Source: Aeromicrobium sp.
GTDB taxonomy: Bacteria > Actinomycetota > Actinomycetes > Propionibacteriales > Nocardioidaceae
Direction of reading: 5' to 3'
DNA length: 44,816 bases
NCBI GenBank assembly: GCA_025965435.1
Contig: JAOPWZ010000014.1
Coordinates: 1 to 44,816, forward strand
A model generated the notes under the pieces. It was not told the origin of the DNA. It made no database searches and saw only the letters and a program-made list of their open reading frames with translations. The position numbers were made by a program, and so were the translations under genes. Shown here piece by piece: positions 1-44,816 of the stretch (its first letter is position 1; every line of letters starts with the position of its first letter).

Positions 1-41
1 CCGAAGCCCCACCTTGCCGGGCAGGCATGGTGGGGCTTTGG
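1..41. terminator. Strong hairpin, probable terminator of a gene left of the window
   Basis: AAGCCCCACC at 4-13 pairs perfectly with GGTGGGGCTT at 29-38. Two further C-G pairs close the base across a G-T wobble, and the loop is 15 nt. A short T-rich stretch follows on the plus strand. The gene it would end lies outside the window, so direction is inferred; the hairpin could act on either strand. Confidence 0.55.
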
Positions 42-285
42 CGTTGTCCTGGTGTCAGAGCGCTGAGAAGTTCGCGGTGCCGGTCAGAACTTGATTAAAG
101 GGGTCACCGGCCACGGTGCGGGTTTCGGGGACTGTCACCGTGCCGGCAACTGGTGCGATCGCCGCCGCGTAATGTCAGGTCGGCACCGCCCGCAGGTGAC
201 AAGTACTGGACTGCCCCGAAGAGGGGCACTCACAACCGGTTGAGGTGCTCGTCATCTGACCTGGATCGTGAGGGGGTCAGACGGG
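42..285. other. Intergenic stretch with no gene seen
   Basis: No reading frame here has a convincing start and family match. The only structure I see is a short hairpin at 212-228 (TGCCCC, 5-nt loop, GGGGCA). It lies about 60 nt beyond the stop of the minus-strand GatB/YqeY gene and could be a weak terminator for it. No tRNA-like or riboswitch-like fold was recognised. Confidence 0.4.
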
Positions 286-747
286 TCAGACGCCCAGCTG
301 GCGCTTGACCTCGGCGGCGACGGCACCGCCGTCGGCCTTGCCCTTGACCTGTGGCGACACGATGCCCATGACCTTGCCCATGGCCTTCATGCCCTCACCC
401 GCGGCTCCGGACGACTCGACCGCGGCCGACACGATGACCGCGATCTCCTCGGCGCCGAGCTGCGCCGGGAGGTACTCGGCGAGGATCGCCGCTTCGTCGG
501 TCTCCTTCTGCGCGAGCTCGGGCCGGTTGCCGTCCGCGAAGGCCTGAGCCGCTTCGCGGCGCTTCTTCGCCTCGGCGCCGAGCACCGTCAGGACGTCCTC
601 GTCGGTCAGCTCACGGACCTGCTTGCCCGAGACCTCGGCGTTCGTGATCGCGGTGAGCACCATCCGCAGGGTCGACGTGCGCAGCGCATCGCGCGCCTTC
701 ATCGAGGTGGTGAGGTCGTCGTGGAGCTGGTCCTTGAGAGCTGACAT
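286..747 (-). CDS. GatB/YqeY domain-containing protein
   Basis: This 153-residue protein matches the stand-alone YqeY family in length and pattern: SALKDQLHDDL at the start, KARD and TLRMVL in the first helices, AKKRREAAQAF in the middle, and GEGMKAMGKVMG near the end. The fold is the tRNA-interacting tail domain of GatB amidotransferase. The biological role of the free-standing form is not settled, and a tRNA-linked role is only an inference. The ATG at 747 is chosen because family members begin with this segment and a GGGAG lies 9 nt upstream. A longer frame runs upstream but overlaps the divergent phosphoesterase. The two genes share a 39-bp promoter gap. Confidence 0.9.
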   Translation of the reverse strand: MSALKDQLHDDLTTSMKARDALRTSTLRMVLTAITNAEVSGKQVRELTDEDVLTVLGAEAKKRREAAQAFADGNRPELAQKETDEAAILAEYLPAQLGAEEIAVIVSAAVESSGAAGEGMKAMGKVMGIVSPQVKGKADGGAVAAEVKRQLGV

Positions 748-786
748 GGGTCCAGTCTCCCATCCCTGAGATGACATGCTGATCCC

Positions 787-1701
787 ATGCGCCCCCTCCT
801 CTGGCCGTTCGCCGCGGCAGCCACCGCACTGGCCTACTCCGTGGCCGAGACGCAGGCGTTCACCGTCCGTCACGCGAACGTCCCGGTGCTGGCCCCCGGC
901 TCCGAGCCGCTGAAGGTGCTCCACCTCTCCGACACCCACATGACCCCCGACCAGCAGCGCAAGCAGCGGTGGCTGAGCGGGCTCGCCGACCTCCAGCCGG
1001 ACCTCGTCGTCAACACCGGCGACAACCTCGCCCACCTCGACGCCGTCCCGTCGGTGCTGCGGGCGTACGGCGACCTGCTCGACCTGCCGGGGGTCTTCGT
1101 CTTCGGTTCCAACGACTACTTCTCGCCGATCCGCAAGAACCCGGTGAAGTACCTGACCGGGGGCACGGGCACCTCCAGCTCCGGCGAGGTCGAGCGCGAG
1201 AGGGACCTGCCGTTCGACGAGATGCGTGCCGCCTTCACGCAGCGCGGCTGGACCGACCTGACCAATCGCCACGACGACGTCGAGGTCGCCGGACGCCGGC
1301 TGGCCTTCGTCGGGGTCGACGACCCGCACCTGGAGTACGACGAGCTGGACGACCTGCCGGCGGACACCGCGGCCGACCTGGCCATCGGAGTCGCCCATGC
1401 GCCGTACCTACGCGTGCTGGACCGCTGGAACGCCCTCGGCTACCCCCTGATCCTGGCCGGGCACACGCACGGCGGTCAGTTGCGCATCCCCTTCCACGGG
1501 GCGCTCGTGACGAATTGCGACCTCGATCCTGCCCGTGCCCGCGGGCTCCACCGGCACCAGGTCGACGGTCACGACCCGTCATGGCTGCACGTGTCAGCAG
1601 GCCTCGGAACGTCCCCGTACACACCGTTTCGGTTCGCCTGCCGCCCCGAGGCAACACTGCTCAACCTGACTGGGATAGACTCGTCCGGTTCCCTCTCGTA
1701 G
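787..1701 (+). CDS. Membrane-anchored metallophosphoesterase (calcineurin-like)
   Basis: A 304-residue protein with an N-terminal hydrophobic anchor (about residues 4-22) and a calcineurin-like phosphoesterase domain. The metal-binding motifs are in order: LSDTH (D49, H51), GDN (D79), GSND (107-110, in place of the usual GNHD), AHAP (H204) and GHTHGGQ (H226, H228). This set is typical of the YaeI/YkuE-type membrane-associated phosphoesterases of actinobacteria, whose substrate is generally unknown; cleavage of a phosphomonoester or diester at the membrane face is inferred. It is divergent from the YqeY gene, and its stop lies 7 bp before the tRNA-Pro gene, so tRNA processing may shape its mRNA end. 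Confidence 0.88.
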   Translation: MRPLLWPFAAAATALAYSVAETQAFTVRHANVPVLAPGSEPLKVLHLSDTHMTPDQQRKQRWLSGLADLQPDLVVNTGDNLAHLDAVPSVLRAYGDLLDLPGVFVFGSNDYFSPIRKNPVKYLTGGTGTSSSGEVERERDLPFDEMRAAFTQRGWTDLTNRHDDVEVAGRRLAFVGVDDPHLEYDELDDLPADTAADLAIGVAHAPYLRVLDRWNALGYPLILAGHTHGGQLRIPFHGALVTNCDLDPARARGLHRHQVDGHDPSWLHVSAGLGTSPYTPFRFACRPEATLLNLTGIDSSGSLS

Positions 1702-1708
1702 GGAGCGT

Positions 1709-1785
1709 CGGGCTGTGGCGCAGTTTGGTAGCGCGCGTCGTTCGGGACGACGAGGCCGCAGGTTCAAATCCTGTCAGCCCGACCA
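1709..1785 (+). tRNA. tRNA-Pro (anticodon CGG)
   Basis: A full cloverleaf can be drawn. The acceptor stem CGGGCTG (1709-1715) pairs with CAGCCCG (1775-1781), followed by discriminator A and an encoded CCA. The D stem is GCGC/GCGC. The anticodon stem CGTCG/CGACG surrounds the loop TTCGGGA, giving anticodon CGG, which reads CCG proline codons. The T arm is GCAGG-TTCAAAT-CCTGT. CCG is a frequent codon in high-GC genomes, so this is an expected isoacceptor. A strong terminator follows. Confidence 0.97.
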
Positions 1786-1808
1786 GTGGATCTCTCCAGA
1801 GATCGAAG

Positions 1809-1846
1809 ACACCCGGATCTGCGAAAGCAGGTCCGGGTGTTCTTGT
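1809..1846 (+). terminator. Rho-independent terminator after tRNA-Pro
   Basis: A 14-bp stem (1809-1822 with 1827-1840) contains one T-G wobble and is capped by the stable GAAA tetraloop. It is followed by TCTTGT. It lies 24 nt after the tRNA CCA and closes that transcription unit before the next gene at 1922. Confidence 0.9.
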
Positions 1847-1921
1847 CCGTACCGACCGGCGTCTGAGGGGCCCTCTCCTGTCGCGCCTGTGACCTGACAC
1901 ACCTTGTGACAAACTGGCGGC

Positions 1922-2707
1922 ATGGTCGACGAGCAGGATCCCGCCAAGCGGGTCGTCAAGCGGGTGGTCAAGAAGACGGTCGTGCGCCCGGCCGCACCGG
2001 CCCAGGCGTCGCCGCCGGTCCGCTACGGCCGCCCCGTCGCCACTGCCATCAAGCCGCAGGCCAAGGCCCAGCCGCGACCGGAGGTCACGGCACCCGGCGG
2101 CAAGGTCCCGACCGGCAAGATCGCCACCAAGGCCGCCCCCCGCCCGAAGGTCCCTCGCGAGCGTCCGAACGTCGACCTCGCGGCCCGCACTGCCGCAGCG
2201 CGTGAGCTGGCAGGCCGGGCGTGGTGGGCCACCGCCGACACCGTCTCTGGCGGTGCACGCACCGGGGGACGCCTCGTCGCCACGGCGACCCGCACCGCCA
2301 GCGCGTGGCGCCTGCCGCACCTGAACCCCTATCTCGCCTCGCTCATCACCGGCGCCGTGGTCGGCGTCGTCGCCGTGGCCCTCGGGGCGGGAGCGCTCGC
2401 GATCTTCCAGGACGTGCGCGGGGTGTCGTCCGGCGGCGGGCTCTGGGGCGGCCTGACGTTCGTCGTCGTCGCCGTGGCCAGCCTCTTGCTGGGCGAGGCG
2501 CTGCTCCGCGGCTTCGGTACCCACTCGGCCCGACTCACCAGCTTCTTCGCCGTGATCCTGACGATCATCGCGATGCTCGGCCTGTTCCCCGACCTCATCG
2601 ACTCCTCCGGCGGCCTGCTGGTGGTGCCGGTGCTCGGTGTCGTCGCCTACGTCCTGTCGCACTGGCTCGTCGACCTGGCCGAGAACGCCCCCACCGTCGT
2701 CGAATGA
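1922..2707 (+). CDS. Four-helix membrane protein with basic Pro/Ala-rich cytoplasmic tail
   Basis: I do not recognise a named family for this 261-residue protein. The first 80 residues are a basic, Pro/Ala/Lys-rich low-complexity tail (repeated VVKRVVKK, many KxPxP), followed by an amphipathic stretch. Four hydrophobic segments lie at about residues 138-162, 173-195, 204-222 and 230-250. The tail is probably cytoplasmic by the positive-inside rule. Proteins of this layout are common in actinobacteria as unnamed membrane proteins. The stop overlaps the start of the acetoacetate-CoA ligase gene (ATGA at 2704-2707), so the two are probably translationally coupled, but nothing in the sequence links their functions. 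Confidence 0.75.
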   Translation: MVDEQDPAKRVVKRVVKKTVVRPAAPAQASPPVRYGRPVATAIKPQAKAQPRPEVTAPGGKVPTGKIATKAAPRPKVPRERPNVDLAARTAAARELAGRAWWATADTVSGGARTGGRLVATATRTASAWRLPHLNPYLASLITGAVVGVVAVALGAGALAIFQDVRGVSSGGGLWGGLTFVVVAVASLLLGEALLRGFGTHSARLTSFFAVILTIIAMLGLFPDLIDSSGGLLVVPVLGVVAYVLSHWLVDLAENAPTVVE

Positions 2708-4647
2708 GCGAGATCCTCTGGGATCCACCGCTCGACGGGCGCTCGCGCCTCGAGCACTTCATGGCCGGTCTGCCCGCGCCGGCCCCGTCCACCTACGACG
2801 AGCTCTGGCGATGGTCGGTCGACGACGCGGATGCCTTCTGGACGGCCGTCTGGCACTTCTTCGACGTCGTGTCCGACGGCGAACCCTCCCCGGCCTTGGC
2901 CGACGCCTCGATGCCGGGCGCGGTGTGGTTTCCGGGCGTCCGGCTGAACTACGCCGAGACGATGCTGCGATTCGCCGAGCGGGGCGACGACGACGTCGTC
3001 GTGGTCGCGCGGTCGCAGAGTCGCGACGACGTCCAGCTCACCGTCGCCGAGCTTCGCGACCAGGTCGCCCGGGCGCGGGCCGGCCTCGTGGCGGCCGGCG
3101 TCACGCAGGGTGACCGCGTGGCGGCCTACTCGCCCAACATCCCCGAGACACTCGTGCTGCTCCTGGCCAGTGCGAGCCTCGGTGCGATCTTCTCGTCGTG
3201 CGCCCCGGAGTTCGGCACGCAGAGCGTCATCGACCGGTGGCGGCAGATCGAGCCGACCGTCGTCCTGGCCGTCGACGGCTACGTCTACGGCGACAAGCCG
3301 ATCGACCGCAGGTTCGAGGTCGAGCAGATCCGGGCCGCCCTGCCCAGCGTCACGACCCTGGTCTGGCTCCCCTACCTCGACGCCCGATCTCCCACGCCCG
3401 ACGGCGCCATCACGTGGGCCGACCTCACGGCACAGCACGCACCCTTCGAGTTCGTGCGCGTCCCGTTCGCGACGCCGCTGTACGTGCTGTTTTCCTCCGG
3501 CACGACGGGCCTGCCCAAGCCGATCGTCCACAGCCACGGCGGCATCACGATCGAGCACCTCAAGTCGCTCGGGCTGCATCACGACCTCGGGCCCACCGAC
3601 CGGTTCTTCTGGTTCTCCACGACCGGTTGGATGATGTGGAACCTGCTGGTGTCGGGCCTCGCGGTCGACGCCTCGATCGTCATGTTCGACGGCAACCCGG
3701 CGCATCCCGACCTCGGCGCCACCTGGCGCATGGCCGCCGAGCTCGAGGTGACCTACTACGGCACCAGTGCGCCCTTCCTGCTCCAGTGCCGCAAGGCGGG
3801 GCTGGTCCCCCGCGAGATCGCCGACCTGTCGCGCCTGCGGGGCATCGGGTCGACCGGCGCACCCCTGCCTGCCGAGGGATTCCGGTGGGTCTACGACGCG
3901 GTGAGCCCCACCGCTCAGCTCGGTTCTGTCTCCGGGGGCACCGACACGTGCGCCGCCTTCGTCGGCGCAGCCCCCACGGTCCCCGTCTTCGCCGGGGAGA
4001 TCTCGTGCCGGACGCTCGGGTGCGCGGTGGACGCGTACGACGAGCACGGACGTCCCGTGGTCGGCGCGGTCGGCGAGCTGGTCGTGACGCAGCCGATGCC
4101 CTCCATGCCCATCGGCTTCTGGGGTGACGACGACGGCTCGCGGTACCGAGCGGCGTACTTCGAGGACATCCCCGGCGTGTGGCGCCACGGCGACTGGATC
4201 ACGATCACCGAGCACGGCACGTGCACCATCACGGGACGCAGCGACGCGACGCTCAACCGTGGCGGCGTGCGGCTCGGCACCTCGGAGTTCTACACGGTCG
4301 TCGAGGCGCTCCCGGGCATCCTCGACAGCCTCGTGGTGCATCTCGAGGACGCCGAGGGCGGGGCGGGCACGTTGCTGCTGTTCGTCGTCCTGGCCGACGA
4401 CACGGCGCTGGACGACGCGCTGACGCGGTCGATCGCGACGGCCCTGCGCGGCCGGCTGTCGCCCCGCCACGTCCCGGACGCGGTGCACCAGGTGCCGGTG
4501 CTGCCCCGCACCCTGTCGGGCAAGAAGCTCGAGGTGCCGGTCAAGAAGATCCTGCAGGGTGCGGCGATCGACGATGCTGCGGCCAGGGGCGCCCTGACCG
4601 ATCCGGGTGCGCTCGACGTCTTCGTGCGCATCCGCCAGAGCCTCTGA
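2704..4647 (+). CDS. aacS: Acetoacetate-CoA ligase (acetoacetyl-CoA synthetase)
   Basis: A 647-residue ANL-superfamily enzyme, the usual length for AacS. It activates acetoacetate with ATP to acetoacetyl-CoA plus AMP and PPi, feeding ketone bodies into central or lipid metabolism. Visible motifs are the P-loop-like [17 protein letters not shown] (about residues 263-279), [21 protein letters not shown], the adenylation hinge [19 protein letters not shown], and [13 protein letters not shown] near the C terminus with the catalytic lysine. The N-terminal segment [11 protein letters not shown] and the downstream [16 protein letters not shown] region are the ACS-type cap seen in AacS rather than in fatty acyl ligases. 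The start is the ATG overlapping the upstream stop. It converges on aroQ with an 18-bp gap. Confidence 0.93.
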
Positions 4648-4665
4648 GGCCGAGCTGCTCGGCGC

Positions 4666-5109
4666 TCAGCCGAGGATGCGGGCCAGCTGGCGCGTCGCGA
4701 ACTCGTAGCCGTCGATGCCGGCACCGACCACGACGACCTCCGCGATGTCCGACACGTACGAGTGGTGCCGGAACGCCTCACGCCGGTGGACGTTCGACAG
4801 GTGCACCTCCACGACCGGCAGCTCGGTGGCCAGGAGGGCGTCCCGCAGCGCGATCGAGGTGTGCGTGAACGCACCCGGGTTGATCACGATGCCCGCGCAG
4901 TCGTTGCGGGCCTCGTGGATCGCATCGATCAGCACCCCCTCGTGGTTGCTCTGCACCGCGCGCACCTCCAGCCCCGCCTCGCTGGCCGTGCCGGCGACGA
5001 GGTCCTCGACGTCGGCGAGGGTGTCGTGGCCGTAGACGTCGGGCTCGCGGGTGCCGAGCAGGTTCAGGTTGGGGCCGTTGACCAGCAGCAGGCGCTTGGA
5101 GGTGCTCAC
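4666..5109 (-). CDS. aroQ: Type II 3-dehydroquinate dehydratase
   Basis: A 147-residue cytosolic enzyme of the shikimate pathway that converts 3-dehydroquinate to 3-dehydroshikimate. The family signature is complete: NGPNLNLLG (11-19), catalytic Tyr26 in [20 protein letters not shown], and [17 protein letters not shown] with the catalytic His. The start is a GTG (5107-5109) because family proteins begin a few residues before NGPNLN and no ATG is in range; a GGGCAGG directly precedes it. It is the last gene of the recR-lysC-asd-aroQ run and follows asd by 31 bp. AroQ makes a dodecamer in characterised homologues. Confidence 0.96.
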
Positions 5110-5140
5110 CTGCCCACGGTATCGGGTGCGACCGCCGCGG

Positions 5141-7485
<2,345 letters not shown>

Positions 7486-7514
7486 GAGTTCTGTCCTACC
7501 TGACGAAGACGTAC

Positions 7515-7545
7515 GGACGCGCGACGCTGCGCGTCCCGAAGTCTA
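7515..7545 (-). promoter_or_regulatory. Possible lysC promoter -10 and leader hairpin
   Basis: On the minus strand a TAGACT hexamer (7540-7545) fits an actinobacterial -10 box. Just downstream is a perfect 8-bp hairpin, GGACGCGC / GCGCGTCC with a 6-nt loop (7515-7536), in what would be the leader of lysC. No clear -35 was found. A second hairpin (CGCCGGC/GCCGGCG, 7589-7608) sits just after the recR stop and may end the recR transcript. No riboswitch class was recognised. Confidence 0.35.
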
Positions 7546-7623
7546 CTAGGTCACGTTCCGGCGAGGGACCGGCATTCCGGGCGTGAGACGCCGGCACCTG
7601 CGCCGGCGACGTCTGCCGCGAGG

Positions 7624-8220
7624 TCAGCCGATCGTCGTGCGTCCCTCGAAGGCCCGGCCGAGCGTGAGCTCGTCCGCGTACTCCAGGTCGCCGCCGACGG
7701 GCAGGCCGCTGGCCAGCTTGCTGACCCGCAGGCCGTACGGCGAGAGCATCCGGATCAGGTAGGTCGCGGTCGCCTCGCCCTCGAGGTTGGGGTCCGTCGC
7801 GATGATGACCTCGGTGACGGCGCCGTCCTGGAGGCGCTGCAGCAGCTCCTTGATGCGGAGCTGGTCGGGACCGACCCCGGCGATCGGCGAGATCGCACCG
7901 CCGAGCACGTGGTACCGGCCGCGGAACTCGCGGGTGCGCTCGATCGCGATGACGTCCTTGGACTCCTCCACGACGCACAGCACGGTCAGGTCGCGGCGCG
8001 GGTCGGCGCAGATGCGGCACTCCGTGTCGACCGTGACGTTGCCGCACACCGAGCAGAAGTGGACCTTCGCCTTGACCTCGACGAGTGTCGCGGCGAACCG
8101 GCGGACGTCCTCGGGGTCGGCGTCGAGCAGGTGGAAGGCGATCCGCTGCGCACTCTTGGGACCGATGCCGGGCAGCTGCCCGAGCTCGTCGATCAGATCC
8201 TGGATCACTCCGTCATACAC
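7624..8220 (-). CDS. recR: Recombination mediator protein RecR
   Basis: A 198-residue protein of the RecFOR pathway that helps load RecA onto single-stranded DNA at gaps. Domains in order: helix-hairpin-helix with [11 protein letters not shown] (16-26), a C4 zinc finger (C56, C59, C68, C71), and a Toprim domain with VVEES and [12 protein letters not shown] (about 141-152). The start is taken as GTG at 8218-8220 because homologues begin (M/V)YDG-VQDLIDEL. An AGG lies 9 nt upstream, and the TTG three codons earlier is less likely. In many bacteria recR sits near dnaX and a ybaB-like gene. Here dnaX is 5.3 kb upstream on the same strand and no ybaB is present in between. Confidence 0.96.
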
Positions 8221-8244
8221 AGGGATCAACCTATGCGGTCGTGC

Positions 8245-8868
8245 CTAGGACGGATCAGCCGACGCGCGGTCGAACAGGGTTCCGCCCCCGAGGATGCGCA
8301 CGAGCTGCTCGACCCGGACGTCCTCCTGCTCGGGGTGCGGGTGGACCGTCGCCATCAGCGCCTCGCCGTCGAGCATGTGCACGATCCCCAGGACGATGGT
8401 GTCGAGCTCGGGTGTCGGCAGGTGCGCGGCCAGAGGCAGCGTGTGCCCGATCTCGATGATCTCGCGGTGGTAGCGGGCGGCCAACGGCTCGAGACGCTCG
8501 CGCAGGTCGGGGTCGGTGCGGGCCGCGATGATCAGCTCGTACCAGGCGGCGTTGATGGGGGCCCGCGTCGCGCGGCGCAGCAGACGGACGCACTCGCCGA
8601 GGTCGAAGGTCTCGAGGGCGCCGAGACCCTCGCGGAAGCCTGCGAACTGCCGAGCCCTGACGCCGTCCGCGGCCGCCAGGATGACGTCCAGACGGGAGTC
8701 GAAGTGGCGGAACAGCCCGCCCTGCGAGACCCCGGCTCGCCGCGCGATCTCGGCGGTCGTCGTCCGGGCGTACCCGAGCTCACCGAGCGTCTCGACCGCC
8801 GCGTCGACGATGGCGGCGATCGTGCCCTCCCGCCGCTCGGCCTGCGTGCGTCGGGGGGTCGCGGTCAC
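8245..8868 (-). CDS. TetR-family transcriptional regulator
   Basis: A 207-residue regulator. Residues about 12-60 form the TetR helix-turn-helix domain (RREGTIAAIVDAAVETLGELGYARTTTAEIARRAGVSQGGLFRHF), shown by the conserved TTAEIARRAGVS and GLFRHF positions. The rest is a ligand-binding helical domain without a recognisable subfamily. The start is GTG at 8866-8868. It lies 5 bp after the amidohydrolase gene, in the same operon. Because a near-perfect 26-bp palindrome covers the operon promoter at 10702-10731, autoregulation and control of the amidohydrolase by this protein are the simplest inference. The inducer is unknown, perhaps an amidohydrolase substrate. Confidence 0.9.
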   Translation of the reverse strand: MTATPRRTQAERREGTIAAIVDAAVETLGELGYARTTTAEIARRAGVSQGGLFRHFDSRLDVILAAADGVRARQFAGFREGLGALETFDLGECVRLLRRATRAPINAAWYELIIAARTDPDLRERLEPLAARYHREIIEIGHTLPLAAHLPTPELDTIVLGIVHMLDGEALMATVHPHPEQEDVRVEQLVRILGGGTLFDRASADPS

Positions 8869-8873
8869 GGACC

Positions 8874-10673
8874 CTACTGTGCCACCAAGCGCTCCAGGTG
8901 CCGGACGGGCGTGACCGTGCCCCGCGCCTCGCCCGCGCGCAGGAAGCGGCCCGTCTTCGTCGAGCGTCCGTAGCCCTCGGCGAAGTCGCCCCGCCCGAAG
9001 ACCAGCTCGCCCGTGACGATCGTCGCCGTCACCGCGGCGTCGTTGCGGTTGACCATGCGGCTCAGGTTGCCGAAGGCCGGCATGAGCGCCTCGTGATAGC
9101 TCTCGACGTCGTCGTCGAGGCCCGCCGGGTCGACGACCACGATGTCGGCCCGGTCGCCGACCGCGATGCGTCCGGCGTCGATGCCGTAGAAGTCGCCGAG
9201 CTCGCCGGTCAGCTTGAAGACGGCCTTCTCGACCGTCATGAACGGCTTGCCCTCGAGCTGGGCCTGGTGCACCCGGTTGAGCAGCTTGATGCCGTAGTTG
9301 TAGAACGCCATGTTGCGCAGGTGGGCGCCGGCGTCGGAGAAGCCGATCGTGATGCCGCGGCGGTTGATGAGCTTGTCCTGCACCTCGCGGCGCGTGTTGG
9401 CGATGTTGGTCTTCCAGCGCAGCTTGGTGCCGTGCTCGACGACGAGGTCGAGGTAGCAGTCGACGGGGTGCAGGCCCCGATCGCGCGCCACCTGTCCGAT
9501 CATCAGACCGATCAGGCTGGCATCGGGGCACTCGGTGATCTCGGCGTCGTCGAAGTCGCGGTGCCACACCCTGGGCGAGAACCGCTTGTCGAAGTCGCGG
9601 CGGAACCACCGGCGATAGGCCTCGTCGCTGAGCAGCTCGTTGCGTCCCATCTCCTCGCGCAGGTGCAGCGCCTCTCGTCCGGACCCGAACTCCTCGAAGA
9701 CGACCAGGTCGATGCCGTCGGCCCAGACCCGGAACGTCGTCGGCAGGTGCTGCCACACGAATCGTCCACGCCCGAGCGTGTTGGCGATGAAGGCGAGCGG
9801 GCCGAAGATGTGCTGCACCCAGGGCTCGGCCTTGGTGTCGGCGGCGGCCAGTAGCGAGACCTTCAACGGCTTGCGGAACAGCCCTGTCGCGGTGCTGAGG
9901 TAGAAGGCGACGTCGTACTTCTTGTTCAGGTTGGGCACGCCCTGCAGCACCCGGCCTCGGCGGCGGAGCACCCGGCTGATGCCGCGGAACTCCCTCCAGC
10001 TCGAGTACGTCGACGGGAGCGACCGGGACCGGTAGCGGTCGCCGTCGAGCTTGTCCCACGGGTTCGTCATGGTCGAGATGCCGAGGAAGCCGGCGTCCAG
10101 GGCGTCCTCCAGACGCCGCTCGATCTCCGCCTGCTCGCCCTTGGTGGCCTTCTGGTCGGGATCGGTCGACCGGCCCATGCCCATGACGCTCGCGCGGACG
10201 TCGGAGTGGCCGAGGAAGGAGGCGACGTGCGGGCCCAGCGGCAGCTGCTCGAGCGCGTCGACCCAGCCCTGGGGCGTGGACCAGGTCTTGGCGTCCTCCA
10301 GCGCCCCGAGCACGTGCGGGCGCGGCAGGGCCTCGACCCGGCTGAACAGGTCGGCGATGTCGAGCGGGGACGAGTAGACCGTTGACAGCGAGCAGTTGCC
10401 GACGAGCACCGTGGTGACGCCGTGGCGAACCGACTCGTTGAGGCCCGGGGCCACCTGCAGCTCGGCGTCGTAGTGCGTGTGCGCGTCGACGAAGCCCGGC
10501 ATGACCCACTGCCCGGCCGCATCGACGACCCGCGTCGAGGGCCCTGTCGCGAGCGGCCCGGGCGTCACGGCCGCCACGCGCCCGTCCTTGACTCCGACGT
10601 TGGTGACGACCCCCGGCGCGCCCGTGCCGTCGAAGTACGTCCCGCCGATGATCACCAGGTCGAGCTCGTTCAT
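8874..10673 (-). CDS. Amidohydrolase family protein, N-acyl-D-amino-acid deacylase type
   Basis: A 599-residue metal-dependent amidohydrolase of the D-aminoacylase branch. The N-terminal beta domain is followed by PGFVDAHTHYD (HxH metal ligands H65 and H67), HGVTTVLVGNCS (the GNCS motif typical of N-acyl-D-amino-acid deacylases), GISTM, and near the C terminus GFSDAGAHLRNMAFYNYG and GRIAVGDRADIVVVDP. The true substrate cannot be read from sequence; several members act on N-acyl-D-amino acids or related amides. The ATG at 10671-10673 is chosen because GGAGG lies 4 nt upstream and family proteins start with LDLVIIGG. It is the first gene of a two-gene operon with the TetR regulator. Confidence 0.88.
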   Translation of the reverse strand: MNELDLVIIGGTYFDGTGAPGVVTNVGVKDGRVAAVTPGPLATGPSTRVVDAAGQWVMPGFVDAHTHYDAELQVAPGLNESVRHGVTTVLVGNCSLSTVYSSPLDIADLFSRVEALPRPHVLGALEDAKTWSTPQGWVDALEQLPLGPHVASFLGHSDVRASVMGMGRSTDPDQKATKGEQAEIERRLEDALDAGFLGISTMTNPWDKLDGDRYRSRSLPSTYSSWREFRGISRVLRRRGRVLQGVPNLNKKYDVAFYLSTATGLFRKPLKVSLLAAADTKAEPWVQHIFGPLAFIANTLGRGRFVWQHLPTTFRVWADGIDLVVFEEFGSGREALHLREEMGRNELLSDEAYRRWFRRDFDKRFSPRVWHRDFDDAEITECPDASLIGLMIGQVARDRGLHPVDCYLDLVVEHGTKLRWKTNIANTRREVQDKLINRRGITIGFSDAGAHLRNMAFYNYGIKLLNRVHQAQLEGKPFMTVEKAVFKLTGELGDFYGIDAGRIAVGDRADIVVVDPAGLDDDVESYHEALMPAFGNLSRMVNRNDAAVTATIVTGELVFGRGDFAEGYGRSTKTGRFLRAGEARGTVTPVRHLERLVAQ

Positions 10674-10701
10674 GTGGCCTCCGTCACATCCAGGTGAGGG
10701 G

Positions 10702-10731
10702 AACATAGCGAGTCATCACTCGCTATGTAAA
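10702..10731 (-). promoter_or_regulatory. Promoter and TetR operator of the amidohydrolase-TetR operon
   Basis: A perfect inverted repeat, ACATAGCGAGT (10703-10713) and ACTCGCTATGT (10718-10728), has a 4-bp spacer. On the minus strand it contains a near-consensus promoter: TTTACA (10726-10731), an 18-bp spacer, and TATGTT (10702-10707). The operator therefore spans everything between the -35 and -10 boxes, and a bound dimer would block RNA polymerase. The expected transcript start is about 20 nt before the ATG at 10673. The operator assignment to the TetR gene of the same operon is inference from position and symmetry. Confidence 0.85.
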
Positions 10732-10745
10732 GGGTCCGGGACCGC

Positions 10746-10822
10746 CAGTGGTGCAATTCCCCCGCGAGCGGTGCAATTTCGGGGGACTCGCCGTCTCGAA
10801 ATCCCGCAGTTGCACCACTCGC
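10746..10822. repeat. Inverted repeat cluster, family C (GTGGTGCAA element)
   Basis: A unit GCGAGCGGTGCAATTTCGGG (10764-10783) is matched in reverse at 10803-10822 with 17 of 20 positions identical. A partial direct copy, AGTGGTGCAATTCCCCC, precedes it at 10747-10763. The arms could fold into a long hairpin with a 19-nt loop. It lies between the promoter of the amidohydrolase operon and the end of the pab fusion gene. It could serve as a terminator for that gene but looks like a dispersed repetitive element. Confidence 0.75.
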
Positions 10823-10838
10823 CGGAAAGGTGGCGTGG

Positions 10839-13550
10839 TCAGGGGGTGAGGAAGGTCTGGAGCATGTCGTGGCCGCGGGAGGTCAGGATCGACTCGGGGT
10901 GCATCTGGACGCCCTCCACCGGATGGGTGCGGTGCCGCACGCCCATGACGATGCCGGACGCGGTGTGGGCCGTCGCCTCGAGCTCGGGAGGCAGGGACCC
11001 GGCGTCGACGACGAGCGAGTGGTAGCGAGCGCAGACCAGGGGCGTGGGCAGGCCCGTGTAGACCCCTCGACCGTCGTGATGGATCAGCGACGGCTTGCCG
11101 TGCACGATCTCGGGCGCCCGGACGACTTTCGCGCCGTACACCTCGGCGATCACCTGATGACCCAGGCACACCCCGAGGGTGGGCGTCGTCGGGCCCAGCC
11201 GCGCGATCGCCTCCCGGCTGATGCCGGCATCGGAGGGGGCACCCGGACCTGGCGACACGATCAGATGGGTGAAGTCACCCCGCTGGCGGGCGGCGACGAG
11301 CTCGTCGACCGTCACGGCGTCGTTGCGCACGACCTGCGCGGAGGCTCCGAGCTCGCCGACGTACTGCGCCAGGTTGTAGACGAACGAGTCGTAGTTGTCG
11401 ATGAACAGGACCTTCGCGCCCCGAGCTCCCCTCGCCCCTTTCGCTCCTTTCGCTTGTCGAAAAGACGAGGTCCCTCCTTTCGACGGGCTCAAGGAGCGGG
11501 TTGGGCTCAAGGAGCGGGAAGGGCTCAGCTCGTCACGGAGCCAGGCGGTCGTGCGGCCGGCGGGCCACTCCCCCACCCCCTCGCACGACAGGATCGGGAC
11601 GACACCGCGCAGCGCGTTGGTCGCGAAGACCTCGGTGGCGGACGCCAGGTCGTCGAGAGTGAGGCGCCGCTGGAACACCGGCACCCCCGCTGCCCGCAGG
11701 ATCTCGACGACGCGAGCGCGGGCCGTGCCGGGCAGGATGCGTCCGTCGGTCGCCGGGGTGAGCACGGCATCGTCGTGGACGACGAACAGGTTGGCACGGG
11801 TGGTCTCGAGCACCGAGCCGTCGTCGGCCACCAGCACCAGATCGTGGTCGGGTGGTCCGTCGTGCGCCACGGCGCTGCGATCGGCCCACTTGTGCTGGCC
11901 GAGACCGCCGGGAACCGCCCGCAGGCTCGTGGTCCAGGCCTCCCCGACGGGATCGAGCTCGCGCGTCGCGATGGTGACGCCGACGTCGTGGCCGGACGGC
12001 ACGGCGTCGATGCGCAGGCGATGGCGACCCGCGAGACCTGCCGCCCGTCGCACCACGGCCTCGTCGAGACCCGCCCGGATCGTGGTGCCGTAGACGGCCC
12101 GCACGCTGGCGTCGAGCCGCGCCAGGTGGGCGTCGAGGTCGATGGCGTGGCCGTCGACCACCAGGAGCGTGTCGTAGACACCCAGTCGCTCGTCGACCCT
12201 CGGCGCCGGCGGCGGCTCGGCGGCCGGCACGACCAGCTGATCAGGAACGACGACGCCGGCCACCAGGTCGAGCGTCCCACCGATCGCCTCGATCAGCGGC
12301 CGGGCCTTGACCAGGCACTCGGCGTACTCGCCGTCGGGCGTCGAGTCGGCGACGATGCCACCACCCACGCCCAGCCAGATCGTGTCGCCGACGATCTCGA
12401 ACGTCCTGATCACGACATTGAGCTCGAGCCCCGCGGCGGGACTGACATGGCCGATCGCGCCGGTGTAGGCCTCACGGCCCGTCGCCTCCAGCGTGTTGAT
12501 GAGCTCCATGGCCCGGACCTTCGGTGCGCCGGTGACCGAGCCCGGAGGGAAGGTCGCCCGCAGCAGGTCCGAGTCGCGCACGCCGCGCCCGAGGTGGGCC
12601 ACGACGTCGGACACGAGATGCCACACCGCGTGACGCTCGGCGCGCGTGACGGCCGGGACGCGCACCGAACCGGGCACGCTGACGCGTCCGAGGTCGTTGC
12701 GCATCAGGTCGACGATAATGATGTTCTCGGAGCGGTTCTTCGCCGACGCGACGAGCTCGTCGGGGTCGGAGTCAAGGGGCGCGGTGCCCTTGATGGGCGA
12801 GCTGAGCACCTCGTCACCGGTGCGGCGCAGGAACAGCTCGGGCGACAGGCTCACCAGGGCGCCGTCGGGGCTGTCGACGAAGGCCGCGTAGGCCGGGTGC
12901 AGCCGGTCGACGCCGGCGCAGAAGACGTCGAGCGGGTCGCCCGAGAACGGCGCCTCCAGCCGGACACACAGATTGGCCTGAAAGATGTCGCCCGCGGCGA
13001 TGTGCTCCAGGACGGCGGCCACGGCGGTGCGGTGCTCCTCGGGTGACGGCGTCATCTCGAACACCCCGACGTCGTACGCCAGCGGCCTGGGTGCCGGCTG
13101 CGACAGGACGGCCAGGATGCGCTCGTCGCGCTGCGGATCGTGGGTCAGCGACTCGAGCCACCAGGTGCCGCCGCTCAGGCGCAGCACGTGGTCGTAGAAC
13201 GCGATCCGGTGATCGGGCTGCTCGACGACACGGCGCGGTGCGGGCGGCAGCCGCTCGACCAGCCGTCCCAGCTGGTAGCCCCACGCACCGATCCAGCCAC
13301 CCCCGAATCCCGGGACGTCGGACGAAAGGGGCTCGACGTCGATGCCGCCGAACGGGTCGCCGCCGAGCACCTCGGCGGGGTCGAACGCGATCAGCGCCTC
13401 CCCGTGGTGCCAGGCGCCGATCAGGGCGACCAGACGATCGCGGCCCCGAAATCGGCGCAGGACGTCGAGCGGATCGGCCTCGAGATCGAGCCGGACACGC
13501 GTGAGCTCAGTCGGAGCGGGACTCGTCAATGACCTTCGCGCCCAGCTCAC
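10839..13550 (-). CDS. pabB: Trifunctional aminodeoxychorismate synthase/lyase (PabB-PabC-PabA fusion)
   Basis: A 903-residue fusion that should make p-aminobenzoate for folate from chorismate and glutamine. Residues 1 to about 435 are PabB: PIKGTA carries K254, the lysine that separates PabB from TrpE (which has alanine), followed by SENIIIVDLMRNDLGRV and PPGSVTGAPK. Residues about 436-672 are a class IV PLP lyase (PabC) with probable PLP lysine K554. Residues 713-903 are a class I glutamine amidotransferase (PabA) with GVCLGHQ (Cys795) and MHPES (His884, Glu886). The linker, about 674-712, is made of REP-like repeats. The start is uncertain: the GTG at 13550 overlaps dnaX by 44 bp, and a TTG at 13527-13529 is also possible. 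A C-terminal PabA is the unusual part. Confidence 0.9.
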   Translation of the reverse strand: MSWARRSLTSPAPTELTRVRLDLEADPLDVLRRFRGRDRLVALIGAWHHGEALIAFDPAEVLGGDPFGGIDVEPLSSDVPGFGGGWIGAWGYQLGRLVERLPPAPRRVVEQPDHRIAFYDHVLRLSGGTWWLESLTHDPQRDERILAVLSQPAPRPLAYDVGVFEMTPSPEEHRTAVAAVLEHIAAGDIFQANLCVRLEAPFSGDPLDVFCAGVDRLHPAYAAFVDSPDGALVSLSPELFLRRTGDEVLSSPIKGTAPLDSDPDELVASAKNRSENIIIVDLMRNDLGRVSVPGSVRVPAVTRAERHAVWHLVSDVVAHLGRGVRDSDLLRATFPPGSVTGAPKVRAMELINTLEATGREAYTGAIGHVSPAAGLELNVVIRTFEIVGDTIWLGVGGGIVADSTPDGEYAECLVKARPLIEAIGGTLDLVAGVVVPDQLVVPAAEPPPAPRVDERLGVYDTLLVVDGHAIDLDAHLARLDASVRAVYGTTIRAGLDEAVVRRAAGLAGRHRLRIDAVPSGHDVGVTIATRELDPVGEAWTTSLRAVPGGLGQHKWADRSAVAHDGPPDHDLVLVADDGSVLETTRANLFVVHDDAVLTPATDGRILPGTARARVVEILRAAGVPVFQRRLTLDDLASATEVFATNALRGVVPILSCEGVGEWPAGRTTAWLRDELSPSRSLSPTRSLSPSKGGTSSFRQAKGAKGARGARGAKVLFIDNYDSFVYNLAQYVGELGASAQVVRNDAVTVDELVAARQRGDFTHLIVSPGPGAPSDAGISREAIARLGPTTPTLGVCLGHQVIAEVYGAKVVRAPEIVHGKPSLIHHDGRGVYTGLPTPLVCARYHSLVVDAGSLPPELEATAHTASGIVMGVRHRTHPVEGVQMHPESILTSRGHDMLQTFLTP
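11450..11530. repeat. REP-like elements (family A) forming the PabC-PabA linker
   Basis: One good copy (CCTTTCGACGGGCTCAAGGAGCGGG, 11476-11500), a truncated tandem copy (GGGCTCAAGGAGCGGG, 11503-11518), a shorter stub at 11521-11527, and an inverted stub around CTTGTCGAAAAGACG (11453-11467). All are read in frame on the minus strand as Ser/Pro/Lys-rich peptide containing SLSPSK and SSFRQAK. The neighbouring stretch AKGAKGARGARGA is a low-complexity run of the same insertion. Confidence 0.8.
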
Positions 13551-15486
13551 GGCTGAGCAGCGCCTCCGGATCGAGATCCTCGACCTCGATCACCGGGTCG
13601 TTGCGATCGGCCGATGCATCGGGATCCTCGCGGGTCTTGGGCGTGTGGGTCTCGCGGAGGGCCTCGCGCACCGAGTCGGGCACGGCGACCGGCGGAGCCG
13701 TCTGGACGACCGGAGGGCGGGCGGCCGGTGGTGCGTGGTCGCCGTAGTCCTCGACGCCCGGACGGGCGCCGGGATCGACGATCGCCTCGATGCGCCAGGT
13801 CACGCCGAGCACCTCGTTGAGGGCCCGCTGGACGTACTCGTCGGAGCCGCTGCTGAGGAACGAGTCACGCGCTCCGGTGTTGATCAGCGCGATCGTGAGG
13901 ACCTTGCCGTCCAGGGCCATGACCTGCGCGTTCTGGCTCAGCATGATCCAGGCGAAGCGGCGCATGTCCCGGATCTTGTCGAGGATCTCCGGCCACAGGC
14001 GCCGGACGTCGGAGATCGTCAGCTGCCCGGGCGCCGCTTCGGTGGTTGAGCTGGTCGAAGGGACGTCCGGCACCCTTTCGACAGGCTCAAGGGACGGGGC
14101 CGGCCTTTCGACAGGCTCAAGGGGCGGGGCCGACGTCGTCCAGGGTGCGGCCTGAGCGGGCTCGCTCCTTGAGCTTGTCGAAAGGACGTCCGGCTCGGGC
14201 TCGTTCCCTGAGCTCGTCGAAGGGACCTCCGGCACCCTTTCGACAGGCTCAAGGGGCGGGGTCAGCCTCTCAAGGGGCGGGGCCGGAGCAGCAACGGCAG
14301 GTGCCGGCGCACCGCCGTCCATCGAGAGCCGGCGCTCGACCCGGTCGAGGCGCGCCTGGAAGCCCTGTGTGGAGTTGTCGGCCCCAGGCACGAGGATGCG
14401 GGCGCACATGAGCTCGAGCAGGAGCCGCGGCGCGGTGGCCCCACGGAACTCCATCAGCGCCGCGTTGACGATGTCGGCCGCGCGGGTCAGCTCGGAGGGG
14501 CCGAAGCCGTTGGACTGGATCACGAGCCGTTCGGCCCGGTCGCCGGGGACGTCGAGCAGACCCTTGTCGAGCGCATCGGGGACCGCAGCGACGATCACCA
14601 GGTCGCGCAGCCGCTGCAGGAGGTCCTCGGCGAAGCGGCGGGGGTCCTGCCCGGTCTCGATGACCTTGTCGACGACGCCGAAGACCGTGGAGCCGTCGCT
14701 CGCGGCGAAGGCGTCGATCGCCTCGTCGAGCAGCGAGTCGGGCGTGTAGCCGAGCAGCTGCACCGCGAGATCGTAGGTGACGCCATCAGGACCGGCACCG
14801 CCGAGCAGCTGGTCGAGCACGCTGAGCGTGTCTCGCACGGAGCCCTGCCCGGCCCGGACGACCAGCGGCAGCGCGGTGGCGGCGAGCTCGACGCCTTCCG
14901 CCCGGCACAGCTGCATCAGGTAGTCACCGAGCGACTTGGGCGGGACCAGGCGGAACGGGTAGTGGTGCGTGCGCGAGCGGATCGTGCCGATGACCTTGTC
15001 GGGCTCGGTCGTCGCGAAGATGAACTTCAGGTGCGGCGGCGGCTCCTCGACCAGCTTGAGCAGCGCGTTGAAGCCCTGCGGCGAGACCATGTGGGCCTCG
15101 TCGATGATGTAGACCTTGTAGCGGCTGCTGACCGGGGCGAAGAAGGCCCGCTCGCGCAGGTCGCGGGCGTCGTCGACGCCGCCGTGGCTGGCCGCGTCGA
15201 TCTCGATGACGTCGATGCTGCCGGGCCCGCCGCGAGCGAGATCACGGCAGCTCTGGCACTCACCGCACGGATCGGAGATCGGCGCCTTCTCGCAGTTCAG
15301 GGCGCGCGCCAGGATGCGGGCGCTGGTGGTCTTGCCGCAGCCGCGCGGACCCGAGAACAGGTAGGCGTGGTTGACCTTGTTGGCGGCGAGCGCGTGCCGC
15401 AACGGGTCGGTGACGTGCTCCTGACCGATCACCTCGGCGAACGTCTCCGGCCGGTAGCGGCGATACAGCGCGAGGGGGGCATCCAC
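13507..15486 (-). CDS. dnaX: DNA polymerase III subunit gamma/tau
   Basis: A 659-residue clamp-loader ATPase. The AAA+ module shows Walker A GPRGCGKTT (46-54), a zinc-binding set C65, C74, C77, C80, Walker B IIDEAH (D129, E130) and the FIFATTEPDKVIGTIRSR segment with the SRH arginine finger. Domain III ends near residue 385. Residues about 395-485 are a Pro/Glu/Ser-rich linker built almost wholly of translated REP-like repeats, and a tau-like C-terminal domain (about 490-600) follows with an acidic tail. I see no A-rich slippery site, so a frameshifted gamma form is unlikely. The start is GTG at 15484-15486, 87 bp after the response regulator gene. Confidence 0.95.
   Translation of the reverse strand: MDAPLALYRRYRPETFAEVIGQEHVTDPLRHALAANKVNHAYLFSGPRGCGKTTSARILARALNCEKAPISDPCGECQSCRDLARGGPGSIDVIEIDAASHGGVDDARDLRERAFFAPVSSRYKVYIIDEAHMVSPQGFNALLKLVEEPPPHLKFIFATTEPDKVIGTIRSRTHHYPFRLVPPKSLGDYLMQLCRAEGVELAATALPLVVRAGQGSVRDTLSVLDQLLGGAGPDGVTYDLAVQLLGYTPDSLLDEAIDAFAASDGSTVFGVVDKVIETGQDPRRFAEDLLQRLRDLVIVAAVPDALDKGLLDVPGDRAERLVIQSNGFGPSELTRAADIVNAALMEFRGATAPRLLLELMCARILVPGADNSTQGFQARLDRVERRLSMDGGAPAPAVAAPAPPLERLTPPLEPVERVPEVPSTSSGNEPEPDVLSTSSRSEPAQAAPWTTSAPPLEPVERPAPSLEPVERVPDVPSTSSTTEAAPGQLTISDVRRLWPEILDKIRDMRRFAWIMLSQNAQVMALDGKVLTIALINTGARDSFLSSGSDEYVQRALNEVLGVTWRIEAIVDPGARPGVEDYGDHAPPAARPPVVQTAPPVAVPDSVREALRETHTPKTREDPDASADRNDPVIEVEDLDPEALLSRELGAKVIDESRSD
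14041..14283. repeat. Six to seven REP-like elements (family A) inside dnaX
   Basis: Forward copies with core CCTTTCGACAGGCTCAAGG are at 14073-14100, 14104-14130 and 14235-14261, with a truncated one at 14267-14283. Reverse copies (CTTGAGCTTGTCGAAAGG type) are at 14044-14065, 14163-14188 and 14202-14227. The first reverse copy begins GGTTGAG, like the repeat family at 36.9 kb, so the two families may be related. On the dnaX strand forward copies read PLEPVER and reverse copies read V(P/L)STSS; the frame is kept throughout. Confidence 0.92.
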
Positions 15487-15573
15487 ACGTAGAGACTAAC
15501 GACCGCCGACGACAGCGGGAACCGGCGTCGGGCCGTCGCGGCGCGCAAGGTCGAGGGCTCGCCCAGCGGCCGG

Positions 15574-16230
15574 TCAGTCGGTCCGGCCGAGACCGGCTTC
15601 ACGCGCCCTGATGATCGCCTCCGCGCGGTCGGCCGCGTGCAGCTTGGCGTAGATCGACGACACCATGTTGCGGACCGTCTTGGGCGACACGAAGACATGG
15701 CGGGCGATGTCCTGGTTGGAGCGGCCTGCCGCGAGCAGGTCGAGCACCTCCCGCTCCCGCTCGGTCAGCTCCGGGAACGCGATGTCGGCCGCCACCGGCC
15801 GGGCCGAGAAGAAGCCCGCCACCCGGGCGGCGATCGAGGCCCCGAACACCATCCCGCCGGACGCCGCCGCGGCGATCGCCCGGGTCACCTCCATCGCATC
15901 GGCCCCCTTGAGCAGGTAGCCGCAGGCACCGGCACGGATCGCGGTCATGATGGTGTCGTCGTCCTCGTTCATCGTCAGCATCAGCACCTTGGGGTGGGGC
16001 TGGGTCGAGGTGATGTGCCGGGTCGCCTCGATGCCGTCCAGGACGGGCATCTGGATGTCCATGACGACCACCTCGGGCGACACCTCGGCGACGACGTGGA
16101 TCGCGTCGCGTCCGTCGACCGCGCTGCCGACGACCTCGATGCCCTCGAGCGCGTCGAGCAGGGCCACGAGGCCTTCGCGGACGATCTGGTGGTCATCGAC
16201 GACGACGACCGAGACGACGGACTGGCTCAT
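15574..16230 (-). CDS. NarL/LuxR-family response regulator
   Basis: A 218-residue cytosolic two-component regulator. The receiver domain (about 5-122) has the acidic pair D12-D13, the phosphoacceptor D58 in VVMDIQMPVLDG, T86 and K108 in YLLKGA. The C-terminal LuxR helix-turn-helix (about 150-212) contains LTEREREVLDLLAAGRSNQDIA and VSPKTVRNMVSSIYAKL. The start codon overlaps the kinase stop (ATGA, 16227-16230), so kinase and regulator are coupled and form a cognate pair. Target genes are unknown; the six-helix membrane gene upstream of the kinase is a candidate because of its position only. Confidence 0.95.
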   Translation of the reverse strand: MSQSVVSVVVVDDHQIVREGLVALLDALEGIEVVGSAVDGRDAIHVVAEVSPEVVVMDIQMPVLDGIEATRHITSTQPHPKVLMLTMNEDDDTIMTAIRAGACGYLLKGADAMEVTRAIAAAASGGMVFGASIAARVAGFFSARPVAADIAFPELTEREREVLDLLAAGRSNQDIARHVFVSPKTVRNMVSSIYAKLHAADRAEAIIRAREAGLGRTD

Positions 16231-18287
16231 GACGGGCTCCTCAGCGGAAGTCGGGCCCGGACGGTCGTCCCACCGCCGGGAGGGCAGATGATCTCGCTGC
16301 GGCCACCGAGCTCGGCGACCCGCTCGCGCAGCGACAGCAGGCCCACCCCCACCTCGGCGTCCGGCGGGATGCCGTTGCCGTTGTCAGCCACCTCGATCGA
16401 CAGGTCGTCGTCGGCCAACCGCAGCACGACGCGCCCCGTGGTCGCCTCGGCATGACGGGCGATGTTGGTCAGCGCCTCGCCGATGATGCGATACGCGGCC
16501 ACCTCGACCGCGGCGGACAGCGCGCCGACGTCCTCGGCGTGCACCGTCACGTCGACACCGGCCGCGCGGACCGTCTCGGCCTGCTGGGTGACGGCACCCA
16601 CGAGACCGCGGTCGTCCAGCGCCGGAGGTCGCAGGTCGTGCACGAGGCGACGGATGTCGGCGACGACGTCCTTGACGTGGTCGAGCGTCACCGCGAGGTG
16701 CTGTTGTGCCGCCTCCGGATCGTCCGCCACCAGGAGCCGCGCGGACTCCAGCCGGAAGACCACACCGCTGAGCGCCGGGCCGAGCCCGTCATGCAGGTCA
16801 CGGCGGATGCGCCGGCGCTCCTCCTCGCGCGCCACGACCAGGTGCTCCCGGCTGTCCTGCAGCTCGCCGGCCAGCCGCGTCGCGCGGGCGGCGGCGGCCG
16901 CCTGCCTGACCAGGTCGCCCAGGAGCCGCTCGTCACGCGCCGAGAGCTTGGCCCTCGCCCCGTGCAACGGCAGGACCAACCGGCCCACCTCGGTGTCGCG
17001 ATAGGTGATCGGCAGCACCCGCGTCTCGGCCGGACGTGCACCGTGCGTGGCGACCAGCCGCTCGCCACGGCTCCGGTCGACCTCGACGCTGACGAACGGC
17101 ACGCCGAACGCCGCCGCGACCGCGGAGGCGATCGTGGCCAGCTGCCCCGGGCCCTCGTCGGCGGTCTCGAGGCTCGACGCGAGGCCCGACACGACGCCGT
17201 ACGGGTTGCCGCGCTCGCCCAGCATCGCTCGCCGCACCCACTGCTGGAGGCGCTGGCGCAACGGTCCGTAGACGACAGCGGAGAGCAGGAGCACCACCAG
17301 CACCACCTGCCGCTGCTCGAGCGAGTCGTCCAGGACCGTCGTCACCAGGGACAGCGCGGCCAGGTCGACGGCCACGATGCCTGCGGTGAGGGTGCCGTAG
17401 AGCGCGGTCGTGCCGAGCAGGTCCTCGATCGGGACGATCCGCGGGCTGACGATCGCGATCGTCATCGCGACACCCGGCAGGACGGTCACCAGGAAGAAGG
17501 CGAGGTTCGAGGCGAGCGCGGAGTCCAGGACGACAGCGATCCCCAGTGCCAGCACGATGACGATGACGGCCCACAGCAGCCACCGCAGGCGGTCACGCTC
17601 CAGCCCGCTCGACCGCAGGTACCGGACGACAGGAGTCGCCAGCGGCACGACGAACAAGGCGATGCCGACCAGGAACAACGCACGCCCGGCGCTGCCGATC
17701 AGGGCGATGTCGGGCAGCGAGGCCGGATTCGGGTCGACACCTGGCGGCAGGTCGTCGGGAACCTCGCTCGCAGGCAGGTACGAGATTGTCAGCACTGCGA
17801 TGGCGAGCAGCATCAGCGCCACTGAGACCCGGCCCGCGACGCCCCAGCGACCGGAGAGCATCCGCCCGGTCGGGAAGATCAGCAGCAGGACCGCGGCCCC
17901 CACCGGGAGCAAGCCGGTGATGCGGGTCAGGAACCACAGCACGGCCGTCATGGCGGGCCAGGCAGAGTCGGCCGTCAGGCCCGTCCGGACGTACGACTGG
18001 GCCATGCCGTCCAGGACCCACAACAGCCCGAGAACGGCGAGTGCCCAGCCGAAGCGCTGGGTGGGCTGCCACCACAGGACGACGACGCCCAGCGCCGCCA
18101 GGATGACGCCGGTCAGGGCATAGGTCCAACCGGCCTCCGCAGCGAACGCGTGCCCCGGGCCGCTGGACGGGGCGCGGACGTCCCAGGCGATCGAGAGACC
18201 CAGCCCGGCCAGACCGAGAACAGGCAGGAGCAGGACGAGCGGGTGGCTTCGCCGCGAGGAATGGTCCGGGATGACACTGTCCTGCAT
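16227..18287 (-). CDS. Polytopic membrane sensor histidine kinase (HisKA_3 type)
   Basis: A 686-residue sensor kinase. The N-terminal half holds about ten membrane segments with short loops, suggesting that the sensor is membrane-embedded. A GAF-like region follows (about 370-470). The dimerisation/phosphoacceptor helix contains EEERRRIRRDLHDGLGP with H499, then the HATPase domain with EALTNIARHAEA, DNGNGIPP and VGLLSLRERVAELGG. This is the NarX/DesK class, matching the NarL-type regulator downstream. The ATG at 18285-18287 is preferred. An in-frame ATG at 18356 overlaps the upstream stop, but its extra 23 residues would be encoded by a terminator-like hairpin. No clear Shine-Dalgarno precedes either. 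Confidence 0.92.
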   Translation of the reverse strand: MQDSVIPDHSSRRSHPLVLLLPVLGLAGLGLSIAWDVRAPSSGPGHAFAAEAGWTYALTGVILAALGVVVLWWQPTQRFGWALAVLGLLWVLDGMAQSYVRTGLTADSAWPAMTAVLWFLTRITGLLPVGAAVLLLIFPTGRMLSGRWGVAGRVSVALMLLAIAVLTISYLPASEVPDDLPPGVDPNPASLPDIALIGSAGRALFLVGIALFVVPLATPVVRYLRSSGLERDRLRWLLWAVIVIVLALGIAVVLDSALASNLAFFLVTVLPGVAMTIAIVSPRIVPIEDLLGTTALYGTLTAGIVAVDLAALSLVTTVLDDSLEQRQVVLVVLLLSAVVYGPLRQRLQQWVRRAMLGERGNPYGVVSGLASSLETADEGPGQLATIASAVAAAFGVPFVSVEVDRSRGERLVATHGARPAETRVLPITYRDTEVGRLVLPLHGARAKLSARDERLLGDLVRQAAAAARATRLAGELQDSREHLVVAREEERRRIRRDLHDGLGPALSGVVFRLESARLLVADDPEAAQQHLAVTLDHVKDVVADIRRLVHDLRPPALDDRGLVGAVTQQAETVRAAGVDVTVHAEDVGALSAAVEVAAYRIIGEALTNIARHAEATTGRVVLRLADDDLSIEVADNGNGIPPDAEVGVGLLSLRERVAELGGRSEIICPPGGGTTVRARLPLRSPS

Positions 18288-18301
18288 GACGACATTGTCA
18301 C

Positions 18302-18332
18302 GCCGGCCCGGGCCCCATGGGCCCGAACCGGC
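18302..18332 (-). terminator. GC-rich hairpin between membrane protein gene and histidine kinase
   Basis: GCCGG-CC-CGGGCCC pairs with GGGCCCG-AA-CCGGC around a CAT loop: 12 of 14 positions pair. It lacks a T tract, as many actinobacterial terminators do. It lies just after the stop of the six-helix membrane gene and before the preferred kinase start, so it may separate the two transcripts. Confidence 0.55.
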
Positions 18333-18352
18333 ATGACTGGCGCGGATCCGCG

Positions 18353-19066
18353 TCATCGACGCGTGCGATCACCCGCGAGCAGGCCGACGGCGGTGATGAG
18401 CAGCCACAGCGCGCCGGTCAGCCCGGCCATGTACTGGACCGGGGCGATGCCGACCAGCAGGGTCAGGCCGCCGAGGACGAGCCCGACCAGCCCGAGCCAG
18501 CGAGCGACAGCACCCTGGCGTGCGGCGGCGAACATGGCGAGCCCGCTCAGGCCGATCAGCACCCACACGGCGGGGATCGTGCCGATCCAGTGGTTGTAGA
18601 GCGCGGCGTTGGCCGGGTTCACGAGATCGTCCTCGGCGACGCCGAAGATGAACTCGGTGTCCAGCGAGCTGCCCATCACGAGCACGACGACGGTGCCGAG
18701 CACACCGGCTGCCGCGATGCCGGGGACGAGACTGCCGGCCGGCAGGCTCTCCCGGAGCCGGCGGTGCAGCCCGAGGCCGAAGACGACCAGCAGCAGGGCC
18801 CCGACGACGCTGAGGACGTGAAAGGCCGTCATGAGGCCGGTCTTCTCCGACAGCGACGCGACGATGCCCTCCGGGTCACCGACCAGCGACTCGTCGTAGA
18901 CGGCGTCGATCATGACGGCGACCGCGCCGGCGGCGATCGAGCTGAGGGCGCCGACGACCCCGGCGAGCGCCCAGCGGCGGGATGTCTCGGCAGGTGCCGA
19001 GGACGTGGACGATCCAGGAGCGACGTCGTCGCGGACGGGGTTGCGGGTGGTGACGGTGGTGTTCAT
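18353..19066 (-). CDS. Six-helix integral membrane protein, possibly DUF4386-like
   Basis: A 237-residue membrane protein. A hydrophilic N-terminal tail (1-30) is followed by six hydrophobic segments at about 33-53, 78-100, 113-133, 158-180, 188-208 and 211-231. The SSLDTEF and NPANAALYNHW segments between helices are polar and may face the outside. The layout resembles DUF4386-type proteins, but I am not sure of the family and propose no activity. An AGGA lies 6 nt before the ATG, but that Shine-Dalgarno is buried in a long hairpin (19070-19114), which suggests control at translation. The gene sits directly upstream of the two-component system. Confidence 0.75.
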   Translation of the reverse strand: MNTTVTTRNPVRDDVAPGSSTSSAPAETSRRWALAGVVGALSSIAAGAVAVMIDAVYDESLVGDPEGIVASLSEKTGLMTAFHVLSVVGALLLVVFGLGLHRRLRESLPAGSLVPGIAAAGVLGTVVVLVMGSSLDTEFIFGVAEDDLVNPANAALYNHWIGTIPAVWVLIGLSGLAMFAAARQGAVARWLGLVGLVLGGLTLLVGIAPVQYMAGLTGALWLLITAVGLLAGDRTRR

Positions 19067-19069
19067 GGT

Positions 19070-19114
19070 GGTTCCTCTCTCACGGTGGTGGGTGTCACCA
19101 CTGTGTGAGGAACC
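19070..19114 (-). promoter_or_regulatory. Leader hairpin that sequesters the Shine-Dalgarno
   Basis: On the minus strand GGTTCCTCACACAGTGGTG is followed by a 5-nt loop and then the nearly complementary CACCACCGTGAGAGAGGAACC. The GAGAGGA ribosome binding site is inside the 3' arm, and the start codon follows 3 nt after the stem. Opening the hairpin would be needed for translation, so an RNA switch or ribosome/temperature-sensitive control is possible. No known riboswitch consensus was recognised. Confidence 0.55.
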
Positions 19115-19171
19115 GAGTCCCGTCCGGCAGGGACAGGAACCCTGATTCGGTCCCGTCCCCGGTCCGGTCCG

Positions 19172-20158
19172 TCAGGACACGAGGAGACCCGTGGCCCTCA
19201 GCCAGGTGTCGACCGCGGCGTAGGCGGCCTTGCGCGGCTCGTCCTTGGAGATGAAGACGTCGTGCCGGGCCTTGTCGATCGGCACGACCGAGACCGCGTC
19301 GCCGAGGCACCCGGCCCAGCGGGCGATCTGCCTGACGTCAAGCACGGCATCCGCCTCGTCGACCGCCGGGGAATAGGTGCGGGCGAACCTCGTCGTCGTC
19401 GAGCGCAGGACGAGCGACGGCACGCCGATGTCGAGCCCCTTGTGGAGCTTGGCGTGGCCGTTGCGGATGGCCGTCAGCCATCCGTACGAGACCGGGAAGC
19501 CATTGAGGGGCTTGAAGACGGTGTTGAACTCCCACTCGCCGTGGCCGCTGACGTGCAGGCTCGTGCCGTACGCGTCCGTCTCGGGAAGCTTGACCAGCGA
19601 CTTCGGCTTGACCTTGGCGACGGCCGCGATGCCACGGGTGCCCACGGTCCGCATCCACGGCTTGCCCTGCAGGTCGAACCAGGGGCTGTTGAGCACCAGG
19701 CCGGCGATGCCCGCGCCCTTCGTCCCGCCCGGCCGGCGGTTGAGGCGGTCGAGCCACAGCGGCAGGATCAGGCCGCCGGTCGAGTGCGCCGACAGGAGCA
19801 CGGGCTGGTCGCCCGTCTCCTCACGGACGATCGCCAGCGCCTCATCGAGCTCACGGTCGTACAGCGCGAGATCGGAGACGTAGTGGCCCGTCTGACCCTC
19901 GCGGCGCGAGCGCCCGCACTTGCGCAGGTCGAGCGCGTAGAACGCGAAGCCGCGGTCGGTGAAGAACTCGGCCATCTCACGCTGGAAGAAGTAGTCGCTG
20001 AAGCCGTGGACGTACAGGACGGCGGCGCGCGGGCGCTCCGGTGCGGTGTGACGCACGAGGGTCGCCACGATCGTCCCCTCGCCGTCGGGATCGGTCCCGA
20101 GGGGGATCGTGCGCTGCTCGTAGCCGTCGCCGAGCTCGTCGGCCATCCACTCAGTCAT
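19172..20158 (-). CDS. Alpha/beta hydrolase, monoacylglycerol lipase-like (Hydrolase_4)
   Basis: A 328-residue serine hydrolase of the lysophospholipase/monoglyceride-lipase group. It shows the oxyanion-hole HGFSDY (51-56), ALDLRKCGRS, the nucleophile elbow AHSTGG (Ser126), and a C-terminal histidine in KARHDVF. The likely reaction is ester hydrolysis of a lipid, but the substrate is not readable. There is no signal peptide. The second of two nearby ATGs (20156-20158) is chosen because AGGAG lies 6 nt before it, while the first ATG would touch the Shine-Dalgarno. It is divergent from the ThrE gene with an 85-bp shared upstream region. Confidence 0.88.
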   Translation of the reverse strand: MTEWMADELGDGYEQRTIPLGTDPDGEGTIVATLVRHTAPERPRAAVLYVHGFSDYFFQREMAEFFTDRGFAFYALDLRKCGRSRREGQTGHYVSDLALYDRELDEALAIVREETGDQPVLLSAHSTGGLILPLWLDRLNRRPGGTKGAGIAGLVLNSPWFDLQGKPWMRTVGTRGIAAVAKVKPKSLVKLPETDAYGTSLHVSGHGEWEFNTVFKPLNGFPVSYGWLTAIRNGHAKLHKGLDIGVPSLVLRSTTTRFARTYSPAVDEADAVLDVRQIARWAGCLGDAVSVVPIDKARHDVFISKDEPRKAAYAAVDTWLRATGLLVS

Positions 20159-20243
20159 GTACATCTCCTGCGTTCACGGGCGGTCAGCGGAACCCTACGC
20201 CGCACGGCCGGGGACCCGGTTGGGTGCGTCAGCCACGGCCTCC

Positions 20244-21566
20244 ATGATGGGGGGTGTGACGACTTCACGGCAGACCCAACAGATCCTCGACCTGGCCCTG
20301 CGGGTCGGCGAGATGCTGCTGTCCAACGGTGCCGGCGCCGCTGACGTCACGGCCACGATGTCGTCGGTGGCCCACCATCTGGGCCTGCGCCAGGTGCTCG
20401 TCGATGTCACGTTCACGACGCTCAACCTGAGCCACCAGTCCTCGGCGGACGAGCCACCGGTGTCGCTGACCCGCCACGTGACGCACCGCGAGACGGACTT
20501 CGACGACCTGACCCGCGTCGACCACCTCGTCGCCGACCTGCTGGCCGACGAGATCGACCTGGACGAGGCACGGGCCCGGGTCGCCCGCATCTCCTCCACG
20601 GGTCACCAGACGCCGCGCTGGGCCGTGACCCTCGGCTGGGGCGGCATCGGCGCCGGCATCGCGCTGCTGATCGGCGGCGGCGTCTTCGTGACGCTCATCG
20701 CCGCGGTCGCCGCGATGGGCATCGAGGTGCTGCAGCGCTACATCGCCCGGCTGCGGCTGCCCTTCTTCTACGCGCAGGCCGGCGGAGGCCTGTTCGCCTC
20801 GATGATCGCGGTCGGCGTGGGCGCGACGGACGTCGACGTCGATCCCTCGCTGGTCGTGACCGCCAGCATCGTGATGCTGCTCGCCGGGCTCGGGTTCATC
20901 GGTGCGATCCAGGACGCCCTGACCGGCTTCTACGTCACGGCCGTCGCTCGCATCCTCGAGGTCATGATGTCGACGGTCGGCGTCATCGTCGGCGTCAGCG
21001 GCGGGCTGACGATCGGCAGCATGCTCGGGGTGGATCTGACGGTCGAGCCGGGCGCGTCGGGCCTGTCCCGCCTGCCGATCATGGTGGCCGGCGCCGCCAT
21101 CGCCGCGGCAGCCTTCGCCTTCGCCGGCTACGCCCCCCGCCGGGTGCTGCTGCCCATCGCCGGGATCGCGGGCGGGGCAGCGGCGATCTACCTGTTCCTG
21201 GCGGCGCACGACGGAGGGCGGGCGTGGCCGGCCGCCGTGGCCGCGATCTTCATCGGCCTGGTCAGCTACAGCGTCTCCGGCTGGGCCCGCGTGCCGCCGC
21301 TGGTCATCGTCACGGCGGCGATCGTGCCGCTGCTCCCGGGCGTCTCGATCTACCGGGGCCTGGCGCTGCTGGCTGACGACGACTACGCGGGCATCCTGGC
21401 GATGATCACCGCCATCGCAGTCGCGATCTCCCTCGCGGCCGGCGTCATCCTGGGCGAGTACGTCGCGCAGCCGCTGCGCCGCGAGGGCCGGCGTCTCGAG
21501 CAGCGACTCGCCGGACCGCGGTTGGTCGGGCCCATGCGGGCCAGGAGCCGCAAGAAGATGCACTGA
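20244..21566 (+). CDS. Threonine/serine exporter family protein (ThrE)
   Basis: About 440 residues in two halves that together make the ThrE fold. The soluble N-terminal domain (about 1-125) has LALRVGEMLLSNGAGAADVTATM and FTTLNLSHQ. Membrane helices of the first ThrE domain follow (about 130-260), then the second ThrE domain (about 280-415) with ARVPPLVIVTAAIVPLLPGVSIYRGL. Known members export threonine and serine using the proton gradient. The start is uncertain: tandem ATGs at 20244 and 20247 and a GTG at 20256 are all in frame, and none has a good Shine-Dalgarno. The C terminus is basic. Confidence 0.9.
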   Translation: MMGGVTTSRQTQQILDLALRVGEMLLSNGAGAADVTATMSSVAHHLGLRQVLVDVTFTTLNLSHQSSADEPPVSLTRHVTHRETDFDDLTRVDHLVADLLADEIDLDEARARVARISSTGHQTPRWAVTLGWGGIGAGIALLIGGGVFVTLIAAVAAMGIEVLQRYIARLRLPFFYAQAGGGLFASMIAVGVGATDVDVDPSLVVTASIVMLLAGLGFIGAIQDALTGFYVTAVARILEVMMSTVGVIVGVSGGLTIGSMLGVDLTVEPGASGLSRLPIMVAGAAIAAAAFAFAGYAPRRVLLPIAGIAGGAAAIYLFLAAHDGGRAWPAAVAAIFIGLVSYSVSGWARVPPLVIVTAAIVPLLPGVSIYRGLALLADDDYAGILAMITAIAVAISLAAGVILGEYVAQPLRREGRRLEQRLAGPRLVGPMRARSRKKMH

Positions 21567-21637
21567 TGGTGCATCCATCGGCTCCGCGGCTAGACTCGGC
21601 CTGCGCCACCGCGCGTCATCACAGCTGAGGAGCCGTC

Positions 21638-22816
21638 ATGAAGTTGCAGTTGTCACCGGAGGATGCCGCTTTCCGCGAGGAGATGCATGCCTTCTTCACG
21701 ACCCAGATCCCGCAGGACATCCGCGAAACCGTCGCCGCGCGACGTGAGCTGTCCAAGGAGCAGATCGTCCGTTCCATGCAGGCCATGAACGCTGCCGGCA
21801 TCGCGGTGCCCAACTGGCCCGTCGAGTGGGGCGGCAAGGACTGGACGCCCCTGCAGCGTCACATCTGGCACGAGGAGATGCAGCTGGCCGGCGTCGTGCC
21901 GCCGCTCGCCTTCAACGCGTCCATGGTCGGACCCGTCATCGCAGCCTTCGGCTCGCAGGAGATCAAGGAGCGCTTCCTGCCCAAGACCGCGAACCTCGAC
22001 ATCTGGTGGGCGCAGGGCTTCTCCGAGCCCGACGCCGGCTCGGACCTCGCCTCGCTGCGCACCACCGCGGTCAAGGAGGGCGACGAGTACGTCGTCAACG
22101 GTCAGAAGACCTGGACGACGCTGGGCCAGCACGGCGACTGGATCTTCACGCTCGTGCGCACCGATCCGACGGTCAAGAAGCAGGCCGGTATCTCGTTCCT
22201 GCTGATCGACATGACGTCACCGGGCCTGACGGTCCGCCCGATCGAGCTGATCGACGGAAGCCACGAGGTCAACGAGGTCTTCTTCGACAACGTGCGCGTG
22301 CCGGTCTCGAACCTCGTCGGTGAGGAGAACAAGGGCTGGGACTACGCCAAGTTCCTGCTCGGCAACGAGCGGGTCGGCGTGGCCCCCGTGGGCTCAACCA
22401 AGCGCACCCTGGCCCAGGCCAAGGAGTACGCCAGGACGGCCGGCCCCGGTGGCACCTCGCTGCTGGAGGACCCGCTGGTGGCGGCGGAGATCGCCGAGCT
22501 GGAGAACGATCTCCTGGCCCTCGAGCTGACCGCGCTGCGCGTCGTCGCGAACTCCGCCGACGGCAAGCCGCACCCCGCCTCGTCCGTGCTCAAGCTGCAG
22601 GGCACCGTCCTGCAGCAGGCCGTCACCGAGCTGTGGGTCGATCTGGCCGGGCCCAATGCGCTGGCCACCGGCGCCGGCGAGGGATCGGACGTTCCCGACC
22701 TCGCCCGCACCACCACACCCAACTACCTCAACTACCGGAAGGCGTCGATCTACGGCGGCTCCAACGAGGTGCAACGACAGATCATCGCCGGGACGATCCT
22801 GGGACTGAGGGGCTGA
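21638..22816 (+). CDS. Acyl-CoA dehydrogenase, large subunit type (FadE)
   Basis: A 392-residue flavoenzyme for the first step of beta-oxidation. It contains the FAD/substrate signatures WAQGFSEPDAGSDLASL (125-141) and GQKTWTT, and C-terminal YGGSNEVQRQIIAGTILG. The usual MCAD-type catalytic glutamate position in that last motif is Gly. A glutamate at E244 (GNERVG), on the helix that carries the base in isovaleryl-CoA dehydrogenase, is the better candidate. It is followed after 1 bp by a second dehydrogenase gene, as in mycobacterial FadE pairs that form alpha2beta2 heterotetramers acting on steroid or branched side chains. GAGGAG lies 5 nt before the ATG, and a TAGACT -10-like box lies at 21591-21596. 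Confidence 0.92.
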   Translation: MKLQLSPEDAAFREEMHAFFTTQIPQDIRETVAARRELSKEQIVRSMQAMNAAGIAVPNWPVEWGGKDWTPLQRHIWHEEMQLAGVVPPLAFNASMVGPVIAAFGSQEIKERFLPKTANLDIWWAQGFSEPDAGSDLASLRTTAVKEGDEYVVNGQKTWTTLGQHGDWIFTLVRTDPTVKKQAGISFLLIDMTSPGLTVRPIELIDGSHEVNEVFFDNVRVPVSNLVGEENKGWDYAKFLLGNERVGVAPVGSTKRTLAQAKEYARTAGPGGTSLLEDPLVAAEIAELENDLLALELTALRVVANSADGKPHPASSVLKLQGTVLQQAVTELWVDLAGPNALATGAGEGSDVPDLARTTTPNYLNYRKASIYGGSNEVQRQIIAGTILGLRG

Positions 22817-22817
22817 C

Positions 22818-23957
22818 ATGGACTTCACACTCGATTCCGAGCAGACAGCACTGCGCGACGCCGTCCGGGGGCTCCTCGGCAAGGCGTACGACTCGTCCGA
22901 GACCCGGCGGCAGGTCACCAAGACCGACCCGGGCTGGGACGAGAAGACCTGGCAGCGACTCGCCGAGATGGGCGCCCTGGGGCTCCCGTTCGCCGAGGAG
23001 GACGGCGGCTTCGGCGCCGGGCCCGTCGAGGTCGCGATCGTCGCCGAGGAGATCGGGCGCGTCATCGCTCCCGAGCCGTACGTCGAGGCCGTCGTCCTCG
23101 CCGGCGGACTCGTCGCCGCAGCCGGCACCGCCGAGCAGCGGGCGGAGATCCTCGGCGCCCTCGCGGAGGGCACCCTCGTACCGGCGTTCGCGCACACCGA
23201 ACCGGCGTCGCGCTACAGCGAGACGCCGACCGTGACGGCGACGACGTCCGGCGGGGCCTGGACGCTCACGGGCGTCAAGGAGCCCGTGCTGGGCGGTGGA
23301 CGCGCCGACCTGCTGATCGTCAGCGCCCTCGTCGAGGGTGGCACCGGCCTCTTCCTCGTGCAGCCGGACGCCGCAGGCCTGACCCGCACGTCCTACTCGA
23401 CGTTCGACGGCGGGCGAGCGGCCCGCGTGGCCCTCGACGCGACCCCAGCGACCCCGCTCGGTGCGCCCGGCGCCGACCAGAGCGCCGTCATCGCGACGGC
23501 GATCGCGGGCGCGCAGATCGCCTACGGTCACGAGTCGCTCGGCGCGATGGCCTTCGCGCTCGAGACGACGACGGAGTACCTGAAGTCGCGCAAGCAGTTC
23601 GGCGTGCCGCTGATGACCTTCCAGGCGCTCACGTTCCGCGCGGCCGACATGTACGTGTCACTCGAGCTGGCCCGCAGCACCGTCACCTGGGCGACCCTCG
23701 TCCAGCTCGACGGCGATCCGGCAGATCTCCACGAGGCGGCCTCGCGCGCCAAGCTGCAGGTCAGCAAGGCCGGCCGGCACATCGGCCAGGAGGCCATCCA
23801 GCTGCACGGCGGCATCGGCATGACCGCCGAGTACAGCGTCGGTCACTACACGAGCCGGCTCACCGCGATCGACCACGCCCTGGGCGACGGCCGTCACCAC
23901 CTGACGGCCCTGTCGAGGACGATCGACGGTCACACGATCGTCGACCCGCTGCCGTAG
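22818..23957 (+). CDS. Acyl-CoA dehydrogenase, small/partner subunit type (FadE)
   Basis: A 379-residue acyl-CoA dehydrogenase homologue, divergent from its neighbour. The middle FAD-binding region is weak (AFAHTEPASRYSE in place of the GxTEPxxGSD consensus). The C-terminal domain is well kept: YLKSRKQFGVPLMTFQALTFRAADMYV and AIQLHGGIGMTAEYSVGHY. Loss of one active site with retention of the helical domain is the pattern of non-catalytic partner subunits in heteromeric FadE complexes. The gene begins 1 bp after the large-subunit stop, so equal expression and complex formation are inferred. The substrate is unknown; no steroid genes are nearby. Confidence 0.9.
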   Translation: MDFTLDSEQTALRDAVRGLLGKAYDSSETRRQVTKTDPGWDEKTWQRLAEMGALGLPFAEEDGGFGAGPVEVAIVAEEIGRVIAPEPYVEAVVLAGGLVAAAGTAEQRAEILGALAEGTLVPAFAHTEPASRYSETPTVTATTSGGAWTLTGVKEPVLGGGRADLLIVSALVEGGTGLFLVQPDAAGLTRTSYSTFDGGRAARVALDATPATPLGAPGADQSAVIATAIAGAQIAYGHESLGAMAFALETTTEYLKSRKQFGVPLMTFQALTFRAADMYVSLELARSTVTWATLVQLDGDPADLHEAASRAKLQVSKAGRHIGQEAIQLHGGIGMTAEYSVGHYTSRLTAIDHALGDGRHHLTALSRTIDGHTIVDPLP

Positions 23958-23966
23958 GCCCTACAT

Positions 23967-24036
23967 ACCCGCTGAGTGTGACGTTTGCGGCCTTCCCGCC
24001 GCGGGGCAGGAGCTCGAAACGTCACACTCAGCGGGT
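23967..24036. repeat. Perfect 20-bp inverted repeat between fadE and SRP RNA
   Basis: ACCCGCTGAGTGTGACGTTT (23967-23986) and its exact reverse complement (24017-24036) flank a 30-nt loop that itself contains a small GCGG/CCGC stem. It begins 10 nt after the second dehydrogenase stop and could end that transcript and the convergent SRP RNA. However, the long perfect arms without a T tract look more like a dispersed palindromic element. Confidence 0.85.
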
Positions 24037-24069
24037 TGGTGGGCGGTCAGGGGGTGCGTCCGGACGTGA

Positions 24070-24163
24070 AGGACCCCTCGCGTACCCGACAGAGGTCACT
24101 GACCCTTGCTGCCTTCCGGCCCTGGGGGAGTTGGGTGATGTGTCGCCACGCGAGGGGCTGGTC
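24070..24163 (-). ncRNA. ffs: Small bacterial signal recognition particle RNA (4.5S type)
   Basis: On the minus strand the closing helix CCCCTCGCG...CGCGAGGGG brings the ends together. The apical part contains the conserved CCGGAAGG tetraloop hairpin followed by CAGCAAGG and GGTCAG, the Ffh-binding symmetric and asymmetric loops of domain IV. The total of about 94 nt fits the small SRP RNA class, without an Alu domain. It works with Ffh and FtsY in co-translational membrane targeting. The exact ends are approximate. It is divergent from tRNA-Ser, and a good promoter lies directly upstream. Confidence 0.93.
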
Positions 24164-24166
24164 CCC

Positions 24167-24196
24167 ATCATACGGAGCCGGGTGCCAGCCCTCCAA
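24167..24196 (-). promoter_or_regulatory. Promoter of the SRP RNA gene
   Basis: On the minus strand TTGGAG (24191-24196), an 18-bp spacer and TATGAT (24167-24172) form a housekeeping-type promoter. Transcription would start near 24160, at or just inside the closing helix of the SRP RNA. This supports both strand and 5' end of the RNA. Confidence 0.7.
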
Positions 24197-24267
24197 GCCG
24201 GGACGGTCTGAGCGAACGGGGCAGCCCGATTCGTCGGCTCCGGCGACCGACCGGTAACCTCGACGAC

Positions 24268-24352
24268 GGAGGATTCGCATAGTGGCCTAGTGCGCTCGCT
24301 TGGAAAGCGGGTTGAGTGAAAGCTCTCAGGGGTTCGAATCCCCTATCCTCCG
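24268..24352 (+). tRNA. tRNA-Ser (anticodon GGA)
   Basis: Acceptor GGAGGAT (24268-24274) pairs with ATCCTCC (24345-24351), with discriminator G. The anticodon arm CTCGC-TTGGAAA-GCGGG gives anticodon GGA, reading TCC and TCT. A long variable arm (GGTTGAGTGAAAGCTCTC) is diagnostic of class II tRNA-Ser. The T arm is AGGGG-TTCGAAT-CCCCT. CCA is not encoded (CCG follows), so it must be added after transcription, in contrast to the tRNA-Pro in this window. Confidence 0.97.
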
Positions 24353-24362
24353 CCGCAACCAC

Positions 24363-24398
24363 AAGAAGGGCTCCTCATCGAGGGGCCCTTCTTCTGTT
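24363..24398 (+). terminator. Rho-independent terminator after tRNA-Ser
   Basis: AAGAAGGGCTCCTC (24363-24376) pairs with GAGGGGCCCTTCTT (24380-24393) with one T-G wobble and an ATC loop, followed by CTGTTG. It closes the tRNA-Ser transcript 10 nt after the gene. A minus-strand frame reads through it, which argues that this frame is not a real gene. Confidence 0.88.
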
Positions 24399-24421
24399 GC
24401 GCCCGGCGGAGACCGTGGTGG

Positions 24422-25001
24422 TCACCAGCGGTCGTGGACGTCCTCGGCCCAGCCCATGAGCCCGTCGAAGGACACCGGCCCCGGCCGTGGTCGAGGACGG
24501 CCCACGACTCCCCCGCCGGCACGGCGGACGTCACGCCCGCCATGGTCACGGTGCCCGACGCCGGCCGGGCGACGTCCTTGACCGTGTACTGGAAGCGTCT
24601 GTCGCTCCATGGCACGACCACCGCGAGGCACTCGTGCCCCGGTGGCTTCGCGGCCACGACGTCGAACGAGGCACCCGGGATCGTCGCGCGCAGCCTGGTG
24701 CCGCCGTCGATCTCGTCGACGTCGATCGACAGCCTGCCGTGGCGCGCACGCGCGGGTCCGTCGCCGAGCGAGGCCGGGAGCGTGGCCGACCGGCCCAGCA
24801 CACCCGTGGCGCCGTGGTGCACCGCCTCCCCCGTCTCACGATCGAGCACCCACACCTCGTGCACCGCGGCATAGTCCAGCGACGAGACCGTGAGCGCGAG
24901 GTGTCGACCAGCGGCCGACGGGCCCACCCGACAGCGGCACGGTTCAGCCGGCCATCGGGTCCGGTCAGCGACACCGGTGTGGTGAGCTCCTACTCGATCA
25001 C
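24422..25001 (-). pseudogene. Decayed DUF2804-family gene
   Basis: Pieces of a DUF2804 protein are recognisable in order but in different frames. The N terminus (VIE, then an in-frame TAG at 24990-24992, then ELTTPVSLTGPDGRLNRAAVGWARRPLVDT) is in one frame. After a loss of roughly 30 residues the frame changes and continues with HLALTVSSLDYAAVHEVWVLD, PPGHECLAVVVPWSDRRFQYT and ESWAVLDHGRGR. The expected C-terminal third after GRGRxP is missing; instead an unrelated short tail ends near 24422, just before the tRNA-Ser terminator. The family matches are from memory of conserved blocks and the lesions are seen directly. It lies 12 bp after the PAP2 gene. Confidence 0.75.
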
Positions 25002-25013
25002 GATCCGCCGGGG

Positions 25014-25886
25014 TCAGTCGTCGCTCGAGCGCGAGGACGAGGACGCCAGCTGCGCACTGAGGCTGCTGCCCCGATCGGCCGGGTCGGACTGCGGCTTCGA
25101 CAGGGCATCCGCTTCGGGCGGGTGACCCTCGCCGCGGTCGCACGCGATCATGACACCGAAGGCGACCAGCACGACCGCCCAGCCGGCGACGGCGTCGACG
25201 ACCCAGTGGTTGCCGGTGCCGATGATGACGATGGCCATGATCGTCGCGTAGGCGAGCCCGATGCCCCGCACGACACGAGGCACTCCGGCGCGGATGAGCA
25301 CGATCGCGACCCACAAGGCCCAGCCGGCGTGCAACGACGGGAAGGCCGCCAGGTCGTTGGTGATGTCGCCCATCCCCTTGGGCGCCGAGCCGTTCTGGCT
25401 CCACCACCCGATGCCCGACTGGAGGCTGAGGATGTCGTGGTACCCGCCGCCGACGAGGCGGGGCGGGGCCGTCGGCATGACCAGGTAGAACACCAGCCCC
25501 ATCAGGGACGCCAGCACGAGCGCCCGACGTGCGGTGACGTACTGGGCCATGCTGCGGCGATACAGCCAGACCAGGACGAACAGCGTCACGAGGTAGTGCG
25601 TCGTGGCGTACCAGTAGCTGCTGGCGACCGCGAGCCAGTCATGGGCGAAGAAGATGTCGTTGAGCCAGACCTCGATGTCGATGCGCCACGACTCCTCGAA
25701 CGTCAGGATGTCGAGGGCTCGGCCGCGGGCCGGCGCGAAAGCCGTCGAGGCGAAGGTGCGGGTGACGACGTAGCCGACGTAGAGGATCCCGATGAGGGCG
25801 ACCTCGAACCCGGCCCGCCTGGCGACCCGGAGCGCGGAGGAGCGACCGGTCGCAGCCGGTATCGCCTGCTGTGACGACTGGGTCAT
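25014..25886 (-). CDS. PAP2-superfamily membrane phosphatase/transferase (inositolphosphotransferase-like)
   Basis: A 290-residue membrane enzyme with about six helices. The PAP2 catalytic motifs are PSLHAGW (S184, H186) and GNHWVVDAVAG (H227, D231). The MPTAPPRL segment (137-144) before the loop is typical of the AUR1/IPC-synthase-like branch, which transfers or removes phosphate head groups on lipids at the outer membrane face. The substrate is not certain. AGGAGG lies about 4 nt before the chosen ATG (25884-25886). The hydrophilic C-terminal tail is Ser-rich. A second protein with the same fold, fused to GDPD, is at the right edge of the window; it shares the APPRL and PSLHAGWxL pattern, so they are paralogues. 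Confidence 0.88.
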   Translation of the reverse strand: MTQSSQQAIPAATGRSSALRVARRAGFEVALIGILYVGYVVTRTFASTAFAPARGRALDILTFEESWRIDIEVWLNDIFFAHDWLAVASSYWYATTHYLVTLFVLVWLYRRSMAQYVTARRALVLASLMGLVFYLVMPTAPPRLVGGGYHDILSLQSGIGWWSQNGSAPKGMGDITNDLAAFPSLHAGWALWVAIVLIRAGVPRVVRGIGLAYATIMAIVIIGTGNHWVVDAVAGWAVVLVAFGVMIACDRGEGHPPEADALSKPQSDPADRGSSLSAQLASSSSRSSDD

Positions 25887-26047
25887 CACGCCTCCTGTCC
25901 CGGCGGGTCTCAACCCGCAGAACGGCGCTCGCGTGCGCCGCGGTCGTGCTCATTCTTGGCGATCCTAGTTTGCGAACACAACCAGAGACCACCCTGATCT
26001 GTTCCCCAGGGGCAACCCCGAGGGTCACGCATGCACGATACCGGCGG

Positions 26048-27745
26048 TCACCGACGACGCCGGAACAGGTTCTTGACCAGCTCGCGGGCGACGGTCCGGC
26101 TCGCCTCGCCGACGGCCCGGTCGAGGGGCGACATCCGGCGCGACCGCGGGGCGGGACGTGAGGACGGCTTGCGTCCCCGCTGCTCCATCCGGCCGGCCTC
26201 CTTCTGCAGTCGCTCGTCGTCCGCTGCCTTCTCGGCGACCTCCGCGTCCTTGGCCTCGTCGGCCGCCAACAGCTCGCTCGCCGACGGTGGATCGACGGCG
26301 GTTCCGTACTTGGCCAGCAGCGGGGAGGACGCGACGGCCGCAACGATCTGAGCGTCCGGCGTGGGCTCCATCGAGCCCTGCGGCGCCCGCAGCCGCGTCC
26401 ACGCGACGGGGGTCGGCGCGCCCTTGTCGCTCATGACGGTCACGATCGCCTCGCCGATCCCGAGCGACGTCAGCACCTCCTCGAGGTCGTAGGTCGTGTT
26501 CGGGTAGGTCGAGATCGTGGCCTTCAGCGCCTTCGCCGCATCGGGCGTGTGAGCGCGCAGCTGGTGCTGCACGCGCGACCCGAGCTGGGCCAGGACATCG
26601 GCGGGGACGTCCTTGGGCGTCTGCGTCACGAAGAAGATGCCGACTCCCTTCGACCTGATCAGGCGCACGGTCTGCGTGATGGTCTCGAGGAAGTCGTCCG
26701 ACGCGTCGGCGAACAGCAGGTGCGCCTCGTCGAAGAAGAAGACCAGCGTGGGCTTGTCGGTGTCGCCGATCTCCGGCAGCTCCTCGAAGAGCTGACGGAG
26801 CAGGTACATCAAGAAGGTCGAGAACAGCGCCGGCTGGTGCTGCACCCCCGGCACCTCGAGCAGCGACACGATGCCCCGGCCGTCCGGAGCCAGGCGCAGG
26901 AAGTCGGCCACCGCGATCTCGGGCTGCCCGAAGAACTGCCCGGCGCCCTGGTCCTCGAAGCCGATGAGCTCGCGCAGGATGACGCCGACGGTCGCGCCTG
27001 ACAGACCACCGAGTCCCTTCAGCTCCGCCTTGCCGGCGTCGCCGGTCAGGTGGGTCAGGACGTCGCGCAGGTCGCCCAGGTCGACCAGTGGGAGGGAGGC
27101 CTTGCGGGCGTAGTGGAACACCAGCCCCAGGGACGACTCCTGTGTGTCGTTGAGCCCGAGGACCTTCGACAGCAAGGTCGGGCCGAAATCGTCGATCGTG
27201 GCCCGGACGGGCAGTCCCGTCCCGACGCCACCGAGGGCGTAGTACTCGGTCGGCGAGGCCAGGGGCTGCCAGTCCTGACCGATGCTGCGCGTGCGCGCCA
27301 GCAGCTTGTCGTCAGGCGTCCCGGCCGTGGCGATGCCCGAGAGATCGCCCTTGATGTCGGCGGCGAAGACCGGGACACCATGGGCGGAGATCTGCTCGGC
27401 GAGGACCTGGAGCGTCTTGGTCTTGCCGGTACCCGTGGCACCGGCGATCAGGCCGTGCCGGTTGAGCATCGCCAGCGGGATGCGCACCTGGGCCGACGCG
27501 ACAGGATCGCCGTCGAGCAGGGCTCCCATCTCGATCGCGGCCCCGTCGAACGTGTAGCCGGCGGTGACGATCCGGGCGATCTCACTCACGTCGGCCGCAG
27601 CCGACGCCTGGTCGGAGGCGGCCGCTCCGGCGACAGCTGCGAGCTCGTCGGCCCTCGTCTGGGCGGCCTCCGCCGCGGCACGGGCCTCGGTGGCGAGCCG
27701 GGCCGCCTCGTCCGCAGCAGCCTGCGCATCACCACTCGTCGTCAT
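26048..27745 (-). CDS. HerA-like ATPase, DUF853/YjgR family, with N-terminal coiled coil
   Basis: A 565-residue P-loop ATPase. Walker A is GATGTGKT (102-109) and Walker B is FFFDEAHLLF (D339, E340). Between them lie ADIKGDLSG and DTQESSLGLVFHYA, and afterwards KGVGIFFVTQTPKDVPADVLAQLGSRVQHQLRAHTP, all hallmarks of the DUF853 branch of HerA/FtsK ATPases. Its cellular role is not established; DNA translocation is suggested by family only. Residues 1-55 form an Ala/Glu-rich coiled coil not usual for the family, and the C terminus is very basic (ending KNLFRRRR), perhaps binding nucleic acid. There is no NurA-like gene beside it. Confidence 0.9.
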   Translation of the reverse strand: MTTSGDAQAAADEAARLATEARAAAEAAQTRADELAAVAGAAASDQASAAADVSEIARIVTAGYTFDGAAIEMGALLDGDPVASAQVRIPLAMLNRHGLIAGATGTGKTKTLQVLAEQISAHGVPVFAADIKGDLSGIATAGTPDDKLLARTRSIGQDWQPLASPTEYYALGGVGTGLPVRATIDDFGPTLLSKVLGLNDTQESSLGLVFHYARKASLPLVDLGDLRDVLTHLTGDAGKAELKGLGGLSGATVGVILRELIGFEDQGAGQFFGQPEIAVADFLRLAPDGRGIVSLLEVPGVQHQPALFSTFLMYLLRQLFEELPEIGDTDKPTLVFFFDEAHLLFADASDDFLETITQTVRLIRSKGVGIFFVTQTPKDVPADVLAQLGSRVQHQLRAHTPDAAKALKATISTYPNTTYDLEEVLTSLGIGEAIVTVMSDKGAPTPVAWTRLRAPQGSMEPTPDAQIVAAVASSPLLAKYGTAVDPPSASELLAADEAKDAEVAEKAADDERLQKEAGRMEQRGRKPSSRPAPRSRRMSPLDRAVGEASRTVARELVKNLFRRRR

Positions 27746-27781
27746 GGCGACACGTTACCGCCGGACGGGTATCGGACTGTC

Positions 27782-27787
27782 TACACT
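27782..27787 (+). promoter_or_regulatory. -10 box for a probable leaderless transcript
   Basis: TACACT lies 6 nt before the GTG at 27794, the distance from a -10 hexamer to a transcription start. No Shine-Dalgarno precedes the GTG (GGCCGG only). Leaderless mRNAs that begin at GTG or ATG are common in actinobacteria, so this is a reasonable reading. The 48-bp gap also serves the divergent HerA-like gene. Confidence 0.5.
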
Positions 27788-27793
27788 GGCCGG

Positions 27794-28096
27794 GTGATCT
27801 TCAGGCGCGTGAGCGAGGGGCGACCCTATCCGGACCACGGGCTGACCCAGAGCTCGTGGGCGGAGATCTCCCCCTCACAGGTGCGGCTGGACGATCTCAC
27901 GACCACCAAGACCAAGCTCGACCTCGAGCACCTGCTCGACGACGACTCGACCTACTTCGGCGATCTGTTCGCGCACGTCGTCAGCTGGAAGGGCGAGCTG
28001 TTCCTCGAGGACGGCCTGCACCGAGCGTTGCGAGCCGCCCTGCAGCAGCGCAACATGCTCCACGCGCGCGTCTACTCGATCGGAAAGAAGTCATGA
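27794..28096 (+). CDS. Conserved actinobacterial protein of 100 residues, unknown function
   Basis: I know this protein only as a conserved, uncharacterised actinobacterial type: VIFRRVSEGRPYPDHGL at the start, DLTTTKTKLDLEHLL, YFGDLFAHVVSWKGELFLEDGLHRALRAALQQ, ending HARVYSIGK. The LxDGLHRA block recalls ParB/Srx-like small proteins that handle a nucleotide or peptide, but I cannot place it firmly. It has no membrane segment and no signal. It overlaps the LytR_C gene by ATGA (28093-28096), so the two are coupled and may work together. The start GTG fits the conserved N terminus and a leaderless promoter. Confidence 0.8.
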   Translation: MIFRRVSEGRPYPDHGLTQSSWAEISPSQVRLDDLTTTKTKLDLEHLLDDDSTYFGDLFAHVVSWKGELFLEDGLHRALRAALQQRNMLHARVYSIGKKS

Positions 28097-28611
28097 ACGC
28101 CGGAGTGCGCGTACTGACCCTCACGGTGGCGGCCCTCATCTTCGTCGCCGGCGGCGTCGTGGGCGTGCGCCTGCTGACGTCCGGCACCGGTGAGGCCGTC
28201 GCCGCCGGACCGACCTGCACCGACTCGGTCGTCGCCGCGGGCAGCCCGCTCGACAGCAACGTCATCAAGATCAACGTCTTCAACGCGTCGGCGCGCTCCG
28301 GCCTGGCCAACCGCGTCCTGATCAACCTGCAGGCCAACGGTTTCCTCGGCGGGCAGATCGGCAACAGCACCAGTGCGACCAAGCCCCGCAAGGTCGCGAT
28401 CCTGACCGACGACCGCGACGACCCCCGCGTCCGGCTCCTCGCCGCGCAGTTCAAGGACAAGGCCGAGTACGCGCCGGTGGACATCACGGTCACCGACGGC
28501 ATCACGGTCGTCGTCGGCGACGACTACAGCGGGCTCAAGAACGAGGCGAACACCTCGATCGAGACCGATCGCGACCTCCGCGTCTGCGTGCCGGTCGTCC
28601 CGCTGCCCTAG
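28093..28611 (+). CDS. Membrane-anchored LytR C-terminal (LytR_C) domain protein
   Basis: A 172-residue protein. An N-terminal membrane anchor (about residues 6-28) is followed by an extracytoplasmic LytR_C domain (about 55-160), recognised from VIKINVFNASARSGLANRVLINLQANGF and the closing ITVVVGDDY. LytR_C is the domain found after the LCP enzymatic domain in LytR-CpsA-Psr proteins; here it stands alone without the LCP enzyme. In other actinobacteria such free LytR_C proteins are membrane-linked and of unclear role in the cell wall. GGAAAGAAG directly precedes the start. Two cysteines (TCTDS and RVCVP) could form a disulfide. Confidence 0.85.
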   Translation: MNAGVRVLTLTVAALIFVAGGVVGVRLLTSGTGEAVAAGPTCTDSVVAAGSPLDSNVIKINVFNASARSGLANRVLINLQANGFLGGQIGNSTSATKPRKVAILTDDRDDPRVRLLAAQFKDKAEYAPVDITVTDGITVVVGDDYSGLKNEANTSIETDRDLRVCVPVVPLP

Positions 28612-28619
28612 GCGTGGGC

Positions 28620-30119
28620 CTAGGCCGGATCGGCCGAGTCCCGGCCCCAGCCGGCCAGGCGGCCGTGCCTGCCCACGGCGTGCAGCCGTGCCTCGGCCTC
28701 CTCGCGCACGGAGCGGTCGGCGACGATCAGGAGGTCGTCGTCGACGGCGATCCGATCGGTCCGGTGCGGCACGAACGTCCGTTCGTCGCGGACGATCAGC
28801 GAGATCGAGGCGCCGACGGGCAGCCGCAGCTCGCCGACCTCGACCCCCGCGAGCCGTGACCCTCTCGGCACCCTGATCTGCAGCAGATCGGCCGACACCC
28901 GTTCCAGGGGCGCGGCCTCCACCTCGACGTCGCGGGCCGCGTCGGTCAGGACGCCGCAGGCCGCGGCCAGCCTGGCCATCGGCGCCGCCTGCACGAGCGT
29001 GTAGATGACGGTCGCTACGAACACCACGTTGAACAGGTCGCGGGAGCCGGCGACGCCGGCGGACAGCGGGATCGTGGCCAGGACGATGGGCACCGCGCCG
29101 CGCAGGCCGGCCCACCCGACGAAGATCTGCTCGCGGCGGCTGCGCCCGAACCACGTCGCGCAGGCGATGACGGTCAGGGGGCGCGCGACGAAGGTGAGGA
29201 TCGCTCCGACCACCAGCCCGTGCCAGACGTGGGTCCAGGTGAGCTCGTCGGGGCTGGCGAGCAGCCCCAGCATGACGAACAGGCCGATCTGGGCGAGCCA
29301 GCCGATGCCCTCGACGAACGACCGGGTCGCCGTGCGGTGGGGCAGCTCGGCGTTGCCGAGGATCAGCGCGGCGACGTAGACCGCGGCGAAGCCGCTGGCG
29401 TGGATGCCCGCGGCAGCGCCATAGGCCAGCACCGTGAACGCGAACACGACCAGGGGGTAGAGGCCAGAGGCGGGCAGGGCCACGCGGCGCAGGAGGTAGG
29501 CGCCGAGCCAGCCGGTGGCGATGCCGATCATCGCACCGACGACGAGCTCGAAGGCGACGAGGCCGACCAGGTAGCCGATGCCCTTGTCGGCCACGTCGCC
29601 GGCGCTGATCGCCACGACCAGCACCACGATGGGGGCGTCGTTCAGGCCGGACTCGGCTTCGAGCGACCCCTTCACCGACGACTTGAGCGGCACCTGCCGC
29701 AGGACCGAGAAGACGGCGGCGGCGTCGGTCGGGGTGAGGACGGCGGCCAGCAGGACCGACAGCTCCCAGTCCAGGCCCAGGAACAGGTGTGCCCCCACCG
29801 CGACGACGACGACGCTGATGGCCGACCCGAGGGTTGCGAGCAGGAGCCCATAGCCGAGATTGGGCCGGACGTGCTCCCACTTGGTCGTCAGACCGCCCTC
29901 GGCGAGGATCAGCACCAGACCGCCGAAGCCCAGCGCGTGGGCCAGGTCGGCGTCGGCGAACTCGATGCCGAGGCCCGAGCTTCCCAGCGCAAGTCCCAGC
30001 GCCAGGTAGACCAGCAGCGACGGCAGGCCGGCACTGACCGAGAGCCGCACCGCGAGGATCGCGAGGATCAGGACGCCTGAGCCCACCAGGAGGTACCGGT
30101 CGAGATCATGGACGTCCAC
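28620..30119 (-). CDS. Potassium/proton or sodium/proton antiporter (CPA1, CvrA/NhaP2-like) with TrkA_C domain
   Basis: A 499-residue transporter. About twelve membrane helices (residues 8-400) form the Na+/H+ exchanger fold, with the transport-site motif ESGLNDAP and the VGWAGLRGAVPIVLA segment typical of NhaP2/CvrA antiporters. A cytosolic TrkA_C domain (about 415-485: LQIRVPRGSRLAGVEVGELRLP... DDDLLIVAD) probably binds a nucleotide or ion and regulates activity. The start is a GTG (30117-30119) with AAGGAG 5 nt upstream. A TAGAAT -10-like box lies about 35 nt upstream of the start. It converges with the LytR_C gene (8-bp gap) and diverges from the esterase. Confidence 0.9.
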   Translation of the reverse strand: MDVHDLDRYLLVGSGVLILAILAVRLSVSAGLPSLLVYLALGLALGSSGLGIEFADADLAHALGFGGLVLILAEGGLTTKWEHVRPNLGYGLLLATLGSAISVVVVAVGAHLFLGLDWELSVLLAAVLTPTDAAAVFSVLRQVPLKSSVKGSLEAESGLNDAPIVVLVVAISAGDVADKGIGYLVGLVAFELVVGAMIGIATGWLGAYLLRRVALPASGLYPLVVFAFTVLAYGAAAGIHASGFAAVYVAALILGNAELPHRTATRSFVEGIGWLAQIGLFVMLGLLASPDELTWTHVWHGLVVGAILTFVARPLTVIACATWFGRSRREQIFVGWAGLRGAVPIVLATIPLSAGVAGSRDLFNVVFVATVIYTLVQAAPMARLAAACGVLTDAARDVEVEAAPLERVSADLLQIRVPRGSRLAGVEVGELRLPVGASISLIVRDERTFVPHRTDRIAVDDDLLIVADRSVREEAEARLHAVGRHGRLAGWGRDSADPA

Positions 30120-30225
30120 CGGCTCTCCTTCCGTGGGCTCGACGGGCCCTGATTCTATCGGTCCGCCGATGGCCTCCCGACCGCCTCGGGTGGCGGCGGA
30201 CACCGCCGTCCGCTTGGCTGGCACG

Positions 30226-31047
30226 GTGGACCGACGCAGCATGCTCGCCCTCGTGGCGGTCGGCGCCGTCGCGGCCTGCTCGCGCGGCGCCGATCGCAAG
30301 CACTCGAGCCAGGAGGACGGCGTGGAGACCATCAGGTACGGCACGGACCCCTCACAGGTCGCCGAGCTCACGCGCCCGTCCGGGGCGTCGAAGGGCGTCG
30401 TGGTCGTGATCCACGGGGGCTTCTGGCGCTCGCAGTACGACTTCTCGCTCGGCCGTCCGCTGGCGGCATCGCTGGCTGCCGACGGCTGGACCGCGTACAA
30501 CATCGAGTACCGCCGGGTCGGTGACGGCGGTGGGTGGCCCGAGACGTTCGACGACGTCGCCGCAGCGATCGATGCGCTGGCCGACGTCGAGATCGACACC
30601 TCGACCGTCGTGACGCTCGGCCACTCCGCCGGGGGGCATCTCGCGGTGTGGGCGGCTGGACGCCCGAAGCTGGCCGGCTCCCGGTGGGCCGACCCGGGAG
30701 TGGTCGTCACGGCTGCCGTCTCGCAGGCCGGCGTCCTCGACCTCGCGGCGGCCACCGTCGCCGACCTGGGGAGCGGGGCCGTGCAGCAGCTCATGGGCGG
30801 GACGGTGGACGACCGGTACGCCCACGCCGATCCCACGGCGCTGATCCCGTTGCACGTGCCGGTGCGATGCATCCACGGCAGGGCCGACGACGTCGTGCCG
30901 CTGGCCCAGTCAGCCGACTACGTCGCCCGGGCCCTGGCCGCGGGGGCCGATGCCGAGCTCGTCGAGGTCGACGGCGATCACATGGTGGTCATCGACGTCG
31001 ACTCGACCGTCTGGCGCCGGACGCTGGAGGTCCTGGACGCGCTCTGA
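30226..31047 (+). CDS. Secreted lipoprotein alpha/beta hydrolase (esterase/arylformamidase-like)
   Basis: About 273 residues. The N terminus VDRRSMLALVAVGAVAAC has a twin-arginine, a hydrophobic core and a lipobox (VAAC), so it is probably a Tat-exported lipoprotein. The hydrolase domain shows the HGGFW oxyanion motif, YNIEYRRVG, the nucleophile elbow GHSAGGHLA, the acid in HGRADDVVP and the histidine in DGDHMVVID. The fold is that of the BD-FAE/kynurenine formamidase-like esterases; the substrate is unknown. The start is uncertain: the GTG at 30226 gives the neatest signal peptide, while an in-frame ATG at 30169 and a GTG at 30133 would lengthen the tail. No good Shine-Dalgarno is seen at any. 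Confidence 0.85.
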   Translation: MDRRSMLALVAVGAVAACSRGADRKHSSQEDGVETIRYGTDPSQVAELTRPSGASKGVVVVIHGGFWRSQYDFSLGRPLAASLAADGWTAYNIEYRRVGDGGGWPETFDDVAAAIDALADVEIDTSTVVTLGHSAGGHLAVWAAGRPKLAGSRWADPGVVVTAAVSQAGVLDLAAATVADLGSGAVQQLMGGTVDDRYAHADPTALIPLHVPVRCIHGRADDVVPLAQSADYVARALAAGADAELVEVDGDHMVVIDVDSTVWRRTLEVLDAL

Positions 31048-31072
31048 CGGCCCGCTCACTCCTCGTGCACGC

Positions 31073-31112
31073 ACGGAGGCGCATCGACCAGCCCTGGTCG
31101 ACGCGCCTCCGT
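31073..31112. terminator. Bidirectional terminator between esterase and CsbD genes
   Basis: ACGGAGGCGC-A-TCGACCAG pairs with CTGGTCGA-C-GCGCCTCCGT, 18 of 19 positions, around a CC loop. It sits between two convergent genes (stops at 31047 and 31123), as expected of a shared terminator. No T tract follows on either strand. Confidence 0.85.
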
Positions 31113-31122
31113 GGGGTGACAC

Positions 31123-31296
31123 TCAGTGCTTGAAGGCGTCCTTGACCTTCTCGCCGGCGTTCTTCAGGTCGGCCTTGGTCTGGTCGCCCTTCCCCTCGGC
31201 CTCGAGCGACTCGTCGTCGGTCGCCTTGCCGGTGTGCTCCTTGGCCTTGCCCTTGGCATCATCGGCTGCGTTGCTGATCTTGTCTCCGAGTCCCAT
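31123..31296 (-). CDS. CsbD-family stress protein
   Basis: A 57-residue, very hydrophilic protein: MGLGDKISNAADDAKGKAKE, then EAEGKGDQTKADLKNAGEKVKDAF. This alternation of Lys, Asp/Glu, Ala and Gly and the KxxxGDQTKADLKxAGEKVKDAF block are characteristic of CsbD-like proteins, which are abundant under general stress (sigma-B controlled in Bacillus); the molecular function is unknown. AAGGAG lies 6-7 nt before the ATG, and a sigma-B-like promoter lies at 31327-31351. There is no cysteine, membrane segment or signal peptide, so it should be cytosolic and partly disordered. Confidence 0.88.
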   Translation of the reverse strand: MGLGDKISNAADDAKGKAKEHTGKATDDESLEAEGKGDQTKADLKNAGEKVKDAFKH

Positions 31297-31326
31297 GATG
31301 GACTCCTTTCGTCGACTACCGAGGCC

Positions 31327-31351
31327 GTACCCGATCTTCGCCGGGATAACC
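31327..31351 (-). promoter_or_regulatory. Sigma-B-like general stress promoter for the CsbD gene
   Basis: On the minus strand GGTT (31348-31351) is followed after 15 nt by GGGTAC (31327-31332), close to the GTTT-N14-16-GGGTAT pattern of actinobacterial SigB/SigF-type promoters. The start of transcription would lie about 24 nt before the CsbD ATG. The match of a stress-type promoter to a CsbD gene makes the call more likely than either alone. Confidence 0.6.
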
Positions 31352-31363
31352 GCACGACGCCGA

Positions 31364-31795
31364 TCAGTCGGGGCGCGCTTCGTGGTGGGCCCGCCCGTGG
31401 GTGCGGCGGTCCTCCTTCATCTCGGCCTCGAAGACGTGCGACTTGCCGTCGACGAGCGCGTCCCTGGCGGACCGTTCGTGACGCTTGAACACCTCGTAGT
31501 AGCTCGCGTCGTAGTCCTCGACGACCTGGAACGACCACCGTCCCTCGATGATGTTGCGCCCGACGAGATCCGTCGCGATGTCGTCGGCGATCTGCGCGTG
31601 CCCCGCATCCCGCAGCAGGTCCACCGCGTCCCCCAGCATCAGGTCGGCCGTGCCACATCGGCGGTGGAAGGCGTACAGATGCCCCCGCGCCTCCTCGACG
31701 GCCTCCAGCGCCTCGCTCAGCTTGCCGAGCGCCTCCACCGTCTTGTCGCTGACCCCGTCGGGTCGAAGGTGCCGTTCATCGGGTCCGTCATGCAT
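31364..31795 (-). CDS. Conserved protein of unknown function, 143 residues
   Basis: I do not recognise a named family. The protein is soluble and mostly helical: residues 16-50 (SDKTVEALGKLSEALEAVEEARGHLYAFHRRCGTADLML) look like a long helix pair. Then come LGDAVDLLRDAGHAQIADDIATDLVGRNIIEGRWSFQVVEDYDASYYEVFK and a His/Glu/Arg-rich tail. The middle block reads like a well-conserved actinobacterial protein. It begins 2 bp after the GGDEF gene stop on the same strand, so the two are almost certainly co-transcribed and a link to cyclic-di-GMP signalling is a guess from position. Its stop precedes the CsbD stress promoter. Confidence 0.8.
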   Translation of the reverse strand: MHDGPDERHLRPDGVSDKTVEALGKLSEALEAVEEARGHLYAFHRRCGTADLMLGDAVDLLRDAGHAQIADDIATDLVGRNIIEGRWSFQVVEDYDASYYEVFKRHERSARDALVDGKSHVFEAEMKEDRRTHGRAHHEARPD

Positions 31796-31797
31796 TC

Positions 31798-32790
31798 CTA
31801 CACGCTAGGACCGCTGCCCGCGTCCAGCACGTCAGAGCTCCGGCGCGCTGCCTTGGCGATGTACATCCGGCGGTCGGCGCGCTCCAACAGGGACGTCGCG
31901 GTGTCGCCCGACCGGGTCTCGGCGACACCCGCCGACCACGACCCCGGCGAGTTCGCCGCCACCCGTTGCACCAGCGCCTCCGCCTCGAGCTCGGTCGTCG
32001 CCGGCAGGACGAACAGGAACTCGTCGCCCCCGGTGCGGCCCACGGCTTCCCCGCGGCGCATGCCGGTGATCCAGTGCTGCGCGAGGCTCTCGAGCAGCTG
32101 GTCACCGGCTCGATGACCACGGGTGTTGTTGACCTCGCGCAGGTCGTCGACGTCGATCGCGACGACCGACAGGGGCCTGCGCCGACGAGCGGACTGCTCG
32201 AGTCCCTGCTCGAGCACGGCCGTGATCCCGCGACGGTTGAGCATCCCCGTCAGCGAGTCCATGTTGGCCAGCCGATCCAGGCGGTGCTTGATCCGCGACA
32301 GCGCCTCGGTCGCCACCAGCGTCTGCACGACGAGGGAGGCTCCGAACGTGGCCAGCGTGCTGTCGCCGTGGTGGACGATCGCGGCGAACCACCAGAGGGT
32401 TCCCAGGTACAGCACGACCCGGCCGGCCACGGGGTGCAGGAACCACGTCGCGTAGACCCCGACGATCGGCAGGACCGTCCCGTTGGCGAAGGCGCCGATC
32501 GGCAGCTGCGTCGTCCAGGTCAGGCCGCCGATGGTCGCGAGCTGCACGGCCGTCATCACCAGCGCCTCGGTCGCGGTGAACCGGCGCCCCCGGAGCCAGA
32601 CCCAGACGAAGAACACCACCGCGGTGACGGCGAGCGCCGAGATCACCCAGCGCGGATTCTTGCCGGGCTGCCAAGCGATCGCCCCCGCCACCAGCAGGCC
32701 CGCGGCGCTGCCGAACATCGCCGCTGTCACCGCGGTCAGCGGCGGCAACGCGCGCAGCGACTCCCGTCCCGGCGCAGATCTCTGGTCCAT
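31798..32790 (-). CDS. Membrane-bound diguanylate cyclase (GGDEF domain)
   Basis: A 330-residue protein that should make cyclic-di-GMP from two GTP. Six membrane segments (about residues 18-165) form an uncharacterised sensor, followed by the cyclase domain: DSLTGMLNRRGI (178-189), the metal-site aspartate in VVAIDVDD (D213), NNTRGHRAGDQLL, and an intact GGDEF (254-258). The feedback-inhibition site that is RxxD in many cyclases reads RRGE here (245-248), so product inhibition may be weak. There is no EAL domain. The ATG at 32788-32790 has GGGGGG 3 nt upstream, and a TAGACT -10-like box (32807-32812) lies above it. Confidence 0.93.
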   Translation of the reverse strand: MDQRSAPGRESLRALPPLTAVTAAMFGSAAGLLVAGAIAWQPGKNPRWVISALAVTAVVFFVWVWLRGRRFTATEALVMTAVQLATIGGLTWTTQLPIGAFANGTVLPIVGVYATWFLHPVAGRVVLYLGTLWWFAAIVHHGDSTLATFGASLVVQTLVATEALSRIKHRLDRLANMDSLTGMLNRRGITAVLEQGLEQSARRRRPLSVVAIDVDDLREVNNTRGHRAGDQLLESLAQHWITGMRRGEAVGRTGGDEFLFVLPATTELEAEALVQRVAANSPGSWSAGVAETRSGDTATSLLERADRRMYIAKAARRSSDVLDAGSGPSV

Positions 32791-32878
32791 GCTCCCCCCG
32801 CGCAGAAGTCTAGGGACGTGTCGTCCTGGCTGAGGGCGGTCAGCCGAGAATGGCCCGATCGGGCCATGCAGGCCGGGA

Positions 32879-34036
32879 CTAAGGACCCGCTGCCACCACC
32901 GCCGCCATGCGGGTGATCGCCTGGGTGAGGATCTCCGGCGTCGTCGCGTAGTTGAGCCGGACGTGCCCGGCACCGCCCGTGCCGAACGTGAGGCCGGAGT
33001 TGAGGGCGACCCGGCCCTGCTCGAGGAACGCCGCAGCGGGATCATCACCGAGCCCCAGCGCTCGGCAGTCCAACCAGGCGAGGTAGGTCGCCCCGCCGTG
33101 CACACAGCTCATCTCCGGCAGGTGGTGGGCCAGCAGATCGGCCAGCAGCCTGCGGTTGTCGGCCAGACCCGCCTGCACGGCGTCCAGCCAGCCGACGCCC
33201 TCCCGCAGCGCCACCGTGTGGGCGAGCATGCCGAGCCTGCTCGGTCCGTGGGACACCACCTCCGGCAACCGGGCGAGATCGCCGGCGGCCGCCTCGCCGG
33301 CGATGATCAGCGCCGCCTTGGCGCCGGCGAGGTTCCACGCCTTGGAGGCCGAGGTGACCACGAAGGCGTCCTCGGTGCCGGGGACGCTCAGATAGGGCAC
33401 GAATCCGTCTGCCACGAGCGGGCCGTGGATCTCATCGACGACGACCCGTACGCGATACGTCCGCGCGAGAGCGGCCACCGCACTCAGCTCGGTGAGGGTG
33501 TGCGCGACCGCCGTCGGATTGTGCGGATTGCACAGCAGGTAGGTGATCGGACGTCCGCTGGCGCCCGCCCGCACGAACGCCGCCTCCAGCGCGTCGAGCT
33601 CGAGGCGGCCGTCCGGGCCGAGCGGCGCCTCCACGACCGACCGGCCGGCATGCTCGGTGAAGCCGAAGAACGGCGGGTAGACCGGTGGGTTGAGGACGAC
33701 GGGATCCCCGGGTCCGGAGACCAGTCGGATGGCCTCGACCAGGCCGGTCATGACGTCCGCCGCATAGGCCGAACGGGTCGAGTCGAGGCCCTCCCACGAC
33801 CACCGCTGTGCCGCGAAGTCGGCGAACGCCTCGGCATAGTCGTTGCCGTACGGGTACCCCGTGTCGCCGGCCGCGATGGCCCGGCCCAGGGCATCGACGA
33901 CCGCCTCGGCCGGCACGACGTCCATCTCGGCGACCCACAGCGGCAGGACGTCGGGCGGGTACTCGCGCCACTTCAGGCTCGTGCGGGCGCGGAGGGCGGC
34001 CTCGTCCAGGTCGCGGAGGGGGTGCAACAGGTCCAT
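32879..34036 (-). CDS. PLP-dependent aminotransferase / C-S lyase, MalY/PatB family
   Basis: A 385-residue fold type I PLP enzyme. Family marks are LKWREYPPDVLPLWVAEMDVVPAEAV at the N terminus, DTGYPYGNDYAEAFADF, NPPVYPPFFGF, CNPHNPTAVAHT, VVVDEIHGPLV (PLP pyridine aspartate) and the Schiff-base lysine K232 in SASKAWNLAGAKAAL. The DEIH(A/G)PLV and S(A/P)SKAWNLAGLK patterns set the MalY/PatB cystathionine beta-lyase-like group apart from ordinary aminotransferases; cleavage of cystathionine or another C-S bond is likely. It diverges from the desaturase operon across a 109-bp region with two palindromes, so a shared regulator is possible. Confidence 0.9.
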   Translation of the reverse strand: MDLLHPLRDLDEAALRARTSLKWREYPPDVLPLWVAEMDVVPAEAVVDALGRAIAAGDTGYPYGNDYAEAFADFAAQRWSWEGLDSTRSAYAADVMTGLVEAIRLVSGPGDPVVLNPPVYPPFFGFTEHAGRSVVEAPLGPDGRLELDALEAAFVRAGASGRPITYLLCNPHNPTAVAHTLTELSAVAALARTYRVRVVVDEIHGPLVADGFVPYLSVPGTEDAFVVTSASKAWNLAGAKAALIIAGEAAAGDLARLPEVVSHGPSRLGMLAHTVALREGVGWLDAVQAGLADNRRLLADLLAHHLPEMSCVHGGATYLAWLDCRALGLGDDPAAAFLEQGRVALNSGLTFGTGGAGHVRLNYATTPEILTQAITRMAAVVAAGP

Positions 34037-34092
34037 GATTCCATCATCGCGGCAAAAAGTGACCCACGCCCTGTTGCATCGTCGGGATCAAA

Positions 34093-34132
34093 GTGTCACT
34101 CTGAGTTACACCACCAGTGAACACCTGTACAC
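34093..34132. promoter_or_regulatory. Two palindromes in the patB-desaturase divergent promoter region
   Basis: GTGTCACTC-T-GAGTTACAC (34093-34111) is a 19-bp palindrome with 8 of 9 half-site positions matching. GTGAACAC-CTGTACAC (34117-34132) is a second, weaker one (6 of 8). Together they fill the space before the Shine-Dalgarno of the ferredoxin reductase gene and are well placed for repressors. TetR-type regulators of desaturases are known in other bacteria, but no regulator gene is adjacent here, so the binding protein is unknown. Confidence 0.55.
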
Positions 34133-34145
34133 CGAAAGGGATGCT

Positions 34146-35234
34146 GTGACCGACCCCCTCGTCGACCGCTCGACCGCGCTCAGCCGGCTTCGCAAGCTCG
34201 GCACGGCCCTGACCACGCCCCTGTCGCCGGACGACTACCTGGCGCTGATCAATCCCCTGTGGTCGCAGCGCGAGCTGCGCGGCCGCGTCGAGAAGGTCGT
34301 GCCCGAGACCGAGAACGCCGCGACGCTGGTGATCCGTCCGGGCTGGGGCTGGTCGTTCGACCACGCGCCAGGCCAGTACATCGGCATCGGCGTCGAGATC
34401 GACGGCCGTTTCCACTGGCGGTCGTACTCGTTGTCGTCGGTCCCACTGGTGGAGGGCAACACCGTCAGCATCACCGTCAAGGCGATGCCCGAGGGCTTCT
34501 TGTCCGACCACCTCGTCAACGGGTTGGAGCCGGGCACGATCGTGCGCCTGGCGACCCCGCAGGGCGACTTCGTCGTGCCGGACCCGCCGCCGGAGAAGAT
34601 GTTGATGCTGGTCGGCGGCAGCGGGATCACCCCGATCATGTCGATCCTGCGCACCCTCGACCGCCGCGGCTCCCTGCCCGACGTCGTGCTCGCCTACTCG
34701 GCCCGCAACCGCGACGACATGATGTTCCTCGACGAGCTGAGCGAGCTGGCCGATCGGGCGGACCAGCTGACCTTCATCCCCCGCTTCACCGACGACGAGG
34801 GGATGATGACCGTCGAGCAGCTCGACGACGTCTGCCACGACTGGATGGCCCGGGAGACGTGGGCGTGCGGCCCCGCTCCGATGCTCGACGCCTTCTCCGA
34901 CCACTACCGGCGGCTGGGACGCGAGGACCACCTCCACGTCGAGCGCTTCACCCTCGCCGTCGCCGACAGCGAGGCGGGCGGCGGCACCGTGACGTTCGGC
35001 GTCGGCGGGCCCACCGCCGAGGTCGACGGCGCGACGACGTTGCTCGAGGCCGGCGAGAAGGCCGGCGTCAACATGCTGTTCGGCTGCCGCATGGGCATCT
35101 GCCACACCTGCGACGTGCCCCTGGCGTCCGGTCGCGTCCGCGACCTGCGCAGCGGCGCCGAGCACGGTGAGCCGGGCGAGTACATCCAGACCTGCATCTC
35201 GGTCGCCGCCGGCGACTGCACGCTGTCCCTCTGA
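34146..35234 (+). CDS. Ferredoxin reductase-type flavoprotein, electron donor to the desaturase
   Basis: A 362-residue NAD(P)H oxidoreductase. An FAD-binding domain with RSYS (92-95) is followed by a nucleotide-binding domain with GGSGITPIMSILR (from about 157) and a C-terminal 2Fe-2S ferredoxin domain with C314, C319, C322 and C350. It takes electrons from NADPH and hands them to the di-iron desaturase encoded 35 bp downstream, the same arrangement as mycobacterial Rv3230c with DesA3. The start is GTG (34146-34148) with AAGGG 5 nt upstream; a longer frame upstream lacks family similarity. The gene lies downstream of the palindromic promoter region and begins the operon. Confidence 0.94.
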   Translation: MTDPLVDRSTALSRLRKLGTALTTPLSPDDYLALINPLWSQRELRGRVEKVVPETENAATLVIRPGWGWSFDHAPGQYIGIGVEIDGRFHWRSYSLSSVPLVEGNTVSITVKAMPEGFLSDHLVNGLEPGTIVRLATPQGDFVVPDPPPEKMLMLVGGSGITPIMSILRTLDRRGSLPDVVLAYSARNRDDMMFLDELSELADRADQLTFIPRFTDDEGMMTVEQLDDVCHDWMARETWACGPAPMLDAFSDHYRRLGREDHLHVERFTLAVADSEAGGGTVTFGVGGPTAEVDGATTLLEAGEKAGVNMLFGCRMGICHTCDVPLASGRVRDLRSGAEHGEPGEYIQTCISVAAGDCTLSL

Positions 35235-35269
35235 CCATCCGACCACATCAACACGACAAGGAGCACCAC

Positions 35270-36454
35270 ATGGCGTTCTCAGACGTTCGTGAGTACACCC
35301 ACCTGACCGACGACGAGGTCGAGGCCATCGGCCGCGAGCTCGACGAGATCCGGGCCGAGATCGAGGCCGACCGCGGCCAGGCCGATCGTGACTACGTCAC
35401 GCGGATCATCACGCTCCAGCGGCGGCTCGCCGCGGCCGGACGCATCACGCTGTTCGCGTCGTTCTTCCCGCCCGCGTGGCTGCTGGGCACCGTGATGCTC
35501 GGCTCGGCCAAGATCCTGGAGAACATGGAGATCGGCCACAACACGATGCACGGGCAGTGGGACTGGATGAACGATCCGGAGATCCACTCGTCCAACTGGG
35601 AGTGGGACACCACCCAGCCCGCGGAGCAGTGGAAGCACTCGCACAACTACATCCACCACCAGTTCACCAACGTGCTCGGCCACGACAACGACATCGGCTA
35701 CGGCATCCTGCGCATGTCGCGCGACCAGAAGTGGACGCCGTACAACCTCGGCCAGCCGGTCTACAACTTCCTGCTCGCGGCCTTCTTCGAGTACGGGGTC
35801 GCCCTGCACGACCTCGACATCGAGGCGATCCGCAAGGGCAAGAAGGACCCCAAGCTGCTCAAGAAGCAGCTGAAGCAGATCGGCGACAAGGTCGGCAAGC
35901 AGGCGTTCAAGGACTACCTGATGTACCCGGCGCTGACCGGGCCGTTCTTCCTGCACACGCTGTCGGCGAACTTCACGGCCAACATCATGCGCAACTTCTG
36001 GTCGTACATGATCATCTTCTGCGGTCACTTCCCCGACGGCGCGGTGCACTTCACGGAGGAGGAGCTCGAGGACGAGACCCGTGCCGAGTGGTACCTGCGC
36101 CAGATGCTCGGATCGGCCAACTTCGAGGGCAGCAAGTTCCTGCACGTCATGAGCGGGCAGCTCGGCTACCAGATCGAGCACCACCTGTTTCCCGACCTGC
36201 CGAGCAACCGCTACGCAGCGATCTCGGTCAAGGTCCGGGACATCTGCAAGCGCTACGACATCCCGTACACGACCGGACCGCTGTACAAGCAGTACGGCCA
36301 GACGCTTCGCACGATCATGAAGCTCTCGCTGCCCAACCGGCGCACCGAGGACAACCCGGCCCCCATCTCGCCGCGGGAGTCCCGCCGGTTGCGTGACGAC
36401 GAGCGTCCGCTCCGTCGCTCCGAGCTGGGCAAGTGGTCGGGCGCCTCGGCGTGA
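35270..36454 (+). CDS. Membrane fatty acid desaturase (stearoyl-CoA delta-9 desaturase, DesA3-like)
   Basis: A 394-residue membrane di-iron enzyme that should introduce a double bond into stearoyl-CoA or a similar acyl chain. The three histidine boxes are intact: GHNTMH (89-94), HSHNYIHH (123-130) and QIEHHLFP (about 301-308). Hydrophobic pairs lie at about 58-80 and 215-245. AAGGAG is placed 6 nt before the ATG. It needs the upstream reductase for electrons. The stop overlaps the next gene (GTGA at 36451-36454), so the small Cys/His protein is coupled to it. Unsaturated fatty acids made here would adjust membrane fluidity. Confidence 0.95.
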   Translation: MAFSDVREYTHLTDDEVEAIGRELDEIRAEIEADRGQADRDYVTRIITLQRRLAAAGRITLFASFFPPAWLLGTVMLGSAKILENMEIGHNTMHGQWDWMNDPEIHSSNWEWDTTQPAEQWKHSHNYIHHQFTNVLGHDNDIGYGILRMSRDQKWTPYNLGQPVYNFLLAAFFEYGVALHDLDIEAIRKGKKDPKLLKKQLKQIGDKVGKQAFKDYLMYPALTGPFFLHTLSANFTANIMRNFWSYMIIFCGHFPDGAVHFTEEELEDETRAEWYLRQMLGSANFEGSKFLHVMSGQLGYQIEHHLFPDLPSNRYAAISVKVRDICKRYDIPYTTGPLYKQYGQTLRTIMKLSLPNRRTEDNPAPISPRESRRLRDDERPLRRSELGKWSGASA

Positions 36455-36846
36455 CCGTGACGGCCGACCCGCTGGTGCCGTTCGCGTGCCAGGACGACGA
36501 CGGAGCGGTCGACCACTCCGTCGTCGTCAAGCGCCGCGCGATCCGTTGCGCGCTCAGCCGGATCTGCGGGGTGTGCGGCGAGACGTTGACGCGTCCGATC
36601 GCCTTCCTCGGCCCCGAGGACGAGGCGCTCGACGGCCTGTTCACGTTCCCGCCGTGCCACGTGGACTGCGCCGAGATGGCGCTCGAACGGTTCGCCCCGT
36701 TCGGCGACGGCGTCCTGGGTCAGCCCCTCGCCCCCCGGCGGTGGGCGATCGTGACGACCGGCGGCTTCGACCTCGTCCGCCCGGCGACCCGCGGCGGCAT
36801 CGTCCAGTTCCGTCCCAACAGCGTCATCGGGACCACCATCGCCTGA
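36451..36846 (+). CDS. Small Cys/His protein coupled to the desaturase, probable zinc binding
   Basis: I do not recognise a named family. The 131-residue product has a treble-clef-like ligand pattern: C39-x2-C42 (CGVC) and C69-H70-x2-C73 (PPCHVDCAEMALERF), separated by 26 residues with RPIAFLGPEDEALDG. The N terminus is acidic and the C terminus (RWAIVTTGGFDLVRP... IVQFRPNSVIGTTIA) is beta-like. The GTG at 36451 overlaps the desaturase stop. Zinc binding is inferred from the pattern. Whether it assists the desaturase or reductase is unknown; strict coupling suggests a role in the same process. There is no membrane segment. Confidence 0.75.
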   Translation: MTVTADPLVPFACQDDDGAVDHSVVVKRRAIRCALSRICGVCGETLTRPIAFLGPEDEALDGLFTFPPCHVDCAEMALERFAPFGDGVLGQPLAPRRWAIVTTGGFDLVRPATRGGIVQFRPNSVIGTTIA

Positions 36847-36856
36847 CGCATCCCGA

Positions 36857-37071
36857 CGCTGGTTGAGGTGCGCAGCGAGCCGCTGGTTGAGGTGCGGAGC
36901 GCAGCGCAGCCTTCCCGCTGGTTGAGGTGCGGAGCGCAGCGAAGCCTTCCCGCTGGTTGAGGTGCGGAGCGCAGCGAAGCCTCGAAACCACGGTGGTTTC
37001 GAGACGGCCTCGTCCCTCGGCCTCCTCAACCACCGGATGCTCGTCCCTCGGCCTCCTCAACCACCGACGGC
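36857..37071. repeat. Repeat cluster, family B (CTGGTTGAGG...CTCGAAACCA elements)
   Basis: A 35-bp unit, CGCTGGTTGAGGTGCGGAGC plus 15 nt, is repeated in tandem from 36881, 36916 and 36951, with a 24-bp partial copy at 36857. A perfect 23-nt palindrome (CTCGAAACCAC / GTGGTTTCGAG, 36981-37003) follows. Then two copies of a 31-bp unit containing CCTCAACCACCG (from 37009 and 37040) run in the opposite sense. The left GGTTGAGG and right CCTCAACC can pair, so the whole block could fold. It lies between convergent genes. No gene is present. Confidence 0.92.
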
Positions 37072-38121
37072 TCAGGGGACGCGGGCGGTCCACGCCGGGT
37101 CGACGTACTTGCCGTCGGCCAGGACCTTTGCCGCGTCGAGCGTCGCCGCGTCGATCGCGACGGTGGTCAACCCGTAGCTCGCCTCGAAGTGCCCGAGCAT
37201 CGCCGCGACGACGTCCTCGCGGCTCATGCCGGTCTGGCTGCGGATGGGGTCGACGCGCTTGGCGGCGCTGACGTGGCCCTTGTCGCTGAGCTTCTCGCGA
37301 CCGATGCGCAAGATGTCCAGCATCGTGGCGGCGTCCATGTCGTACGACATCGTGACGTGGTGCAGGACGACACCGCTGGCGAGCCGCTTCTGCGCGGCGC
37401 CACCGATCTTGCCCAGCGGCGACGCGATGTCGTTCAGCGGCACGTAGCTCGCGTCGACGCCGAGCTCACGGAGGGCACGGATGACCCAGGCGTCGAGGAA
37501 GGCGTAGGACTCGGCGAACGACAGCCCCTCGACCAGCGTCGCCGGCACGTAGAGCGAGCAGGTGATGGTGTTGCCGGGCTCCACGAACATCGCCCCACCA
37601 CCGGAGATCCGCCGCACGACGGTGGCCCCGTGCCGGGCGGCGGCGTCCAGATCCACCTCGTTCGACAGCGACTGGAACGAGCCGATGATGACGGCGTTGG
37701 AGGCCCACTCCCAGACCCGCAGGGTCGGGCCGCGAAGACCCTGCCCGACCTGGCCGGCCACGACCTCGTCGATCGCCATCTGCATCGGCGGGTGCTGGGG
37801 TCCGGCGTCCAGCAGCTCGAAGCGGTGGTCGTGCCACGCGGTCGATCGGCCCAGCGCGCGCAGCACCGCGTGCGCCACCGCCGGGGGGTCGAACCCGACC
37901 ATGACCGCGTCGCCTCGGGCGGCGTCGACCGCCTCGACGAGCCGGCCGAGGCCGGCCTCGGCCGGGAGGCCCTCCAGAGCGTCGGACATGGCTCCGAGGG
38001 CCTCGTCGGGCTCCAGGAAGAAGTCGCCGCTCAGCACGACGTCCTGCATCAGCCCGCCGTCGTCGACCTCCAGGTCGACCACGACGAGCTTGCCGCCCGA
38101 GACCTTGTACTCACCGTGCAT
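37072..38121 (-). CDS. lplA: Lipoate-protein ligase with N-terminal accessory domain
   Basis: A 349-residue protein. Residues 1-85 (YKVSGGKLVVVDLEVDDG, LSGDFFLEPDEAL) form the small accessory domain that is C-terminal in E. coli LplA and separate (LplB) in some archaea; here it comes first. The ligase domain follows (about 95-335) with RRISGGGAMFVEPGN, the catalytic lysine K238 in PLGKIGGAAQKR and LHHVTMSYDMD. It adenylates lipoate or octanoate and attaches it to E2 or GcvH proteins. N-terminal placement is common in actinobacterial members as far as I recall. The last residues abut the repeat cluster. No strong Shine-Dalgarno precedes the ATG. Confidence 0.85.
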   Translation of the reverse strand: MHGEYKVSGGKLVVVDLEVDDGGLMQDVVLSGDFFLEPDEALGAMSDALEGLPAEAGLGRLVEAVDAARGDAVMVGFDPPAVAHAVLRALGRSTAWHDHRFELLDAGPQHPPMQMAIDEVVAGQVGQGLRGPTLRVWEWASNAVIIGSFQSLSNEVDLDAAARHGATVVRRISGGGAMFVEPGNTITCSLYVPATLVEGLSFAESYAFLDAWVIRALRELGVDASYVPLNDIASPLGKIGGAAQKRLASGVVLHHVTMSYDMDAATMLDILRIGREKLSDKGHVSAAKRVDPIRSQTGMSREDVVAAMLGHFEASYGLTTVAIDAATLDAAKVLADGKYVDPAWTARVP

Positions 38122-38150
38122 GACGGGTCACCGCCGCGGCCTGCTCGCGC

Positions 38151-39014
38151 TCAGGCGATCTGATCGAGAGCGGCGAACTGCTCGTCGGTCAGCTCGATGT
38201 CGGCCGCGCCGACGTTGTCCTCGAGGTGGTCGATGCTGGACGTGCCCGGGATGGGCAGCATGACGGGCGAGCGCTTGAGCAACCAGGCCAGCGCGAGCTG
38301 GGAGGGCGTGGCGCCGTGCTCCTGCGCCAGGTCGGCGAGCGGGCCGCCGTCCTTGACCAGGTTGCCCGTGGCCAGCGGGAACCACGGGATGAAGCCGATG
38401 CCCTGCCCGGTCGAGTATTCGAGCAGGTCCTCGGCGCTGCGGTCGGTGAGGTTGAACAGGTTCTGCACCGTCGCGATGGTCGCGACCTGCTGCGCCTGCT
38501 TGAGCTGGTCGACGTCGACCTCGCTCAGGCCGATGTGGCGGATCTTGCCCTCGTCCTGCAGCTTCTTGAGCTCGCCGACCTGGTCCTCGAGCGGGACCTC
38601 GCCGTCGACGCGGTGCAGCTGGAACAGGTCGATCGTCTCCAGGCCGAGGCGGCGCAGGCTCAGCTCCGCCTGCTGGCGCAGGTACGCGGGACGTCCGACG
38701 GGCGTCCACAGGCCGGGGCCCTGGCGGGTCAGCCCGGCCTTGGTCGCGATGACGACGTCGTCGGCGTAGGGGTGCAGGGCCTCGCGCAGCAGGTCCTCGG
38801 CGACCTCGGGGCCGTACGAGTCGGCGGTGTCGAAGAACGTCACGCCGAGCTCGACCGTGCGCCGCAGGACGGCGATGGCGGCGTCACGGTCGCGCGGCGG
38901 CCCCCACACCCCCTCCCCCGGCAGCTGCATCGTGCCGTAGCCCAGGCGGACGACCGGCAGGTCGCCGCCGATCTGGAAGGTGCCGGACGCGGAAGCGGAA
39001 AGTGTCGAAGTCAT
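38151..39014 (-). CDS. Aldo/keto reductase
   Basis: A 287-residue NADPH-dependent oxidoreductase of the AKR superfamily. The catalytic tetrad is visible: D62 and Y67 in FFDTADSYGPE, K92 in VIATKAGL, H134 in FQLHRVD. Later motifs GKIRHIGLSEV, NLFNLTDRS, FIPWFPLATG and PGTSSIDHLEDN (cofactor phosphate loop) complete the barrel. Substrate is unknown; family members reduce a wide range of aldehydes and ketones. The ATG at 39012-39014 is chosen from the family N terminus; AGG is very close to it. It lies 29 bp upstream of the lipoate ligase gene and 29 bp after the nitroreductase-like gene, all on the minus strand. Confidence 0.92.
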   Translation of the reverse strand: MTSTLSASASGTFQIGGDLPVVRLGYGTMQLPGEGVWGPPRDRDAAIAVLRRTVELGVTFFDTADSYGPEVAEDLLREALHPYADDVVIATKAGLTRQGPGLWTPVGRPAYLRQQAELSLRRLGLETIDLFQLHRVDGEVPLEDQVGELKKLQDEGKIRHIGLSEVDVDQLKQAQQVATIATVQNLFNLTDRSAEDLLEYSTGQGIGFIPWFPLATGNLVKDGGPLADLAQEHGATPSQLALAWLLKRSPVMLPIPGTSSIDHLEDNVGAADIELTDEQFAALDQIA

Positions 39015-39043
39015 ACCTGGGTGCAAGGAGGACCGCGGACGGC

Positions 39044-39481
39044 TTATTCCACCGCGGTGAGCAGGAAGACCGGGATCAGGCGGTCGGTCTTCTTCGCGTA
39101 GTCCGCATACGCCGGCCACGCCTCGACCGCCCGCTCCCACCAGATCTCCCGCTCCTCGCCGGAGAGCTCGCGCGGCGTGTAGTCCTTGCGGACCGCCCCG
39201 TCCTGCAGCTCGACCAGGGGTGCGTCGACGATGTTGTGGTACCAGGTCGGGTGCTCGGGGGCCCCGCCCTTGGACGCGACGACGAGGTACTCCCCGTCGT
39301 GCTCGACGCGCATGAGGGGCGTCTTGCGGATCTTCCCGCTCTTGGCCCCCAGCGTCGTGAGGACGATGATCGGCTTTCCCTGCATCTCGTTGCCCTCGGC
39401 GCCGTTGGTGCGCTCGAAGAGCTCCGCCTGCTCGCGAGAGAAGTCGTCGGGGCTCGGTGCATATTCTCCAGTCAGTGGCAT
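39044..39481 (-). CDS. Deazaflavin (F420)-dependent nitroreductase family protein
   Basis: A 145-residue protein of the Ddn/DUF385 split-barrel family. Characteristic stretches are [59 protein letters not shown], with the [10 protein letters not shown] and PxWYHN patterns. Known relatives (Mycobacterium Ddn) use reduced F420 to reduce quinones or nitro compounds. F420 use agrees with an actinobacterial host. It diverges from the SDR gene with only 26 bp between starts, and it heads a possible operon with the aldo/keto reductase and lipoate ligase. Confidence 0.93.
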
Positions 39482-39507
39482 TTCTCCATCGTGCCAGAGT
39501 TGAGCGC

Positions 39508-40302
39508 ATGCGCATCGATCTCTCGGGCCGCACGGCCCTCGTCACCGGATCCACCCAAGGCATCGGCCTGGCCATTGCCTCGACCCTGGCCGGCGCAGGC
39601 GCCCGCGTGGGCGTCAACGGGCGCACGGAGGAATCCGTCTCGCGGGCGACCGCCGAGATCCGCGCACACGTGCCGGAGGCCGACCTGGTCGCCGTGGTCG
39701 CGGACGTCACGAGCGAGGTGGGCGTCGCCGACGTCCTGGCCGCGCTGCCCGACATCGACATCCTCACCAACAACCTGGGCATCTTCGAGGCCACGCCGGC
39801 ACTCGAGATCACCGACGACGACTGGCGGCGATACTTCGACGTCAACGTGCTGAGCGCCATCCGCCTGATCCGGGCCTACCTGCCCGGCATGACGGACCGC
39901 GGCTGGGGGCGGGTCCAGAACATCGCGAGCGACTCCGCCATCGTCATCCCGACCGAGATGATCCACTACGGCACGTCCAAGACGGCCCTGCTCGCCGTGA
40001 GCCGCGGCTTCGCGAAGGAGGCGGCCGGCACCGGCGTCACGGTCAACTCGGTCATCGCGGGCCCGACCCATACCGGCGGCGTCGAGGACTTCGTCTATTC
40101 GCTGGTCGACCAGGATCTGCCGTGGGACCGGGCGCAGGCCGAGTTCATGCGCACGCACCGTCCGCAGTCGCTGCTCCAGCGCCTCATCGAGCCGCAGGAG
40201 ATCGCCAACCTCGTGGCGTACCTCTCCTCGCCGCTGGCGTCGGCGACGACCGGCGCGGCCGTGCGCGTCGACGGCGGCTACGTCGACTCGATCGTTCCCT
40301 GA
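39508..40302 (+). CDS. Short-chain dehydrogenase/reductase
   Basis: A 264-residue classical SDR. The Rossmann motif TGSTQGIG is at 13-20, TNNLG (with the AxNNAG-like motif changed to NNLG) at 87-91, Ser141 in NIASDS, and the catalytic pair Y154 and K158 in HYGTSK. The C-terminal [14 protein letters not shown] is typical of the beta-ketoacyl reductase-like group. Substrate is unknown. The ATG at 39508 is preferred because the family sequence starts with [10 protein letters not shown]; no strong Shine-Dalgarno is seen. It converges with the adenylate cyclase gene after 34 bp and shares a short promoter gap with the F420-type reductase. Confidence 0.92.
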
Positions 40303-40336
40303 CGTTCGCGACCGGGCAGGAGTGAGCCGTGGTGGG

Positions 40337-41122
40337 TCAGGGGCGCCAGTCGAGCACGTGCAGGGTCTGCACGCCCGGGACGCCCTTGAGCGTGGTGCTG
40401 CGGGTCTCCACCACGGGGGCATCTGCCGCCTTGAGCACCGCGTCGCTGACCAGCACCTCTCCACCGCCGGCCTGGGCCGCGACGCGCGCGGCGAAGGCGA
40501 CGTTGCGCCCGAACAGGTCGCCGTCGCGATGGACCGCCGAGCCGCGGTGGGCGCCGATGCGCACCCGCACGTCCGCCAGCTTGCCGCTCGAGATCCGTTC
40601 CAGCGCCCGCTCGATGTCGAACGCAGCGGCCACGGCCTGCGACGCCTCGGCGAAGGCCACCATGAAGCCGTCGCCCTGGGTCTTGATGACGTGACCGGAG
40701 TGGGCCTGGATCGCCTTGGTGAGGATCCGGTCGTGCTTCGCGAGCAGCTGCACCCAGCCCCGGTCGCCGAGCCGGTGGTTGAGCTCCGTCGAGCCCTCGA
40801 TGTCGGAGAACATGATCGTCACCGAGCCGTCGGCGGCGGCGATCCGCGCCAGATCGGGCCGCTCGACATCGGCCCAGAACGCCAGGTCGTCGATCGAGCT
40901 GCGGATCACGCCCTTCACGCCGTGGTCGCGCATCTTGATGGCCGTGCCGACGACGCCGCGCACCGCCTCCGACGGCGTGGGCACCGTCAGCCGGGGACGC
41001 GACGAGGCGTCCTCGAGCCATCGGACGCGGCGGCGGGCGCGCGCGAGCCCGGCCCACAGCACCAGGACGGCCACAGCCAACGCCCCCGACGTGGCAGCGA
41101 GCGCGATCTCCAAGGCAGACAC
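40337..41122 (-). CDS. Class III adenylate cyclase with N-terminal membrane anchor
   Basis: A 261-residue cyclase. A single membrane segment (about 5-27) is followed by a basic stretch and the catalytic CHD domain (about 95-260). The metal-binding aspartates are D107 in MFSDIEGSTELNHRLGD and D151 in TQGDGFMVAF. K147 (IKTQGDG) fits the adenine-selecting lysine. The transition-state Asn/Arg are in GRNVAFAARVAAQA. This is a homodimer-type enzyme that makes cyclic AMP. There is no HAMP or sensor domain. It is divergent from the CapA-like gene across 45 bp. Confidence 0.93.
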   Translation of the reverse strand: MSALEIALAATSGALAVAVLVLWAGLARARRRVRWLEDASSRPRLTVPTPSEAVRGVVGTAIKMRDHGVKGVIRSSIDDLAFWADVERPDLARIAAADGSVTIMFSDIEGSTELNHRLGDRGWVQLLAKHDRILTKAIQAHSGHVIKTQGDGFMVAFAEASQAVAAAFDIERALERISSGKLADVRVRIGAHRGSAVHRDGDLFGRNVAFAARVAAQAGGGEVLVSDAVLKAADAPVVETRSTTLKGVPGVQTLHVLDWRP

Positions 41123-41167
41123 GCCGACACGCTAGCGCCCCCCAGGTCGTTGAACCATCATTGACGC

Positions 41168-42898
41168 ATGACGCGACCTTCTCGCTTCGCCACCTCAGCG
41201 GGGGCGGGCCTGGTCGCGCTCATGACGTGCGCCCTGCTGACCGACGTCCCTGGGAAGTCGTCCCGGGACGCCGGGCCGGACGGGCGTCGATCCCTCCCCG
41301 CCGCCGGCTCCCCGGAGACGGTGCAGCTGGCGTTCGCCGGCGACATCCACTTCGAGGACGAGCTCGCCGGCGTTCCCGCCGATGACACTTCCACCCTCGG
41401 ACCGATGTCGCAGGCCCTGGGCGCGGCGGACGTCGCCGTCGTCAACCTCGAGTCCGCCGTGACCGACCGGGGCCGGCGGGCCGACAAGGAGCTCGAGGAC
41501 GCCTCGCGCCGCTTCTGGTTCCGCACCGGGGCGAACGCGCTCGACGTGCTCGAACGCTCCGGCGTCGACGTCGTGTCGGTCGCCAACAACCACGGCGCCG
41601 ACTTCGGCCTGACCGGCGTCCGCGACACCATCAGGGCCGGCGAGGCCAGCAACCTGGCCGTCCTGGGCGCCGGCCGCAACGACCGTCAGGCCCATGCGCC
41701 TCACCGCGTCCGGGTCCGGGGCACCGACATCGCGATCCACGCGGCCGACGCGTCGCGGCGCGAGAGCAGGGACGCCATCTGGACGGCGTCCCCCGGCTCC
41801 GGACCGGGCATCGCGGCGGCCCGCGGCCGGCAGGTGGCGTCGCTCGTCGCGGCCGTCGAGGAGTCGGCCCGCACCGACGACCTGGTGGTCGTCTACCTGC
41901 ACTGGGGCGAGGAGGGCAACGCGAGCTCGACGGCCTCCCAGGAGAGCCTGGCGGCGACGCTCGAGGCGGCCGGGGCGGACATCGTCGTCGGCACACACGC
42001 CCACACGCCGCTGGGTGCCGGGATGCGCAGCACCGCCTACGTCAGCTACGGGCTCGGCAACTTCTACTGGTACCACGGGCGGGAGGCCGAGACCGGCGTC
42101 CTCAAGCTCACGGTCCGGGGCGACGAGGTCGTCGGCGACGAGTGGGTGCCCGCACGCATCCCCCGCAAGGGCGGTGCGCCGAGGCCGCTCACCGGCACGC
42201 GCGCCGTCACCGCCGTGCAGCAGTGGAACGACCTGCGCCGCCGCACCGACCTGTCGCCCGGGCCGGGGCCGGTCGCGTTGCCGCCGGCCCAGCCCGACAG
42301 CGGCTCGCTGCCCGCCTTTGCCTCGACCACCGCCGAGCTCGGCCCGTCGGTCCGCCGGGGCATGCGCACCTACGACCCCGCGACGTGCCCCGTACCCCTC
42401 GCCGACCTGCGCCACCTCACCGTCACGCACGTCGGTTTCGACGGGCAGGCCCACCGCGGCGAGCTCGTGGTCAACGCGGACGTCGCGTCGGACGTCGTCG
42501 ACGTCTTCGCGGCGCTCTACGCCGACCGGTTCCCGATCGAGCGGATGTTGCTCATCGACGACTACGCGGGCGACGACGACGCGTCCATGGCCGGCAACAA
42601 CACGTCCGCCTTCAACTGTCGTCGGGTGGCCGGCGCGGACCGATGGTCCGACCACGCGTACGGACGCGCCATCGACATCAACCCCGTGCAGAACCCGTAC
42701 GTGGTCGGCGCCGATGTGCGACCGCCGGCCGCCCAGCCCTACCTGTCTGCCGACCGCACCGACGGCGCCCCTCCCCAGCCCGGCGTCATCCAGGACGGCG
42801 GCGTCGCCCGCACCGAGTTCGCGCGCATCGGCTGGGAGTGGGGCGGCCTCTACCCGGAGCCCGACTTCCAGCACTTCAGCCTCCCCGACGCATCATGA
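41168..42898 (+). CDS. CapA-like metallophosphatase fused to an M15 (VanY-like) peptidase domain
   Basis: A 576-residue exported protein. An N-terminal signal (about 8-25, with Cys21 as a weak lipobox candidate) is followed by a PGA_cap/CapA domain (about 52-330): AFAGDIHFED (D59, H61), VVNLESAV, VANNHGADFG, YLHWGEE and VGTHAHTPLG. Residues about 380-575 form an M15-type zinc peptidase: RMLLIDDYAGDDDASMAGNN, DHAYGRAIDIN (H496, D503) and FQHFS (H569) supply the metal ligands, and WEWGG holds the catalytic acid. M15 enzymes cleave D-Ala or peptide links in peptidoglycan; CapA-like proteins act on poly-glutamate or related polymers. The combination suggests cell-wall work outside the membrane. 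Confidence 0.88.
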   Translation: MTRPSRFATSAGAGLVALMTCALLTDVPGKSSRDAGPDGRRSLPAAGSPETVQLAFAGDIHFEDELAGVPADDTSTLGPMSQALGAADVAVVNLESAVTDRGRRADKELEDASRRFWFRTGANALDVLERSGVDVVSVANNHGADFGLTGVRDTIRAGEASNLAVLGAGRNDRQAHAPHRVRVRGTDIAIHAADASRRESRDAIWTASPGSGPGIAAARGRQVASLVAAVEESARTDDLVVVYLHWGEEGNASSTASQESLAATLEAAGADIVVGTHAHTPLGAGMRSTAYVSYGLGNFYWYHGREAETGVLKLTVRGDEVVGDEWVPARIPRKGGAPRPLTGTRAVTAVQQWNDLRRRTDLSPGPGPVALPPAQPDSGSLPAFASTTAELGPSVRRGMRTYDPATCPVPLADLRHLTVTHVGFDGQAHRGELVVNADVASDVVDVFAALYADRFPIERMLLIDDYAGDDDASMAGNNTSAFNCRRVAGADRWSDHAYGRAIDINPVQNPYVVGADVRPPAAQPYLSADRTDGAPPQPGVIQDGGVARTEFARIGWEWGGLYPEPDFQHFSLPDAS

Positions 42899-42904
42899 GC
42901 CCCC

Positions 42905-42935
42905 GCCGGCGAGGGTTCACGGACCGTTCGCCGGC
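42905..42935 (+). terminator. Hairpin after the CapA-M15 gene
   Basis: GCCGGCGA (42905-42912) pairs perfectly with TCGCCGGC (42928-42935) around a 15-nt loop, starting 7 nt after the stop. There is no T tract. It is placed as expected for the end of this transcript. Confidence 0.5.
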
Positions 42936-43011
42936 CGTTGGTGGGCCGGGCGCCCTCCGCCGCGTAGTCTCGACAGCGAGTCGGAGGCCGTCGCAACCTC
43001 CGGTGCACATC

Positions 43012-43048
43012 GAAGTCCCTCGCCCTGAACATCCGGGCGTGGGACTTC
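43012..43048. terminator. Second hairpin in the CapA-VOC intergenic region
   Basis: GAAGTCCC-T-CGCCC pairs with GGGCG-T-GGGACTTC (13 of 14 positions) around a 9-nt loop. The region 42899-43162 (264 bp) has no gene; besides this and the previous hairpin I see nothing. It could be a terminator or the leader hairpin of the VOC gene. Confidence 0.5.
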
Positions 43049-43162
43049 ACTGCATTCGGCCGCCGAGTGCGTTGCTCTGCCCGGGACTGTCCGTGGCGAC
43101 AGCGAGAATGAGTCCACTGCCGCACGGCGCAGGGCCCGCGGCCCGATGGATCGAGGCACCCC

Positions 43163-43531
43163 ATGGACTGCAAGATCGAGCTCATCTTCGTCCCCGTCAG
43201 CGACGTCGACCGGGCGCGCGACTTCTACGTCGACCAGGTCGGGTTCACGCTCGACCACGACGTCCGGGTCGACGAGAGCACCCGCTTCGTGCAGATCACG
43301 CCACCCGGCTCGGCCTGCTCGATCGCCTTCGGCGAAGGCATCCACGAAGGGACGCCCGGCACGTGCGACAACATCCAGGTCGTCGTCGAGAGCGCCGAGG
43401 CAGCCAGGGCCGAGCTGGTCGCCGCCGGCGTCGACGCATCTCCGATCGACGTCCAGCCGTGGGGCATCTTCACGACGTTCGTCGACCCCGACGAGAACCG
43501 GTGGACGATCCAGGAGCTGCCGGCACGCTGA
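43163..43531 (+). CDS. VOC superfamily (glyoxalase/bleomycin-resistance-like) protein
   Basis: A 122-residue protein with two beta-alpha-beta-beta-beta units. The first is ELIFVPVSDVDRARDFYVDQVGFTLDHDVRVD, the second NIQVVVESAEAARAELVAAGVDASPI ... GIFTTFVDPDENRWTIQEL. DPDENRWTIQE is the usual end of this glyoxalase-like group. Single-domain members dimerise and may bind a metal or simply a ligand; function is not predictable. CGAGG lies 6 nt before the ATG. It converges with the PAP2-GDPD gene (22-bp gap). Confidence 0.9.
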   Translation: MDCKIELIFVPVSDVDRARDFYVDQVGFTLDHDVRVDESTRFVQITPPGSACSIAFGEGIHEGTPGTCDNIQVVVESAEAARAELVAAGVDASPIDVQPWGIFTTFVDPDENRWTIQELPAR

Positions 43532-43553
43532 CCTCCGGGCCGCAGGTGTCGGG

Positions 43554-44816
43554 CTACCCGCGGCCCGGTTGTGGGACCTGCCGCCGGATGAGCTCGCTCA
43601 GGACCTGGTTCTCGTCGCTGATGATGCCGGTCACCCCGATCTCGAGCAGGTGGTCGAGGGAGACGACATCGTTGACTGGCCACGTCATCACGACGTCGAC
43701 CCGCCGGTTCAGCTCGGCGACCACGTCCCGATCGAGCAGCGACCGGTGCACCGAGACCCCGTGGACCGGTCCGGTCGAGGCCAGCCGCCGCAGCAGTCGG
43801 GTGAGCTCGCCGCGGTTGCGCGCCGACAGCACGCGGCGCACGTAGGGCACGTCCGCGAACGCGTCGACCAGAGGCCAGTGACGGCTGCAGACCAGGACCG
43901 GGTGGCGGATGCCGCTCTCGTGCAGGAGGTCGACGACCGCGCGTCCCGTGGACGGACGCCGACCCTTCAGGTCCAGCATGAACGTGGTGCCGTGCCGGTC
44001 GGCGTCGAGCAGCTCGGCGAGGACCAGGCGCGGGGCGGACGCGGGCACCAGCTCCCACTTGTCCCACAGGAACGGCAGCGGGCCGGCTGTCTTCAGGTGC
44101 CTGACCTCGAGCCGGCCGTGATGCTCGTGCACGTCGCACTCGATGACGTCGGCGCCCAGGAGGTTGGCCGTTTCGAGACCGGCCAGCGTGTTGCCGGCCC
44201 GGTGGGCGATCGCGAGCACCGGGGCGTCCCCCGCGACTGGAGTGCCGGGATCGGCCCGCGCCGGATCCAGCCCGGCTTGTCGCCGCCGCCGCCGATGACG
44301 CCGCCGTTCCAGGGCGAGGGCCAGGGCGTGCGCGACCAGCACCAGCGCGACCCCGGCGACCACGTCGAGGACGTAGTGATTGGCCGTCACTACCACGGCC
44401 AGAGCCATCAGGATCGGCATCGAGAAGCCGATGATCTTCAGGGCCACGGTCGAGGCGGCCGCGACGATCGAGATACCGATCAACAGGTCCCAGCCCGCGT
44501 GCAGGCTCGGCATCGCGGCGTACTGGTTGACGAATGCCGGCGGCTGCAGCACGCGGTAGGCGTGCGAGCGCTCACTGACCGTGTCGATCATGCCGGGGTC
44601 GGCCAGCCGCGGCGGAGCGACCGGGAACGTCGCGAAGATGACCATGCCGACGGCCCCGGAGATCATCATCGCGTCGCGCAGGCGCCGGAAGATGTCGCTG
44701 TGCCGCGCCACCAGCCAGACCATCGTGGCGATGATGACCGGCCAGTGGCCCCAGATGTAGACCCAGTTGCCGACCGTCGCCAAGCCGCCCGCATGCGTGA
44801 TGAGCGTCTGCATCCA
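43554..44816 (-). CDS. PAP2 membrane domain fused to glycerophosphodiester phosphodiesterase (5' end beyond window)
   Basis: At least 420 residues are visible; the reading frame is open to the right edge and PAP2 proteins normally have more N-terminal sequence, so the gene is partial. The PAP2 part shows PVAPPRLADPGM, PSLHAGWDLL and ANHYVLDVVAG (catalytic His/Asp), with about five helices. After an Arg-rich turn (ERRRHRRRRR) comes a GDPD domain (about 200-410): AIAHRAGN, ECDVH, TFMLDLKG, VHGVSVHRSLLD, VMTWPVND and TGIISDEN. GDPD cleaves glycerophosphodiesters to glycerol-3-phosphate and an alcohol; the PAP2 half removes or transfers lipid phosphates. The Arg-rich turn places the GDPD half on the cytosolic side. 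A paralogue of the PAP2 half is at 25.0-25.9 kb. Confidence 0.9.
   Translation of the reverse strand, partial: WMQTLITHAGGLATVGNWVYIWGHWPVIIATMVWLVARHSDIFRRLRDAMMISGAVGMVIFATFPVAPPRLADPGMIDTVSERSHAYRVLQPPAFVNQYAAMPSLHAGWDLLIGISIVAAASTVALKIIGFSMPILMALAVVVTANHYVLDVVAGVALVLVAHALALALERRRHRRRRRQAGLDPARADPGTPVAGDAPVLAIAHRAGNTLAGLETANLLGADVIECDVHEHHGRLEVRHLKTAGPLPFLWDKWELVPASAPRLVLAELLDADRHGTTFMLDLKGRRPSTGRAVVDLLHESGIRHPVLVCSRHWPLVDAFADVPYVRRVLSARNRGELTRLLRRLASTGPVHGVSVHRSLLDRDVVAELNRRVDVVMTWPVNDVVSLDHLLEIGVTGIISDENQVLSELIRRQVPQPGRG

Follow-up and report, generated by a model that had tools for sequence, protein, structure and literature searches.

The dnaX locus and its repeats

The window, a stretch of 44,816 nucleotides that forms contig 62 of an Aeromicrobium sp. 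assembly (2.15 Mb in 148 contigs, 58.8% complete), carries dnaX, encoding the gamma/tau subunit of the clamp loader, next to a pab fusion gene, with asd further along the same strand (Table 1). The closest named relatives of this DnaX belong to Aeromicrobium species. In many Aeromicrobium genomes the pab fusion is the neighbour of dnaX; here, assuming that translation begins at the first start codon, it overlaps the end of dnaX by about 44 bp.

Pfam matches in DnaX stop at residue 364, and the linker that holds the repeats starts after domain III; its disorder was judged solely from composition and the absence of Pfam matches. Within this linker the exact core TGAGCNNGTCGAA occurs six times, three times in each orientation and always in frame, and a half copy adjoins these six cores, so that the count of “six to seven” given by a sequence-only reading of the window was right. 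As that reading had also stated, both orientations are present and the dnaX frame is unbroken. Forward copies are read as (P/S)LEPVER and reversed copies as V(P/L)STSS. Searched across the whole window at up to three mismatches, the 19-mer gave five matches, four of them in dnaX and the fifth in pab, whereas 100 shuffles gave 0.01 on average. An exact core at 24457–24469 of the window lies inside an ORF, has no paired arms, and was taken as chance. Rfam returned five matches for positions 13500–14500, every one below the gathering score; these fits to animal miRNA and trypanosome snoRNA models were set aside as chance fits to inverted repeats.

Table 1. Genes and element copies in the window (core, location of the element's core; reading, peptide encoded in the host gene).
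Feature	Position	Strand	Core	Reading or description	Basis
asd	5141..6190	-
Decayed copy in asd	6164..6186	+	6171-6183	PRQAEG; two core mismatches
pab fusion	10839..13550	-		903 aa; chorismate binding, aminotransferase IV, GATase	Pfam
Decayed copy in pab, reversed relative to gene	11442..11464	+	11449-11461	FRQAKG; two core mismatches
Element copy in pab	11476..11498	-	11479-11491 (exact)	SLSPSKG; aa 687 (Aminotran_4 ends at 655, GATase starts at 716)
dnaX	13507..15486	-		Gamma/tau clamp-loader subunit, 659 aa; DNA_pol3_delta2, DNAX_ATPase_lid, DNA_pol3_gamma3	Pfam
Element copy, reversed relative to dnaX	14040..14062	+	14047	VPSTSS; weak arms (one pair)
Element copy, dnaX sense	14074..14096	-	14077	SLEPVER
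Element copy, dnaX sense	14104..14126	-	14107	PLEPVER
Element copy, reversed relative to dnaX	14163..14185	+	14170	VLSTSS
Element copy, reversed relative to dnaX	14202..14224	+	14209	VPSTSS
Element copy, dnaX sense	14236..14258	-	14239	PLEPVER
Half copy (seventh, fragment)	about 14266..14280	-		PLERL	Read directly

The pab site proposed from the letters alone is real, and consists of one exact core and one decayed copy. A copy also exists at the proposed asd site, at about residues 3–7 near the N-terminus, in decayed form. Taken together, the dnaX, pab and asd copies use four different frames within the window (EPVE, STSS, SLSK and RQAQ), as had been claimed.

Structure of the element

Alignment of 64 copies from the same genome gives a full element of ~23 bp, 5'-CGYYCSTTGAGCYTGTCGAAASG-3', built from a one-sided CGYY tag (mostly CGCC or CGCT), three to four outer base pairs, and the fixed core TTGAGCYTGTCGAA. 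The arms covary: among the 64 copies the pair at -2/+2 is C-G 49 times and G-C 10 times, and among 39 copies drawn from six stretches of another Aeromicrobium genome, G034, it is C-G 19 times and G-C 17 times. The predicted DNA hairpin is weak, at about -3 to -6 kcal/mol when flanks are included and about 0 for the bare 19-mer, with a loop of 11 nt in the predicted folds that have stem-forming flanks and ~4 paired positions in the alignment.

Five of the six reading frames of the element are free of stop codons, a count that holds as first reported. The first reading had suggested that this would let the element spread into coding DNA. The count itself is ordinary, because five or six open frames are found in 64% of shuffled 19-mers and in 85% of random 19-mers of 70% GC; openness as a special adaptation for entering coding DNA was thus ruled out by the shuffles.

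Distribution within and between genomes

A search of the whole genome at up to three mismatches found 70 sites and none for a reversed control pattern, identifying a dispersed REP-like element, in agreement with what the repeats in dnaX had suggested. Copies cluster in arrays and in pairs of opposite orientation.

Among 49 Aeromicrobium genomes (numbered here, with the present one as G000) the distribution is patchy, from 0 to 96 copies. Exact matches to TTGAGCYTGTCGAA number 96 in G035, 87 in G034, 78 in G069, 66 in G023, 62 in G020, 48 in G000, 39 in G026, 32 in G008, 25 in G062, 24 in G033 and 9 in G010; the remaining genomes have at most five, and 31 of the 49 have none. G015 has 56 matches to TTCGACARGCTCA. 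In a class-wide sample, 68 of 296 genomes had a match, mostly one each, with 32 exact copies in G071, which belongs to another family outside the order.

Several cores in G010 and G062 sit in ~105-bp units around DUF222-HNH endonuclease genes, and both genomes were nevertheless kept in the copy counts. At these genes (L260, 1074–3151, and L259, 731–2420), the flanking cores lie about 105 bp apart and are inverted between the two sides, perhaps constituting a second nuclease-palindrome arrangement.

Copies inside genes

The genome of the window holds 72 cores, of which the 64 lying in the stretches examined were classified and the other eight left out. Twenty-five copies lie in recognised genes and 36 in intergenic or uncertain positions; the three that lack paired arms were treated as chance. 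The 25 distinct copies are spread over 14 genes, one of which (L159) has no Pfam match. The copy assigned to residue 88 of NuoG and the NuoF copy are one piece of DNA, counted once to give the total of 25. That total also excludes two further copies, one at the beginning of an MFS frame (L178), the other within an unnamed frame (L190). Read in the host frame, the 25 copies encode STSS 12 times, EPVE seven times, SLSK four times and RQAQ twice, with neither the FDxLK frame nor the closed frame in use. This bias is weak when each gene and frame is counted once (exact p = 0.03; p = 0.006 for reversed copies alone). Since about 14 genes between them read this one core in four frames, the element is REP-like DNA and no old protein linker.

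In nine of the 14 genes, a raw, uncontrolled fraction, the copies lie outside domains, in linkers or C-terminal tails. Internal sites are the DnaX linker, the stretch of Pab between the aminotransferase and GATase domains, a stretch between two AtuA domains, and NuoG after its molybdopterin domain; C-terminal sites are found in NuoF, NuoI, CarA, a luciferase-like protein and an unnamed frame. The preference is only a tendency, because the other five genes hold copies inside a Pfam span (MFS, MnmA, a second luciferase-like protein, Luc1, and CobN) or at a domain edge (a Lactamase_B protein). Three NADH dehydrogenase genes carry copies (the nuoF end, nuoG and the nuoI end; L187 and L163), and the copies in NuoG, NuoI and CobN border low-complexity peptide runs resembling expansions of the element.

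DnaX and Pab linkers across orthologues

Comparison of relatives, which had been proposed as a check for gain and loss, revealed that the presence of copies differs among orthologous DnaX and Pab linkers. The exact core occurs in six of 36 fully delimited DnaX linkers of the genus, with only mismatched cores in G033 and G020. Among these complete linkers, a copy is present in seven of 10 copy-rich genomes (here those with at least 24 copies, plus G015) versus one of 26 others (p = 1e-4). No DnaX copy was found in three genomes that bear the nuclease described below (G034, G035 and G023). Pab loci were recovered from 30 of the 49 genomes, and 29 could be delimited (G029 was excluded); of these, two contain copies, G000 and G035, both nuclease-bearing, and their linkers are the two longest, at 65 and 70 aa against 41–63 aa.

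The element had been described as a mobile linker that adds peptide to proteins. Its dispersal, its patchiness, and its presence or absence in orthologous linkers all agree with mobility, but the element does not simply add peptide, because copy-bearing DnaX linkers are not longer: the median length is 136 aa with copies (n = 8) versus 145 aa without (n = 28; p = 0.06). Lengthening of DnaX by the copies was rejected, as the difference runs the opposite way.

According to the sequence-only reading, copies conserved in distant genera, or a lack of copies elsewhere in the genome, would point to an old linker. The exact core was found in none of 80 named DnaX loci (seven titled Aeromicrobium, and some cut by contig ends), and the genome holds many other copies. 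An explanation purely at the level of protein, in which Pro/Glu/Ser-rich peptides are under selection and no mobile DNA is involved, is highly improbable, for although DnaX linkers across the genus are rich in Pro, Ala and Glu and this DnaX reads its six copies in just two of the five open frames, some 14 genes use one DNA core in both orientations and in four frames, most copies lie outside recognised genes, and the exact core is missing from the 80 named DnaX loci; the intergenic copies and the four-frame use are considered to have refuted it already.

A GIY-YIG nuclease between inverted arrays

REP elements of other bacteria may be mobilised by RAYT transposases; here the RAYT family, PF01797, was absent from all 49 Aeromicrobium genomes searched (that of the window being only 58.8% complete), with matches in five of 14 control genomes, and RAYT was dropped as the driver. 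The genome of the window has a 98-aa GIY-YIG gene between two arrays of the repeat (PF01541, E = 1.5e-15). NCBIfam gave no name for this nuclease, and by sequence its nearest solved chains are UPF0213 proteins.

Close orthologues (84–100% identical, that of G000 included) are found in five of the 49 genomes, G000, G034, G023, G035 and G026, and in every case arrays of the element lie in inverted orientation on the two sides of the gene, with one additional copy of odd orientation in G023. They are present in five of the seven genomes with at least 39 copies versus none of the 42 others (Fisher p = 1.1e-5, uncorrected for relatedness, so that the test overcounts because genomes share ancestry). 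The unit occupies two genomic sites, one in G000 and G034 and the other in G023, G035 and G026. At the first, the neighbouring genes directly adjoin without the nuclease in G029, G012 and G069. Syntenic with the second, G020 has a relic of the nuclease gene bearing a stop, flanked by one intact and one decayed copy.

The arrangement recurs in another family. G037 has 139 matches to TTCGACARGCTCA and none to TTGAGCYTGTCGAA, the TTGAGC form; its nuclease is 55% identical, with seven copies of a CTGAGC variant, CCCTGAGC..GTCGAAGGG, on one side and two inverted copies on the other. The independent cases may number two in the genus, corresponding to the two sites, plus G037.

Several copy-rich genomes have no close intact nuclease. 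These include G069 (78 copies), whose homologues are only 61% and 49% identical, the former surrounded by other repeats, G008 (32), G033 (24; a 49% homologue only), G062 (25), G010 and G015. G071 gave no match to the nuclease, and its sole PF01541 match belongs to a frame of 691 aa. Such genomes require the assumption of loss (as in G020), of action in trans, or of another driver.

Related nuclease loci

The comparison was widened to 55 loci in the genus and the class that match the nuclease, some of them near-identical relatives; L205, which has a short flank, was kept, and L310 was left out as the same place as L231. An inverted-repeat score between the flanks of at least 18 was reached at 33 of the 55 loci versus nine of 250 swapped pairs, in which the two flanks came from different loci, and none of 244 random positions, and a score of at least 16 at 39 loci versus 13 swapped pairs and three random positions. 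The swapped-flank control is the fairer, because the random positions came from the dnaX and pab stretches and are mostly coding. Each of the residues Y5, Y15, G17, R25 and E62 is conserved in 53 or more of the 55 loci, and this set includes the catalytic Tyr, Arg and Glu of GIY-YIG nucleases.

The repeats differ between nucleases and, judged by eye, many have half sites of the type TTGAG..TCGAA or TCGAGTA..TATCGAGA. Around the Aeromicrobium GIY-YIG loci L204, L206 and L209–L214, at 57–64% identity, mostly quite different palindromes are seen, for example GGTGGTCGAGTAG..GTATCGAGACCAC or GGTGGTTGAGG..CTCGAAACCACC.

Origin and spread of the element

The repeats in dnaX are copies of a lineage-specific REP-like family that has probably been spread by the small, array-enclosed GIY-YIG nuclease, and this candidate driver is what the present analysis adds. 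The nuclease and its arrays would most likely correspond to the RAYT “REPtron”, with a nuclease in place of the transposase. The association of nuclease and arrays does not, by itself, establish cleavage or transposition; cleavage, copying (transposition), translation of the copies and their neutrality are inferred. The nuclease may recognise the element as a single strand during replication or repair and cut at or beside it, after which repair would copy the element to new places. Of the insertions into coding DNA, those that keep the frame and land in a tolerant stretch, in many cases a linker or C-terminal tail, would survive. The hypervariable linker of DnaX, between domain III and the C-terminal part of tau, would be one such site, with the copies probably replacing older Pro/Ala/Glu-rich sequence and causing no extension. 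Weighing against this reading are the copy-rich genomes that lack a close intact nuclease, the copy-free DnaX of nuclease-bearing G034, G035 and G023, the small number of independent cases, the weak hairpins, the modest frame bias, and the five genes whose copies lie within a Pfam domain or at its edge.

Alternatively, a REP-like element could be spread by recombination, gene conversion or another transposase, with the GIY-YIG gene a passenger, or a gene that uses the arrays as terminators. This is rather unlikely, but has several observations in its favour: the copy-rich genomes that have no close intact nuclease, G071 among them, the cores that flank DUF222-HNH genes instead in G010 and G062, and the fact that PF01797 was the sole transposase family searched. 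Against a passenger stand the same sandwich in all five Aeromicrobium genomes at two sites, its repetition in G037, and the other palindromes that surround other GIY-YIG genes. Selection across the genome for a host binding site, serving a nucleoid, segregation or repair protein and tolerated in genes, is very unlikely: a conserved unpaired core with a one-sided tag, and dispersed copies in both orientations, would suit such a site, but the exact TTGAGCYTGTCGAA is missing from 31 of 49 genomes of the genus, unlike a housekeeping site, and copies are grouped in arrays and opposite pairs.

Spread by the GIY-YIG nuclease could extend beyond this genus. It is possible, and suggested here tentatively, that a nuclease of ~100 residues inside inverted arrays is a general selfish unit of actinobacteria, dispersing its own palindrome without a transposase, with each nuclease lineage having its own repeat family based on TTGAG..TCGAA-like half sites. 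Such units might also supply the driver that is missing for tagged REPs without a transposase elsewhere, and their translated copies might be kept as linker modules, including in the replicative clamp loader.

A route from selfish palindrome to protein is illustrated by the copies in dnaX, pab, nuo and other genes, which occupy any open frame that is tolerated. This could explain recurring STSS, EPVE and SLSKG peptides in predicted proteins, which should not be read as conserved protein motifs.

Comparison with known systems

In a literature search, the core sequences appeared in no paper, and no paper joined REP/RAYT with Actinobacteria or GIY-YIG with REP. In general, REP elements are imperfect palindromes of 20–40 bp, present in many copies, often in opposite pairs, and mainly extragenic, a description that this repeat fits.

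Di Nocera et al. (2013, PMC3733652) describe the CGTC-tagged REPs as short palindromes that occur dispersed and in pairs, carry an unpaired terminal tag and have no known dedicated transposase. Intragenic, in-frame REPs, also in replication genes, are already described there, as is the suggestion that flexible linkers tolerate insertions; the paper's main text nowhere uses the terms “Actinobacteria”, “dnaX” or “tau”. The present repeat is similar in its unpaired tag at one end, its dispersed and paired copies, and its in-frame positions in genes (PMC3733652). It differs, on the same description, in the tag (CGYY, with CGTC only a minority form, where the superfamily has CGTC), in the stem (about 4 bp with no initial AT, compared to 8–9 bp with AT at the first two positions and a loop of 4–5), and in having a nuclease gene inside inverted arrays. 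Tagged REPs lacking RAYTs are reported to have no dedicated transposase (PMC3733652). The array-enclosed nuclease, with different palindromes around other GIY-YIG genes, offers a testable driver candidate. Rickettsia palindromic elements (RPE), as characterised in PMC3733652, likewise lie in frame in many protein genes, including those of replication and repair, and resemble this repeat in their in-frame insertions at several loci; here the element is short, GC-rich, actinobacterial and read in four frames, the likeness being one of description.

With the GTAG REP/RAYT systems the present one shares high-copy palindromes, some of which flank a gene for a nuclease or transposase. It has no GTAG tag and no PF01797 in the 49 genomes, and a GIY-YIG protein takes the place of the HUH tyrosine transposase. 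The Ssn proteins of Neisseria are site-specific, single-strand GIY-YIG nucleases that are associated with dispersed palindromic NTS repeats. They would be the nearest precedent for this candidate nuclease, which is likewise a small GIY-YIG domain protein in which Tyr, Arg and Glu are kept, putatively paired with a dispersed palindrome, given the arrays around its gene and the link with copy number. The repeat and phylum are different in Aeromicrobium, where arrays enclose the nuclease gene and copies of the palindrome lie in frame within host proteins.
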